In this document: piece by piece, positions 1-55,555 of the stretch | Layout: every line of letters starts with the position of its first letter | Numbering within the stretch: the first letter of the stretch is position 1 | IMG/VR virus record: IMGVR_UViG_3300049489_001004 | Location: 1-55,555 of that record | From: a virus | Reading direction: 5' to 3' (one strand) | DNA: 55,555 bases | Notes under the pieces: model-generated | Databases searched by the model: none | Seen by the model: the letters and a program-made list of their open reading frames with translations, nothing else | What the model was told of the DNA's origin: nothing | Position numbers and translations under genes: made by a program

Positions 1-10
1 GGTGATAGCG

Positions 11-45
11 AAAGCCCTAGGTCTTAATTGATCTAGGGCTTTTAC
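11..45 (+). terminator. Rho-independent terminator
   Basis: A perfect 10 bp inverted repeat (11-20 with 33-42) closes a 12-base loop, and the 3' arm ends in a short T run. It lies just before the first complete gene, so it probably ends a transcript that enters from outside the window. The stem is symmetric, with A's on its 5' side, so it could also work on the minus strand. Confidence 0.75.
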
Positions 46-63
46 TATTATCGATTTAATAAA

Positions 64-462
64 ATGGGTCTCTACGACGAAATAACAATCCAGTTCAATG
101 TTTCCCACTGGATTCCCGCACTGCCAGTATTGGATAATGAGTTTAAAGCAGTAACTTATCAAACAAAAGATTTAGAATGTCTTTTAAATCATTATAAAAT
201 AACCCCATCAGGTTTATTTATTGACATTGGTTCTGCTTTTGACGAAGTTGAATCAAACGCTGTGGAACTTTCTAAAGTAAATTACACTTTATATGACGGG
301 ACCGCAATAAATTTATATTATACGGGGACGATAAGGTTTTATAGTCATTTAGAAAATAGTGAATATTCTTGGGCGGAATTTATTGCCGTATTTCAAAATT
401 CTCACATGAAACATTTATATTGTTTAGAATTAGTAAAAAGGAAAGTTTCGCCAAATGAATGA
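64..462 (+). CDS. Hypothetical phage protein (132 aa)
   Basis: The protein starts MGLYDEI, like a widespread group of small phage proteins that begin MGLFD and carry a QTKDLEC-type segment (here about residues 33-39). That group has no known function. The C-terminal half is rich in aromatic residues and suggests a small beta-rich fold. No signal peptide or membrane segment is seen. It is the first gene of a tightly packed plus-strand set, and its last 8 bases overlap the next gene, which points to translational coupling. The ATG follows the terminator at 11-45 closely, so a promoter must lie in about 20 bases or upstream. Confidence 0.75.
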   Translation: MGLYDEITIQFNVSHWIPALPVLDNEFKAVTYQTKDLECLLNHYKITPSGLFIDIGSAFDEVESNAVELSKVNYTLYDGTAINLYYTGTIRFYSHLENSEYSWAEFIAVFQNSHMKHLYCLELVKRKVSPNE

Positions 463-676
463 ACAAATATCAACTTCATACTCACATCGACAAATTTTCG
501 TAGACAAAGATAATAAAATTTATCTTACTCTTACCGAAGATAATAAGATAGAGCTTGCCGTTCAAGCAAATGGTCAGAGCGTAATTGTTAAATTACGTGA
601 TGAGTCAACACTTCATCATTTTATTCAAAAACTGAAAATCTTAGAGCCTAATCTGGCAAGTGATGTACAAGTGTGA
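455..676 (+). CDS. Hypothetical protein (73 aa)
   Basis: Small soluble protein with alternating charged and hydrophobic residues. I do not recognise a family. The ATG at 455 lies inside the end of the preceding gene, and the stop overlaps the start of the next, so this looks like one member of a coupled operon. Base use matches its neighbours. Confidence 0.65.
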   Translation: MNEQISTSYSHRQIFVDKDNKIYLTLTEDNKIELAVQANGQSVIVKLRDESTLHHFIQKLKILEPNLASDVQV

Positions 677-884
677 TTGGTATGTGACTGCAGAGCAGCC
701 AGATCAATACTTACATCCCAGCTTATGGAAGGTAGATTTTATGCTATCTTTGTCTACAGATTCCATTGCAAATTCACCACTTACAACACTTTTTAGTGTG
801 TTGGTAAACAAGTGTCATAATCAAGAAGCTGCTATCGCTGAAGCTTTTGCTCAACTACACGAACAAAATATTATCGAAAGTTGA
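663..884 (+). CDS. Hypothetical protein (73 aa)
   Basis: Reads MYKCDWYVTAEQ; I chose the ATG at 663, while a GTG one codon earlier (660) would add one residue. The C-terminal third is a predicted amphipathic helix containing CHNQEAAIAEAFAQLHEQ. No family is recognised. It overlaps the previous gene by 14 bases and is followed after 3 bases by the next start, so it belongs to the same transcription unit. Confidence 0.6.
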   Translation: MYKCDWYVTAEQPDQYLHPSLWKVDFMLSLSTDSIANSPLTTLFSVLVNKCHNQEAAIAEAFAQLHEQNIIES

Positions 885-887
885 ATC

Positions 888-1169
888 ATGCTTGATGAAC
901 TTGATCAATGTTGTATTTGTAAAAAAGCGTTCAGCCACGAGTCTCGTCAGCATGGATTGCATGATGTCCATTCGGAAGATTGTTTTTCTTACGGACATTT
1001 TAATCCATTCGAAGATGGACTTTTTGATACTGAAGACGAAGATCTTGAGCATATAAGCTGTATGTGTACAATTTTATATGCCCATGCAGATTGCTGTCCA
1101 TCTTGTATAGACCTAGGTTATGATCACAATTTAAAATATGTATCCGACCAAGAAAGTACTGATTACTGA
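888..1169 (+). CDS. Cys/His-rich small protein, possibly zinc-binding (93 aa)
   Basis: Nine cysteines and several histidines occur in 93 residues. CCICKKAF lies near the N-terminus, and CMCTILYAHADCCPSC near residues 58-75. The pairs of CxxC/CxC motifs suggest one or two structural zinc sites, but no named finger family fits. The protein is strongly acidic between the cysteine clusters. The stop overlaps the next start (TGATG), so the two are translationally coupled. Function is unknown. Confidence 0.7.
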   Translation: MLDELDQCCICKKAFSHESRQHGLHDVHSEDCFSYGHFNPFEDGLFDTEDEDLEHISCMCTILYAHADCCPSCIDLGYDHNLKYVSDQESTDY

Positions 1170-1567
1170 TGACTAATAGTGGAAATAGATTAATTCATAT
1201 CAAAAAAAGCGATGGCGTCTGTATGACAATTTCCATTCCATCGACAGCAGTAATCACTTATGGTAATCTTCATCCGGGCTCTAAAGGTGTAACTTATCAT
1301 CATGGAAGTAATGATGATAAGTATGTCCTGCGAATTTACGAGGGGACTGGTGTGAGTAAGCGCCAAACTGCTGTTTTTCGCGGAGTAGATCAATTTGTTG
1401 ATGGCGCATATGATATTTCAGTTTCTGGCGATTATGATTCTATATTTCCCACGGTAAATTCTGCAGAATTTGTTTCTTTCGAAGAAGCTGATTTTGGAGA
1501 AATGCTGGTCACAGTAGAAGCAGCAATTGATTCAGAGGGCGAAGTGTTGATCGATGCAACCTGGTGA
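1169..1567 (+). CDS. Hypothetical acidic protein (132 aa)
   Basis: Soluble, acidic protein predicted to be mainly beta, with repeated aromatic/Gly/Asp stretches. It shares one base with the preceding stop, and its last 14 bases overlap the following gene. No domain is recognised. An ORF on the other strand in the same place is only a shadow of this gene. Confidence 0.65.
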   Translation: MTNSGNRLIHIKKSDGVCMTISIPSTAVITYGNLHPGSKGVTYHHGSNDDKYVLRIYEGTGVSKRQTAVFRGVDQFVDGAYDISVSGDYDSIFPTVNSAEFVSFEEADFGEMLVTVEAAIDSEGEVLIDATW

Positions 1568-2381
1568 CATCCAAATTCCTTTAATGCAATATACTGGCCA
1601 TAGTCTTGTAGATTTTGCTAGGATCAAAGATCCTAAAAAAGTTGCTAGAGACACTGGAATGATAGGGCCGTATTTAATTAGTGAACAACCTCGACCGAAT
1701 CTTTTTGGTTGCAACCCAAATCATTATCATGGAACTTGGGATCATTATGTATTAATGGTTCAAGAAGTTAAGCCGCGCAAGCAATTGATTTATTATAAAG
1801 AGGGTAAGGCAGATTTTTTAAATCATCCGACGCATTCAATACATTTGGAATTGCCTTATCAATTCTATGTATGGGGTCTTATTGGAATTAAAAATATTAA
1901 TACGAATAAAATATCTTATCGGATAAATAATATTAATGTTTTGTTCTCACCTTACGCATGGAACGATGAATCTACTTATCAAAGTGATTTATTTTATTAT
2001 CACCCATGGCTTCCTAATTTAGTTTATGGCTACGGAGTAGGAAAACCTATTTGTTATACTTCTAAAGCTCGCGGAAACCAATTTTTTGAACATCTTGGTA
2101 ATATTGCTTCGATAAAAACTTTTCAAAGAAAAAAAATTGGTCGCGCCATGGTTTTAGAATATGACGATTTGTTTTCTCAGGTTTTTAATGCAGACGCTGG
2201 CGGAATATTATTAAGATCAAATAAAAATCATACAAAATCTCTTAAGGGTTTTTTGGGTAAACTGTCAAAATATTCTTCAGAAGAAGTTTTGGATTCGAAA
2301 GGCGAAGTATATACTCAACATGCCTTTCCTGAAAAATATAGCATCAAGGCAATTCATGATGCTTTTGATTTGGTGAAATAA
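1554..2381 (+). CDS. Hypothetical protein, resembles PRTRC-B / E2-associated type (275 aa)
   Basis: The largest gene of this first cluster. Around residues 150-170 it carries HPWLPNLVYGYGVGKPICY. In layout this resembles the proline-rich 'P-x-V-x-x-x-G-x-x-C' segment of bacterial proteins linked to ubiquitin-E2-like (PRTRC) modules. The resemblance is weak and is only a suggestion. No membrane segment is seen. Codon use is AT-rich, like its neighbours. It overlaps the previous gene by 14 bases and is followed after 1 base by the next gene. Confidence 0.6.
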   Translation: MQPGDIQIPLMQYTGHSLVDFARIKDPKKVARDTGMIGPYLISEQPRPNLFGCNPNHYHGTWDHYVLMVQEVKPRKQLIYYKEGKADFLNHPTHSIHLELPYQFYVWGLIGIKNINTNKISYRINNINVLFSPYAWNDESTYQSDLFYYHPWLPNLVYGYGVGKPICYTSKARGNQFFEHLGNIASIKTFQRKKIGRAMVLEYDDLFSQVFNADAGGILLRSNKNHTKSLKGFLGKLSKYSSEEVLDSKGEVYTQHAFPEKYSIKAIHDAFDLVK

Positions 2382-2382
2382 C

Positions 2383-2589
2383 ATGACTGCATACGTATAT
2401 AAATTTGAAGACGGAACTTTATTAGAAGTAGAACAAAAAATGGCTGATGAACCATATACCGTTTTACCTCATCCTTATAAAGTGGATGAAGACGGAGGTA
2501 TGGTTCATGAGCCAGTTAAAAGAGTTCCGGTCTGGAGAACAGATCCAGTATTTAAGGGTAAAGGCTTTTATAAAAACGATAAAACTTAG
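2383..2589 (+). CDS. Hypothetical protein (68 aa)
   Basis: Last gene of the first plus-strand cluster. It is small and charged, with a proline-rich middle (LPHPYKVDED). It ends with a TAG stop at 2587-2589, one base from the end of the converging peptidase gene. This shows that TAG serves as an ordinary stop in this genome, which matters for the amber codon discussed at 12831. Function unknown. Confidence 0.6.
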   Translation: MTAYVYKFEDGTLLEVEQKMADEPYTVLPHPYKVDEDGGMVHEPVKRVPVWRTDPVFKGKGFYKNDKT

Positions 2590-2590
2590 T

Positions 2591-3265
2591 TTATTTAACT
2601 AAGAAACAAGCTTCTCCTCCTCGGGATAATAATTCTTCGAGATCAGCAAAAGTCATATATACAGAACCGTTAATTCCGTATTCGGACCCCCAAGAGTTTT
2701 TGATCTTTACATAATTATTTGTTGTGCCAAATGCTATTCGATCATTGTTTTGTGTCACGCCGTGGATGAAAACGCAATGACCACCTACGGCTTGTCCAGA
2801 ACAGTCAAGAACTCCATTAGGCTGAGGTTCAAACATTGAATCGCGCCACTCAACACCAATAACAATTGGTCCATAATTTAATACTGTTTGAATAACATCT
2901 TGCAGACTGAAACACCAACGATATTCGCTAACTAATCCCATTTGTTTGGCAATTTTTGCTCCGGCTAAAACTGATGTTCCGTCGTATTGTTCACCGTTCC
3001 ATTCATCAATAAATTTGGCAAGGTTATAGGTTCCAAAAGCAGCTGCTTGTGGATCAAGAATTTTTGATCTTTTAGGACTACTTTCTAGGGCTCCAATGAT
3101 TCCATGTCCGACACAAGCACCTTCTACACCTTGATCAAGTTGTTTGCCAGGTAACCAAGTTCTATAAGTTCTTGAATAAGGCGTTGTTGTAGTTAAAGCT
3201 ACTGAATAATTACGACTTCTTGGATCGTGTTTTGAAATCCAGTCTAATTTTCTTAATGTGTTCAT
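2591..3265 (-). CDS. Papain-like (C1) cysteine peptidase (224 aa)
   Basis: The complete C1 peptidase signature is present. Gln45 (oxyanion hole) and Cys51 (nucleophile) lie in [14 protein letters not shown], His163 in GGHCVFIHG, and Asn190 in [18 protein letters not shown]. The length fits the bare catalytic domain with no pro-region or signal peptide, so it acts in the cytoplasm or in the virion. Such stand-alone C1 peptidases recur in large actinophages, where their substrate is unknown; prohead maturation and host takeover are both possible. It is the last gene of a three-gene minus-strand set with the two membrane proteins upstream. Confidence 0.9.
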
Positions 3266-3284
3266 GTTAATACCTTTGAAATCT

Positions 3285-3752
3285 TTATACGTTTGGATAG
3301 TCTTTTACAATTTGTTCAACAAAAGATACTGTTTCTGAGTCTAAAACTCTTAAAGTTTTAAGGGTTACTGAACTTTCTGGAGTCGCTGCGCCTTGCATGA
3401 CCAAAAGTTCTCTTAAAATTTGAACTTCTTTTTCCACAAGAGTTACGTATGCGATAAGTTCTTTTTCTCTTATCTTTAAAGAAGCAACGGCGATTCTTAA
3501 CAATTCTATTTGTTTTGTATTTTCTTCTCGCTCTTTTACGGTCTTCTCTTTAAACTCTTCGAACTCGACCAAGATATCTTTCAACTCCTCTCTGTGAGCT
3601 TCTGCATCTACCCTTAACGTATCTGTGATCCACGCTCCTGCATCTACTCTTTTGCCTTTTAAAGCAAATATTCCAGTTACACCCGCAACTACTACAGCTA
3701 TAATTAAAGTGCCGTAAGGCAGTAATTCTTGATATAAATTTTGAGCTATCAT
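3285..3752 (-). CDS. Membrane-anchored coiled-coil protein (155 aa)
   Basis: One N-terminal membrane segment (about residues 12-30) is followed by a basic KGKR stop-transfer sequence. A long charged coiled coil follows (about 50-120), with the heptad-like [19 protein letters not shown] run. This topology is like an i-spanin/Rz-type or other lysis-accessory protein, but spanins are not usual in phages of Gram-positive hosts, so a different envelope role is as likely. It overlaps the next upstream gene by 4 bases (ATGA), a coupled pair. Confidence 0.7.
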
Positions 3753-4177
3753 TTTCTTTTTTTCTTTGGTTTAAGAAGAATGTTGTCATAAAATAATGCA
3801 GTAGTAGCCATAAATGCTAAAGAAATCCAAACGCCAATAGACATAATGGAAACTTTAGCTTCTTCAAAATATTTAGCATAAAAGGTCATTAAAGCGTATG
3901 ATGTACCCAAAAAGATCATCATTATATTCAAAAAAATAAATGCTAAATAACTTGCAGTTGCATTGTAAAACAATACCAAAAATGTTACAATAGCCCAAAG
4001 AATACTCCAGGCCCAATAGTCTAATACTAAATAGATTACTTCTGGATACAATTCTCTTTTAGCTTGTTCGTCTTCAATCAGAAAATTTAAAAAACCTGGT
4101 ATACTGATGAACAAGTATGAGATTGTAAAAATTTTGAGAGTGAATAATGGAATTTTTTTTCCAATTAAATATCTCAT
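3749..4177 (-). CDS. Four-helix integral membrane protein (142 aa)
   Basis: Four hydrophobic segments are visible (about residues 10-32, 47-70, 75-95 and 108-128). The C-terminus ends in the positively charged KPKKKRK. No enzyme motif is seen. The general form suits a holin-like or membrane-modifying protein, but it is not specific. It is first in a minus-strand operon with the anchored coiled-coil protein (4-base overlap) and the cysteine peptidase. It starts from a short divergent region shared with the dNMP kinase gene. Confidence 0.7.
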   Translation of the reverse strand: MRYLIGKKIPLFTLKIFTISYLFISIPGFLNFLIEDEQAKRELYPEVIYLVLDYWAWSILWAIVTFLVLFYNATASYLAFIFLNIMMIFLGTSYALMTFYAKYFEEAKVSIMSIGVWISLAFMATTALFYDNILLKPKKKRK

Positions 4178-4256
4178 AGGACTTCCTGGTGTGTATTGAA
4201 CCTCCTGAAAATGCAGTGGTTCAGAATAATAGTAAGGTAAATAAAGGTATTGCCCT
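4178..4256. promoter_or_regulatory. Divergent intergenic region
   Basis: This 79-base gap separates the minus-strand membrane/peptidase operon from the plus-strand dNMP kinase operon and must hold start signals for both. It contains a short inverted repeat TGAACC (4197-4202) / GGTTCA (4218-4223), a candidate operator. An AAAGG ribosome-binding site precedes the ATG at 4257. No convincing pair of -35/-10 boxes could be fixed by eye. Confidence 0.4.
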
Positions 4257-5057
4257 ATGGACGAATTAGATAATTTAGTTTGTGTACTTTTGCATGGACC
4301 CTCAGGCGCAGGTAAGTCTCAAACAGCTAAATTAATAGCTGCTCCAGAAGGAGTCCGGGCCGAAAGAATTAAGCAGCACTATAAAACATTTTGGGACTAT
4401 AGATCATTAGCTGCACCTCTTGGAGAGATGCATACTATTAAAACTCAAACAGTTGGTGCGGACGTAGAGAGTCGTCAATTATGGTTGTTGCACCAAGTGT
4501 TTACAGAGTTATTTCTACCTACAAGTGTAGATTTTAATGATTTTATTGAATTGATCTATGACACGCAAGCTTATCCGCTGGTGTTAAAAGAAAATGCTCA
4601 CGGACAAGTTGTCCGAGACAGAGATTTTATGACACGTACTGCTGACGCATGTCATAAGCTTATTCCAAATGTTTTTGCTAAATATTTGACTCGTTCAATA
4701 TTTCAAAAACATAGAGAATTTATGCGTCAACATGAAGATATCATAGATCAATGTAAAAATATTGTTATCATAAACGATTTACGGCTCCGCTCTGAGCTTG
4801 AATCTTTTTTAGTATTGGAAGATTTTGGCGCTCAGGTTATCACAATTCGTTTAGATGTTTCTCTTTTGGAACAAGATGCTCGTCTCTTAGAAAGAGACAA
4901 TCGTATACTTACCGAAGAACAAAGAAAACATGAAACGCAAATTTCTCCATTCACAGATAATGATTTTAATTTAATTGTCAATACCAATGATTATGACTTA
5001 CCTAATCAAGTATTATTAGTTGAAAGATTCATTGTTGACCAAATTCTTAAGTCCTAA
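4257..5057 (+). CDS. Deoxynucleoside monophosphate kinase-like P-loop NTPase (266 aa)
   Basis: A Walker A loop GPSGAGKS occupies residues 14-21, directly after the first beta strand. A later hydrophobic strand is followed by NDLRLRSELE (about residue 177), which matches the position of the second conserved strand in T4 gp1-type dNMP kinases. An Arg-rich lid-like region (QDARLLERDNR) follows. The family phosphorylates dNMPs to feed DNA synthesis and would pair with the RNR and ThyX encoded further right. The length is close to the T4 enzyme. It is first in a plus-strand operon. Confidence 0.65.
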   Translation: MDELDNLVCVLLHGPSGAGKSQTAKLIAAPEGVRAERIKQHYKTFWDYRSLAAPLGEMHTIKTQTVGADVESRQLWLLHQVFTELFLPTSVDFNDFIELIYDTQAYPLVLKENAHGQVVRDRDFMTRTADACHKLIPNVFAKYLTRSIFQKHREFMRQHEDIIDQCKNIVIINDLRLRSELESFLVLEDFGAQVITIRLDVSLLEQDARLLERDNRILTEEQRKHETQISPFTDNDFNLIVNTNDYDLPNQVLLVERFIVDQILKS

Positions 5058-5066
5058 GAGGAAAAT

Positions 5067-5375
5067 ATGCCAAGTGTAAAACAAAATGCCGCAGATAAAG
5101 CTAATGATCTATCAGATCAGGTTGTCGGCATGTTTCCAAATTTACAAACAACACAGCAACCTGTAGTTATTTGCGGCGTACAGCGAAAAATCAACATTGG
5201 CAATTTTGAAAACATTGACGTGTATTGTGCCGTCGCAATGCCTTTAGATATCTCGCATTGCGTTGATAATGATCAAGTTACAGAAATGATTGACGTAAAA
5301 CTAGATGAATTACTGCATATTACCTCGAAGAAGACTTCAGAGAAATATAATTTAGTCAAGAATTCTAAAAGTTGA
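5067..5375 (+). CDS. Hypothetical phage protein (102 aa)
   Basis: A strong AGAGGA ribosome-binding site lies 5 bases before the ATG. The core INIGNFENIDVYCAVAMPL (about residues 47-65) resembles a recurring segment, 'xINLGNFENxxV', in small phage proteins of unknown role. No membrane segment is present. It lies between the kinase-like gene and another hypothetical gene in the same direction. Confidence 0.65.
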   Translation: MPSVKQNAADKANDLSDQVVGMFPNLQTTQQPVVICGVQRKINIGNFENIDVYCAVAMPLDISHCVDNDQVTEMIDVKLDELLHITSKKTSEKYNLVKNSKS

Positions 5376-5383
5376 GTGTTGAT

Positions 5384-5758
5384 ATGTTAACCGATGAACG
5401 TTTTGCAAAATTTAGACCTATTTTAGGTGAGTACAAATGGCTTAAAGGCGAAATAGTAGATCACGAGAGTGGATTGTTATTCCGTGGTGGTTCACCTGTT
5501 CAGGGTGATCTTGCAACAATGAATTTAGCAATTTTTGATCATGATCATTTAGGCTGGCATACGCTTACTCAAGTATGGGATTATTTAGACGAAAATCCAT
5601 CTTGGCAATATGTGTTAATTTTAAATACTTCAGACAATGATTGGAAACCCCGAATTGTGCATAGTTGGGGAACTAAGTTACCTACGTTTTCAGAGGTAGC
5701 TGCATTAATCGATGAATATTTTGAATATTTCAAAAGATTAGTTCCCATAAATTTTTAA
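5384..5758 (+). CDS. Hypothetical protein (124 aa)
   Basis: I chose the ATG at 5384; a TTG at 5372 in the same frame overlaps the preceding gene. The protein is soluble and rich in Trp and Asp, with a predicted alpha/beta pattern. It is not recognised. The 27 bases between its stop and the next start are extremely AT-rich. Confidence 0.6.
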   Translation: MLTDERFAKFRPILGEYKWLKGEIVDHESGLLFRGGSPVQGDLATMNLAIFDHDHLGWHTLTQVWDYLDENPSWQYVLILNTSDNDWKPRIVHSWGTKLPTFSEVAALIDEYFEYFKRLVPINF

Positions 5759-5785
5759 AAATTTATAATAAAACTGAGAAACTAA

Positions 5786-6136
5786 ATGTCGCTTCGTAAG
5801 CCGCCTCTTGGATACAAAAACGCAAATCACCCTTTAAAATCTCCAGCGGCTTACGATGGAATAAATATTTCGTTTTATGTTGCTTACATAAATGAAACAA
5901 TTGAATACATTAAAAGTCTTGGTGGAATAGATATTGTCATAAGCTATTATAATAATTGGGATTATGATCCAGATGAATATTATTTGCGATATTTTATGCC
6001 AATGACTGAAACAGAAATCGAGCAGCAGAAAAATCGTTCTGCCAAAGCTAAAGCAGCTGCCGCTGCGAAAAAAGAAAAGAAAATTGCTAAAGAGCGAGAA
6101 GAATACGAACGCCTTAAAGCAAAATTCGAAAATTAA
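5786..6136 (+). CDS. Hypothetical protein with basic coiled-coil tail (116 aa)
   Basis: The N-terminal 80 residues are rich in Tyr/Asn with no known motif. Residues 80-116 form a highly charged Ala/Lys/Glu helix (AKAKAAAAAKKEKKIAKERE), which could bind nucleic acid or form a coiled coil. It is the last protein gene before the non-coding RNA array, and its stop is 6 bases before the array promoter's -35 box. Confidence 0.65.
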   Translation: MSLRKPPLGYKNANHPLKSPAAYDGINISFYVAYINETIEYIKSLGGIDIVISYYNNWDYDPDEYYLRYFMPMTETEIEQQKNRSAKAKAAAAAKKEKKIAKEREEYERLKAKFEN

Positions 6137-6142
6137 AATAAG

Positions 6143-6171
6143 TTGTTGAATTAGAAAAGGTATTGTATACT
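6143..6171 (+). promoter_or_regulatory. Sigma70-like promoter of the Y RNA array
   Basis: TTGTTG (6143-6148) and TATACT (6166-6171) are separated by exactly 17 bases. Transcription would start near 6178, about ten bases before the first Y RNA stem (6188). No ribosome-binding site or ORF follows for 1.4 kb, consistent with a promoter that drives stable RNAs and possibly also the Ro60 gene downstream. Confidence 0.7.
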
Positions 6172-6187
6172 ATTAGAAAACATTCTT

Positions 6188-6320
6188 TGTGCTGAAGTGA
6201 AGTTTAGAGTTACTTCATCTTGAAAATGATCAGAGCGGTTCGATTCCGCAGCGGCTTGCAAAAGCTGTTTAGTGTAACGGGAGCACGAATAATGACTTCG
6301 AGCAACTGGTTCTCAGTACA
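6188..6320 (+). ncRNA. Y RNA-like unit 1 with permuted tRNA module
   Basis: The closing stem TGTGCTGA / TCAGTACA (8 bp) brackets the array's two shared motifs, the 5' GTGAAG...GAGTTACTTC and the 3' TGGTTCTC. Inside is a tRNA module in permuted order: T arm GCGG-TTCGATT-CCGC, then acceptor AGCGGCT / AGCTGTT closed by TGCAAA, then TA and a D-like arm containing AACGG. This is the plan of bacterial YrlA RNAs, which Ro60 binds through the closing stem and which mimic tRNA through the module. Identification rests on sequence and hand-drawn pairing. Confidence 0.8.
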
Positions 6321-6327
6321 TTTTTTT

Positions 6328-6440
6328 ATGTTGATGCGTAGATAAGAGTTACTTCACAGGTTCAATTCCCGTATCTAGTAATGTGAATTGCTAGATGTGC
6401 AATGGCGCACACAAAACTTTAATCGCCTGGTTCTCAACAT
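6328..6440 (+). ncRNA. Y RNA-like unit 2 with permuted tRNA module
   Basis: ATGTTGA pairs with TCAACAT around GATGCGTAG...GAGTTACTTC and CCTGGTTCTC. The module has a T arm with loop TTCAATT. It is followed by an acceptor-like stem ATCTAGT / GCTAGAT with a 10-base closing loop, and then a small D-like hairpin GTGC-AATGGC-GCAC. The linker between acceptor and D arm is missing, so this module is less regular than those of units 1, 3 and 4. Confidence 0.75.
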
Positions 6441-6447
6441 AATTCAT

Positions 6448-6523
6448 AGCAGCGTAGAGGAGTCTGGTTGTCCTCGACGGGCTCATATCCCGTAGATCGC
6501 AAGTTCAAATCTTGTCGCTGCCA
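6448..6523 (+). tRNA. tRNA-fMet(CAT), initiator type
   Basis: The cloverleaf is AGCAGCG, TA, D arm GAGG/CCTC, anticodon stem ACGGG-CTCATAT-CCCGT, variable AGATC, T arm GCAAG/CTTGT, acceptor CGCTGCC. Three features mark an initiator tRNA: an unpaired 1-72 position (A·C), the A11-U24 pair, and three consecutive G-C pairs above the anticodon loop. CCA is not encoded. It lies between Y RNA units 2 and 3, so it is probably cut out of the same transcript. An ORF on the opposite strand here is a shadow. Confidence 0.85.
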
Positions 6524-6526
6524 CGA

Positions 6527-6662
6527 TATACCGAAGTGTAGTTTAGAGTTACTTCTTACTCTTAATAAGTTAGAGCGGTTCGACTCCGCAGTAGATTGAA
6601 AAATTTGCTTAGTGTAACGGCAGCACAAAAATGTAAACTTTGAACGATTGGTTCTCGGTATA
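6527..6662 (+). ncRNA. Y RNA-like unit 3 with permuted tRNA module
   Basis: Perfect 8 bp closing stem TATACCGA / TCGGTATA. The 5' motif is GTGTAGTTTAGAGTTACTTC and the 3' motif GATTGGTTCTC. The module runs T arm GCGG-TTCGACT-CCGC, acceptor AGTAGAT / ATTTGCT closed by TGAAAA, linker TA, and D arm GTGT-AACGGCA-GCAC. It is closest to unit 1, and the stems differ by paired changes. Confidence 0.8.
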
Positions 6663-6671
6663 ATCAATCAA

Positions 6672-6809
6672 TGTGTCGATGTGAAGAATTGAGATACTTC
6701 GAAAACAATGTGTCCAGGTTCGATTCCTGGCTAGGTGTGTAAACATTTAGTAGCTCAACGGCAGAGCAATTGTCCTGCACTACACTTAATTCGATTTGTT
6801 CTCGACACA
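6672..6809 (+). ncRNA. Y RNA-like unit 4 with complete permuted tRNA module
   Basis: The clearest unit. The closing stem is TGTGTCGA / TCGACACA. The module reads ACAAT (6705-6709), variable GTGT, T arm CCAGG-TTCGATT-CCTGG, acceptor CTAGGTG-TGTAAA-CATTTAG (7 bp), TA, D arm GCTC-AACGGCA-GAGC, A, ATTGT (6769-6773). ATTGT and ACAAT close an anticodon-stem equivalent that runs into the Y stem. Every tRNA element is present with normal lengths, but the ends are moved to the anticodon and the acceptor is sealed by a loop. Confidence 0.85.
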
Positions 6810-6816
6810 ATTTTTA

Positions 6817-6915
6817 AGTATTGATGTGAAGAGTAGGGATACTTCGGAAAAACTAGGCACACGTCTAGAGTGGGTTCAAACCCCACAGTTCCTTATTCAA
6901 AATGTTCTCAATACT
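6817..6915 (+). ncRNA. Y RNA-like unit 5 with T-arm only
   Basis: Closing stem AGTATTGA / TCAATACT (8 bp), inner stem GAGTAGGGA / TTCCTTATTC, 5' GATACTTC and 3' ATGTTCTC. It holds one good T arm, GTGGG-TTCAAAC-CCCAC, but no D arm or permuted acceptor. It is a reduced form of the module in units 1-4. Confidence 0.75.
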
Positions 6916-6919
6916 ACTT

Positions 6920-6974
6920 TTACTCTCCTAATCTTTTTCCTATTTCGTCGTCGTGTTGGAGATTAGGAGAGTAA
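6920..6974 (+). ncRNA. Long hairpin between Y RNA unit 5 and the rRNA mimic
   Basis: A perfect 15 bp stem (6920-6934 with 6960-6974), extended by G·T pairs, encloses a T/C-rich loop. There is no T run after it, so it is not a standard terminator. It may be an RNase III-type processing site that separates the RNAs, or a stable spacer. Confidence 0.6.
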
Positions 6975-6978
6975 TTTC

Positions 6979-7154
6979 GTTTTCGTTAAACGGTGGGCTT
7001 AGAAGCAGCCATCCGATAATGAGTGGAGCAGTCCTGAGGGTTGGCTTTGGCTGGCCCGAAGGGGTAGATTAATATCTACTAAGGTAGAGCTATGAGACAC
7101 ACTACCTCATCTCCTTTTTAGGGGCCTTAGGCGTAATAGCACATTAACGAAAAC
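6979..7154 (+). ncRNA. Mimic of the 23S rRNA L11-binding GTPase-associated centre
   Basis: GGCTTAGAAGCAGCCATC (6996-7013) equals E. coli 23S bases 1062-1079, including A1067. GCGTAATAGC (7131-7140) equals 1091-1100, including A1095. Below the first hairpin, pairs 1057-1081 and 1058-1080 become C-G and G-C by compensating change, and the unusual 1060·1078 U·U is kept. An 11 bp stem (6979-6989 / 7144-7154) replaces the rRNA closing helix. The short 1082-1090 linker is replaced by about 115 bases with their own hairpins (GTAGAT/ATCTAC, GGTAG/CTACC, CCC/GGG). In the ribosome this domain binds L11 and contacts GTPase factors, RelA and thiostrepton. What it binds here is inference. Confidence 0.8.
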
Positions 7155-7159
7155 AATCC

Positions 7160-7237
7160 TCTTCCGATGTGAAGATTGGGGTTACTTCATTTTTTGGTAA
7201 TGTAACCGTAAACCTCAATCGATTTGTTCTCGGAAGA
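7160..7237 (+). ncRNA. Y RNA-like unit 6, short form
   Basis: Closing stem TCTTCCGA / TCGGAAGA (8 bp). The inner stem GATTGGGGTT / AACCTCAATC is 10 bp with one wobble. The 5' motif is GATGTGAAG...GGTTACTTC and the 3' motif GATTTGTTCTC. There is only a small apical hairpin and no tRNA module. This minimal form keeps just the presumed Ro60-binding stem. Confidence 0.8.
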
Positions 7238-7242
7238 ACCAT

Positions 7243-7362
7243 GCAGGTGTGCTACCTCGATCGAAGAGGAGGAGCTACGAAGCAGGAAAACGATGTTTAA
7301 GCGTTGTATACGGCGCTTTTTCGATCAGCCTGTGAAGTGTGAGTTCGATCCTCACGGCCTGC
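7243..7362 (+). ncRNA. tRNA-like structured RNA, unassigned
   Basis: GCAGG (7243-7247) pairs with CCTGC (7358-7362). Just inside the 3' side is a perfect T arm GTGAG-TTCGATC-CTCAC (7339-7355). The middle has an 11 bp stem (7259-7269 / 7316-7326) and a hairpin AAGCGTT-GTATAC-GGCGCTT with a self-complementary loop. No normal D arm or 7-base anticodon loop could be placed. It is about 120 bases long, longer than any tRNA. It could be a degenerate or interrupted tRNA gene or another mimic. Confidence 0.5.
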
Positions 7363-7368
7363 GCGAAA

Positions 7369-7448
7369 GGTACTGATGCGATACACAGAGTTACTTCATT
7401 AATTTTCACTTAATCAAAAAAAACTTTGTGTGCTTGGTTCTCAGTGCT
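7369..7448 (+). ncRNA. Y RNA-like unit 7, short form
   Basis: Closing stem GGTACTGA / TCAGTGCT (8 bp with wobbles). The inner stem ACACAGAGTT / AACTTTGTGT is 10 bp. The 5' motif is GATGCGAT...GAGTTACTTC and the 3' motif GCTTGGTTCTC. The apical part is A/T-rich and has no tRNA module. Confidence 0.8.
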
Positions 7449-7456
7449 ACTTTTTA

Positions 7457-7531
7457 ACTTGTGATGCGTAGACTAGAGTTACTTCATAATTGAAATTTAT
7501 AAAAGCCTTTAGTCGCTTGGTTCTCACAAGT
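7457..7531 (+). ncRNA. Y RNA-like unit 8, short form
   Basis: Perfect closing stem ACTTGTGA / TCACAAGT. The inner stem GACTAGAG / CTTTAGTC is 8 bp with one wobble. The 5' motif is GATGCGTAGACTAGAGTTAC and the 3' motif CGCTTGGTTCTC. It is the last and shortest unit, ending 30 bases before the Ro60 start codon, so array and gene may share a transcript. Confidence 0.8.
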
Positions 7532-7561
7532 ATTCTTATTAACAAATAGAGAAAAGAGAAA

Positions 7562-9097
7562 ATGATGGCGCATTTCGCCCAGAACGCACAGCAGGCAAAG
7601 CCTGTTGGCGTCACTCAGACGACTACTGCAGCAGTCACCCACGAAGGTGGCCTAGGTTATAGTCTTGATGCTAAGACAGAGCTTTACACTCTTTCGGTGT
7701 CTTCATTCCATGGTCAGAACTCTTATTATGAGTCTGGCGAAAGTCGAGAAGATCGATTTGCTAAGCTTGTTCAGCAAGTGACGAAGGAAGATCCTGATTG
7801 GGTACGAGCTTTTATTCCTTGGCTGCGAAATGAAGCCAACATTAGAAGCAATTCTATTGCTGCAGCTTGCGAATATGTTGCAGCTGGTGGTCCTAACGGT
7901 AGAGCTGTTATTGACAGTTGTATCGTTCGAGCCGATGAACCCGCTGAGATTTTTGGCTATTGGGTGTCTCGTTATGGCCGTAAGTTTCCTGCCCCAGTCA
8001 AGAGAGGCCTCGCAGACGCCGCTCAGAGGCTGTATAACGAGCGCAATGCCCTAAAGTGGGACCAGAATGGCTCGAACGTACGTATGGGCGATATTATCGC
8101 TATGACGCACCCTAAGCCTGTTGGGAACTGGCAGGGCGATCTTTTCACTTATCTGATGGATGTTCGCCACCGCCGTGATAATCCTCGTGGGTTGGAATCT
8201 CTTCCTCTGATTACCAATGTTCTCAATTGGCGTCAGGCTGCTCTTAAGGGAGAGATCAACTATGAACTTCCTGAAGGCGTAACTTGGGAAGCATTATCTT
8301 CTCTCACTAAGATGGATAAGGCTGCCTGGGAAGCCGTTATTCCTCAGATGGGATACATGGCTTTAATTCGCAATCTTCGGAATTTCGAAGAAGCGGGTAT
8401 CAGTAAGTCGATGGTTGACTTTGTCAATGCCAAGATTGCTGACCCAGAAGAAGTTGCGAAGTCACGTCAGCTTCCCATGCGCTTTTGGTCTTCTTACGCT
8501 AACAGCGGAAGTCTCAAGTATGCTCAAGCCCTTGAAGAGGCAATGAATCTTTCTCTGAATAGCATTCCTCATTTCAATGGTAGAACTCTTGTAATGGTAG
8601 ATACTTCAGGCTCAATGATGGGTAGCTATTCTAACAAGGGCACCGTTAGTCCTGTTCAGCAGGCAGCGATCTTTGGTTCTGCTGTTGCCGCGGCTTCTGA
8701 CAACAGCACTGTTGCTATTTATGCTTCAAGTGTTGCTGTTGTTCAGCCTTCGACTTCGGTTCTTCGTACAACAGATACCATTATCAAGTCGGTAGGTAGT
8801 GTGGGCCACGGCACCAATACCTGGCCATCGGTATTACAGATGTGGAATGAGCACGGACCATTCGATCGCGTATTAGTGTTTACTGACATGCAGGATCACC
8901 CCTCAGCTGTCAGCCATAAAAACATTCCGAAGAACGTTCCTATTTACGTTTGGGACTTGGCAGGACATAAGACTGCTAATATCGAGCTCGGCTCCGGCCG
9001 GTATCTATTTGGTGGATTAAGCGACCAAAGCTTCAAGAGCCTTAAGCTTGTCGAGGACTATCAGCCTGGAGTTTGGCCTTGGGCTATTTCGGCCTGA
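7562..9097 (+). CDS. rsr: Ro60 / Rsr ortholog, TROVE-domain protein (511 aa)
   Basis: Full-length TROVE protein: HEAT-like repeats over about residues 15-320 with the typical EDPDWVRAFIPWLRNEANIRS start. A C-terminal VWA-like domain has a MIDAS motif VDTSGSMMG (about 347-355) and a later TDMQD. The family forms a ring that binds Y RNAs on its outer face and the 3' ends of misfolded RNAs in its hole. Eight Y RNA-like units directly upstream confirm the assignment. Codon use here is richer in G/C than in neighbouring small genes, which suggests high expression. The start is ATG 7562 (a second ATG follows at 7565) after AGAGAAAAGAGAAA. Confidence 0.95.
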   Translation: MMAHFAQNAQQAKPVGVTQTTTAAVTHEGGLGYSLDAKTELYTLSVSSFHGQNSYYESGESREDRFAKLVQQVTKEDPDWVRAFIPWLRNEANIRSNSIAAACEYVAAGGPNGRAVIDSCIVRADEPAEIFGYWVSRYGRKFPAPVKRGLADAAQRLYNERNALKWDQNGSNVRMGDIIAMTHPKPVGNWQGDLFTYLMDVRHRRDNPRGLESLPLITNVLNWRQAALKGEINYELPEGVTWEALSSLTKMDKAAWEAVIPQMGYMALIRNLRNFEEAGISKSMVDFVNAKIADPEEVAKSRQLPMRFWSSYANSGSLKYAQALEEAMNLSLNSIPHFNGRTLVMVDTSGSMMGSYSNKGTVSPVQQAAIFGSAVAAASDNSTVAIYASSVAVVQPSTSVLRTTDTIIKSVGSVGHGTNTWPSVLQMWNEHGPFDRVLVFTDMQDHPSAVSHKNIPKNVPIYVWDLAGHKTANIELGSGRYLFGGLSDQSFKSLKLVEDYQPGVWPWAISA

Positions 9098-9105
9098 TTA
9101 AAGCT

Positions 9106-9159
9106 TGGTTCAAGCTCAAGTTAGATAAATATAGAAATAAGTGACTTGAGCTTGAACCA
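9106..9159 (+). promoter_or_regulatory. 15 bp inverted repeat reaching the next start codon
   Basis: GGTTCAAGCTCAAG (9107-9120) pairs perfectly with CTTGAGCTTGAACC (9145-9158), and one more T-A pair includes the A of the ATG at 9159. The 24-base loop is A/T-rich. No T run follows, so it is a poor terminator. In RNA it would hide the start region of the following gene, and in DNA it could be an operator. Confidence 0.6.
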
Positions 9160-9368
9160 TGGCTGAACTGTCTTTTATGCAGTATATGCCACCACAAGAA
9201 ATGTGGATTGTGGTAAATGGCACGAAAACTAGATATTATCGTACATACGAACGGTATGCCAAATGGGTAAGTAATAGACACTCCCGAATTCAAGAAGTTT
9301 GGTATTGTGATTTTACAAAAACCCAGCCCCATTGGGTTAAGTTGCCGGTTACATCATGGCCGACATGA
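9159..9368 (+). CDS. Hypothetical protein (69 aa)
   Basis: Small basic, aromatic-rich protein (Trp, Tyr and Arg are frequent). No family is recognised. Its start lies at the foot of the hairpin 9106-9159, and no clear Shine-Dalgarno sequence exists outside that stem. The 3' end overlaps the next gene by 13 bases. Confidence 0.55.
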   Translation: MAELSFMQYMPPQEMWIVVNGTKTRYYRTYERYAKWVSNRHSRIQEVWYCDFTKTQPHWVKLPVTSWPT

Positions 9369-9595
9369 TGAATAAGTATACTGTAGGGGTGAGAAACACC
9401 TTTGAGGCAACTGATCCCGAAGATGCAGTTCAACAAATGATTGAATGGCTTTTGGAGAATGCTCAATCTGCAGGATATAATGTATACCCAACGAGCGGTG
9501 GAACGTATATGTTTATTGATGCAAATAAGATATGGGGAAATGCTTCAGACGCAACTATAGACGCCACGTCTAATATTAATGACGCAATGATGTAA
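9356..9595 (+). CDS. Hypothetical protein (79 aa)
   Basis: The N-terminal MNKYTVGVRNTFEATDPEDA pattern (after MADM) is like small phage proteins with the segment 'Y-x-V-x-V-x-x-T-x-E-A-x-D-P-x-D-A'. Their role is unknown. It overlaps the preceding gene, so coupled translation is likely. Confidence 0.6.
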   Translation: MADMMNKYTVGVRNTFEATDPEDAVQQMIEWLLENAQSAGYNVYPTSGGTYMFIDANKIWGNASDATIDATSNINDAMM

Positions 9596-9604
9596 AGACT
9601 ATTT

Positions 9605-9904
9605 ATGTTTGAATATAGATTATCGATTGATCCATCTGTATCTGAAAAAATTTATTCCGAAGATGATTTAAAGCCAATAATACATGACTTTTTAAGTGTA
9701 GCATTCCATCAAAATCATGTCGAACCTAGTACAGTATCTGATACTACGGTTGTGATCAGAAAACTCAAAACCGAGATGGTTTCTGAGTTTTTACACATTG
9801 TAATTTATGTGAGTTTTTCTGTTAATCAACTCTGGTATACAGCCAGACGTGGTGATGTAGTTTTGCAAAAAAATCAAATCTGTTTAGAAGAAATTTGTTA
9901 TTAA
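9605..9904 (+). CDS. Hypothetical protein (99 aa)
   Basis: Alpha/beta-type small protein with no membrane segment and no recognised motif. It is separated by 9 bases from the previous gene and by 4 from the next, so it belongs to the same unit. Confidence 0.55.
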   Translation: MFEYRLSIDPSVSEKIYSEDDLKPIIHDFLSVAFHQNHVEPSTVSDTTVVIRKLKTEMVSEFLHIVIYVSFSVNQLWYTARRGDVVLQKNQICLEEICY

Positions 9905-9908
9905 TATA

Positions 9909-10382
9909 ATGGGCTGCGATATTCATAGTTTTCCAGAATATATTATTGATAATACTGACCCATCGGGATCCGCAATCTATGCTTCTTTAGGTGGACCTCC
10001 TGTTAGTTATTTTCAGTTAATTTTTGATTTCACTGCTTATGGCTGGGTAGAAGATTGTTCTCATACCGGAAAATGGCCAATGAACAGAAATTATGATTTT
10101 TTTGCAAAATTGGCTGATGTCCGCAACTATGATAAGGTAACTCCTCTTTGTTCGGGAAGAGGTTTACCTATTAGTGCTTGCGAATCAACCCGCGAAGAAA
10201 TAAGCATGGATTTTGATTACCATAGTGTTACGTGGGCTAGTTTAGAAGAATTGCTTAACATAGAATTATTGGCTTGTGGCGGGCCAAATTATCACTTTTA
10301 TTTAGTCTATCTGACACAAACAGCTATAAACCTAAATATAGATCCGTTTAATATTAGAGTTATTTTTGCTTTTGATAATTAA
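9909..10382 (+). CDS. MGCDIH-family phage protein (157 aa)
   Basis: Begins MGCDIHSFPEY and contains RNYDFFAKLADVRNY (about residues 58-72) and a GRGLPISA segment, followed by SVTWASLEELL. This arrangement is a common phage family of unknown function, usually starting MGCDIHxxxE. The conserved Cys/Asp/His near the N-terminus may form a metal or catalytic site. An AT-rich non-coding stretch follows. Confidence 0.75.
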   Translation: MGCDIHSFPEYIIDNTDPSGSAIYASLGGPPVSYFQLIFDFTAYGWVEDCSHTGKWPMNRNYDFFAKLADVRNYDKVTPLCSGRGLPISACESTREEISMDFDYHSVTWASLEELLNIELLACGGPNYHFYLVYLTQTAINLNIDPFNIRVIFAFDN

Positions 10383-10491
10383 AATCCTATAGGGCCTTTT
10401 TTTTGGGAAAAAATTTTTTGGCGTTTTACGATTTTCTTGAAAAAATCCAAAATCTGAAAAAAATAAATTTTTATTGACCAGAAAGTTATTA
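10383..10491 (+). other. AT-rich intergenic stretch with possible weak terminator
   Basis: A short CCTATAGG palindrome (10386-10393) is followed by a run of eight T's, which could act as a weak terminator for the preceding gene. The rest is almost pure A/T up to the next ATG. No promoter could be fixed with confidence. Confidence 0.35.
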
Positions 10492-10899
10492 ATGTTTGAC
10501 GACACTGTAGTAGAACGTAAAGTTATTGGTCACGTAGACGTAGATTCCGGTCAGGTTATGATTATAGATCCTTGTTATGTCTTGCCTGACGAACGTAAGT
10601 CAATGCCAGAATACACCCAAGAACCCTCAGCCGTTGCAAATGAAAAAGCAACTATTGTAGAGGGTGAAGAAACAAGTGTTTATTTAAGGGCTTCAGATAA
10701 GTCAGCTTATGCCAATTATGATAACTATTCTGGTAAGGGTGACTGTTTTGGGGAATGGGGCGGCGGCGTGATTTCCTTGACCCTATACGGAGATGGTACC
10801 TATCCTGTTACTGCAGAGTTAAACAAGGACAATAGAGTCGTAAGGCTTATAGTAGATTTTGGCTTTGCCGACGAAAAAGACGAAGAAGAACTTTTCTAA
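10492..10899 (+). CDS. Conserved phage hypothetical with DPCY motif (135 aa)
   Basis: Start chosen at ATG 10492; a TTG at 10474 would add six residues. VDVDSGQVMIIDPCYVLPDE (about residues 16-35) is a signature seen in small phage and bacterial proteins of unknown function. Later segments are Gly-rich (GDCFGEWGGGVISLTLYGDG), suggesting a beta-sheet protein. No catalytic assignment is possible. Confidence 0.7.
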   Translation: MFDDTVVERKVIGHVDVDSGQVMIIDPCYVLPDERKSMPEYTQEPSAVANEKATIVEGEETSVYLRASDKSAYANYDNYSGKGDCFGEWGGGVISLTLYGDGTYPVTAELNKDNRVVRLIVDFGFADEKDEEELF

Positions 10900-10924
10900 C
10901 AGAATCTAAAGAAAGAGCAATCAA

Positions 10925-11236
10925 ATGAGCGATAATACAGATAATTTTACCAACACAGATAACAATACGAACAAGGTTCAAATAGGCGATAAGGTTAAAG
11001 ACGTTGTAACGGGAGCCGAAGGTGTTGTCGCGAGCTACACAAAGCACCTTACTGGTTGCGATACAGTTACTCTAGAGCTTGGAATTACCCCCGAAGGTAA
11101 GATGCCATTGATAGCCTTAGACGTAACAAGAATAGAAGTAACACATAAGGGTTTTATGAGCAAGGATAAGCTTCCAGGCTTTCAAAACCCACATAAGGAT
11201 GTTTTTGAAGGTAAGGCTGTCCCAGCAGCAGGGTAA
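10925..11236 (+). CDS. Hypothetical protein with KOW-like segment (103 aa)
   Basis: After an Asn/Thr-rich N-terminus, IGDKVKDVVTGAEGVVASYT (about residues 20-39) matches the small beta-barrel pattern 'G-D-x-V-x-D-x-x-T-G-x-x-G-x-V' found in many phage proteins of this size. The function is not known; the barrel may bind nucleic acid or protein. It is followed by the tRNA cluster. Confidence 0.65.
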   Translation: MSDNTDNFTNTDNNTNKVQIGDKVKDVVTGAEGVVASYTKHLTGCDTVTLELGITPEGKMPLIALDVTRIEVTHKGFMSKDKLPGFQNPHKDVFEGKAVPAAG

Positions 11237-11243
11237 TAAAATT

Positions 11244-11349
11244 GGACACGGAACATCGGTGAGTCAACTGCGTTCGATTCGCAGTGTGGTGCATGGATGC
11301 TAAGTAAAGGGTCGCCCCCGCTCAATCGGTTCGAATCCGATCGTGTCCA
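11244..11349 (+). tRNA. tRNA-Ser(CGA)-like, with enlarged variable arm
   Basis: Acceptor GGACACG / CGTGTCC is perfect, and the T arm ATCGG-TTCGAAT-CCGAT is canonical. CTGCG-TTCGATT-CGCAG forms a 5 bp stem with a 7-base loop whose middle triplet is CGA (Ser). The D arm is short (it contains CGGTGA). The variable region between anticodon and T arm is about 39 bases, far longer than in ordinary class II tRNAs, with small hairpins GCAT/ATGC and GGG/CCC. It may be a serine tRNA with an insertion, or a non-decoding relative. Confidence 0.6.
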
Positions 11350-11351
11350 CT

Positions 11352-11424
11352 GTGGACGTAGCTCAATTGGTAGAGCGCCAGGTTGTGATCCTGGTGGTTG
11401 CGAGTTCAAGTCTCGTCGTTCACC
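11352..11424 (+). tRNA. tRNA-His(GTG)
   Basis: Cloverleaf GTGGACG, TA, D arm GCTC/GAGC, anticodon CCAGG-TTGTGAT-CCTGG, T arm GCGAG/CTCGT, acceptor CGTTCAC, with discriminator C73 as in other bacterial tRNA-His. The extra G at -1 is not encoded (a T is there), so it would have to be added after transcription or be lacking. The gene starts 2 bases after the preceding tRNA-like gene. Confidence 0.88.
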
Positions 11425-11435
11425 GAATGGGGCGT

Positions 11436-11759
11436 CTATTGGTACGACAGCCCTAGCTCCTTCCGGCGTTTACGGTTGGCAGCTTTAGCGACACGCCTCG
11501 CTCCAACGCAGCTATCACAGCGACATCCAAACTTGGAGTACATGGTGTCCGTACCGTGGTCAACGAAAGACCTACGCCACTCGGCGGTCTCCTGGAGATG
11601 GCACTCGTGACATAAGACCTGGCATTTAGCCAGCTCTTCCTCCCTTCGTTGGGGGCTCCACGACCACACGTTGTGCGATACCTTGAGCGCCGGATCCATG
11701 TGATCGACCTCAAGACGGTCGGAGGATCCACACCTGTGGCAAGGCCCGTGCTCCTCCAA
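11436..11759 (-). CDS. HNH endonuclease, GC-rich insertion (107 aa)
   Basis: CHRCGSS and LEVDHMDPA near the N-terminus and CQVLCHECH about 25 residues later form a zinc-stabilised HNH domain. A basic tail (RRVAKAANRKRRKE) follows. The only usable start is TTG at 11759. The frame stays open upstream for 17 codons (reading ...RERLARIRAAW) without ATG or GTG until a TAA, so the natural start may have been lost. Base composition is near 58% GC against about 40% around it, and it lies antisense among tRNA genes. This looks like a recently acquired free-standing homing-type endonuclease. Confidence 0.75.
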   Translation of the reverse strand: MEEHGPCHRCGSSDRLEVDHMDPALKVSHNVWSWSPQRREEELAKCQVLCHECHLQETAEWRRSFVDHGTDTMYSKFGCRCDSCVGARRVAKAANRKRRKELGLSYQ

Positions 11760-11886
11760 CCAGGCTGCACGGATTCTCGCTAGGCGCTCTCGTTGGTAGC
11801 GTCGTTGTTGTTATGGATCCGAATAAGGCATGAGGTATAGTATAGCACGTCACCCGACTTTATAAATCTAGTTTAAAGTAGAAAAT
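11760..11886. other. Edge of the GC-rich insertion
   Basis: GC-rich up to about 11830 (in-frame upstream extension of the HNH gene), then abruptly AT-rich with GGTATAGTATAGCACG. The change marks the right border of the inserted endonuclease segment. No gene is seen here apart from the open frame just described. Confidence 0.4.
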
Positions 11887-12006
11887 GTGAGAAATCTAAT
11901 TGGAAAATTAGGTCATAAAATCGCAGATTTTGACACACAATCAGGTCTGACTGGTAGATTTATGGAGTGGTGTTGGAAGATCGGATATCCAACAACTAAA
12001 CAATAG
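11887..12006 (+). CDS. Small hypothetical protein (39 aa)
   Basis: GTG start at 11887 and TAG stop at 12004-12006, directly abutting the tRNA-Phe gene. It reads MRNLIGKLGHKIADFDTQ and continues with a Trp-rich end (FMEWCWKIGYP). It is likely helical and amphipathic. Its coherent composition and AT-rich codon use favour a real small gene, but no family is known. Confidence 0.45.
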   Translation: MRNLIGKLGHKIADFDTQSGLTGRFMEWCWKIGYPTTKQ

Positions 12007-12079
12007 GGTTGTTTAGCTCAGTTGGTAGAGCATTGGCGTGAAGCCCCAAGGGTCGTAGGTTCGATTCCTACAGCAACCA
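12007..12079 (+). tRNA. tRNA-Phe(GAA)
   Basis: Acceptor GGTTGTT / AGCAACC (one G·T), D arm GCTC/GAGC with TTGGTA, anticodon loop GTGAAGC with anticodon GAA, and T arm GTAGG-TTCGATT-CCTAC. The closing pair of the anticodon stem is a C·C mismatch. Discriminator is A and CCA is not encoded. The preceding small ORF ends on the base before it. Confidence 0.85.
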
Positions 12080-12104
12080 CTAGAATAAATAGAAAGCTAT
12101 TTAA

Positions 12105-12386
12105 ATGGGCATACATTTAAGCTCAGAGCAATACACAGATATAATTTGTGCTATAGATTATATTCGTGATGTATTTCCCGCCGATGAATTGTTTGATAAA
12201 CTTGTTAAAGGTGGCCCAGTAGAGTTATATAATTACGACTCACATGGATTAAATACTCTTAATGAGTTTACAATTCAAGGTGATGACTTGGCCGGAGCAT
12301 GTTATCATCTTAATATTTTAATCCAAATTTTTGGAATAGAAAATGCGGTCAAATTTTCTACGGCCGCTGAATCCGCTGAAATATAA
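12105..12386 (+). CDS. Hypothetical protein (93 aa)
   Basis: Helical, acidic small protein with no recognised motif. It ends with TAATG, which supplies the next start codon, so the two genes are coupled. Confidence 0.6.
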   Translation: MGIHLSSEQYTDIICAIDYIRDVFPADELFDKLVKGGPVELYNYDSHGLNTLNEFTIQGDDLAGACYHLNILIQIFGIENAVKFSTAAESAEI

Positions 12387-12568
12387 TGGTAAGATATAGC
12401 CCACCAAAAAATATTAGTGATGAACTAATATGTATTTGGGTAATTGAAGACTTAGCTGAGATGAAAAGGGTACCAATTTCAGTATACCATATGTTATGTA
12501 CTGAAGCTTGGGTGCCAGGTTGGTTAGAGTGGTTTGAGCCGTTAAAATTAGAAGAAGTAATTTATTGA
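12386..12568 (+). CDS. Hypothetical protein (60 aa)
   Basis: Trp-rich small protein (WVIEDLAEMKRV, WVPGWLEWFEP). Start and stop overlap with the previous gene, and it ends 4 bases before the tRNA-Gly gene. Function unknown. Confidence 0.55.
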   Translation: MVRYSPPKNISDELICIWVIEDLAEMKRVPISVYHMLCTEAWVPGWLEWFEPLKLEEVIY

Positions 12569-12572
12569 TATT

Positions 12573-12646
12573 GCGTCATTGGTGTAGTGGTAACACCTCA
12601 CACTTCCAATGTGACATCACCAGTTCGAATCTGGTATGACGCTCCA
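12573..12646 (+). tRNA. tRNA-Gly(TCC)
   Basis: Perfect 7 bp acceptor GCGTCAT / ATGACGC, anticodon stem TCACA-CTTCCAA-TGTGA with anticodon TCC, T arm ACCAG-TTCGAAT-CTGGT, and discriminator T followed by an encoded CCA. The short D arm GTGTAGTGGTAACAC is typical for glycine tRNAs. Confidence 0.92.
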
Positions 12647-12647
12647 T

Positions 12648-12720
12648 TCCGGGATAGCTCAGCTGGCAGAGCAATTGACTGTTAATCAATGGGTCGCAGG
12701 TTCGAGCCCTGCTCCCGGAG
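12648..12720 (+). tRNA. tRNA-Asn(GTT)
   Basis: Perfect acceptor TCCGGGA / TCCCGGA, D arm GCTC/GAGC, anticodon arm ATTGA-CTGTTAA-TCAAT (GTT), T arm GCAGG-TTCGAGC-CCTGC, discriminator G. It begins 1 base after the CCA of tRNA-Gly, so the two must come from one precursor. Confidence 0.92.
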
Positions 12721-12722
12721 CC

Positions 12723-12766
12723 GCGGAGTCCTTGTGGTTGCAAACGTAAGGGTAGCTCCGCCACCA
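12723..12766 (+). ncRNA. tRNA minihelix-like RNA ending in CACCA
   Basis: GCGGAG (12723-12728) pairs with CTCCGC (12756-12761), and inside it CCTT pairs with AAGG, giving a helix of tRNA acceptor plus T-stem length. The 3' end continues as CACCA, a tRNA-like tail. There is no D or anticodon arm. It directly follows tRNA-Asn. It could be a truncated tRNA gene, a processing leftover, or a small mimic for CCA-recognising enzymes. Confidence 0.4.
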
Positions 12767-12774
12767 TTTAAATG

Positions 12775-12803
12775 TTGGATTATTAACATTTAATCAGTAT
12801 AAT
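12775..12803 (+). promoter_or_regulatory. Sigma70-like promoter for the Pth2-like operon
   Basis: TTGGAT (12775-12780), 17 bases, TATAAT (12798-12803). The start point would be near 12810, and a ribosome-binding GGAG at 12821 precedes the ATG at 12831. Together they mark the ATG at 12831, which is followed by an in-frame TAG, as the intended start. Confidence 0.75.
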
Positions 12804-12830
12804 ACTACTATGAATAATATGGAGAATAAA

Positions 12831-19599: not shown

Positions 19600-19968
19600 A
19601 TGTCAGTTCAACTATCCCGATATTTTTATAAGTCTGGTGACCCTAATAAGATAGGGTTATCTCCCAATCAGACTTTTATCATGGGGCTATGGGAGTTGCT
19701 TGATTCTTTGATCAAGATAGTTACCTTAGGTAGAGTGGGCGGTAGATTTTCGGACAATTATATCTGGAATACATTCAGAGCAAACGCTGATAAGAAACGA
19801 GTGCATTTAATAAATGCCGCAACTAGCCCAGAAGACGAAATTATATGTTGCGAATGCGATACCACTTGTTCCAACAAAGATTTCGCAGTTAATCATAACT
19901 GGGGCTGGGCTCACGAAAAAAATCAAGTGACGAAATGGTTTTGTCCTGAATGTTCGGAAGATTGGTAA
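19600..19968 (+). CDS. Hypothetical protein with zinc-ribbon-like end (122 aa)
   Basis: The first 80 residues are basic and partly hydrophobic (TFIMGLWELLDSLIKIVTLG). The end has CCECDTTCSNKDF and WFCPECSEDW, a CxxC...CxxC pair that fits a zinc ribbon. Function unknown. The sequence at its stop is duplicated (see 19957-20002). Confidence 0.6.
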   Translation: MSVQLSRYFYKSGDPNKIGLSPNQTFIMGLWELLDSLIKIVTLGRVGGRFSDNYIWNTFRANADKKRVHLINAATSPEDEIICCECDTTCSNKDFAVNHNWGWAHEKNQVTKWFCPECSEDW

Positions 19969-20002
19969 ATGTTATGAGCGAAGATTGGTAAATGTTATGA
20001 GC
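19957..20002 (+). repeat. Tandem 23-base direct duplication
   Basis: 19957-19979 and 19980-20002 are identical, beginning GAAGATTGGTAAATG. The first copy holds the stop of the previous gene and a start-like ATG that would give only MSEDW. The second copy holds the ATG actually used by the next gene. It is a slippage-type duplication of an intergenic junction. Confidence 0.9.
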
Positions 20003-20422
20003 AACGATGGCAAACCAGGCCCCTCTCTACCATTAACGAAAAAACAAGAAGAATACGTTCTTTTTGATATAAAATTTCGTCTTCATGAATTAAAAGAACG
20101 TAGAGACAAAATTATTAGAGATGGAAACAATATAATATCTTTAGTTCAGAATGATGAAAATTATAAATTAGAAAAAACTGAAGATAAAGAATGGGAATCA
20201 CAGCCTATTCAAGTTCCAAAAATAATCCGCGATAAAAAACCAGACTTTCTCAATAAAGCTATTAAAGTTGTCGGCTCCGTAGGATACACCTATCAAGAAA
20301 AATCATTTGATCCTACTATAACAGAAGCTTTCGATACAGGATTTTATACTGCTATAAGAATGATCGAAGAAGGTCTTATCGAATTGCCTAGCGTAGTGAG
20401 TCCCAACGATGCCGAAATATAA
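19997..20422 (+). CDS. Hypothetical protein (141 aa)
   Basis: Start at ATG 19997 in the second duplicated copy. Helical, charged protein beginning MSNDGKPGPSLPLTKKQEEY. Such 'P-L-T-x-x-Q-E' starts occur in small phage proteins of unknown role. Overlaps the next gene by 14 bases. Confidence 0.6.
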   Translation: MSNDGKPGPSLPLTKKQEEYVLFDIKFRLHELKERRDKIIRDGNNIISLVQNDENYKLEKTEDKEWESQPIQVPKIIRDKKPDFLNKAIKVVGSVGYTYQEKSFDPTITEAFDTGFYTAIRMIEEGLIELPSVVSPNDAEI

Positions 20423-20771
20423 TTACGTAGTTGAAATAGAATGTTCGACCAAAGAACAAGCTGACGAAGTAATGTGTGAACGCCTAGGTTACGATGAAGA
20501 TTATGGATATCCATATAAAATCAACAACTCGAATGATTGTCCGACGATAGAGCAGTGCCTATTGGCTTACGACCAGACAATTGAATTTTTAGATGCAGGA
20601 GGGCTGCTTCAGGATTATGTCTTGTCGTTAAGTAAGCAAAAAGCTTTACTTGCTCTTCATGTGTCTACATACCTAAGAGATATGTCCGAAGAAACAAGGG
20701 TAAGCTTTCACAAGGGCGCATATGAAAATTTACCTATTGAATTTGTAGACAGCGAAGAAGTAATTATCTAA
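20409..20771 (+). CDS. Hypothetical protein (120 aa)
   Basis: MPKYNYVVEIECSTKEQADE then an alternating helix/strand pattern; acidic. The N-terminus resembles small ferredoxin-like folds that bind nucleic acid or protein. No specific match. Confidence 0.55.
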   Translation: MPKYNYVVEIECSTKEQADEVMCERLGYDEDYGYPYKINNSNDCPTIEQCLLAYDQTIEFLDAGGLLQDYVLSLSKQKALLALHVSTYLRDMSEETRVSFHKGAYENLPIEFVDSEEVII

Positions 20772-20782
20772 TTGGCCGCGCT

Positions 20783-21322
20783 ATGAAACTACCAGTACCT
20801 TATAAATGTTTTAGAATAAAGGGCCCTGGTGCCTGGTGGATTGTCGATGCAGATATAGCAGAACCAATAAAGGAATTAATTAAACTTGATGCTAACGATT
20901 GTTTCTCGTGCTTAGGAAAAGGTATTAGCACCTATGATAACAGTAAATGCGTTAAGTGTTATGGCACCGGGGAATTTATCGTATCGATAGATGTAGACAC
21001 ATGTCCATGTGGCGGCAGCGATATAAAGTGCAAGCTGTGTTCGGGATATGGACCAAGCAAAACATATCAAGCGTCTTTTGTTAAAGTTTTACCAATAACA
21101 ACAAAACCTCTTTCTAAAACTTTAACAACAGATCATATTGTAAATGATCATGGTTTATTTTTTATTAAGCAGTGGTTGCCCGAATCTAATAGTTATTACG
21201 TCCAGCATATTCTCATAGCTCCATACGCCGCATCTTGGGGGCAATATGGCATTAAGTTAAAAATTTACGGTTTCCAACAATCCCAAAATAATTTAATTAA
21301 CAAGGATGAAATAATATGGTAG
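20783..21322 (+). CDS. DnaJ-type zinc-finger protein without J domain (179 aa)
   Basis: CFSCLGKGIS, CVKCYGTGEF, CPCGGSD and CKLCSGYGPS (residues about 38-90) are four CxxCxGxG-like repeats as in the DnaJ cysteine-rich domain, which binds two zinc ions. There is no J domain. Similar stand-alone modules occur in phages and in RNA/protein quality-control factors. The 3' end overlaps the VWA gene by 7 bases, which suggests that the two act together. Confidence 0.7.
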   Translation: MKLPVPYKCFRIKGPGAWWIVDADIAEPIKELIKLDANDCFSCLGKGISTYDNSKCVKCYGTGEFIVSIDVDTCPCGGSDIKCKLCSGYGPSKTYQASFVKVLPITTKPLSKTLTTDHIVNDHGLFFIKQWLPESNSYYVQHILIAPYAASWGQYGIKLKIYGFQQSQNNLINKDEIIW

Positions 21323-21939
21323 CAGAAAATTACACTCACTTAACATTAGTGATTGACCGGTCTGGCTCAATGTATAACTTAGCGTCAGATGTGAGCGGTA
21401 GCATTAATACCCTTATTAGGGAGCAGGCTGCCATTGCAGACAGTGAGATTACAATCTCGTTGGTACAATTTGACAGCGAATATGAAGCAGTCGAAGAGTT
21501 CGTGCCAGCAAAACACGTAAACAATTATAACTTAGTGCCAAGAGGCAGTACGGCCATGAACGACTCTGTGTTTCGCGCAATCAACGAAACCAAAGAACGT
21601 ATCGATGCAATGCCAGAAGCAAATAGGCCAAGCAATGTGATTGTGACTATTGCCACAGATGGGTACGAGAATGCTTCTAGCGAAGTAACTAATGCTCAGC
21701 TTAAGAAGCTGGTAGAAGAACGAGAAGCTGACGGATGGTCATTTGTTTTCATTGCCTCGAACATCGACGCTAAAACAGCTGGGGGCTCTTTGGGTATTAC
21801 AAATACCGCGTCAAACAGTCATACTGGCGCAGGATATGCTCAGACGTACAGCACTTTGAGCGCAACAATATCTACGACTAGGACCACCGGCACTTCGTTC
21901 GATAGTGCCTGGAAAGAAAATGATACAAATAGCCAATGA
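21316..21939 (+). CDS. VWA-domain protein (207 aa)
   Basis: LTLVIDRSGSMYNLASDVSG holds an intact MIDAS D-x-S-x-S motif (D15, S17, S19), with GSTAMNDS and IATDGYEN later. It is a single von Willebrand A domain with a Ser/Thr-rich end. Similar to the VWA part of Ro60 but not that protein. VWA domains bind proteins through a metal. Last gene of the long plus-strand region. Confidence 0.8.
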   Translation: MVAENYTHLTLVIDRSGSMYNLASDVSGSINTLIREQAAIADSEITISLVQFDSEYEAVEEFVPAKHVNNYNLVPRGSTAMNDSVFRAINETKERIDAMPEANRPSNVIVTIATDGYENASSEVTNAQLKKLVEEREADGWSFVFIASNIDAKTAGGSLGITNTASNSHTGAGYAQTYSTLSATISTTRTTGTSFDSAWKENDTNSQ

Positions 21940-21942
21940 GAA

Positions 21943-21976
21943 CTACAATCAAGAGTGGGTCCATAGATGATTGTAG
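21943..21976. terminator. Inverted repeat between converging genes
   Basis: CTACAATCA (21943-21951) pairs with TGATTGTAG (21968-21976), 9 bp, between the ends of the VWA gene and the sigma-factor gene. A second overlapping repeat ATAGATGA / TCATCTAT extends into the sigma gene's end. T runs are weak on both sides. A bidirectional terminator is likely. Confidence 0.5.
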
Positions 21977-21979
21977 GAT

Positions 21980-22915
21980 TTAATCGTCATCTATAGATAG
22001 CAGATCGAAATTGATGTATTCCGAAAGCTCTTCTCCTAAAATATCCTCTAGCTCTTCTCTTATCTTATGTAATTGAGATCGGCAGGTATTGGGATGTTCA
22101 GAGGTTTTGTCAGCAATCTTCGGGGCTTTAAGGCCATCTATATAGCGCCATTTTAATAACTGTCTTTGATTAATAGTTAGTTTATTAAATGGATACGCGG
22201 CAGTTTCACCAGAGATCCAGAACTCATCTATTGAGTCGGTCCCTAATGTAAATACATCGTATTCTTCTATACGTATTTGTTTTTGAACGTCTGAGTTTAT
22301 TTGAGACATGTCAGCGCTGTCGTCAGAAGGACTAGAAGAGCTCACTGAGTCCTCAGTATAAAGGCCGAATGTTTTGCGGCCAACCTGAGAAATCAAATAC
22401 TCTTCTACGTTCTTTTTAAGTCGGTAGAAAAAATAATTATATAAGAACCCACTAAATGGTATGGGCCCCTTTCTCTCGTACCTATCGATACATTGAAAGA
22501 ATGTTACATAGACAGTTTGTTCTACGTCTTCTTTAAAACAATACCGGTTCACCATGTAATGCAGGCCCCGGAGGACCTCATTGACTTCCTTGTAGGCGCC
22601 CTCGTCTATTTGATTCCTTTGTATTTTCCCGGCGTACCCCTTTCGTGCAAATAAAGCAATGAACCTACGAATATCATAGTCTCTAAGGTCAGCTCTTTTT
22701 ACGAAGAGTAAAGCTATATATTTTTTAAGGAAGTTATCGAACACTACGAGCAGTTCAGACTGAGCAACCGTGTCCCCCTTTTTGGCACGACTTATTAAAG
22801 CCTGAAGATCTTCTTCGGGGATGGTATAATATTTTCTAGTTATAGATTCGTGATCTTTTTTCTTCTTGTCCTTCTGGTTACGAGTCTCGTTGGCTATAAG
22901 TGATTTATCAGACAT
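21980..22915 (-). CDS. RNA polymerase sigma factor, sigma70-like (311 aa)
   Basis: A region-2 pattern lies around residues 100-175 (EDVEQTVYVTFFQCIDRYER followed by FSGFLYNYFFYRLKKNV). Region 4, a helix-turn-helix, lies near the end (LTINQRQLLKWRYIDGLKAP, then HPNTCRSQLHKIREEL). An acidic linker (SSSSPSDDSAD) separates them. It probably directs host polymerase to phage middle or late promoters. Start taken at 22915 because GGGAAAG precedes it; ATG 22930 is an alternative. Last gene of the big minus-strand block. Confidence 0.8.
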   Translation of the reverse strand: MSDKSLIANETRNQKDKKKKDHESITRKYYTIPEEDLQALISRAKKGDTVAQSELLVVFDNFLKKYIALLFVKRADLRDYDIRRFIALFARKGYAGKIQRNQIDEGAYKEVNEVLRGLHYMVNRYCFKEDVEQTVYVTFFQCIDRYERKGPIPFSGFLYNYFFYRLKKNVEEYLISQVGRKTFGLYTEDSVSSSSPSDDSADMSQINSDVQKQIRIEEYDVFTLGTDSIDEFWISGETAAYPFNKLTINQRQLLKWRYIDGLKAPKIADKTSEHPNTCRSQLHKIREELEDILGEELSEYINFDLLSIDDD

Positions 22916-22917
22916 TT

Positions 22918-23853
22918 TTAACTTTCCCAAAATTTTAACGAGTGAGCGAACTTCTGTTCGAGTTCATTATAATAGACAAAAGGCTTTAATCCAAGTTTTT
23001 TGTAAGCTAAATCTGCTTTGCAACCAGGTTTTTGTACCACATAAGTCATCTTTTCAAAAACATCTGGATAATGTTTTTTCATCCGTCGCATCTTAGTCAG
23101 GTCTTTACTATCTATCCTTCCTTTGACCTCACACCACACCTCTCGTCCTTTGACGTTTAGCATGTAGTCAGGAAGATATGATCGGGCACCAGTTTGCTCG
23201 GGAAAATAGAACGTCTTAGGCTCATATTCATATCTTATTTTCATGTGATCCAAGTAAAGACAAAAATTGTTTTCCCAGCTGCTGCGAACCGTGAAACCTA
23301 AATGTTTCCTAAACCCAGTGCGAGTATTAGAAAAAGACGATCTTCTCTGCTTTATTCTCTGAGTCTGTCTTTGGGCGACATTAGCTGGGGTAACTAATAC
23401 GTTCTCAGGAAACTCTTCTGGTTCAATGTCATAGTGTTCAAATATTCGGGCCAAGGTCCCTAGGCTCATGCCAAGCTTAGCTGCTACTTGTGGGAAAGGC
23501 ATATTTTTATATAGGTTTTGAATTTCGCTCGGGCCGGGGGGGCTTATTTGTGCGTTCTTCCTACATAAGGGGGAGCAATAAAAGGGGCCGCCAGATTTTA
23601 TCTGCGCATCAGTAAAATAACATAAGTCATGACAGATAAAATTCTGACAATACCTAGCATATTTACGAGGCTGACTTACCGTTCTAAGTATTGATGGGTT
23701 GAGATTATAAGTCTCCACCATCTTTTTCGCATGAGAGGATACCGTTGACGCAGCGATACCAAGCTTTTTAGCTATGGCTGCATTGCCCATCGAAGTGTTC
23801 GATAATAAATCATAAATTTGTTCATCTAATGGTCGCAAATCTTTATCTGTCAT
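22918..23853 (-). CDS. PD-(D/E)XK homing-type endonuclease with HTH (311 aa)
   Basis: N-terminal winged helix (AAIAKKLGIAASTVSSHAKK) and a Cys cluster (CQNFICHDLCYF, CSPLCRK) are followed by a second HTH (FPQVAAKLGMSLGTLARIFE). The C-terminal nuclease core is RSSWENNFCLYLD, YLPDYMLNV and VWCEVKGRID (P-D...E-x-K). This plan matches TnsA/VSR-like free-standing endonucleases of phages. Start at 23853 (MTDKDLRP); an upstream ATG overlaps the divergent gene. It ends two bases before the sigma factor start. Confidence 0.75.
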   Translation of the reverse strand: MTDKDLRPLDEQIYDLLSNTSMGNAAIAKKLGIAASTVSSHAKKMVETYNLNPSILRTVSQPRKYARYCQNFICHDLCYFTDAQIKSGGPFYCSPLCRKNAQISPPGPSEIQNLYKNMPFPQVAAKLGMSLGTLARIFEHYDIEPEEFPENVLVTPANVAQRQTQRIKQRRSSFSNTRTGFRKHLGFTVRSSWENNFCLYLDHMKIRYEYEPKTFYFPEQTGARSYLPDYMLNVKGREVWCEVKGRIDSKDLTKMRRMKKHYPDVFEKMTYVVQKPGCKADLAYKKLGLKPFVYYNELEQKFAHSLKFWES

Positions 23854-23855
23854 GT

Positions 23856-23861
23856 TATAAT
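23856..23861 (+). promoter_or_regulatory. -10 box of a probably leaderless gene
   Basis: A perfect TATAAT lies 7 bases before ATG 23869, so transcription would begin at or next to the A of the ATG. Leaderless mRNAs are common in actinobacteria. The -35 region (TCGCAA at 23833) is poor. Confidence 0.55.
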
Positions 23862-23868
23862 GCTCCGC

Positions 23869-24201
23869 ATGGCAAAACCAGATCCAAAAAACAACATTCC
23901 TGTTCACTCATTTGTCTATCCCAATAAGGAATATTGGGATAAGGTACAAAAAATGGCCAATAGAATGGCCTTCTCTCAAGAAAAGTATGGAGATTTGGCT
24001 GATGCGTATCCGCATTCTGTAGATGCTCTCGCCAACTTAAAGCAGAGGATTGAATTTTACGAACGGACGGGTAACATCGAATGGCTTCTGGACGCAGCAA
24101 ATTTTGCTGTGATCGAGGCGATTCATCCCGCACACACCGATGCTCACTTTCGCCCAACTGATTCCGATGAATCACCAGGGCTTCGGACCTTTCAAGAATA
24201 A
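23869..24201 (+). CDS. Conserved phage hypothetical (110 aa)
   Basis: A lone plus-strand gene inside the minus-strand block. It reads MAKPDPKNNIPVHSFVYPNK at its start and ends with AHTDAHFRPTDSDESPG, a pattern of small phage proteins of unknown function ('HPxxHFRxTDSDxSPG'). It overlaps the end of the converging Cas4-like gene by 10 bases. Confidence 0.7.
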   Translation: MAKPDPKNNIPVHSFVYPNKEYWDKVQKMANRMAFSQEKYGDLADAYPHSVDALANLKQRIEFYERTGNIEWLLDAANFAVIEAIHPAHTDAHFRPTDSDESPGLRTFQE

Positions 24202-25031
24202 GGGTCATAGCTGATTAGCTTATTCTTTTTCTTTTCGGCCTGTTCCACATTGAACCTACCTGCAGCGCAGGTGCCGTCTTTTTGATAGCTACACATCCGA
24301 CACTTCCAAGCCAAACCCTTGGGTAGTGTAGTATAATTATTATTCTCTCTGATTTTTTCTATTGCTTCGGCAAGTCGATTCTCTACATCAGAGAATTCTT
24401 CGTCAGAGAAGCTATGCTTCTTTAGCTTGTTGCTCTTTAGATAATGCAACATAGCAGTAATCTTTTTATCCGAGTGAAGATACTTCATATATAAGGCGTA
24501 GATACCTAACTGTAAGTTGTAAGGCACTTCCTTATCGGGGACTTCCCAAGCTCCTGTTTTATAATCTGTAATGATTACCTCTGTATCTGTAATCAAAACG
24601 CGATCGATAAAACCACGGATTAATACTCCAGCAAATACGAACTGGAACGCAAACTCTGGCTCAGTAATCCTTACTGCCGATGGACCTTCCCTCATTACAA
24701 ATTCTTGTAACATCGGGATGCCGCTTTCGAACAGTTCGTCAGAGACATACTGTTGATCCGGGTCGTGCTCTTCTCGGGCTGCTCTATAGTTATCTAGAAG
24801 TTCCGCTAGGGATAACTTTTCTCCATCAACTAAGGTTACCTCTAGAGCCGTATGGATCATATTACCTAAGAGCGCTTTGTCCCCAGGCTCTTGTGGTATT
24901 TTAAGAATATAGTTATAAAAATACTGCGCCTGACACCAGTCAAACGCATTGATTCTGGAATAACTAAAATCCTGTAACGCTAGTTTTTCAAATTCTGATA
25001 TCTCATCTAATAAACGAATGTTAGGCTTCAA
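24192..25031 (-). CDS. Cas4/RecB-like PD-(D/E)XK nuclease (279 aa)
   Basis: SYSRINAFDWCQAQYFYNYI holds the first cysteine (C33). The core has LLGNMIHTALE, FIDRVL and IITDYKTGAW (D...D-x-K, about residue 157), then NLQLGIYALYM. The end has CRMCSYQKDGTCAAG, giving the other three cysteines of a 4Fe-4S cluster. Such nucleases process DNA ends in recombination. Nearby polymerase and primase support a replication/recombination role. Confidence 0.8.
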   Translation of the reverse strand: MKPNIRLLDEISEFEKLALQDFSYSRINAFDWCQAQYFYNYILKIPQEPGDKALLGNMIHTALEVTLVDGEKLSLAELLDNYRAAREEHDPDQQYVSDELFESGIPMLQEFVMREGPSAVRITEPEFAFQFVFAGVLIRGFIDRVLITDTEVIITDYKTGAWEVPDKEVPYNLQLGIYALYMKYLHSDKKITAMLHYLKSNKLKKHSFSDEEFSDVENRLAEAIEKIRENNNYTTLPKGLAWKCRMCSYQKDGTCAAGRFNVEQAEKKKNKLISYDPYS

Positions 25032-25097
25032 CTTATTTGGCCACCTTTCCCAAAGCTGACCTTTGAGATATTATAATATTAAATAGTATTATATCAG

Positions 25098-25433
25098 CTA
25101 TTTGTTTATATCGCTAATAAATTTTAATATCCATGGGTTATCCATGAAAACAGCCATTAAGCTTCCAGCGTAAGAAGACACTATAAACTCTTCTATTTGC
25201 TCAGATCCTATGGCGTAACCTATACCATTGTCATACCAAATACAATGTAAGATCTCGTGCATAAGAGTATCGGCAAATGAATTTTCGGATTGAGACAAAC
25301 TTATCTCAATGACTTCCTCATAATGCTTGGACTGTCCTAGTAGAGCTCCCTTTTTAATACTCTTCTTAATTCTTATTGTGTATTTTTTACTTCCAACTTT
25401 TACAATACGACCATCAATCTGACTTAGATCCAT
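25098..25433 (-). CDS. Zincin-type metalloprotein, HExxH (111 aa)
   Basis: MHEILHCIWYDNG (H59, E60, H63) is an HExxH zinc site. A downstream EQIEEF helix may give the third ligand. The shape and size recall SprT/M78-like minimal metallopeptidases common in phages. The start overlaps the preceding gene's end by 10 bases. Confidence 0.7.
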   Translation of the reverse strand: MDLSQIDGRIVKVGSKKYTIRIKKSIKKGALLGQSKHYEEVIEISLSQSENSFADTLMHEILHCIWYDNGIGYAIGSEQIEEFIVSSYAGSLMAVFMDNPWILKFISDINK

Positions 25434-25840
25434 TCGTAATCGTCCAGATCTTCCTGGTAATAAGTTACTGTATAGGCATTGGGGAGATCTTTATCTGTAT
25501 GTAAAGAGTACATTTCTACGCCGTCTTTATCGTAGACTATGCCCTCTGGAGAAACCTTCCCTGCTCCACCAGGGAGCTGAATCCAGCCTTCCTCATCTGC
25601 GATGAAGGCGTCTTCAATAAAAGCGTGATCGTGTTCCATATGTTTCTTTTCCTCTTCTGCTTGAGTTTTTATTTCATTAAGTAAATCGATAAAGTCTTCA
25701 AGGTCTTCGTTGTTTCCGATCTTAAAAACAGCGGTGCCAATCCTGCCCCAAAAGATTAATTCGCTATGTTGGCCTATTTCGTAAACCGATGCTGCTTGCC
25801 CATTGTCAGACTCTAGAGTAAACAAATGTTCATTTCTCAT
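25424..25840 (-). CDS. Hypothetical protein (138 aa)
   Basis: Acidic alpha/beta protein (a long EEEKKHMEHDH helix in the middle). No recognised motif. It overlaps both neighbouring genes by a few bases, so it is part of one operon. Confidence 0.55.
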   Translation of the reverse strand: MRNEHLFTLESDNGQAASVYEIGQHSELIFWGRIGTAVFKIGNNEDLEDFIDLLNEIKTQAEEEKKHMEHDHAFIEDAFIADEEGWIQLPGGAGKVSPEGIVYDKDGVEMYSLHTDKDLPNAYTVTYYQEDLDDYEWI

Positions 25841-26025
25841 CTATTGTTCTGCCTTGGTAGGTCTCTATGTTTTAGATGTAGTTCGTAATGAAACTTTTTC
25901 ATAGTTAGACTTACAAGAGCTCCGCAGGCCAGACATTCAACTACCGGCAGCAAAGATCCATCATCTAATCCTACTGAATAAGATTTAGCGGAAAAATATA
26001 AATCAACATCATAAGCCATAATCAT
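25837..26025 (-). CDS. Small zinc-finger-like protein (62 aa)
   Basis: VVECLACGALV followed by HYELHLKHRD is a CxxC...H...H pattern of a small zinc finger. Start placed at 26025 (MIMAYDVDLYF), overlapping the previous gene's end; ATG 26019 and 26058 are alternatives. Confidence 0.6.
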   Translation of the reverse strand: MIMAYDVDLYFSAKSYSVGLDDGSLLPVVECLACGALVSLTMKKFHYELHLKHRDLPRQNNR

Positions 26026-26380
26026 GTGCCTCGATTGGATTATAATGTTCATCTTCAAAGCGTTCTCTTAGCTCATTAAGATAAGCTTCCCAGTCTCGCT
26101 CGTCTTCTGTCTTTTCAATTTGTAAGACCTTGCCCTTGAATGGGTTAACCTTATACTTGACTTGAACAAAAGTACTGTCTGCCTTTACGTATTGAAGGAT
26201 TCCTTCCGTACAGCGACAGCGATCATCCTCGATTGGGTCAGTAACACCATTCAAATCAAATCTACCGGAGCAACCTGAACACGCTGCGCGAGTTCCTTTC
26301 GCAGCACATCTATAACAAGCTTGACATGTTTCCCAACAATGTCTTTCGGCAGGGTTTCTGTGAGTACCTCTCGCAGCCAT
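26009..26380 (-). CDS. Cys-rich zinc-binding protein (123 aa)
   Basis: Start at 26380 (MAARGTHRNPAERHCWETCQ), just after the polymerase stop. Eight cysteines in CQACYRCAAKGTRAACSGCSG and DRCRCTEG suggest two zinc sites, similar in spacing to zinc knuckles that bind nucleic acid. The C-terminal half is helical and acidic. Location directly after the polymerase suggests a replication accessory role. Confidence 0.6.
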   Translation of the reverse strand: MAARGTHRNPAERHCWETCQACYRCAAKGTRAACSGCSGRFDLNGVTDPIEDDRCRCTEGILQYVKADSTFVQVKYKVNPFKGKVLQIEKTEDERDWEAYLNELRERFEDEHYNPIEAHDYGL

Positions 26381-26384
26381 ATAA

Positions 26385-29300
26385 TTACTTCTTCCTCTGT
26401 ATGTATTTATCGAGTAATTTTTCCCCAGCCTCGTCAATCCTATGCGGAGAGAGAGATTTCAAATAAAGTTTAGCGTCTGGATGCTTATTTAAAATGTAAA
26501 CTTTTTTATTTCCTGGGTTCTCTAACAGTATTTTATTTATTATAACAAGCTCATTTTGATTCTCCACCTTTAAAGAAATAGATGTAAGCAGGTCATCTAT
26601 TGTTTTTGGAGTATGAACGTCTACGATTGATGTAATGTAGATAACAGATTCTTCTTCATCTCTTTCTTGTAAGCGACAATAAAAAGAAATAAAGGCACCG
26701 GGTTGAAGTAATTCTTCCAAAGTGGTCTTTAGTTTACTCTCGATAAACTCCACTTGCTTACCTAAGATAAGCGCCTGAATAATAGAAGAACCATCTTCTA
26801 CTCTAAATTTTGCGTATTTTTTGCCAGCTTTCGAAACTTTAACTTCTGGATCTTTGACTAGCCCACAGAATCTAATCTTGTCAGAGAACGCTGTGACATC
26901 GGAAACTGGGCTTGTTACCTTATCGAAAGTTAAAGAATTATAATAGATGGCGAAAGGATCGTCCGTGACTGCCAGTCCGAGATATTCATTCTCTTTATTT
27001 AGTATAACTAATTGCTCAGAAATTTCGACATCTATGTCTTCTACTAATTCATCTGAGATCAACTCATCAAAAGCACCGCTGTATACCATCGCCTCAACAA
27101 AGGTTTTATCGATCACTTTGGTGTTAGCGTTAATGAAAAAGTCAGTTATCGTTTTATAGGATTTGCCAGATTCTTCCCTGAAGTTTACGAAACTAGAGGA
27201 TTTTGTTTCTCCAATTCCCTTAAGGCCCGATATTGAAAACAATACTCTACCTTCCGAGGTAGTGAAATCGAACCCAGAATAATTGACAGAAGGAGGCGTA
27301 ACCTCGACACCTATCTTTTCTCTTACGTCATTCAGAACGGGACGGAATTTTTTTCCATCTCCGAACATTTCTGAAGTTAGACATGCTGCACTAAATTCTG
27401 CTGGATAATAGTACTTAAGATAGGCCGTGATATAACTTAAATAAGCATAAACAGAGGCGTGGGCTGCCGAGAAAGAGTAGTCTGCGTGTGGCTCAATTGC
27501 CGCGAATAACTCTTCGGCTTCACGTTGTGATATACCGCCGTTGGCGACACACCCTTCCGTGAAAGATCCCTTCGTTGCCGCCATTGCCTCTCGGTCTTTC
27601 TTACCGATGCTCTTGAGGAATTTATTTGCTGCAGTAGGATCAAATCCAGCAATCTCTTTTGCAACCGCCATTACCTGCTCTTGGTAAAGAAGAATACCAT
27701 ACGTATCTTTCAGCACATCTCCAAGCAAGGGATGTAGCGGGATTGGCTTTTGCTTGCCCCTTTTTCTTTTAGCGTAGGAATGATGGAACCCGGACCCCAT
27801 AGGACCTGGTCGGTATAAAGCCAGGGCTGCCATGATATCTTTTACCGAATTGATCCCCATCGCCTTTGCTAGATTGGTCAATCCATCTGAGCCCATCTGG
27901 AAAACTTGTGCGGTATTACCACGTGATAGGGAATCAAAAACTAGTGGGTCAGGATTTTCTACTAACTCATACGGTGGGCCAATCTCGATACCATGAACCT
28001 TTTTGACCCGGTTGATGGTGTCTTGAATAATATCTAATGTTGTTAGGCCCAACATATCGATCTTCAAGAGACCGACTTCCTCTACCGTTCTCATGTCCCA
28101 TTGGGTTACGACTGGCTCACCTGGTCCCTTTTGCTTAATTGGGCAATAATTCGTAATGATATCGTCAGCAATAATTATGCCACCAGCATGGATGCCGTCA
28201 CTTCGCCATAGGTTCTCCAGCTTCTTACCGACATCAATAACCTTTTTGACATCTGGATCTTCGTTGTAGATCCTAGAAAACTCTTCTGCTTCTAGACACT
28301 CATCAAGTGTTTTAGTGACGCCAAATTGAGCAGGGGGCATTGTTTTAACAATATCCTGAGAGAAGTTAAAGGGAAAACCCATAACTCTAGCTACATCATT
28401 AATACAAGATTTGGCTTTTAACTGAGAGATAGTAATAATTTGAGCAGTTTTTTCGTGCCCGTACTTGTTACGAATATAATCTAAGACCTTGTCCCTATAA
28501 CGACTGTCTACGTCTACGTCGATATCCGGTACTCGACCAGGGGTTAAGAATCTTTCGAAGAGTAAGCCATACTCCAATGGGTTGATGTGTGTAATCCCAA
28601 GACAATAAGAAACTAAGCTAGACGCAGAGCTACCTCGGCCAGGACCTATAAGGATACCATTTTCTAGACACCACTTAATAATATCAGCTACGATTAGAAA
28701 ATAACTATCGTAACCCATCTCTTGAATGATCTTAACCTCCGTGTTAAGGCGTTCTGCTACGTCTCTACGTTCGGTTTTCCAATTTAGACCGAACCTTTGT
28801 TCGGCTCCATCCATAATAGCTTGGATGAAATAGTCCGGGATAACTTTGATCGGAGATTCTTCCGGTATTTCAAAGACCGGGTAATGGTGTGAGTCCAAAT
28901 CAATATTGAGATCAAGTTTTTCTGGAATAAGAAGTGTGTTATGAACCCATTCTTTGGGGAAAAGATCCACCATCTCTTCATATGATTTCAGATAAAACTC
29001 ATCACCAGAGAACTTGAAACGATTAGGCGTAGTTAATTGGCTGGCGGTACTTATACACAATAAAATGTCATGGTCATCATGATCATGCCTATGGGTATAA
29101 TGGCTATCGCATGTCGGCACGATGGGGGCGTCGATAGCTTTTGCTATTTTTACAAGGCCTTCGTGGACTGCCTTTTCTTCTGGGATTCCATGATCCATTA
29201 TCTCAATGAAATAATTATCTTTGCCCACTATGCCCTGCATAGTTCCAGCCTCAGCTAAGGCGGCTTCATAGTCCCCACGAAGAAGAGCTTGCTGAAGAGC

Positions 29301-29762
29301 ACCAGAAAGGCAGCCAGAAAGAACCACTAGTCCCTCCGAGTACCTTTCGATTAACTCAAGATCAACCCTGGGCTTACGGGCAAAGCCTTCCAGGAAGGCA
29401 GCTGAAGAAAGCTTCATCAGGTTTACATAACCTACATTATTATAGGCAAGAATGGTCTGATGATATGGGCCACGTTGGCCCCATTCGTTAATTGAGGGAC
29501 CAGACATTTCTTCTTGGTCGGTATCAAACCTAGACTTTCTTGCCCTGTATGCCTCAATCCCGGGCATAAAGGGAATCCCAAGCTTTTTAGCCGACTTGTA
29601 GGTCGCCATCAAGGTGTGAAGGTTTCCGTGGTCAGTAGAGGTAATGCAGGGTTGACCGAGTTCTAATGCTCTCTGAGCATATTCCTCTGGCTTAGACATT
29701 CCGTCTAAGAAGGAGCCGTATGTATGATTGTGTGCGTTAAAAAATTGGTTTTTATTTTTCAT
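26385..29762 (-). CDS. dnaE: DNA polymerase III alpha subunit, DnaE type (1125 aa)
   Basis: C-family replicative polymerase. An N-terminal PHP domain is seen (FNAHNHTYGSFLDG and STDHGN, residues 8-46). The palm holds GPGRGSSASSLVSY and PDIDVDVD (catalytic aspartates near residues 412-418), with a further ID.LGL motif, and an OB-like domain lies near residue 960 (FCGLVKDPEVKVSKAGKKYA). Length is close to that of cellular DnaE. Phages with their own DnaE usually have large genomes and replicate apart from host polymerase. It overlaps the AIPR-like gene by 4 bases. Confidence 0.95.
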   Translation of the reverse strand: MKNKNQFFNAHNHTYGSFLDGMSKPEEYAQRALELGQPCITSTDHGNLHTLMATYKSAKKLGIPFMPGIEAYRARKSRFDTDQEEMSGPSINEWGQRGPYHQTILAYNNVGYVNLMKLSSAAFLEGFARKPRVDLELIERYSEGLVVLSGCLSGALQQALLRGDYEAALAEAGTMQGIVGKDNYFIEIMDHGIPEEKAVHEGLVKIAKAIDAPIVPTCDSHYTHRHDHDDHDILLCISTASQLTTPNRFKFSGDEFYLKSYEEMVDLFPKEWVHNTLLIPEKLDLNIDLDSHHYPVFEIPEESPIKVIPDYFIQAIMDGAEQRFGLNWKTERRDVAERLNTEVKIIQEMGYDSYFLIVADIIKWCLENGILIGPGRGSSASSLVSYCLGITHINPLEYGLLFERFLTPGRVPDIDVDVDSRYRDKVLDYIRNKYGHEKTAQIITISQLKAKSCINDVARVMGFPFNFSQDIVKTMPPAQFGVTKTLDECLEAEEFSRIYNEDPDVKKVIDVGKKLENLWRSDGIHAGGIIIADDIITNYCPIKQKGPGEPVVTQWDMRTVEEVGLLKIDMLGLTTLDIIQDTINRVKKVHGIEIGPPYELVENPDPLVFDSLSRGNTAQVFQMGSDGLTNLAKAMGINSVKDIMAALALYRPGPMGSGFHHSYAKRKRGKQKPIPLHPLLGDVLKDTYGILLYQEQVMAVAKEIAGFDPTAANKFLKSIGKKDREAMAATKGSFTEGCVANGGISQREAEELFAAIEPHADYSFSAAHASVYAYLSYITAYLKYYYPAEFSAACLTSEMFGDGKKFRPVLNDVREKIGVEVTPPSVNYSGFDFTTSEGRVLFSISGLKGIGETKSSSFVNFREESGKSYKTITDFFINANTKVIDKTFVEAMVYSGAFDELISDELVEDIDVEISEQLVILNKENEYLGLAVTDDPFAIYYNSLTFDKVTSPVSDVTAFSDKIRFCGLVKDPEVKVSKAGKKYAKFRVEDGSSIIQALILGKQVEFIESKLKTTLEELLQPGAFISFYCRLQERDEEESVIYITSIVDVHTPKTIDDLLTSISLKVENQNELVIINKILLENPGNKKVYILNKHPDAKLYLKSLSPHRIDEAGEKLLDKYIQRKK

Positions 29763-30943
29763 TTTTCAGTGGCTGCTTTTAAAGCCACAGTAAGATATAA
29801 GTTTTCCCATAAAGTTGAATCCTTACCCACTGCATTAAGATTGCCATTGTTACGGGTGGCGGCATCCCAAGCTTTATTTAATAACTCATAGGCAACCTCT
29901 TCCCAGGAAGTAAGTACGCTGCTAAAATCTTTTTTCCATCTAGCAGAACCGTTTTCGTCTAGCTCAATATGTACTCGCATTGCAGCAAGCAGCGGCCAGA
30001 CAATTGGGTCTTGAAGCACATGAGAGTTTGTAAACTTGCTTCCAAAAAATATATTTCTATTCTTAGAAACCCTTAACTTAGCCAGATAAGAAGATCCGTA
30101 CTTACCGTGACCATTTTTCTTTTCATTCCATAAATCTTGTGCTGATAAAGCAATATAATCATGTAACTGAGCTACTTCAATGGCTATGGGGTATAGTGCC
30201 TCAAAATTCTTGGGTTCAGAAAGGAAACGTTCGACAACTTTACCCTTGCTAGAATAGGCTAATTTAGGATGGGAGCTGCTGTCAGGGTAGTCGATAATAT
30301 TTACACATTCTAGATATCTAATTATGTCACCAACGTCGAGAGGATTATTCTCGTTGTCTTGCCATGAGATTTGGTCTGAGTAATCAGCAAAAACGTTTTT
30401 AAGTTGATCGAAATCTCCATCAAGATTAGCCAATGAAGATTTTGAAACCTGAATAGAACTATTTAATCCACCCGTTATTTGTACTACTAACTCGTTTGTC
30501 AGCCCGGAAATACATTCAACTTTGACATATTCAGTTGGAATAGGAATATTTGCTTCTTCACACTCTTCGATGACTGAGCGAATTATATCGTAAGTATGGC
30601 CACCGTTAATAATTCCACATGATACTGGATCAGTAGTCTCAAAAGTAATCTCTGCTTGATGAGTAGTATTGTCATACTTAAGATCAGATATCAACCATGT
30701 CATGCCTTGATTTCTTAAATGGAATGCTCCACGATTATTATCTTCGTTAGCATCTAAGAGACCTTCCCTAATCTCTTTGTAAAGTTTCTTGTTTATGTTA
30801 GATACTCTAGGGTTAACATCCTTGGGTAAGCCCGCAGGGACATCTTTAACCCGTAAATAAAAAGTTGACCTCTTCACCGAGTCCCCATACGAGGGGTCTT
30901 TCATGGTGCGGAGATCAACGATGGGTAGCGATACTGTCTTCAT
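29759..30943 (-). CDS. AIPR-family-like protein (394 aa)
   Basis: FHLRNQGMTWLISDL (about residues 73-87) and CGIINGGHTYDII (about 109-121) match the two hallmark segments of the AIPR (abortive infection phage resistance) family, 'N-N/Q-G-I/M-T' and 'I-V/I-N-G-x-x-T'. AIPR proteins are better known from host defence systems. The gene is coupled to dnaE by a 4-base overlap and has its own promoter upstream, so in this phage it may be a counter-defence or replication factor. Confidence 0.65.
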   Translation of the reverse strand: MKTVSLPIVDLRTMKDPSYGDSVKRSTFYLRVKDVPAGLPKDVNPRVSNINKKLYKEIREGLLDANEDNNRGAFHLRNQGMTWLISDLKYDNTTHQAEITFETTDPVSCGIINGGHTYDIIRSVIEECEEANIPIPTEYVKVECISGLTNELVVQITGGLNSSIQVSKSSLANLDGDFDQLKNVFADYSDQISWQDNENNPLDVGDIIRYLECVNIIDYPDSSSHPKLAYSSKGKVVERFLSEPKNFEALYPIAIEVAQLHDYIALSAQDLWNEKKNGHGKYGSSYLAKLRVSKNRNIFFGSKFTNSHVLQDPIVWPLLAAMRVHIELDENGSARWKKDFSSVLTSWEEVAYELLNKAWDAATRNNGNLNAVGKDSTLWENLYLTVALKAATEK

Positions 30944-31009
30944 TTTTATTTCCTTTGATATTTGCTTGATAGCAATATTTTACGAGTAGACTTTTGCCTC
31001 TCGATTACA

Positions 31010-31038
31010 ATAGTATCATGGTTTACGAATGGTTACAA
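31010..31038 (-). promoter_or_regulatory. Sigma70-like promoter, minus strand
   Basis: Reading leftward: TTGTAA (31038-31033), 17 bases, TACTAT (31015-31010). It faces the AIPR-like and dnaE genes, which start at 30943, leaving a leader of about 60 bases with AAAGGAAAT as ribosome-binding site. Confidence 0.65.
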
Positions 31039-31062
31039 CCCCTTTTTCTAGATTAACTAATA

Positions 31063-31398
31063 TTATCTATCGTTACCTGATCCGGACAATACGCCTCTAT
31101 CTTTACGAGACCTAAGTTTATCCAAATTCTGTTGGGCCACTACACCGAAATCAAAACCAAGGTCTTCACATATAGCAGCAAGATACCAGATGATATCACC
31201 AATTTCTTTGTGTAAATGCTCTAATCTTTCCGCTGAAAACTCACCGTTCTCATCTCTAAGAGCTTTCTTTACTAGCTCTAAAGTTTCTCCGACTTCGCCA
31301 GATAAACCAAGGGCAGGATAGATAACCTTAAACTTCTCGGGATATATTCTAGTGTCACTCGAAAGAAGCTGATACTCTTTAAAGGTTAGATTTTCCAT
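31063..31398 (-). CDS. mazG: MazG-like nucleotide pyrophosphohydrolase (111 aa)
   Basis: GLSGEVGETLELVKKALRD and LHKEIGDIIWYLAAIC carry the acidic E-x-x-E...E-x-x-D set that binds Mg2+ in the MazG all-alpha NTP-PPase fold. Single-domain size is usual for phage copies. MazG hydrolyses (d)NTPs or ppGpp-like molecules; phages use it to adjust nucleotide pools or dampen stress signals. Its start is about 60 bases from the plus-strand lysis genes. Confidence 0.85.
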   Translation of the reverse strand: MENLTFKEYQLLSSDTRIYPEKFKVIYPALGLSGEVGETLELVKKALRDENGEFSAERLEHLHKEIGDIIWYLAAICEDLGFDFGVVAQQNLDKLRSRKDRGVLSGSGNDR

Positions 31399-31456
31399 GA
31401 TTATTCCTTTGTTCCGTTACTATTAATATACATTTATTCTATCAAGGAATCGAATA

Positions 31457-31657
31457 ATGACTGATCAAAATAATGAATTTTTCTTTGGCGACTTTGAACC
31501 TGAAGACGCGTATTGTGTGGGCGACCCGAAACCCGAAGATATTGACTGGGTAGAGGTGCAAAGGCTGCAGGATCTAATCGATGCCTTACCTAACGGCCCT
31601 CAACAGCGAAAGGCTGCGGCAAGGGCTCTTCAGGCAAAACTATCAGGAAACGCATAA
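31457..31657 (+). CDS. Hypothetical acidic protein (66 aa)
   Basis: Acidic N-terminus (EFFFGDFEPEDAYCVGDPKP) and an Ala/Arg-rich C-terminal helix (RKAAARALQAKLSGNA). The stop overlaps the endolysin start (TAATG), so the two are co-translated. No family known. Confidence 0.6.
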   Translation: MTDQNNEFFFGDFEPEDAYCVGDPKPEDIDWVEVQRLQDLIDALPNGPQQRKAAARALQAKLSGNA

Positions 31658-32631
31658 TGGGGACTAAATTTTTACTTGATTTAGATGATGTATTACGCAG
31701 CGCAGGCGCTCCCGTAATCGAAGTTAATGGCTGGGAATTTCGTTCCAGAAGCAGTGGTGGTTACGATAACGGATTACCAACACATATAATGTGGCATCAT
31801 ACCGCTTCGTCTCCACGTAGCGATGGATTAAATGACGTTAACTACATTTGCTTTAACGCCCCAGATAAACCGATTGCAAACCTATATATTGATCGCCAAG
31901 GTAATGTTTGGGTCTGCGCAGGCGGGGCCACCAATACCAATGGCAAAGGGCTAGACACCTGGGGCGGCGGAGTTCCAGTCAATTCTATGAACAAATATGC
32001 TATCGGAATTGAAATAGCTAATGATGGCGTTGGCGAATCATATACATATGCTCAGCATTCTAGTATTAGAAAGATCGCCACGGCCCTAAGTAAAGCTTAC
32101 AATATTCCCGCTCATAATCATAGAGCTCATTTTGAATGGGCACCAGGGCGAAAGACAGACCCGGCGGGTCCCCCTACCCCATGGGCTAATCCACAAAATA
32201 GAAATATGTGGGACATGGATCTGTTCCGCAAAGAAGTCAATCAAACATTAGTAACGCAACCACCTGCGTCTCAAGGAGTTCCTGACGTGTTTTATCCTAT
32301 TAATCCGTTCCGTAATTCGGACACAAGGCTTTATGGCGGGCTTGGCCTAGATCCCAAGGTTGATCATACGTTCGAATTAAATTCTGCCGTATTCCCCGCA
32401 AACATCACCGCTATAGCACTGAACCTGGCGGTTATTCCCGCTGGAATAGCTGGGTTTTTAACCGTATGGCCAGACGGCTTTAATCGGCCTACGGCTTCAG
32501 TAGTTAACTATGAGGCCGCAGGCGTTCATAGTGGAGCTGTTGTAGTTGGAGTTAAAAGCGGAAAGTTTAAACTCTATCTATCTTCGCGAGCTCATGTTAC
32601 TTGTGATGTAACAGGCTACTGGACAGTCTGA
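31657..32631 (+). CDS. Endolysin, N-acetylmuramoyl-L-alanine amidase (324 aa)
   Basis: The N-terminal amidase_2/PGRP domain shows IMWHHTASSPRSDG (zinc His at 47-48), ANLYIDRQGNVWVCAGG, YAIGIEIAND and NHRAHFEWAPGRKTDP. From about residue 215 a second domain reads DTRLYGGLGLD, AIALNLAVIPAGIAGFLTV and VTCDVTGYWTV. This is the beta-rich repeat domain widespread in actinobacterial secreted proteins, probably for binding the cell envelope. It cuts peptidoglycan at lysis. No signal peptide, so it needs a holin. The domain is the best host clue in the window. Confidence 0.9.
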   Translation: MGTKFLLDLDDVLRSAGAPVIEVNGWEFRSRSSGGYDNGLPTHIMWHHTASSPRSDGLNDVNYICFNAPDKPIANLYIDRQGNVWVCAGGATNTNGKGLDTWGGGVPVNSMNKYAIGIEIANDGVGESYTYAQHSSIRKIATALSKAYNIPAHNHRAHFEWAPGRKTDPAGPPTPWANPQNRNMWDMDLFRKEVNQTLVTQPPASQGVPDVFYPINPFRNSDTRLYGGLGLDPKVDHTFELNSAVFPANITAIALNLAVIPAGIAGFLTVWPDGFNRPTASVVNYEAAGVHSGAVVVGVKSGKFKLYLSSRAHVTCDVTGYWTV

Positions 32632-32868
32632 TTACAGGTAACGTTTTCCGCTGCGAGAGTCTTCTAAGAATTGATTATAAGCGCTCTCGGGAATTTCCAT
32701 AGTTACACCGCCACATGAAAAGCACGGCGGTAGCATTCCATTAGCGTACCAAGAAGAGTTCATTACTCTATCTGAGTTCAAAATGGCTCGGCATTCCTTA
32801 CATACAACTACGTATGGATCCGATGAACCCTGTGGGGTGTATGGAATTTGATCTTTGTCTTCGGCCAT
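32632..32868 (-). CDS. Zinc-ribbon protein (78 aa)
   Basis: VVCKECRAIL and PPCFSCGGV form a CxxC...CxxC ribbon typical of small actinophage proteins. Ends directly at the endolysin stop (converging genes) and follows the primase by 2 bases. Confidence 0.65.
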   Translation of the reverse strand: MAEDKDQIPYTPQGSSDPYVVVCKECRAILNSDRVMNSSWYANGMLPPCFSCGGVTMEIPESAYNQFLEDSRSGKRYL

Positions 32869-32870
32869 TA

Positions 32871-34079
32871 TTAGGCTCCTATTTCATGGTACCTATAAGC
32901 AAATCTTATAGGCGATGGATCGGCAACGTGTTCGGCGCCGAGATCATTTTTATATAACTTGGGCTGTAAGTCGTCACAACCGCTACAAATTATACCAGAA
33001 GACTTTGCTTTTCCACATGTATATGGCCTACCGCCAATTCCATTCTCTCTTCTGCGAATCCAGTCTCGAATGTGAAGATCTGATATATGGAAATTATAAT
33101 CGCTACATTGAGAGAATATCTTCTGTAGGTGTTCAATTGCTTCTGGTGTATATGTCATAAGAGAACATAAGAAGAGTCTTTCGTAATGTTCAAGATGATG
33201 AACTGTATTCGCTTTCTGAATCATTTCGTCTACAGCTGGACAATGCTTACGAAGGGAAGACGGATCATATTCCCTGACAAAATCACCGTGTACCACAGTA
33301 CTAGAAGATCCTTGCGAAAGGAAATTAGATAGCTTGTCTGTCTCTCTTTCCCTTATTATATCCTCATATGTGGCGACTAATTCCGAAAAGAATCTAGCTG
33401 CAGTAGGAGAAAACTCTTGGTCTGGTACGAGTAGTTCTTCTTCTGTAGGTTTCTTTTCGGCTGCCTTAGAAATAGTATCGATACTTGCACCATTTAACAT
33501 CATATCTTTACAGGGAATTTTATATAAACCTGTCTTTTGATGTTTAGAGCCAGCCAATCTCCAGATACGTCGAGGATCATATACTGCATAATCGAAAGAC
33601 GTTATAGCTAGCCTTTGGGCGAATTCTTCTGCCGCGAACCTGAATATAGCAGCAGAGTTTTCAGCTATCAAGTTTAACCTAATCGCAATGGACTCGCATT
33701 CGACGTGATATCCTTTCATTCCTGAAAAGTAAACTCTTATTGCGTCATAAGGGATCTGAACATCTTCTAAAAAGTAACGAAGAAGGCATTGAGTGTCTCT
33801 GTATGCGCTTTCGGGATCATCCTTATTGTCTATGTCAAAATGAAGCGGTGCCAGCGAAGGGCCTTCAAGACCACCCTGTTCCAAATCATAATGTCTAATA
33901 GAATGATATATACCTAAGTCATCGTGGTCGGAAGAAAACTTATAAATATCCGCCCAAGGTATTAAAATAGGTTGATGTTTTTTATCTTGAACTCTTTTCA
34001 AGCGATTTTCTTCAGGAAAGAATCTAGCTAATTCGACATGAGTAAACTTAGAAAAGTAACCTTCATTAGGAAGTTTCAT
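32871..34079 (-). CDS. DNA primase, archaeo-eukaryotic (AEP) type (402 aa)
   Basis: LHFDIDNKDD (D82, D84) is the metal-binding motif of AEP primases. RVYFSGMKGYHVE is the following S-G/K-x-H motif, and ...DPRRIWRLAGSKHQKTGLYK is the third region. The C-terminal part has CPAVDEMIQ, CSLMTYTPE, YTCGK and CSGCDD, a cysteine set that may hold a Fe-S cluster or zinc as in primase large subunits. It would make primers for the phage DnaE polymerase. No DnaG-type gene is seen in the window. Confidence 0.75.
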   Translation of the reverse strand: MKLPNEGYFSKFTHVELARFFPEENRLKRVQDKKHQPILIPWADIYKFSSDHDDLGIYHSIRHYDLEQGGLEGPSLAPLHFDIDNKDDPESAYRDTQCLLRYFLEDVQIPYDAIRVYFSGMKGYHVECESIAIRLNLIAENSAAIFRFAAEEFAQRLAITSFDYAVYDPRRIWRLAGSKHQKTGLYKIPCKDMMLNGASIDTISKAAEKKPTEEELLVPDQEFSPTAARFFSELVATYEDIIRERETDKLSNFLSQGSSSTVVHGDFVREYDPSSLRKHCPAVDEMIQKANTVHHLEHYERLFLCSLMTYTPEAIEHLQKIFSQCSDYNFHISDLHIRDWIRRRENGIGGRPYTCGKAKSSGIICSGCDDLQPKLYKNDLGAEHVADPSPIRFAYRYHEIGA

Positions 34080-34236
34080 TTAACTTAATATACCTTTCTT
34101 GCTCTCCATGTTTCCATAAAACAACGCTATCTTTATCTCTGATAAAAGACGCATGTTGTTTATAATAAGCCAAAAGATCAAGAATAGAATCTAGATTTTT
34201 GACTAAATAGTACCTTTTATTTATCTTCTGGTTCAT
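34066..34236 (-). CDS. Hypothetical protein (56 aa)
   Basis: Start at 34236 (MNQKINKRYYLVKNLDSILD); an ATG at 34272 lies deeper in the previous gene. Small and basic. Overlaps both neighbours. Not recognised. Confidence 0.5.
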   Translation of the reverse strand: MNQKINKRYYLVKNLDSILDLLAYYKQHASFIRDKDSVVLWKHGEQERYIKLNETS

Positions 34237-34930
34237 CAAATTCCCAGCGATCTGATATAACATCTGGTCCATCTACAATTACATGGATGGATTTCCCCAC
34301 AATTTTAGCTGAGGCCATCATAATTTCTAAAGAAGTCTCTGGAACAACTTCCGAGATGGGAGAGAATACTCCCTCACAACAATGAATTAATCTCACAATT
34401 TTTTCAATTAAAATATTGTATCTCTGCTCTTCCATGAAAGAATTCTCAGTGAGCATACCTTTATGCATTGAGATTTCAAGTGTATCTTGCACATACTTAT
34501 CTACAGCTATTGCATAATAATCGTTATACACTTGCGGCATACCGGGAGTATCATTGTGAGCCAATGGATAGGCTACTGCATGCAGTAAGGCAGCAGAAAT
34601 CAAAATCATTATGTCTTCTTCCTCCATAATTTGAGAAGAAGCAATAAAAAACGCTGCTCTGGTAACTCGCTTAACGTGCTTAACTAAACCACCTGGTTCA
34701 TATTCATCAGGTGGACTCATATCTTCGACAGCTGCGACCGGAGACGTCCAAAAGTAGTCTGACTTGGCAAGCAGTAGTGCTATGATTTCCCTGAGGCCTT
34801 TGTCGCTGATAAGATTAAGTTCAGACATTAAAGGTTTTGTTCGCTCTTTAATGAATTGTTTCTCGACTGAGCCTTGATCTTTAAGAAAGCCTTCGAATAA
34901 ATCTGGATCTTTTTCTTTCTTATCGGGCAT
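34217..34930 (-). CDS. HD-like domain protein (237 aa)
   Basis: GGLVKHVKRVTRAAF and AALLHAVAYPLA (about residues 95-150) look like an HD phosphohydrolase in which the central HD is replaced by HA. A metal-dependent activity is therefore uncertain. Start at 34930 (MPDKKEKDPDLFEGF) just inside the end of the preceding gene. Sits between primase and nuclease genes, so a nucleotide or DNA-related job is likely. Confidence 0.6.
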   Translation of the reverse strand: MPDKKEKDPDLFEGFLKDQGSVEKQFIKERTKPLMSELNLISDKGLREIIALLLAKSDYFWTSPVAAVEDMSPPDEYEPGGLVKHVKRVTRAAFFIASSQIMEEEDIMILISAALLHAVAYPLAHNDTPGMPQVYNDYYAIAVDKYVQDTLEISMHKGMLTENSFMEEQRYNILIEKIVRLIHCCEGVFSPISEVVPETSLEIMMASAKIVGKSIHVIVDGPDVISDRWEFDEPEDK

Positions 34931-35723
34931 GGGATTTTTCTCCTTCCGACCGAGGCATTTGCCATTTAACGCATTGACTGGTGTATGGACAAGACTTGCA
35001 ATAAGTACTATATCCATATCTAGGAACAAAAAGTTTATCGTTGATCAAACTATCGGCATTATAGCCAAATAAATCGAAATCTTTTTTCTCTAACTCTACT
35101 TGTTGTCGACCAGTTCTAGGTCCATAAAAATGCCACAGGTAATGGCGCGTATCCATTTCTTTGGAAGAATATCTGTATCTAAAGGCATATTCTGCACCAG
35201 CTAATTCATATTGCCACGACTGAGTTGACTCATTAGAGTTAGCCCACTTAAAAATATGATACCTATCTTTTTCTTTTTGTCTGATGACCAGATCCACAGT
35301 GCCTTCCAGTATTGCCTCTTGCTTCAACACTGGTACAATATAACTTTCGTTAAGCCAGAAGACCTGTTCGCCTGTTACTTCACTGAAATCTTCAAATAAT
35401 TGCTTGATAATTTCAAGAGCTCTCGTGCTAAATGATGTTCTTGATCGCTGCTGAATAGAGTTCTGCATCTTTGCAATATCTACAGCTGAAGCGTCACCAA
35501 ACCAATCTTTTTGCCAGCGGTTATATAGGCTTTTAAGAGTAGGATCATTAAAAGCTTGTTTCTTATAAAAATAATAGTTAGCTACCTTCTTCATCGTATC
35601 CATGAATTCTGCGGATAGCTGTTGTCTCTTATTAAGTTTTACTCCAGACCCTTTGCCATAAGAGTAATCGTAAAACCTAGGGCAAGCTTCGTAGTCTCTA
35701 ACTTGTTCGGGTGTTATATTCAT
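34920..35723 (-). CDS. RecB-like nuclease, possibly degenerate (267 aa)
   Basis: ACPRFYDYSYGKG near the start and CKSCPYTSQCVKW at the end match the cysteine positions of Cas4/RecB-type nucleases, and EGTVDLVIRQ matches the first catalytic Asp. The usual D/E-x-K strand reads HIFKWAN, so an acidic residue is missing. It may be inactive or a DNA-binding relative of the nuclease at 24192. Ends next to the helicase. Confidence 0.6.
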   Translation of the reverse strand: MNITPEQVRDYEACPRFYDYSYGKGSGVKLNKRQQLSAEFMDTMKKVANYYFYKKQAFNDPTLKSLYNRWQKDWFGDASAVDIAKMQNSIQQRSRTSFSTRALEIIKQLFEDFSEVTGEQVFWLNESYIVPVLKQEAILEGTVDLVIRQKEKDRYHIFKWANSNESTQSWQYELAGAEYAFRYRYSSKEMDTRHYLWHFYGPRTGRQQVELEKKDFDLFGYNADSLINDKLFVPRYGYSTYCKSCPYTSQCVKWQMPRSEGEKSHAR

Positions 35724-35724
35724 T

Positions 35725-37149
35725 TTATATTCCTAAGGTAGGGTCAATTGAAGCATACGAATCTAGCAAAGTTTTTTTACTAGATGGGGTATCTAGGGCC
35801 TGGGACATATCATAGTCTAAGTATAACTTAGATTCATCATCATAGATTACTAGCGGTGGGTTAAGATTAGATTGAAGTCCAGCGATCCTATTCTTAATTA
35901 CATGTATTTCCATTATAGGGGTGATTCCATCGGATCCATATGAATCAAGATCAATTTCTGTTTGCATGGGCATTAAAACCATCACGACAGAGGATTTCTG
36001 CACTATGGTAACGCCCCCTGCTATATCAGACTGGTTAATTTCATTTCTATTCTCTCTAAGAGAATTTGAATTCTGCTGAGCCGTCAGAATAAAAACGGCA
36101 TTCATATCTTTCGCCAATTTTTCTAGGCGAACCATTATTTGTTCGAATTCACCCCACCGAGCCTTGCCGCCTGATTTAGTAAACAAAGATTGAATCGTAT
36201 CTATAACTACGATGTCCGGACGGTCTTCTTCTTGGTGGTCGTACAGGTCACGGAGCCAAGCTTCCAGGTCTTCGAAGTAAAGACTATCTGGATCATGGCG
36301 AACCATAAAACGAGTGCCCCACTCTTCCATCTTTTTCTTAAATTCTTTTGAAATTTTTGATAACTGATCGGAAGTTTTCTGATTCGACTTATATACATTG
36401 TGCCCGGTAACTTGGGCCATAAGCGTACGTTCCCAGTGATCGCTGGCTTCTTCAAAGTTGATAAATAAAACTTTCTCGCCTTCGTCTAACCAGTGATTAC
36501 ACAAAGACTTTGCAAGACTAGACTTACCTCGACCAGATGTGGCTACAATTGAATATATGTTGCCTCTCATTACTCCGCCAAGATTCTTATCGTAGCCCAA
36601 AGACTTATTTAGTCCCTTGAACTGGGTAGGAATAAATGGGGCGGTATTAAAAAGTTCATCTGAATCATGAGCGATATTAATAGCTGTGCGAATCGTAATT
36701 TTCTCACGCTTTTTTACGCCACGAATTTTGTCTTGTAATTCAATCGCAGCATCGTCAATGTCTTCATCGGTTGCTTGATCCGATGACAGCTTATCCTTAA
36801 GTAAGTCAAGCTTGTTTAGAGCTATTGTGCGATTATAGTTATGATTAACTAGCCTTGAAAGCGCAACGGGATCGGATGGTTCGATTGCGTCCAGTTGGGC
36901 GACTAGAGCGTCGTAAGATTCTTTGCCACCGATCTTGTCGTACAGGTCAGGAAACTGCTGTAGCCACTTATTGAATATCTCAAAATTTACCTCACCGACA
37001 GCTTCATAGCATTTAATTGCATTGTTATACAGTTGATATAGCCCGTAAGCGTGATTAACTTTTCCAACGGCTCCGTCAACTACATGTTCTTTAAATATAG
37101 CTGGAGCGTTAGGGTCTTTCAGTATGGTAGCTAAAACATCATAGTCCAT
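35725..37149 (-). CDS. Replicative helicase, DnaB/RecA-like (474 aa)
   Basis: Walker A IVATSGRGKSSLAKSL lies near residue 205. Walker B is IVVIDTIQSL, and ILTAQQNSNSL is the sensor motif typical of DnaB (Gln-Q motif). An N-terminal helical domain of about 130 residues fits the DnaB collar. Length is normal. It would unwind DNA ahead of the phage polymerase. Overlaps the preceding small gene by 11 bases. Confidence 0.85.
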   Translation of the reverse strand: MDYDVLATILKDPNAPAIFKEHVVDGAVGKVNHAYGLYQLYNNAIKCYEAVGEVNFEIFNKWLQQFPDLYDKIGGKESYDALVAQLDAIEPSDPVALSRLVNHNYNRTIALNKLDLLKDKLSSDQATDEDIDDAAIELQDKIRGVKKREKITIRTAINIAHDSDELFNTAPFIPTQFKGLNKSLGYDKNLGGVMRGNIYSIVATSGRGKSSLAKSLCNHWLDEGEKVLFINFEEASDHWERTLMAQVTGHNVYKSNQKTSDQLSKISKEFKKKMEEWGTRFMVRHDPDSLYFEDLEAWLRDLYDHQEEDRPDIVVIDTIQSLFTKSGGKARWGEFEQIMVRLEKLAKDMNAVFILTAQQNSNSLRENRNEINQSDIAGGVTIVQKSSVVMVLMPMQTEIDLDSYGSDGITPIMEIHVIKNRIAGLQSNLNPPLVIYDDESKLYLDYDMSQALDTPSSKKTLLDSYASIDPTLGI

Positions 37150-37402
37150 AGTCTTCGACCAAACTTCCTAGCTCAGATTCAAAATATTTTTTTAAGAAGC
37201 TTATTAAATAATCTTCTATAGATTGATTTAATTTTTCTGCTGATCTTAAAAGAGTTAAATACTCATCTCTAGAAATATCAACCTCAGCTAATACTTCTTC
37301 ATTCTGAGTCGTCAGAAATGTCAAAGTAATTATCTCGTCTAAGTTTTCTTCGTCGTTCTCGTTGAAGTTTTCTAAATTCTTTTTGTTGTTTTTGATACTC
37401 AT
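37139..37402 (-). CDS. Hypothetical acidic protein (87 aa)
   Basis: Begins MSIKNNKKNLENFNENDEEN, then a strand-helix-helix protein with a DEYLTLLRSAEKLN segment. Its first 104 bases overlap the end of the endonuclease gene in another frame. Located just before the helicase; possibly a loader or small accessory protein (inference). Confidence 0.55.
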   Translation of the reverse strand: MSIKNNKKNLENFNENDEENLDEIITLTFLTTQNEEVLAEVDISRDEYLTLLRSAEKLNQSIEDYLISFLKKYFESELGSLVEDYGL

Positions 37403-38048
37403 GATCATGTTCCCTGCGGTTCTTCAATTCTTTACTGATCGTAGATCTACGCTGTCTTGCTGACGCCAAGTACTTTTTACGCTTGAGTTCAAGTTCCGGA
37501 TCCACCTCTTCGGCATTAAGCTCTGGGGACGGACAACTTCTAATCGCCTCTAGCACTCTTGCAAAGATAGTATCTTCGCTTAGAGAATCATTGTATCTGA
37601 AAGCAACTAAACTTATACCCTTTTCTGCACATAATTCTTCTTTTCTGATATCCCTACGCTGAGCTAAGATAAAATCAGCTTCTGTCGCGTGGAAAAAGGG
37701 GACCCACTCGTAATGTTGTCTACCATGATATTCGATCCCAATTTTATATGTTGGAATATATATATCCAAATATAATCTTTCACCCAGATGAAGTTCGTAT
37801 TCAATTTTTTCGTTGGGAAGAATTTTCTGGATTATTTGTACAATGGCGGCTTGGCCACGAGACATTTTTCTTTTTTTTGTTGTCACCCATTCAAGATTAT
37901 AACAGCGGAGTTTCTCGTTTAATTCTCTTAGCGATATATCCATCTCTTTTGCGATTTGAGCTTTCGTCATTCTGCTTGAGAAAAGATAATCCGCAATTAC
38001 ATATTTTTCGTGAAAAAAGTCTTTGTCCATTTTATTTCCGGTTGACAT
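37299..38048 (-). CDS. VSR/DUF559-like endonuclease (249 aa)
   Basis: Reads an HTH (RMTKAQIAKEMDISLRELNE) and then the nuclease core: YLDIYIPTYKIGIEYHGRQH (D...E), RRDIRKEELCAEKGISLVAF. It ends with a very basic tail (QRERRRKLRRDNYFD). This plan is that of free-standing VSR-like homing endonucleases. It sits between the helicase region and the glycosyltransferase cluster and overruns the next gene by about 100 bases, which suggests insertion. Confidence 0.75.
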   Translation of the reverse strand: MSTGNKMDKDFFHEKYVIADYLFSSRMTKAQIAKEMDISLRELNEKLRCYNLEWVTTKKRKMSRGQAAIVQIIQKILPNEKIEYELHLGERLYLDIYIPTYKIGIEYHGRQHYEWVPFFHATEADFILAQRRDIRKEELCAEKGISLVAFRYNDSLSEDTIFARVLEAIRSCPSPELNAEEVDPELELKRKKYLASARQRRSTISKELKNRREHDHEYQKQQKEFRKLQRERRRKLRRDNYFDISDDSE

Positions 38049-38797
38049 TAAATAATACGTTGCAACGTCTTTGGGTACGAGTCGTCTATCTCCTTATATT
38101 TCAGAGGGAATCTGTCAAATGGATCGATACCTTTTTGTATACGATTCATTATACTTTCATAGTTTTTAAATTCATCTTTGTCATACTCGGTATGCGCAAA
38201 TGATTCTATCTTGTATTTAATTTTTTCTTCTTCTCCAAAGAAAGAAAAGTGCCAACCACCGTTCGGAATTCTTGGTAGCTGTCGAGCTCTTAGTTCTTGA
38301 GCAGAGGATTGATCTAGGACCTTCTTGTAAGTAACGACTGGCCTAGCGCCTTGATTGCAATGTTGCGGCACCTGCCAATGATAATTCCAAAAAAATTGTG
38401 ACACCTCTAAGTGTACCGCTTCAAAATCTGGGTTGTCATAACGAAGAGATAGTAAGGTAGCTGGATTAGGTATCTCATCAGCGTCTGAGATGACTATCAT
38501 GTCGTCCGCAGAGGCGAGATTAAGCCCCGAAACAATCGAGTTTCGCTGAAAAATTTCTCTGTCCCAAGAGGACATTTCTTCGCTGGGGAATTTAGTTTTA
38601 ACCCTAATGATTTTTTTCTTGATGTATGGATCTATATCCAAATCATCAAAGAAAAGTGGTTTCGCTATTCCCGTAAAAGTTGACGTAGCTTCTACCACTA
38701 CGAAAAAATCTACTACAAATTGCAGTTCTTCAAAACGTAACTTAACTATTTCTTCTTCGTTAAAATAGGTGAAACAATCATAAATTCTCATAGACAT
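38048..38797 (-). CDS. Glycosyltransferase family 17-like (249 aa)
   Basis: MRIYDCFTYFNEEEIVKLRF and VVEATSTFTGIAKPL, followed by FQRNSIVSGL and MIVISDADEIPNP, match GT17 (beta-1,4-N-acetylglucosaminyltransferase-like) enzymes, with the DAD metal/sugar-nucleotide site. Start near 38797; ATG 38791 is also possible. First from the left of a cluster of sugar genes that runs to 46574. Confidence 0.8.
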   Translation of the reverse strand: MSMRIYDCFTYFNEEEIVKLRFEELQFVVDFFVVVEATSTFTGIAKPLFFDDLDIDPYIKKKIIRVKTKFPSEEMSSWDREIFQRNSIVSGLNLASADDMIVISDADEIPNPATLLSLRYDNPDFEAVHLEVSQFFWNYHWQVPQHCNQGARPVVTYKKVLDQSSAQELRARQLPRIPNGGWHFSFFGEEEKIKYKIESFAHTEYDKDEFKNYESIMNRIQKGIDPFDRFPLKYKEIDDSYPKTLQRII

Positions 38798-39257
38798 ATA
38801 CTTCGTCCGAACTAAACATAGAATAGCTTTGAATTTCTTTAACAAGGTCAGCTCGAAAAGTAAAAAACTCTTCCATAGAGGTCACCCAACTATCGGGATT
38901 AACTAGCATTACGAGACCATTATCTTTCATCAACCCCTTGATATCCGTAGCCATGTTACCGCGAACACCCATCGGGTGATCAAGTGTCTCATTTAAAGCA
39001 ATGAAAAAATCACAGGACCAGCCTCTATACATACATATCTGTATGTCGAGGTCTACAAAAGAATCAGTAAAATCCTGTTCGTCATCATTACCATAAATCA
39101 TCCAAAAGTTTAACCCGTGCTCTGAATGTCTGAATACCTCCAGGCACGATGGGTCTCCCCCATATATCACTGGAAATATGGGTTGCCCAAATACATCTCT
39201 AATTATATGAGCTAAGAAATTCCATTTTGTTTTGGTTTCAATAGGTTCTGCGGCCAT
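38778..39257 (-). CDS. Hypothetical protein of the sugar cluster (159 aa)
   Basis: Contains FFIALNETLDHPMGVRGNMAT and NGLVMLVNPDSWVTSM, an order of strands that recalls the C-terminal half of a class I methyltransferase. The SAM-binding motif is not visible. Overlaps both glycosyltransferase neighbours. Confidence 0.5.
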   Translation of the reverse strand: MAAEPIETKTKWNFLAHIIRDVFGQPIFPVIYGGDPSCLEVFRHSEHGLNFWMIYGNDDEQDFTDSFVDLDIQICMYRGWSCDFFIALNETLDHPMGVRGNMATDIKGLMKDNGLVMLVNPDSWVTSMEEFFTFRADLVKEIQSYSMFSSDEVYVYENL

Positions 39258-40297
39258 AGGTATCCAGTATACAGTTCTCCGGTCAATTCATGCCAACGAT
39301 CGATAGCTATTTGGCGATCACGTTCATACGCATAGGGGTTTTCTTGCCATGACCAATGAGTATATTCTGGACGTAACTCTCTATATATTAGATAGTTAGC
39401 CCCATCAACCGTGATTGTTTGATCCCATCTTAAATGATCATACCTTGCCCAAGCGTCAATGTCAGGCTGTGTCCAGCTATCTCTTTCGGTTAACTCATCT
39501 TGGGTTGGAATTTTTGGTTTCCCCGTAGGCGGAGGATTAAGCTCGATACCGTGCTGTAGTGCCCACCTACGATTAAACTCTTGGTCAGGTGGCCAATGTT
39601 GCATTAAATATAAAGGCTCTGTGCCATAATTCCAATGCTTTCCCCTGAAGTATGCTGTCCACTTATCTCTAAACTGAACGCATCCAAGGTGCTCTCTGGC
39701 TTTGGAAATTTCACTTCTTTCTCCACCTGGATCATTGTGCATTGCCGAGAGTTGCTTTATTCCTGCTAAACGATGGCCAGACAACCGAACCCGTAAAGCC
39801 ATATCGCATTCGTTCTGATGTAAAAGCTGTGGGTCGTAACCACCGATCTCATCATATAACTCTCTATTTATTCCCCAGCACATGCCAAGGGCCCAGGTAA
39901 GTTCAACATAATCACTGTGATCAATCTCAAGGCCACAAGTACCCGGAACAACCATCCCTATTTCTGGCCTATCCAGATAAGACTTCATGGTTTGATTCCA
40001 ACCGGGATGAACTATTAGACAGTCGTCATCGAGATGGATAAGTGTGTCATATTTACTAGACTCAAAACCTTGGTTTGTGCCAGTAGATAGACCCAAATTT
40101 TTTTCGTTGCGAACAATGGTTACTTTCGAATTATTTTTTAATCTATCTAAATATTGTATAGACAAATCATCTGTGCTGCCATTGTCCACCAAGATCACTT
40201 CGTAAGGTTCGGTAGCATAGGTAAAAATTGCATTCATCGTCTGCATGAGTGTATGCGGGCGATTCATTGAAAGAACACTTATGCTTGTACCTTCCAT
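39212..40297 (-). CDS. Glycosyltransferase family 2, GT-A fold (361 aa)
   Basis: SISVLSMNRPHTLMQTMNAI, VILVDNGSTDDLS, NLGLSTGTNQG and IHLDDDCLI are the classic GT2 motifs (the DDD is the metal-binding site). The C-terminal 130 residues are Trp/Tyr/Pro-rich and probably bind the acceptor. Coupled to the dehydratase gene by one base. Confidence 0.85.
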   Translation of the reverse strand: MEGTSISVLSMNRPHTLMQTMNAIFTYATEPYEVILVDNGSTDDLSIQYLDRLKNNSKVTIVRNEKNLGLSTGTNQGFESSKYDTLIHLDDDCLIVHPGWNQTMKSYLDRPEIGMVVPGTCGLEIDHSDYVELTWALGMCWGINRELYDEIGGYDPQLLHQNECDMALRVRLSGHRLAGIKQLSAMHNDPGGERSEISKAREHLGCVQFRDKWTAYFRGKHWNYGTEPLYLMQHWPPDQEFNRRWALQHGIELNPPPTGKPKIPTQDELTERDSWTQPDIDAWARYDHLRWDQTITVDGANYLIYRELRPEYTHWSWQENPYAYERDRQIAIDRWHELTGELYTGYLWPQNLLKPKQNGIS

Positions 40298-41223
40298 TAC
40301 AGATAATCCTTCAAGATAACCTTAAGTTCATCGTTAGATATCATGGGGGCATTACAAGAAGAATAACCTTCTTGGCTAGAGATTATTCCTGACTGAGGGT
40401 CATATAGAAAATAATCGTCATCCCGTATCGTACGTGACATCTCATCGTCCGAAAGTAGGAATTCATCATGTTTCTCTCCAGGACGTTCTCCAACTAATTC
40501 GACACTAGAATCTCCCTTCATTACCGAGGCAAGGTTCCCTAAGGTAACGCTTCGCATTGCCTTCGAAACAATTAATCCAGCGGGAAGAGAGAGTGTTTTG
40601 TAAATAAGATCAACAGCCTCTTCGAGAGTAAAAAAGAATCGAGTCATATCAGGATTCGTTATAGGGAGAGTCATATTAGCTTCCCTGCGTTCCTTCCAAA
40701 AGGGAATCACCGAACCTCTGGTTCCAATAACGTTACCATATCTAGCTACGTTAAACTGGGTTTTATGGTTTTCTCCCTGCCGACGATTACCGTCTAGCAT
40801 GATCTTTTCTAATAAAGCTTTCGTTAGCCCATACGTATTAACAGGCAGGCATGCTTTGTCTGTTGATATACCAACACATTTTTGAATTGAACCCTCTTGT
40901 AGGACTGCGTTAACAAGATTGATTGTGCCATCGACGTTAGTTGTGACATACTCAGTGGGTTGAAGCTCACTTATGTTGACATATTTTAACGATGCCCCGT
41001 GGACGATAATATCAATGTCGCGCACGGCATCTCTTACCGAATGATAATCCCTGATGTCCCCTAGGAGATATCTACAGTCAGGGAACAGTTTTTTCATGTC
41101 ATACTGCTTCTTTTCATCCCTACTATAAACCGTCACCAAGGCGCCATCGGCTAACATCCTACTGGTGAGCTCGTGACCTAAACTACCGGTGCCACCTGTA
41201 ATTAATACTCTTTGATCTTTCAT
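40297..41223 (-). CDS. NDP-sugar 4,6-dehydratase/epimerase, FlaA1/CapD-like (308 aa)
   Basis: Rossmann start VLITGGTGSLGHELTSRML, LLGDIRDYHSVRDAV, VHGASLKYVN, STDKACLPVNTYGLTKALLE (Y-x-x-x-K with K of the SDR active site) and RYGNVIGTRGSVIPFW. These match the UDP-GlcNAc-modifying PseB/CapD group. Makes a modified sugar nucleotide for the glycosyltransferases around it. Confidence 0.85.
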   Translation of the reverse strand: MKDQRVLITGGTGSLGHELTSRMLADGALVTVYSRDEKKQYDMKKLFPDCRYLLGDIRDYHSVRDAVRDIDIIVHGASLKYVNISELQPTEYVTTNVDGTINLVNAVLQEGSIQKCVGISTDKACLPVNTYGLTKALLEKIMLDGNRRQGENHKTQFNVARYGNVIGTRGSVIPFWKERREANMTLPITNPDMTRFFFTLEEAVDLIYKTLSLPAGLIVSKAMRSVTLGNLASVMKGDSSVELVGERPGEKHDEFLLSDDEMSRTIRDDDYFLYDPQSGIISSQEGYSSCNAPMISNDELKVILKDYL

Positions 41224-41226
41224 AGC

Positions 41227-41757
41227 TTAGCCCTTAATTCCTGTCACTCGTAACCATCCACATTCGTCACCACGTTTTACCTCTGTGACAGTTAATCCCG
41301 CAAGCTCAAAATAATGAGGCAGCGTTAAGTGTGTCAAACCTGCGTAGTGAACATCGTACTTATTTAGTTGTTCTGCAAAAAAGATCTGTTGCATTGCCAG
41401 GTGATGCTCTAAAGTTTCAGTAGCCAGAATTTGCTGTGCTGCCAAAATAAAGTCCGGAGCTTCAACAACTAACTTTCCATTTTTCTTTAAAAGTCTTGCC
41501 CATTCTTCGATTACATCTCCAGTTTCTCTCCACGGGAAATGCTCGATAGCCTCAGTACTAAATACTAGATCAGCATACTCGTCGGGAAGAGGAATATTCC
41601 TAGCGTCCGAGACTATGTCTACTGGATGCAGGTATTCATCGTTCTCAAGCAGTGGCGTTGGGTCTATATCAATATGTATCCACGTGTCGTCATACCATGT
41701 TCTTGTTCCAATTACAATTTTAACGCCATCACTTGTTGGTAGTGGATGAGTTCTCAT
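41227..41757 (-). CDS. SAM-dependent methyltransferase (176 aa)
   Basis: Reads HIDIDPTPLL, DARNIPLPDEYADLVFSTEA and LLKKNGKLVVEAPD, the motif II-IV pattern of Methyltransf_11 proteins. Motif I is short (VIGTRTWYDDTW). Probably methylates a sugar made by this cluster. Overlaps the next gene by 4 bases. Confidence 0.75.
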   Translation of the reverse strand: MRTHPLPTSDGVKIVIGTRTWYDDTWIHIDIDPTPLLENDEYLHPVDIVSDARNIPLPDEYADLVFSTEAIEHFPWRETGDVIEEWARLLKKNGKLVVEAPDFILAAQQILATETLEHHLAMQQIFFAEQLNKYDVHYAGLTHLTLPHYFELAGLTVTEVKRGDECGWLRVTGIKG

Positions 41758-42464
41758 GATTCACTCCACTCTTCAAGAGATACTTTATCCGATGTGTCGA
41801 TTATCGAGTTAATGTGTGAGCTAGCATGGTACGCACCATTGTCGATAGATACGTAACGATCATATTTTGCTTGCTTGTCTTCATCTTTAATATATGAAAG
41901 ATGCTTTATCTTTAATCCAGATTCTCTCATGTAACGACTTGGGAAATGCCGCATAATCCAATCTACATAGATGGGTTCGGAACCAGGAGCTAATTTTCTT
42001 TCTTTAAATTTCCCATCCGGCATCCATCTAAATAATCTAGTGGACCCATGGGGTCGCCAACCACCATCTGTACGATAATGAGTTTCGTTCCACATGTGAT
42101 AGAAGTCAATATTTGCGATGTCATGATCTTCATTCACTATTATATCTCTTAACGAGTAAGTGGTTTCGTAAAGCAGCTCATCCGCATCTATAGCTAATAC
42201 CCAATCATGTGGAGTTGGGCTGATTGAGTCACATAAAAAATCCCAGCTTCTTTGTCTAAGGGCACCTTCATCAGTTGAAAACAATGGCGCAGAAAGAACC
42301 TGAATATTCTTCGTATATTTAGATGCTAATTCAACAGTATTATCTGTCGAGGCATCATCAGTGAAGATGATTTCGTCTACTTGATGAGAGAGCCTCTCTA
42401 AGACTTGAGGTAAGTAGCTAAATTCTTCATTTCTGGCTACCATATTTGCAATTAATCTGCCCAT
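41754..42464 (-). CDS. Glycosyltransferase family 2 (236 aa)
   Basis: IANMVARNEEFSYLPQVLER, DEIIFTDDASTDNTVEL and VLAIDADELLYE form a GT2/WaaE-like GT-A domain. First gene of the left half of the sugar cluster. The strong terminator at 42481 closes the gene before it. Confidence 0.8.
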   Translation of the reverse strand: MGRLIANMVARNEEFSYLPQVLERLSHQVDEIIFTDDASTDNTVELASKYTKNIQVLSAPLFSTDEGALRQRSWDFLCDSISPTPHDWVLAIDADELLYETTYSLRDIIVNEDHDIANIDFYHMWNETHYRTDGGWRPHGSTRLFRWMPDGKFKERKLAPGSEPIYVDWIMRHFPSRYMRESGLKIKHLSYIKDEDKQAKYDRYVSIDNGAYHASSHINSIIDTSDKVSLEEWSES

Positions 42465-42474
42465 TTTTCTCCAA

Positions 42475-42520
42475 ACGAAAAAGAGGGGGTAAGACCTAAC
42501 TAAAGACCTTACCCCCTCTT
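42475..42520 (-). terminator. Rho-independent terminator, minus strand
   Basis: A perfect 13 bp GC-rich stem (42508-42520 with 42481-42493) is followed on the minus strand by CTCTTTTTCG. It ends transcription of the small gene at 42532. Confidence 0.9.
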
Positions 42521-42531
42521 AATGCTGATTA

Positions 42532-42753
42532 TCAGTTACTTGTAGTATTAAGTGACTCGGCTAACGAGCGGGCCTCATCGGCATAAACTCGCTCTGCACT
42601 TGTGGAGCGACCAAGAACTTCTGCCCCAGGTACGCTCTGAGAAGTGCGATTCCGTGACATGGCAATCCGCATTGCGTCAGCCTTGTTCTTGGCACGAACC
42701 GAAGAGATAGTTACTACCTCAAAAAACTTGCTTTTGTTATTACTTGTAGTCAT
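42532..42753 (-). CDS. Small basic protein (73 aa)
   Basis: FFEVVTISSVRAKNKADAMRI then Arg/Ser-rich; a strand followed by a helix. Wobble positions are GC-richer than neighbours, and it has its own strong terminator, which suggests high, independent expression (for example a DNA-binding or decoration protein). Not recognised. Confidence 0.6.
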   Translation of the reverse strand: MTTSNNKSKFFEVVTISSVRAKNKADAMRIAMSRNRTSQSVPGAEVLGRSTSAERVYADEARSLAESLNTTSN

Positions 42754-42801
42754 TTTTTAATCTTTCTGTGTTTTGTTTTTTCCCAGTATTTCTGAGATCT
42801 A

Positions 42802-43452
42802 TTATACCAAGTTACTTGGCGTATTCCTACTCAAAACTTTTCGAATGGCTTCTTCGTAGTCGTCTTGAGTTCTTGTCATCGCAGCAACCAAATCGTACCA
42901 ACCCATCACCCGTGGGAATGAAATGCTATTACGATTCCATGGTCTATCAAATACATAACCATAAGCGCCAGCGATTAAAAGTGCCTCAACATTACTTAGG
43001 TTATCATCAATTAAGATGTCCAGTCCATGTCGAGTTTTATCGTTGTCAATAATTAGCTCATCAAACGCAACGTTATTATCGACAAGCCAATTGCGAGTAT
43101 TGTTCTCAATAATCTTCATGTGGTCAGGATTGTTAGATAGATATCTAGCTGTGATAATAACAATCTCGAAGCCCATTTCCTTCAGCTTCAAGATCGATTC
43201 TCTTGCGTTGGGATATATTTCACCGTGACGGAACACCTTACTGTGAATGGCCGCTAAGCCAAGATTTGTAAAATATTCTTCGTCTGTCATACCCCAGTCT
43301 CTGTAAAACTCCCAAGAGGTAGGTTCCGAAAGGCTGTCGATATCAACGCCGATTTTTTCTGAATAGTATGCGCGGAATTCATCTACGAAGTTATAGATGA
43401 CTCCATCGAGATCGATACCTAAACGAATTTTTTTCTTCTGTGTGTTTGTCAT
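42802..43452 (-). CDS. HAD-family 5'(3')-deoxyribonucleotidase-like (216 aa)
   Basis: LGIDLDGVIYNFVDEF (D-x-D), IVIITARY and HGLDILIDDNLSNVEAL are the HAD motifs I, II and IV, in the variant seen in phage and bacterial 5'-nucleotidases. Start ATG 43452; a TTG at 43461 is possible. It would dephosphorylate nucleoside monophosphates, helping to steer dNTP pools. Confidence 0.75.
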   Translation of the reverse strand: MTNTQKKKIRLGIDLDGVIYNFVDEFRAYYSEKIGVDIDSLSEPTSWEFYRDWGMTDEEYFTNLGLAAIHSKVFRHGEIYPNARESILKLKEMGFEIVIITARYLSNNPDHMKIIENNTRNWLVDNNVAFDELIIDNDKTRHGLDILIDDNLSNVEALLIAGAYGYVFDRPWNRNSISFPRVMGWYDLVAAMTRTQDDYEEAIRKVLSRNTPSNLV

Positions 43453-43493
43453 GTTTCGCAATCTATCTGTTCTGATTTATTTTCGCAACCTGG

Positions 43494-43766
43494 TTATGAA
43501 ATTTTTTTCAAAATTTCCCAAGGGAAGGTATTTTCCTCCAGGGTCACTTTTTCTTCAAGTTCAATTTCGCTAGTCAAACCATCTTCGTCCATCTTCGGGC
43601 CTGATAACAATAGAGATTCTCCGCCCTCGATCTCTTGAACGAGCGAAATAGCCTTGTCTAATACATGATTGTCATCAAGCCACTTATCTACAATCGCTCT
43701 GTCGTGGGCATTTAGGGCGACGTAATCACCAATGCCAAAATATTTACCAAAATAATTAGTTTCCAT
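43494..43766 (-). CDS. Hypothetical protein (90 aa)
   Basis: Start at 43766 (METNYFGKYFGIGDYVALNA). Acidic, with DHDR-like 'NAHDRAIVDKWLDDN' and EIEGGESLL segments. Overlaps the preceding gene by 11 bases. Unknown function. Confidence 0.55.
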   Translation of the reverse strand: METNYFGKYFGIGDYVALNAHDRAIVDKWLDDNHVLDKAISLVQEIEGGESLLLSGPKMDEDGLTSEIELEEKVTLEENTFPWEILKKIS

Positions 43767-44253
43767 TTTCTTCTTTTTCCTTCTTCTGGACCGGCCAGAA
43801 ATATTCGTATGGAGCGGGGTCGCTCCAACTGTTTCCAACATACCAGTTTAGCACCGTATCGGTCTCTGGCCAATTAAATTGAGAATACCAATCATATTTT
43901 TTTGAAAGCAAGCTCATCCTATGGGAGGAATGAACTCTTTCATCCCCTAACCATGGTGGATGTATAACATCCGACGCTTTATGAGCGACTAAAATATCGC
44001 TAAACTCATTCATTAATTTCGTTTTAAAGCCTCTTTCTATCCACTCGCGACACATCTGCCAGCCGTAGATAATCAGCGAGACCTCGTAACCTGCCCACAT
44101 TATGGTAGCCGGATGATTTTTCCAGCCCTTTGCCTGTGGGTTAGTCAAAGCATTGTATATCTGCTTAACCTCTACTGTCTGTTTGTTAAGCCTTAGGTTA
44201 TCTAAAGATGAAGCCGACTTAATGTAATCTTGGTAAGGTAAAAATGTCTGCAC
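43756..44253 (-). CDS. MSMEG_6728-like protein, pyrimidine-dimer glycosylase relative (165 aa)
   Basis: MQTFLPYQDYIKSASSLDNL, then LNKQTVEVKQIYNAL, GWKNHPATIMWAGYEVSLI and HSSHRMSLLSKKY match the actinobacterial MSMEG_6728 family, related in fold to T4 endonuclease V. The family is assumed to act on DNA damage; proof is lacking. The host range of the family supports an actinobacterial phage. Confidence 0.75.
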   Translation of the reverse strand: MQTFLPYQDYIKSASSLDNLRLNKQTVEVKQIYNALTNPQAKGWKNHPATIMWAGYEVSLIIYGWQMCREWIERGFKTKLMNEFSDILVAHKASDVIHPPWLGDERVHSSHRMSLLSKKYDWYSQFNWPETDTVLNWYVGNSWSDPAPYEYFWPVQKKEKEENGN

Positions 44254-44269
44254 CTAGGGGGGGGTCTTT

Positions 44270-45067
44270 CTATTTGATTTCGTGATGGACGCCCAGTCTA
44301 TCGGCTGTCATCCTATATAAGCGTCTAGATTCATGAAAATGTCCTGTGTTATCACCCGGAGAATTCGAAGCATGCCAACTATGACCAGCGGTAGGAATCG
44401 TTCCGTCGTAATACACTTTCCAGCCTAAGTGATCGGCAAAAATGCTTGTCCATGTTTCTTCAAAATACATGAAGGTCGGCAGCATTGCGCCAGTAACTCG
44501 CGGGAAGAGGTGCCTATAGTGAGGGTGATATGTCATCTCATCCCAGACCGTTCTTCTCACGTAATATATAGAGCCCGAAACGGTCCAACACTGATTGCGT
44601 GTTTTAAATAGTTTATCTTCTGGATCCGGATGCGACCATCCACGGTGAATGGGATCAGATTCTCTATCCCAAAAAATACCCGCGTGACGAATAGCCCCAC
44701 GTTCATCTAGCTGCTTGGGGCCCATTATGCCCTGAGTAGGGTCGTCAAAAGTTTGCTGTGCGGCATAAACGTGAGCCGTATCGAACCATGTGTCAGCATT
44801 GACTGCGCAAAATATATCACTATCACACACCGTCGAGATATTATTGATAGCTTCGGAATAGCCGACATTAGGATTAAAGAAAACAGATTCTATATTATAG
44901 TTATCTCTATTTTTTTTCAGCCATTCTCTAGATCCGTCTTGGGAATCATTATCAGCGATATAAAGCTTCCATATCTTTTCGTCGCTGAGATCAGAATGAA
45001 GTGTATCTAGCAACCTTTTTAATTTATCTAATGTGTTATAATTAACTACGGCTAGGTCTACTGTCAT
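44270..45067 (-). CDS. Glycosyltransferase family 2 (265 aa)
   Basis: DLAVVNYNTLDKLKRLLDTL, LYIADNDSQDGSREWL, NPNVGYSEAINN and FCAVNADTWF are the GT2 motifs, with NAD replacing DxD. C-terminal HSWHASNSPGDNTGHFHESR is His-rich. Third GT2 enzyme of the cluster. Confidence 0.8.
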   Translation of the reverse strand: MTVDLAVVNYNTLDKLKRLLDTLHSDLSDEKIWKLYIADNDSQDGSREWLKKNRDNYNIESVFFNPNVGYSEAINNISTVCDSDIFCAVNADTWFDTAHVYAAQQTFDDPTQGIMGPKQLDERGAIRHAGIFWDRESDPIHRGWSHPDPEDKLFKTRNQCWTVSGSIYYVRRTVWDEMTYHPHYRHLFPRVTGAMLPTFMYFEETWTSIFADHLGWKVYYDGTIPTAGHSWHASNSPGDNTGHFHESRRLYRMTADRLGVHHEIK

Positions 45068-45113
45068 GTTTCCTTCACGGGTTATAGCTCATCGCGCTTT
45101 ATAAGGGCAATCA

Positions 45114-46574
45114 TCAGTTGATGACTATGTTTCCAGCATCGTAATAACCAGAGATAGGATCACGACCTGTTTGAGCCAGTTGAATCATCTGGCCAAGTCT
45201 GTTATCAAATACGCCTACCGACATAACGTATGTTCCTGACTCTAAATTTAGTGGAATTTCTATATCAAACTCCTCAGAAATCACAGGCGGCGAAAGATCA
45301 ACGTCATCGTTTGGCAGCCAAGACAAAGTATCGCTATAAATAGTCTTAATTGACCTAACAACAGATCCTTTCCTAAGCGCTACGGCCAAACAAAAGAGCT
45401 GTCCTTGTCTTGGGTAGGGCGGAGCGTAACCACGATTAACTAAATCGATTTGCATGGGGATCAGGTCGCCTCTACTTGCGCTCAAGGCCGAAACAACCTT
45501 TGTAATGGCAAGGCGATAACCAGCTCTAAGCATCATCTTATTTAATTCCGTTGAATTCCGAGCAATGGTCCAATTATCGTGAACCCCAGAACCGTGAGAA
45601 TCTTTCAGCGTTTTGTTTTGGTTATTCCAGTTTGAGTTATTGTTCGTTGCCTGCTCAAACCAGACAGGAGCTGTCTTCCAGCGCTTGACTATATTCCCGC
45701 CAATATAATCCCACGCCATAGCTCCGGCAGGAAACTCTCCGCCCAATGAGGTAATGCTGTCTGCATCCCAACACTTAGGTCCAGAAACATAGACACCAAG
45801 GTTGTCCCTACGATGCCCAACATCTGGGAAGTTCTTAGCAACCCAAGCGGTATGGTGTCGGATTCCTCCATGAGGCATGATCAACTGAGTGGATTTCCAC
45901 CCTGGAAAAGAATAAGACACTGTCTGCGTGCCGACATTATTAAGTTTATTGCGTCGATGATCTGAACGTGTCCCCCCTGTCCACAACTCTGTCAAGAACC
46001 GGCGAGCGTGCCCTTGAATATTTGATCCAGGGGTACTTGGCGTGTTAAGAAAATGGTGGTTTCTGAGATATGTCCACTCGCCAAAATCACCATAGCCACT
46101 AATGTCTACATAAGCAATCCTGGGGTCTCCGTCATACTTAATTCGTAGGGCTTCAACGAATTTAGCCCAATAGGTTTGATAGGTTACGTTTTCGTAGTTC
46201 GGTTCGATTCCAGCTCGGTAATTCTTCCCGCTCGATGATTTACCTCCGACCGCTCCTGCGTCCAAATTAAGAACCCAGGGTGGAATTTGATGCCCTCCGA
46301 AGGACTCTCCTCGCATTGACATTACACGAAAAGAGCCAAGTTTTTTGTCGCCAGCGCACCATGAAAGAAATGCGTTGATTTTGGTCCAATCGTATACGTT
46401 GTCAGCTGGATTGAGATGCTTCCAAAAGAACTCTCCTACAGCTCTCCGATATGGAGTAGATTCAGGAGGGGTATCAAGTCGGTCAGAGTTTTCTTCTTGC
46501 CATCCGATCCCAGGGTTTGAGAAGTATGTGGTCTCGTCTTCCGTAGGGAAAAACGTTGAGGGAACGTATGTCAT
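45114..46574 (-). CDS. DUF4832-type glycoside hydrolase-like protein (486 aa)
   Basis: FSNPGIGWQEE, WKHLNPADNVYDWTKINAFL and IAYVDISGYGDFGEWTYL (a catalytic-like Glu) indicate a TIM barrel of the DUF4874/GH42-like kind. From about residue 360 DUF4832 follows (GYRLAITKVVSALSASRGDL, VNRGYAPPYPR). Probably cleaves or binds host surface glycan; no signal peptide, so perhaps a virion part. It sits next to the glycosyltransferases. Confidence 0.75.
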   Translation of the reverse strand: MTYVPSTFFPTEDETTYFSNPGIGWQEENSDRLDTPPESTPYRRAVGEFFWKHLNPADNVYDWTKINAFLSWCAGDKKLGSFRVMSMRGESFGGHQIPPWVLNLDAGAVGGKSSSGKNYRAGIEPNYENVTYQTYWAKFVEALRIKYDGDPRIAYVDISGYGDFGEWTYLRNHHFLNTPSTPGSNIQGHARRFLTELWTGGTRSDHRRNKLNNVGTQTVSYSFPGWKSTQLIMPHGGIRHHTAWVAKNFPDVGHRRDNLGVYVSGPKCWDADSITSLGGEFPAGAMAWDYIGGNIVKRWKTAPVWFEQATNNNSNWNNQNKTLKDSHGSGVHDNWTIARNSTELNKMMLRAGYRLAITKVVSALSASRGDLIPMQIDLVNRGYAPPYPRQGQLFCLAVALRKGSVVRSIKTIYSDTLSWLPNDDVDLSPPVISEEFDIEIPLNLESGTYVMSVGVFDNRLGQMIQLAQTGRDPISGYYDAGNIVIN

Positions 46575-46636
46575 ATGAATACCTTTTTTCTTTTGATTAT
46601 CGTTTAGTTGATCCCGATGATTATATAGAATAAAGT

Positions 46637-46936
46637 TTAATTAGTTTCTTCGTCTGCCAACTGATTCGCTTTGGTGGCAATTTCTTTATTTTCTAGCTCA
46701 TCGAGCTCTCGGACTCCATAAATCTTAAACTCTAAGGAACTATCAAAAATTAATATTTTTTTCTCAGCAAAGATCTCTGACAACTGCTCTTGGAAGAAGC
46801 CCATGTCTTGATCGGTCATTGTAGAAGCGTTAACTCTGACGAGAACAAAGTCATCAAACTCTTCGGCTTCTTCGATCCCAACTATCGTTTTTTGACCCTG
46901 ATAATTGTATAGATAAAGCTTAACTGGTTTCTTCAT
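46637..46936 (-). CDS. Hypothetical protein, paralog of the next gene (99 aa)
   Basis: Small alpha/beta protein ending ELENKEIATKANQLADEETN. The last 20 residues closely match the tail of the gene to its right (46920), so the two arose by duplication and then diverged in the N-terminal part. Overlaps that gene by 17 bases. Confidence 0.6.
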   Translation of the reverse strand: MKKPVKLYLYNYQGQKTIVGIEEAEEFDDFVLVRVNASTMTDQDMGFFQEQLSEIFAEKKILIFDSSLEFKIYGVRELDELENKEIATKANQLADEETN

Positions 46937-47192
46937 CTGTCAACTGATTAGCCTTAGTAGCGTTTTCTTTGTCTTCTAGCTTTTGGAGCTCAGCAGTAAT
47001 TTCTTCATCAGTTACTTTGTATACCCGCATCTCTTTATCGTCAGGGAAATACGTAATAAACAAAATCGAACGACCTTCGTCAGTACAGTTTTTAGGGGGA
47101 GCACCTTTCAAAATCGTCTGAAGAGTAGACGAAGAGTACACCTGAGGGGAGTTTTCATAGGTAACTAAATAATTACAGCGGGCAGCGGCCAT
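46920..47192 (-). CDS. Hypothetical protein, paralog of the previous gene (90 aa)
   Basis: Reads MAAARCNYLVTYENSPQVYS and ends KLEDKENATKANQLTDEETS. The shared tail with 46637 may be an interaction tag. Function unknown. Confidence 0.6.
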   Translation of the reverse strand: MAAARCNYLVTYENSPQVYSSSTLQTILKGAPPKNCTDEGRSILFITYFPDDKEMRVYKVTDEEITAELQKLEDKENATKANQLTDEETS

Positions 47193-47193
47193 T

Positions 47194-47391
47194 TTATATT
47201 CCTTGCAATAAAATTATTAAACTAACAGGGAGCGCCACAGAGCTTATCGTTATCATAAATAATGATAACCATAGATCTGCCTTTGAGGGTGGCGAACCCA
47301 AGGCTCTTGCTACTGATACTCCAACTATATAATAGACGGAAACCACAAAAAAGAGCAAGCTAAACACACATGCGAATAATCCCCACAGCAT
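47194..47391 (-). CDS. Two-helix membrane protein (65 aa)
   Basis: Two hydrophobic segments (residues 3-27 and 43-63) with a short charged loop (SPPSKADLW). Starts on the base where ThyX ends, so it is coupled to it. No family recognised. Confidence 0.6.
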   Translation of the reverse strand: MLWGLFACVFSLLFFVVSVYYIVGVSVARALGSPPSKADLWLSLFMITISSVALPVSLIILLQGI

Positions 47392-48098
47392 TATAGGTCC
47401 ATTGCTGAGAAGGTGATTGGGAAGCGCGGTTGAGTTAGTCTATACACAGCATGTGCATATTCTTGAATCTCTTTTTGGGCGTCGTCGGCAAACCTTTGCT
47501 GCAGAAAATGCAATAGGGCCTGCAGAGAACATGTCCAGCGCCAATTAACATATAGTGAATACGCCGGGAGGAATACTCGCGCCTGTTCGGCACAAATTCC
47601 ATTCTCTAGAGCGGACTTATATAATCCATACCCTTCGTCAGACCACTTTTTAAAAGCCTCTGTGTAAAAAGCCCCGGTGAACTCATCGACTGGTTCTCCC
47701 GAGCCCTGCTTGGAATTTTCAGGAGCCGATCTCCACTCGTACGATTTAATCTCGTAAAATTCTTCTTCGGAAGTAATGTATCTGCGACTTCCTTCGTTCC
47801 AGCCGACGTTAAGGTCCGCATGATTAGACCCAGCAATATATTTCCACCACTGTCTGGCGATCATGAGCGGGGCTTTAATTTCTAAAGTTGCAAACGAATG
47901 CCTCAAGGTAGAGAAGTGGCCATTCTTAACTAAGAAACGAATAAGCTTAGCGTCGGCTTGACTAATCTCTGTAACTTCTTTATTGTAAGAAGCTCTTGCG
48001 GAATTTACGACCGCTAAATCTCCACCGTAAGAATCAATGAATCTTACGTAGCCTTTGTCTAGTGTAGGGATGAGGTTATTCTCCATGATTATTGACAT
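47391..48098 (-). CDS. thyX: FAD-dependent thymidylate synthase ThyX (235 aa)
   Basis: VVNSARASYNKEV, FLVKNGHFSTLRHSFATLEI, IKAPLMIARQWWKY, LNVGWNEGSRRY and NWRWTCSLQALLHFLQQR follow the ThyX order. The textbook R-H-R-x7-S motif is replaced by W-K-Y and a longer insert before NEGSRRY, a variant I associate with phage ThyX. It makes dTMP from dUMP with FAD and methylene-folate. Start at ATG 48098, with TATAAT (48111-48106) 7 bases before it (possibly leaderless); ATG 48086 is the alternative. Confidence 0.88.
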   Translation of the reverse strand: MSIIMENNLIPTLDKGYVRFIDSYGGDLAVVNSARASYNKEVTEISQADAKLIRFLVKNGHFSTLRHSFATLEIKAPLMIARQWWKYIAGSNHADLNVGWNEGSRRYITSEEEFYEIKSYEWRSAPENSKQGSGEPVDEFTGAFYTEAFKKWSDEGYGLYKSALENGICAEQARVFLPAYSLYVNWRWTCSLQALLHFLQQRFADDAQKEIQEYAHAVYRLTQPRFPITFSAMDL

Positions 48099-48113
48099 GG
48101 ACAATATTATACA

Positions 48114-48413
48114 CTAGCTTTCTAAGAAAATGGCCGCCGATTCAAAAATTTGTTTTAAATTTGCAATCTGCTTACCGGTCAATTGAGGAATTTCTTCTAC
48201 CTCGTAACCGGCTTTTTGGTTAATAAAAATAGCCCTAATAATACTCTTAAGATAATCGTGCAGATCTACTTGAACAGTAGAGAGAATAGATATTCCTTCG
48301 TATATGTCCGAGACTGTTATGGAGTTATGGTTATTGTCCCTAATCCATTGTTCTAATTGATTTTCTTCGATTATTGATTCAAAGATATCATCTTCGTTTG
48401 AGGAATCTGTCAT
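48114..48413 (-). CDS. Hypothetical acidic protein (99 aa)
   Basis: Start at 48413 (MTDSSNEDDIFESIIEENQL); longer frames run into the RNR gene. Helical and acidic. Lies between RNR and ThyX, so it may belong to dNTP metabolism, but nothing in the sequence proves it. Confidence 0.55.
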   Translation of the reverse strand: MTDSSNEDDIFESIIEENQLEQWIRDNNHNSITVSDIYEGISILSTVQVDLHDYLKSIIRAIFINQKAGYEVEEIPQLTGKQIANLKQIFESAAIFLES

Positions 48414-48474
48414 ATGTTCGCTCCCAAATTGTTTGAGGGGCTGGAGTTCTAGTCGCAGCCCCTCATTCGAGCAA

Positions 48475-51400
48475 TTATCTAATCGGGCAGGCACCTGTCG
48501 AACAGTTTTCGTCTAACGACGACCCATGCTCTTCAACCGTACCGTGATAATCATGATACTCTTTTGCCGTGATAGCCTCAATGGGTGACTGTGGCCGAGT
48601 CATCACGGGGAAAATAGTCATTCCTTTTACGTGCGGGAGTCTGCCCATAATAACTTCGTACACATGCTCAAAATCAGTTAACTCTTCAGGCTGAATATTA
48701 GCGGTGAAAGAAACTGCGTTGCCATCATTGCCATTCGTAAAGTGATGCGTCACAAACTGCAGCACCGCAAGCTGCTCATCAAGAGTAACTTCATGAGACT
48801 CCTGAATTAAGCTTTCGTCATAAGAGTCAAGGATTTGATCTCTAACGATATTTTCTACTACTGTGGTATTCTGACTATAGATACAAGGTTCGGTATGGCG
48901 ACCTTCCTCGATCGCCTTATCGATGAGCTTGTCACCGTTTGTAAAACGTACTCTGCGCTTAAAGTATTTCGCCAGGACAGGATGAATTCCGGCTTGAACC
49001 CCAGGAAGGATAGAGATTGTACCGTTCGGAGCTATCGCCGTAACTTTGATTGGTCTAGGAATGCCTAGCTCATCTGCATACCTGTCTGCTGCGAGTCGAA
49101 CCGTGCGACGGAAAGACTCAAGTTTCTCAGCCAAAATTTCCGAATGGGGAATCTCAGAATACTTAACTCCATGAGCAGCTGCCCATTCCTGGAACCCAAA
49201 GAATCCAACTCCAATACGACGGTTTTTAGCCTCTACCATAGCCGTTAGGTTATGATCTGGGACCGTAAGAGTGGCGCGAACCAAATACCGAGCCATGAGT
49301 TCAAAAGCTTCTTTCGCTCCGTCGTCATCGGTACCAAAGGCAGCGAGATTTACTGAGCCAATATTGCAACTTTCGCCCTCTTGCAAGTTAATCTCACCAC
49401 ATTGTAGCGCATTTATTCCAGAGTATCGGTTCCCTACTAGTTTTCCAACGCACAAAGTATGGTTTTCGTCAACAGTTAAGTTGTATACGGTATGCTCGCC
49501 GTCTAGCTCTTCGATCCTTATGACCTTGTGGTTGTGATTATCACCAGCTTCCTGCACAGCTTTCCAGTTTGGGAATGCATTCGGGCTCTTAGGATTTAAT
49601 CTATAGCTAATTTTTTGAGTCCTACAGGCATCTATCCACTCTGGTTTTTGTGGGTCGCGGCCAAGATTATGCTTAAGGTCACAATAGACTTTTGTTTGAG
49701 CAAGTTTTGTCTCGGCCATCTTGTCAGACCAATACTTTGCCGCTGTAGCTTTGCGCTTAGGATCGTTCTCTAAATGCTTATTGCCACATGCCACAGAGCA
49801 GAAAGCTTGTTCCCTCTGCTGATAGTTAACCAAGAAATCATGCTGGCAAGTTTCACATACACGATTTACATAAACGGTCTTATCGACTAGCTGGGCTTCA
49901 TAACCCTGCTGCTCAGCAATTTGTAACAAACGTAAGGTTCGAGTGTCAATACTGTGAGTAATGAAGCCTAGTTTTTCTGCGGCCCAATGTGACAGTTCAA
50001 CAACTGACCCCAGTTCAGAGCGATGAGCGCTGAACGACCTAGGCATATTGGACACATTAGTATCGTTGACCCATTCTTTGTGAGAGAAACGACGACCCAG
50101 TTCTTTAGTTAGTTCGATGGCACGGTTACGAATATCATCATCTGCAAAACCACTGTAACGTGGATTCTTTTCTCCGGATACATCAGCGAGTTGCGCATGT
50201 AGAAGCTGATGCTCACGCCAGGTCATCACGGCAAGATTATCTGGTGAATTATTTAAACCATTAAAATCTTTGTGATGAACGACAATACCGCCAGTGTTCG
50301 CACAACCGCCACACTCTTCGGTTCTAATTTTTGCAGATTCCCAACCATTGGAATCATTAAACTTAGAAATAAGCCGGTGCTCCATTATCTTTCCCTCTTT
50401 TTCCGTGAGGGCATTGGTGTATACTCTCCAATATGGTTGACCATCGGAAGAAAACTTTTCCTGCCGCTTAGTAAACGGCATGAGAGACTGACCGATCTGT
50501 AGATCTTTTGCCTCAACAATTTGACCGTCACGAGTCATCATCTTGTGGTTGGGGGTGACATCTACATAAAAATCTTTGTCTGTGTGAATGCGGAGAAGCT
50601 TTTGGTTATATCCGGTGACGCGAGGGTTACGGCCCATCTTAATAGACACATTCCCAAACTCGTCGGTTGAATAAACCGGGACATCTAGGCCTTCCTTAGC
50701 AAGCTGTTCTAAAGATACTGCGTCACGACCGTCTGCCGTCATAACTAACGTATCTCCAGAGAAGCATGGGTTGGTGCTACGAGTGTCTGAGTGCTCACCA
50801 AATGACGCATAAGAAGAGTTATAGAAGCCTGGCTCGCCATTGTGCACCATCCCGGTTACTACGGCTCTAGCGACAGCTAAAGCGCCCTCTTCATGGCGAG
50901 TTAATGCCTCGAAGAATGAGTCATCAACTTCTACTGAAATATTAGTTGACCAATGCAGCATTGGATTTTCCTTGCAATGAATAAAGTCAAAGATGTGAGG
51001 ATCATCCCAGTGAACAATAGACATCCGTGCACTGCGCCTGGCCCCACCAGCAACGATGGCTTCGGCCAAATAGTGATCGCACTCCATGGCTTCTACTGAA
51101 CTAAGATGTCGTCCAGTAGCCCTCTTTAATACTTCGTGAACTTTAACGAGTGATCCAGCCAATGGATCCGGGCCAGAGGCGGTTCCGCCGAAGGTTTTGA
51201 TTACCTCTCCCCTTGAACGAATCTCGGTGAGATCAAAGTACAGATCAAGCTTTGAGTTAATCCCGGTGGCATGATCGAATAAAAGCCCCCAAGACTCGAC
51301 CCATCCCTCGCGATCATCAGAGATACGATTTAAAGCCACTGCACCATGATTGTAATATAAATCATTGACTCGATCCAGGAAATCTTCAGGCTCTAACCAT

Positions 51401-51885
51401 GACTCACCGGATTGAAGTTTTACGTCATTGTAATCGCGATGAGAACGATCAATGGTAATGTAAATGTTACCCATTTCTCTTATCGGATCAGAAAGAGTTA
51501 AGTATTCCTGAGAATAGTTTGCTCCGACACCACCACCGGTCATAAGCTGTGAGCCCATGAATTCAAAATGATCTGCTAAACGAGAAGTAAATGGTGCCCT
51601 AAAACAATTCCTTACATATGGCAAGCCGGTTCCGGTCACCCATAGATGTCGACCAGCGGGGATCATCTCAAAGGAATAAATAAGTTCAGCGACTCTTTTA
51701 CGTTCGTCCGGATCTGATATGGTAGAAGTAACCCTATCAACTGTTTCGGCCCAAGTTTCTTTTTCTCCGTTAGCTTTAATTCTACTATAGGTTCGTTCGT
51801 AAACGACCTCTCCCATTGGCCCCCAAACAGGCTTTTCTAGCGTGTCTAGATGTGTCACAACTGAATTTTGGGTAAAAGATTCCAT
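48475..51885 (-). CDS. nrdJ: Class II ribonucleoside reductase with intein (1136 aa)
   Basis: The extein parts add to 681 aa. VRNCFRAPF (Cys94), MTGGGVGANYS and TNP|CGEI, then ESCNIGSVNL, are typical of B12-dependent monomeric RNRs, and the C-terminus ENCSTGACPIR has the redox Cys pair. A 455-residue intein occupies residues 374-828 (50766-49402) between TNP and CGEI. Supplies dNTPs together with the dNMP kinase-like enzyme, ThyX and MazG. The small and large minus-strand neighbours are unrelated. Confidence 0.92.
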   Translation of the reverse strand: MESFTQNSVVTHLDTLEKPVWGPMGEVVYERTYSRIKANGEKETWAETVDRVTSTISDPDERKRVAELIYSFEMIPAGRHLWVTGTGLPYVRNCFRAPFTSRLADHFEFMGSQLMTGGGVGANYSQEYLTLSDPIREMGNIYITIDRSHRDYNDVKLQSGESWLEPEDFLDRVNDLYYNHGAVALNRISDDREGWVESWGLLFDHATGINSKLDLYFDLTEIRSRGEVIKTFGGTASGPDPLAGSLVKVHEVLKRATGRHLSSVEAMECDHYLAEAIVAGGARRSARMSIVHWDDPHIFDFIHCKENPMLHWSTNISVEVDDSFFEALTRHEEGALAVARAVVTGMVHNGEPGFYNSSYASFGEHSDTRSTNPCFSGDTLVMTADGRDAVSLEQLAKEGLDVPVYSTDEFGNVSIKMGRNPRVTGYNQKLLRIHTDKDFYVDVTPNHKMMTRDGQIVEAKDLQIGQSLMPFTKRQEKFSSDGQPYWRVYTNALTEKEGKIMEHRLISKFNDSNGWESAKIRTEECGGCANTGGIVVHHKDFNGLNNSPDNLAVMTWREHQLLHAQLADVSGEKNPRYSGFADDDIRNRAIELTKELGRRFSHKEWVNDTNVSNMPRSFSAHRSELGSVVELSHWAAEKLGFITHSIDTRTLRLLQIAEQQGYEAQLVDKTVYVNRVCETCQHDFLVNYQQREQAFCSVACGNKHLENDPKRKATAAKYWSDKMAETKLAQTKVYCDLKHNLGRDPQKPEWIDACRTQKISYRLNPKSPNAFPNWKAVQEAGDNHNHKVIRIEELDGEHTVYNLTVDENHTLCVGKLVGNRYSGINALQCGEINLQEGESCNIGSVNLAAFGTDDDGAKEAFELMARYLVRATLTVPDHNLTAMVEAKNRRIGVGFFGFQEWAAAHGVKYSEIPHSEILAEKLESFRRTVRLAADRYADELGIPRPIKVTAIAPNGTISILPGVQAGIHPVLAKYFKRRVRFTNGDKLIDKAIEEGRHTEPCIYSQNTTVVENIVRDQILDSYDESLIQESHEVTLDEQLAVLQFVTHHFTNGNDGNAVSFTANIQPEELTDFEHVYEVIMGRLPHVKGMTIFPVMTRPQSPIEAITAKEYHDYHGTVEEHGSSLDENCSTGACPIR
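49402..50766 (-). other. Intein with HNH homing domain inside the RNR
   Basis: Begins CFSGDTLVMTADGRDAVSLE (Cys nucleophile). Block B is DVTPNHKMMTRDGQIV (T-x-x-H). The middle contains an HNH nuclease: CGGCANTGGIVVHHKDFNGL, then NNSPDNLAVMTWREHQLLH. Block F is VYNLTVDENHTLCVG. The last residue before the +1 Cys of the extein is Gln (GINALQ|C), not the usual Asn. Removal gives the standard TNPCGEI. Confidence 0.85.
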
Positions 51886-51918
51886 GTCAATGTCCTAAAT
51901 GCTTAAATTTGTTATTAA

Positions 51919-52611
51919 TTATGATTCTTGTTTTTGTTCAGGTCCACTCATGAAGTACTTAATGAGTTCATGGGGAGCCCGTTCAATATCCAGCTGTTTC
52001 ATTTGCTGTAGCTGGTCCAGCGTGAAAAATTCATACAAGAAACGTTCCACAAAATAACCAGTTCTCCAATTGGGAACGTTTGGTAGAAACTGAGACTTGA
52101 GCTCGACTCTTTGAAACAAAGAGCATATAGCAGTTGGCCCATATATTAACAACAGACTTTTCATTCTGTTTGGAATATACGTCTTATCAACTTCTGAAAT
52201 AGTCTCGTCCTTTGAGGCTTCTTCGTATAGCCATCTTAGGCCCTGCCTAGAGCGACTGTGATGCTCTACCGGAGTAATTGACCCAAGAGACAGTAACTTC
52301 TGACGGTTCTCCTGGATAATTTGATCTTCGGAATATGTTTTCTCAAGTTTGCTTGGCCAATCTTCTTCGTCGTATCCGTCGAACTTATAGCAAGCGAACA
52401 AAAGGGCCTCGGGTGGATCGGTCGGACGAACACGCTTCTCCTTCGCGCCTACAATGGTAAAGCCTAAGTGTTGCCTAGTTTTATCTTTACCATAATTTTT
52501 CTTTCGTAGTTTCCCTAGTTGCCTTTCCCAGTCAGGGATGTTCGAATAGTAGACCGAAAGATAGAAAGCGAGATTTTCTGGGATCCATACATCATTATTC
52601 TCCACGTTCAT
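51919..52611 (-). CDS. Hypothetical protein (230 aa)
   Basis: Helical protein with QHLGFTIVGAKEKRVRPTDP and PVEHHSRSRQGLRWLYEEA segments. No membrane segment, and nothing I can name. It lies between two terminators and the RNR gene, so it starts its own transcript or reads into RNR. Confidence 0.6.
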   Translation of the reverse strand: MNVENNDVWIPENLAFYLSVYYSNIPDWERQLGKLRKKNYGKDKTRQHLGFTIVGAKEKRVRPTDPPEALLFACYKFDGYDEEDWPSKLEKTYSEDQIIQENRQKLLSLGSITPVEHHSRSRQGLRWLYEEASKDETISEVDKTYIPNRMKSLLLIYGPTAICSLFQRVELKSQFLPNVPNWRTGYFVERFLYEFFTLDQLQQMKQLDIERAPHELIKYFMSGPEQKQES

Positions 52612-52630
52612 TTCCTTCTTCCGAGACGAA

Positions 52631-52662
52631 AAACTCCCCGGCGATACAGGGCCAGGGAGTTT
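52631..52662 (-). terminator. Rho-independent terminator, minus strand
   Basis: AAACTCCC (minus strand, 52662-52655) pairs with GGGAGTTT (52638-52631), which runs on into TTTCG. Just upstream of the 52611 start, so it would attenuate read-through from the holin gene. Confidence 0.7.
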
Positions 52663-52794
52663 GTTTGGTTACCTGTGACACAATAGTACAGGGATAGTTC
52701 TTGATTCGAAACACAACTTTCGAAGAAAGAAAAATAATTTATCTACCAGGCCTTATGTCAATTTTTGAGAATAGATCAAGCCGAACATATATTC

Positions 52795-52843
52795 GAAAAA
52801 AAAGACGCCCAACACCTGATAAGAACCAGGTGAAGAGCGTCTA
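52795..52843 (-). terminator. Rho-independent terminator, minus strand
   Basis: Two nested stems (AGACGC/GCGTCT and CACCTG/CAGGTG) are followed on the minus strand by eight T's. It ends the structural/holin transcript. The 130 bases between the two terminators contain TTGACA on the minus strand but no good -10 at the right distance. Confidence 0.85.
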
Positions 52844-52860
52844 GATTTAAAAAGGATTCG

Positions 52861-53187
52861 TTAGAGATCTGATCCCAATCCGAATCTAGCAGTCTTATTG
52901 TTGACTGCAGGCGAAATGCCTGTCGGGGTAAGGAGGCCATAGTACGAAGCTACCGCGGACACCCAGCCTAGGCCAGCAATAAGCAGTGTCTCGGTTGAGA
53001 ATACTGCGGCGCCATCGCCCATTGTTGAACTAACGATCAAACCTTGAACGGCCGAAAGTAGAAGTAACAGAACTGCCTTAAGGCCAGAAGAGGCCCCCAG
53101 CTTTGTTACAAGGCCGACGACGATAGGTAATACCGTGCCGACCAGGATACTGACCGCGAAAGGGTCAATGGTAATAGTTGATTCCAT
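52861..53187 (-). CDS. Holin-like membrane protein (108 aa)
   Basis: Three membrane segments (about residues 11-30, 35-55 and 65-85), a Gly/Ser/Ala-rich composition and a short polar tail fit actinophage holins. The tail genes to the right belong to the same transcript, while the endolysin is 20 kb away at 31657. Confidence 0.7.
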   Translation of the reverse strand: MESTITIDPFAVSILVGTVLPIVVGLVTKLGASSGLKAVLLLLLSAVQGLIVSSTMGDGAAVFSTETLLIAGLGWVSAVASYYGLLTPTGISPAVNNKTARFGLGSDL

Positions 53188-53205
53188 TTTGTTTCCTATC
53201 TATAA

Positions 53206-53457
53206 TTAAATTGATTTGAATATCGGCCTATAAGACTTATAGGCTTTTCTTGCTTTTTTATTGCCAAAAAGATGCCATGTTAAAGATGCCCAAATCAGTG
53301 CTGCCACAGGAGATTTAATCGGATGAGATAGCGATCTCCATATTGCAGATGACATTGTCTCTAGTTTCTGGCTTTTAATAGCAACAGCATCGTAGGTAAT
53401 TATACCTGCCGCAAGGGCAATCCAAGCATAATCTCCAGGAATTTTTTTATTGTTCAT
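53206..53457 (-). CDS. Small membrane protein, actinophage DUF7427-like (83 aa)
   Basis: Starts MNNKKIPGDYAWIALAAGII with TYDAVAIKSQKLETMSSAIW; one or two membrane segments and a basic end (KKARKAYKSYR). The pattern 'W-x-A-L-x-A-G-x-x-x-Y-D' matches small proteins next to lysis genes in actinophages. Probably assists lysis. Confidence 0.6.
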   Translation of the reverse strand: MNNKKIPGDYAWIALAAGIITYDAVAIKSQKLETMSSAIWRSLSHPIKSPVAALIWASLTWHLFGNKKARKAYKSYRPIFKSI

Positions 53458-53478
53458 TGTTCATCTCTAAAGAATAAG

Positions 53479-53570
53479 AACCACCAGAGAACGGTTCCCT
53501 ACTTCGTAGGAGACTGCACTTCAGCTAACGTAACTATAAACGGGCCTAAGGCATCAGTTCTCTGGTGGTT
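53479..53570 (-). ncRNA. Structured RNA closed by a 14 bp stem
   Basis: AACCACCAGAGAAC (plus strand 53479-53492) is perfectly complementary to 53557-53570. Inside is a CCTAC-TTC-GTAGG hairpin and a further A/T-rich arm. It lies between the structural gene and the small membrane protein. No T run follows closely enough for a simple terminator. It could be a processing site, a regulator of the membrane genes, or an unknown RNA. Confidence 0.55.
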
Positions 53571-53591
53571 CGATCTAAATAGTAACTGTTT

Positions 53592-54872
53592 TTATGAATA
53601 CTCTACCACAAATCCATTGAGAGCAGGGAGATTATCTAAATCATCTTTCATAAGGGTAATTTCTATCCAAGCTTTTTCGGAAGACGGAACTGGTGTTAGT
53701 GTATAAATTCCGCTATCCGGAGAGGTCTCCCATATTATCTGATACGAAAACACATCTGAGATGGCGGCTTGTGCCACATTATATATAAACGGTGTTACAT
53801 TTTCGACAGATGATATTGTATCTCCGGTATTAGGGTCAAGTCTAAATATAACCTTACCTGAGTCAGCAAACTTGTCGTATCTAACATCAAGAGTGGAAAT
53901 TCCATAAGAATAGATGTACTTAGGATACATCAAATCAGATGTAAGGTTAAAGGGATTCGTTTGCCTAAGGGCTATTTTGAAAGCCGTTATTCTCTTAGAA
54001 GGAAACACAAAAGATAAAGGATAGGACTCAAGGATTGCGTCTCCACTCCAAGCCCCTGGCGGAATTTTGCCTACAGCGTCATCATCGTTAGTATAAAGAG
54101 ATGCATCATTTAGAGGAATCCATTCAGGACTATCTGCCGACATGACTGGGGCCGGATCGGTGCTGTAATAAATTCCGATTATGTCTACGCCGTACAACGG
54201 AAATGGAATCATTTCTATGACATTAGATAGAGGCGTTGAGGTTAGTTCTGTCGGCAGAGAGAACATCAGATCCAAAGAGACCTGGCCGTTGGGATCATCA
54301 GAAATTACATTTCGCTCCCAAACTCTGCCGGGGTCAGCGACAACGGCTTCATAAGGTAAAGAAGTACGAACAATTGTTTCTGGGGCTCCATTATCCAGTG
54401 AATTAGTTTTTGGTGCCACAACCATCTCTAGCGATGGAGGTATAGAAATTTCTCCACTTACACCAGTGTACTTTAATTTGGATACTGATGAGCCAATGAC
54501 TTTGGGCAACGTCACAAGTTTAAATCGAGAATCCAAAACTAATTTATCTATATCGCTAATTTCATAAGCTGTGTTTGCAAACCTATCCGTGTCGTCAATA
54601 TGTGCTCCAGCATATGATATAAGCTGGGAACCAGAAGTTGCTTTAATAGCCGCTATTTCTGCTCTTAAATCTTCAATTTCTCGACTGATGCCATAAATAT
54701 CTTTTAGCGCAGCAGAAAAACCCTCTGCTACATCGCTCGATAATTCATTAGCTTTGTTGTGTAGGTATACAAGATCTTGATAAATGTCTTCCGAGTTCTT
54801 ATTGAAACTTTCTGAATCAGCCGGACCTCGAAATTGATCCACGTGTTTCTGGGTGTAAGGGCTTTTTGCCAT
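53592..54872 (-). CDS. Tail/baseplate-type structural protein (426 aa)
   Basis: An N-terminal helical region (residues 20-80, DIYQDLVYLHNKANELSSDV) is followed by beta-rich sequence with many Ser/Thr/Pro/Asp, as in minor tail or fibre proteins. The N-terminal coiled coil resembles that of the neighbour at 54919, so both may attach to the same tail part. No enzyme motif. Confidence 0.65.
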   Translation of the reverse strand: MAKSPYTQKHVDQFRGPADSESFNKNSEDIYQDLVYLHNKANELSSDVAEGFSAALKDIYGISREIEDLRAEIAAIKATSGSQLISYAGAHIDDTDRFANTAYEISDIDKLVLDSRFKLVTLPKVIGSSVSKLKYTGVSGEISIPPSLEMVVAPKTNSLDNGAPETIVRTSLPYEAVVADPGRVWERNVISDDPNGQVSLDLMFSLPTELTSTPLSNVIEMIPFPLYGVDIIGIYYSTDPAPVMSADSPEWIPLNDASLYTNDDDAVGKIPPGAWSGDAILESYPLSFVFPSKRITAFKIALRQTNPFNLTSDLMYPKYIYSYGISTLDVRYDKFADSGKVIFRLDPNTGDTISSVENVTPFIYNVAQAAISDVFSYQIIWETSPDSGIYTLTPVPSSEKAWIEITLMKDDLDNLPALNGFVVEYS

Positions 54873-54918
54873 GGGTTTAACCTTATATCATTCTATAGAA
54901 TTAGTGAGTTAAGTGAAG

Positions 54919-55356
54919 TTATGCCGGGCCACCATCGGAGCCTTGGGTATAAGACGAGAAGGCATCTCCGCCATCTACCAAAGAACCTGAGTCAAAGGCT
55001 GATCCTCCATCTAGATCACCAAGTAAATCGACACCAACTGAAGGAGCAACAAGATTACTAATTTCTTCTCTAAGATATCGAAGTTCGTTCGCATAGGCAA
55101 AAAGCTTCGTTATAACCGTATCTTCAGATATCTGAATAGAATCATCTAAATATATTTCATCAAGTCTAGATTTAAAATCATTTCCAATTGAATCTAGTTT
55201 ATCGTACAGATAGTTTACGTCTTCTACAACACTGTTTCGAAACAAGTTCATTGTATGAGATTGGATAGGAGAGCGATAAGCGGCCCGATAAATCTGGGTT
55301 TGTGGTTGAATGTTTCGAGTGCGACTGTCGAAATCCGGATTCAAATACTCGGACAT
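54919..55356 (-). CDS. Structural protein with coiled coil (145 aa)
   Basis: NSVVEDVNYLYDKLDSIGND and ELRYLREEISNLV form a helical bundle like that of the next protein. The C-terminal 40 residues are Gly/Ser/Asp-rich and look flexible. Probably a tail or adaptor protein. Confidence 0.6.
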   Translation of the reverse strand: MSEYLNPDFDSRTRNIQPQTQIYRAAYRSPIQSHTMNLFRNSVVEDVNYLYDKLDSIGNDFKSRLDEIYLDDSIQISEDTVITKLFAYANELRYLREEISNLVAPSVGVDLLGDLDGGSAFDSGSLVDGGDAFSSYTQGSDGGPA

Positions 55357-55358
55357 TT

Positions 55359-55555: not shown

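What the first reader, a model, noticed from the sequence alone, without database searches (positions are those of the whole stretch)
6979..7154. A phage RNA that copies the L11-binding centre of 23S rRNA
Two separate blocks equal 23S rRNA bases 1062-1079 and 1091-1100 (E. coli numbering). They are exactly the two loops that meet in the GTPase-associated centre, including A1067 and A1095. The stem below the first block differs from rRNA by compensating pairs, and the unusual U·U at 1060·1078 is kept. A new 11 bp closing stem replaces the rRNA helix and about 115 bases replace the short linker. It is therefore not a fragment of an rRNA gene but a shaped mimic. Possible roles (inference): sponge for L11 or its methylase, decoy for RelA or translational GTPases, or binding of thiostrepton-type antibiotics, which actinobacteria make.
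Basis: partly seen in the sequence, partly recalled or inferred. Interest (0 to 1): 0.95.

Follow-up and report, generated by a model that had tools for sequence, protein, structure and literature searches.

The report
Phage RNA copying ribosome's L11-binding site
Many unrelated bacterial viruses, including this one, carry an undescribed RNA, often inside their tRNA gene clusters, that reproduces the part of ribosomal RNA where protein L11 binds, with a new variable arm plugged in, which suggests that phages use an RNA decoy or anchor aimed at the host ribosome.

Summary
Window 6979-7154 keeps almost the whole L11-binding GTPase-associated centre (GAC) of 23S rRNA: both blocks, plus U1060, the 1083-1088 junction with A1088, and G1087/C1102. 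A 106-nt arm is inserted between 1090 and 1091, and an unrelated stem closes the RNA. It is not an rRNA fragment. Over 100 IMG/VR contigs and at least 16 sequenced phages carry it (Cronobacter GAP32, Pectobacterium CBB, Pseudomonas pf16 and UNO-G1W1, Aeromonas 4_4572, Xanthomonas XacN1, Erwinia and Serratia jumbo phages); none of the 11 inspected annotates it. It often sits in tRNA arrays, always on the tRNA strand when near one. Pairing covaries strongly (92% of cells paired against 67% shuffled; covariation 0.627 against 0.150). A covariance model built without the window finds it at E=2.8e-8. No Rfam family covers it; I found no paper on it. Fold-critical bases are near-invariant, whereas A1067 (thiostrepton/EF-G contact) is lost in about 20% of members, and the extended H42 stem is free. 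This favours host L11 as target. L11 binding, expression and effect are inferred, not shown. A phage Ro gene and eight Y-RNA-like units lie beside it, but the family does not depend on Ro.

The parts
6979..6989 (+). 5' strand of the closing stem (position of 23S H42, 1045-1055), sequence unrelated to rRNA
   Evidence: 11/11 pairs with 7144-7154; pair probability above 0.95 for ten of the eleven pairs; the same stem covaries in the family, 86.4% of cells paired with changes on both sides in all 10 pairs counted
6990..7015 (+). H43 mimic (23S 1056-1081): hairpin GGCUUAGAAGCAGCC with A1067 at 7001, U1060.U1078 at 6994.7012, lower pairs 6991-7015, 6992-7014, 6993-7013
   Evidence: pairs 1057-1081 and 1058-1080 covary; 1060.1078 stays noncanonical
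7016..7024 (+). junction AUAAUGAGU = 23S 1082-1090, with A1084, A1085, G1087 (7021), A1088 (7022)
   Evidence: U1083, A1084, A1085, G1087 and A1088 invariant in 36 aligned members; the UAAUGAG variant recurs
7025..7130 (+). variable inserted arm (106 nt; 28-369 nt in listed relatives) between 1090 and 1091, several hairpins
   Evidence: the base of the arm is a covarying helix in the family (4 pairs, 88.9% of cells), but this helix is not clear in the window's own copy
7131..7142 (+). H44 mimic (1091-1102): GCGUAAUAGC with A1095 at 7135, then A1101, C1102
7144..7154 (+). 3' strand of the closing stem (1104-1114)
6920..6974 (+). perfect 15-bp hairpin with a 25-nt loop just upstream; possible processing or termination element
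   Evidence: I1; role inferred
6448..6524 (+). tRNA-Met, same strand, upstream member of the array
6190..7530 (+). array of eight Y-RNA-like units on both sides of the GAC RNA
   Evidence: the 6687-6794 stretch matches Rfam YrlA at 27.2 bits, E=0.0023, below the gathering score of 69
7562..9097 (+). TROVE (Ro60/Rsr-like) gene, neighbour, not required by the RNA family
   Evidence: PF05731 8.3e-18; almost no GAC RNA relatives have it nearby

Best explanation
The element is one member of an undescribed, widespread class of phage noncoding RNAs (shown). Most are expressed as part of phage tRNA arrays (inferred from position and strand). The RNA core folds like the 58-nt GTPase-associated centre of 23S rRNA (supported by covariation and by retention of its tertiary-contact bases). 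The most likely action is that this fold binds host ribosomal protein uL11 in trans (inferred). It would either capture free or newly made L11, so that some ribosomes lack L11, which would blunt RelA-dependent (p)ppGpp synthesis and alter termination, or use bound L11 as an anchor that brings the variable arm to a partner. The variable arm would be the part tuned to each host.
For: When the search starts from the 3' block alone, 93 non-redundant places have a 5' block upstream and only 4, mostly at contig ends, lack one. Fold: 36 members, 92.0% of cells paired against 67.2+-1.0 shuffled; covariation 0.627 against 0.150+-0.013; slid controls 0.116-0.193. Helix 1064-1074 shows C-G to A-U double changes. 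An insert-free member (L033) has the GAC secondary structure as its MFE, z=-3.2. What is kept is what holds the L11-binding fold together: U1060, G1063, U1066, G1071, C1072 87/87; A1084, A1085, G1087, A1088 invariant in 36. What is free is the rest: the closing stem (84 different sequences among 88), A1067 (69/87) and A1095 (82/88). Position: 65 of 97 members within 500 nt of a tRNA (39% for random placement on the same loci), 67 of 67 within 1 kb on the same strand. None of 11 phages carrying it encodes its own L11, so the partner would be the host's. That the 58-nt GAC is the L11-binding unit, and that loss of L11 gives a relaxed (relC) phenotype, are established knowledge, not tested here.
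Against: No binding, expression or phenotype data. L11 is as abundant as ribosomes, so a sponge would need very high RNA levels. The fold could serve another partner or only be a scaffold. The invariant bases are also those needed for folding alone. The window's own copy is not strongly predicted to fold as the GAC by thermodynamics (the core costs 4.3 kcal/mol over the MFE), although such energies ignore tertiary contacts. The inserts are very diverse, and no arm common to all explains the function.
Confidence: 0.45

Rival explanations
1. Scaffold reuse: the GAC fold is a compact tertiary junction borrowed to hold variable arms, with no L11 involved, as in other ornate phage RNAs of tRNA arrays (ROOL, GOLLD).
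For: Invariant bases are those of the fold; the arms are large and diverse; one GAC RNA locus also carries ROOL (L007). ROOL and GOLLD are phage RNAs of unknown function near tRNA islands (PMC12286853).
Against: A scaffold need not keep most of the rRNA surface, such as A1067 in 79% and A1095 in 93% of members. A near insert-free member exists (L033), which has little to scaffold.
Confidence: 0.22
2. Decoy for something that reads the A1067/A1095 surface: translational GTPases, RelA, a methyltransferase, a rRNA-targeting toxin, or thiopeptide antibiotics.
For: A1067 and A1095 are retained in most members. Five long members also carry a hairpin resembling the sarcin-ricin loop, which would fit a GTPase-centre decoy.
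Against: A1067 is replaced in 18 of 87 members and A1070 in 16 of 87 in the unbiased set, which would weaken thiostrepton-like ligands. The sarcin-ricin-like loop is rare and its tetraloop is not conserved. Many hosts are Gram-negative, where thiopeptides hardly act.
Confidence: 0.2
3. Part of the phage Ro (TROVE) ribonucleoprotein: a Y RNA whose tRNA-like module is replaced by a GAC mimic.
For: In the window it lies within an array of eight Y-RNA-like units just upstream of a TROVE gene.
Against: Among the loci held at that point, besides the window's own, only one GAC RNA locus (L052) had even a weak TROVE match. Ro-carrying actinophages Alone3, Atuin and Rabbitrun lack the RNA. The GAC RNA has its own closing stem and no Y-type element.
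Confidence: 0.05
4. A captured or degraded 23S rRNA fragment, or an rRNA gene with an intron.
For: High identity over 1062-1079 and 1091-1100. A true rRNA fragment does occur in one phage record (Paenibacillus Pd_22F), so contamination is possible in principle.
Against: Flanks are not rRNA; each member has its own covarying closing stem; the insert base covaries. Position is conserved between jumbo phages (GAP32, CBB, BF, SNUABM_12, Kaldavass).
Confidence: 0.01

Closest known systems
GTPase-associated centre of 23S rRNA (H42-H43-H44, 1051-1108; the L11-binding 58-mer)
   Same: same secondary structure, same tertiary-contact bases, same noncanonical 1056.1103 and 1060.1078, A1067 and A1095 in most members
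   Different: separate phage gene; unrelated closing stem; variable arm inserted at 1090/1091 (in some also a hairpin at 1077/1078); A1101 instead of U1101 in most; A1067 not invariant
rRNA-mimicking leaders of ribosomal-protein operons (uL1, S15, S8, L20, L10 leaders)
   Same: an RNA outside rRNA that copies an r-protein binding site; uL1 mimicry is reviewed in PMC10931766
   Different: those lie in cis upstream of the r-protein gene; this is phage-encoded, free-standing, often among tRNAs, with no L11 gene in 11 phages tested
ROOL and GOLLD RNAs (phage tRNA-island RNAs)
   Same: structured noncoding RNA of phages and prophages near tRNA islands, function unknown (PMC12286853); ROOL is in the same locus in L007
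   Different: no Rfam match of the GAC RNA to either; much smaller; copies a known rRNA domain
manA RNA (RF01745)
   Same: phage RNA; a 47.8-bit copy lies between two tRNA-Lys genes in Streptomyces phage Alone3
   Different: different consensus and structure; no match to the GAC RNA
YrlA / bacterial Y RNAs (RF02553)
   Same: neighbouring units in this window resemble it; also a noncoding RNA that imitates part of the translation apparatus (tRNA)
   Different: the GAC RNA has no YrlA match and its family does not depend on Ro

Membership tests
23S rRNA gene or fragment | rRNA sequence continues outside the GAC | tested here: not met
   flanks are stems, tRNAs or Y-like RNAs; closing stems differ in nearly every member
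23S rRNA gene or fragment | 1079 to 1091 separated by 11 nt | tested here: not met
   117 nt in the window; almost always much longer than in rRNA in the others; only L033 is near the rRNA spacing, with non-rRNA flanks
L11-binding GAC fold (58-mer) | H42/H43/H44 secondary structure | tested here: met
   covariation; the insert-free member folds so by MFE
L11-binding GAC fold (58-mer) | tertiary-contact bases U1060, G1071, C1072, A1088, G1087-C1102, G1091-C1100, C1092-G1099 | tested here: met
   all present in the window
L11-binding GAC fold (58-mer) | binds uL11 | not testable with these tools
   needs a gel shift or pull-down
ribosomal-protein operon leader | lies upstream of an r-protein gene in cis | tested here: not met
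   neighbours are tRNAs and hypothetical or TROVE genes; no L11 gene in 11 phages
ROOL, GOLLD, manA, YrlA (Rfam) | match to the Rfam covariance model | tested here: not met
   no such match over the GAC RNA in the window even at E up to 10 or in relatives; the only related hits are weak partial LSU_rRNA matches in L140, L142 and L169
Y RNA of a Ro RNP | co-occurrence with a TROVE gene and a Y-type Ro-binding stem | tested here: not met

The most novel reading that the evidence does not exclude
A large, previously undescribed class of viral RNAs hijacks a ribosomal protein by copying its rRNA site: the phage RNA takes uL11 away from ribosomes, or docks on it, to switch off the host stringent response or alter factor-dependent translation steps during infection, with the variable arm as a fast-evolving effector.
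Probability: 0.35. Interest if true: 0.95.

Novelty: categorically new. Interest (0 to 1): 0.88.

Why it matters
It would be a new RNA class, present in jumbo and mid-size phages of many hosts and overlooked because annotation pipelines see only tRNAs and ORFs. It offers a direct, testable link between phage infection and the L11/GTPase centre, and a natural collection of 58-mer variants for RNA folding work. Cultivated carriers already exist (GAP32, CBB, pf16, UNO-G1W1, 4_4572, BF), so the function can be tested at once.

Tried and rejected
(1) Ro/Y RNA hypothesis: prompted by GGCTGGCCCGAAGG in the insert resembling a metazoan Y RNA and by the TROVE gene; rejected because GAC RNA relatives almost never have TROVE and Ro phages lack the RNA. 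(2) A partner protein: GAP32_395 lies just upstream in GAP32 and its jumbo relatives, but is absent from the other GAC loci and present without an adjacent GAC RNA in phage vB_PseuGesM_254. (3) Stop-codon suppression: only 8 suppressor-like tRNA(cta) genes in the loci scanned. (4) A second rRNA mimic in the inserts: no general match to 23S; a sarcin-ricin-like hairpin in five long members, loop not conserved. (5) Paenibacillus Pd_22F: first counted as a carrier, then shown to be true rRNA. (6) search for related loci with the TROVE protein found nothing. (7) RNAfold on the window copy does not give the complete GAC as MFE. (8) The sigma-70 and terminator scan was uninformative. (9) Literature: ten searches found no description; the CBB and pf16 genome papers mention only tRNAs. 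Preprints and most subscription journals are not held, so absence is not proof.

Full report
Observation. The sequence at 6979-7154 is as described. With a real 23S gene as ruler, GGCTTAGAAGCAGCCATC at 6996-7013 is 1062-1079 and GCGTAATAGC at 7131-7140 is 1091-1100. A perfect 11-bp stem closes the RNA where H42 would be. A 106-nt arm is inserted between 1090 and 1091.

It is a family. An exact two-block pattern with non-rRNA spacing hit 20 other IMG/VR contigs. In 84,980 bacterial and archaeal genomes a similar two-block pattern hit only two contigs, one of which carries phage portal and head genes. In sequenced phages the RNA is in unannotated gaps or under small predicted ORFs of Cronobacter GAP32, Pectobacterium CBB, Pseudomonas pf16, UNO-G1W1, Astolliot and Milchi, Aeromonas 4_4572, Xanthomonas XacN1 and Erwinia/Serratia jumbo phages. 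A further jumbo phage, Xanthomonas XbC2, and several Erwinia isolates were seen only as BLAST hits. All 11 genomes tested match the family model.

It is a structure, not a string. On 36 members, 92.0% of cells pair against 67.2+-1.0 shuffled, covariation is 0.627 against 0.150+-0.013, and sliding the 3' partners by 1-3 columns drops it to 0.116-0.193. The closing stem, lower H43 and the helix at the base of the insert all show changes on both sides. 1056.1103 stays mostly G.A or A.A, and 1060.1078 stays mostly U.U or U.C. Because the first search demanded the 5' block exactly, I repeated it from the 3' block only. 93 non-redundant places have a 5' block upstream and only 4, mostly at contig ends, lack one, with C1064-G1074 replaced by A-U in four. 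A model built without the window finds the window at E=2.8e-8. An insert-free phage member, L033, has H42/H43/H44 as its minimum-free-energy fold. Some members carry a second hairpin at 1077/1078.

What is conserved. In the unbiased set U1060, G1063, U1066, G1071 and C1072 are invariant (87/87) and A1069 and A1073 nearly so. In the alignment A1084, A1085, G1087 and A1088 are invariant. A1067 is A in only 69 of 87 and A1070 in 71 of 87; A1095 is A in 82 of 88. The sequence of the extended H42 stem, where L10 binds (own knowledge), is free. So selection keeps the segment known as the L11-binding 58-mer and its tertiary contacts, and is looser on the bases that touch EF-G and thiostrepton. This is the reason to prefer L11; it is inference, because the same bases are needed to fold.

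Context. 65 of 97 members lie within 500 nt of a tRNA, against 39% for random positions on the same loci, and all 67 within 1 kb are on the tRNA's strand. In UNO-G1W1 the RNA lies between tRNA-Trp and tRNA-Arg, in pf16 between tRNA-Asn and tRNA-Pro. In jumbo phages the position is syntenic and the core is kept while the arm changes. In the window it sits in an array of tRNA-Met and eight Y-RNA-like units upstream of a TROVE gene, but the family does not follow Ro.

Mechanism. Shown: a conserved, covarying RNA family with a GAC core and a variable arm, carried by phages, tRNA-associated. Inferred: transcription and processing with tRNAs; binding of host L11 (no carrier tested encodes L11); consequences through loss of L11 from ribosomes (relaxed response, altered termination) or through anchoring. 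Rivals: scaffold only; decoy for a factor, toxin or antibiotic; Ro RNP; rRNA fragment. The last two are largely excluded.

Novelty. No Rfam family matches apart from weak partial LSU rRNA hits on three members, as expected for a GAC copy. Ten literature searches found no description; preprints and many journals are not held. rRNA mimicry by r-protein leaders and ornate RNAs in phage tRNA islands are known, but a trans-acting viral copy of the L11 site is not known to me. Hence 'categorically new', with the caution that the function is unproved.

Noticed in passing
window 6190-7530: Eight Y-RNA-like units (5' N5-GAGUUACUUC ... N5'-GNUUGGUUCUC), in tandem upstream of the phage Ro gene; the N5 helices of the six that I compared differ but stay complementary, and at least one unit carries a YrlA-like permuted tRNA module (T arm before D arm).
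   Followed up: partly
window 7562-9097: Phage TROVE (Ro60/Rsr-like) protein; relatives are annotated Ro-like in Streptomyces, Arthrobacter and Gordonia phages, where weak YrlA matches also occur near the gene (L022 2439-2553, L023 5004-5062).
   Followed up: partly
window 7243-7360: tRNA-like sequence with a T arm and a long extra region, not called by ARAGORN or Rfam.
   Followed up: no
window 14886-14962: ARAGORN calls tRNA-Pyl (anticodon CTA), possibly an amber-suppressor-like tRNA; not reported by Rfam.
   Followed up: no
window 48475-51885: Ribonucleotide reductase ORF of 1136 aa interrupted by an HNH endonuclease region, probably an intein.
   Followed up: no
L022 4970-5202 (Streptomyces phage Alone3): manA RNA (47.8 bits, just under the gathering score) between two tRNA-Lys genes, outside the mainly marine and cyanophage range in which manA was described (PMC2864571).
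   Followed up: partly
L211, L053, L079, L070, L177 inserts: Hairpin resembling the sarcin-ricin loop (AGUAC-NNNN-GGA) with a varying local stem, inside GAC RNAs; its UAGUAC could also pair with an upstream GUACUA.
   Followed up: partly
inserts of many members (e.g. L140, L016, L063): Recurring arm modules: GGCACCCCGGAAACGGUAAGGCUGA; GUGCGAAAUGC...GUGAUGUGC; CAGGGGAARRACAAG...UACAGUUU. Meaning unknown.
   Followed up: no
L137 (Paenibacillus phage Pd_22F, MZ092003 about 83.9 kb): A genuine 23S rRNA stretch in a phage record, probably host contamination or misassembly.
   Followed up: partly
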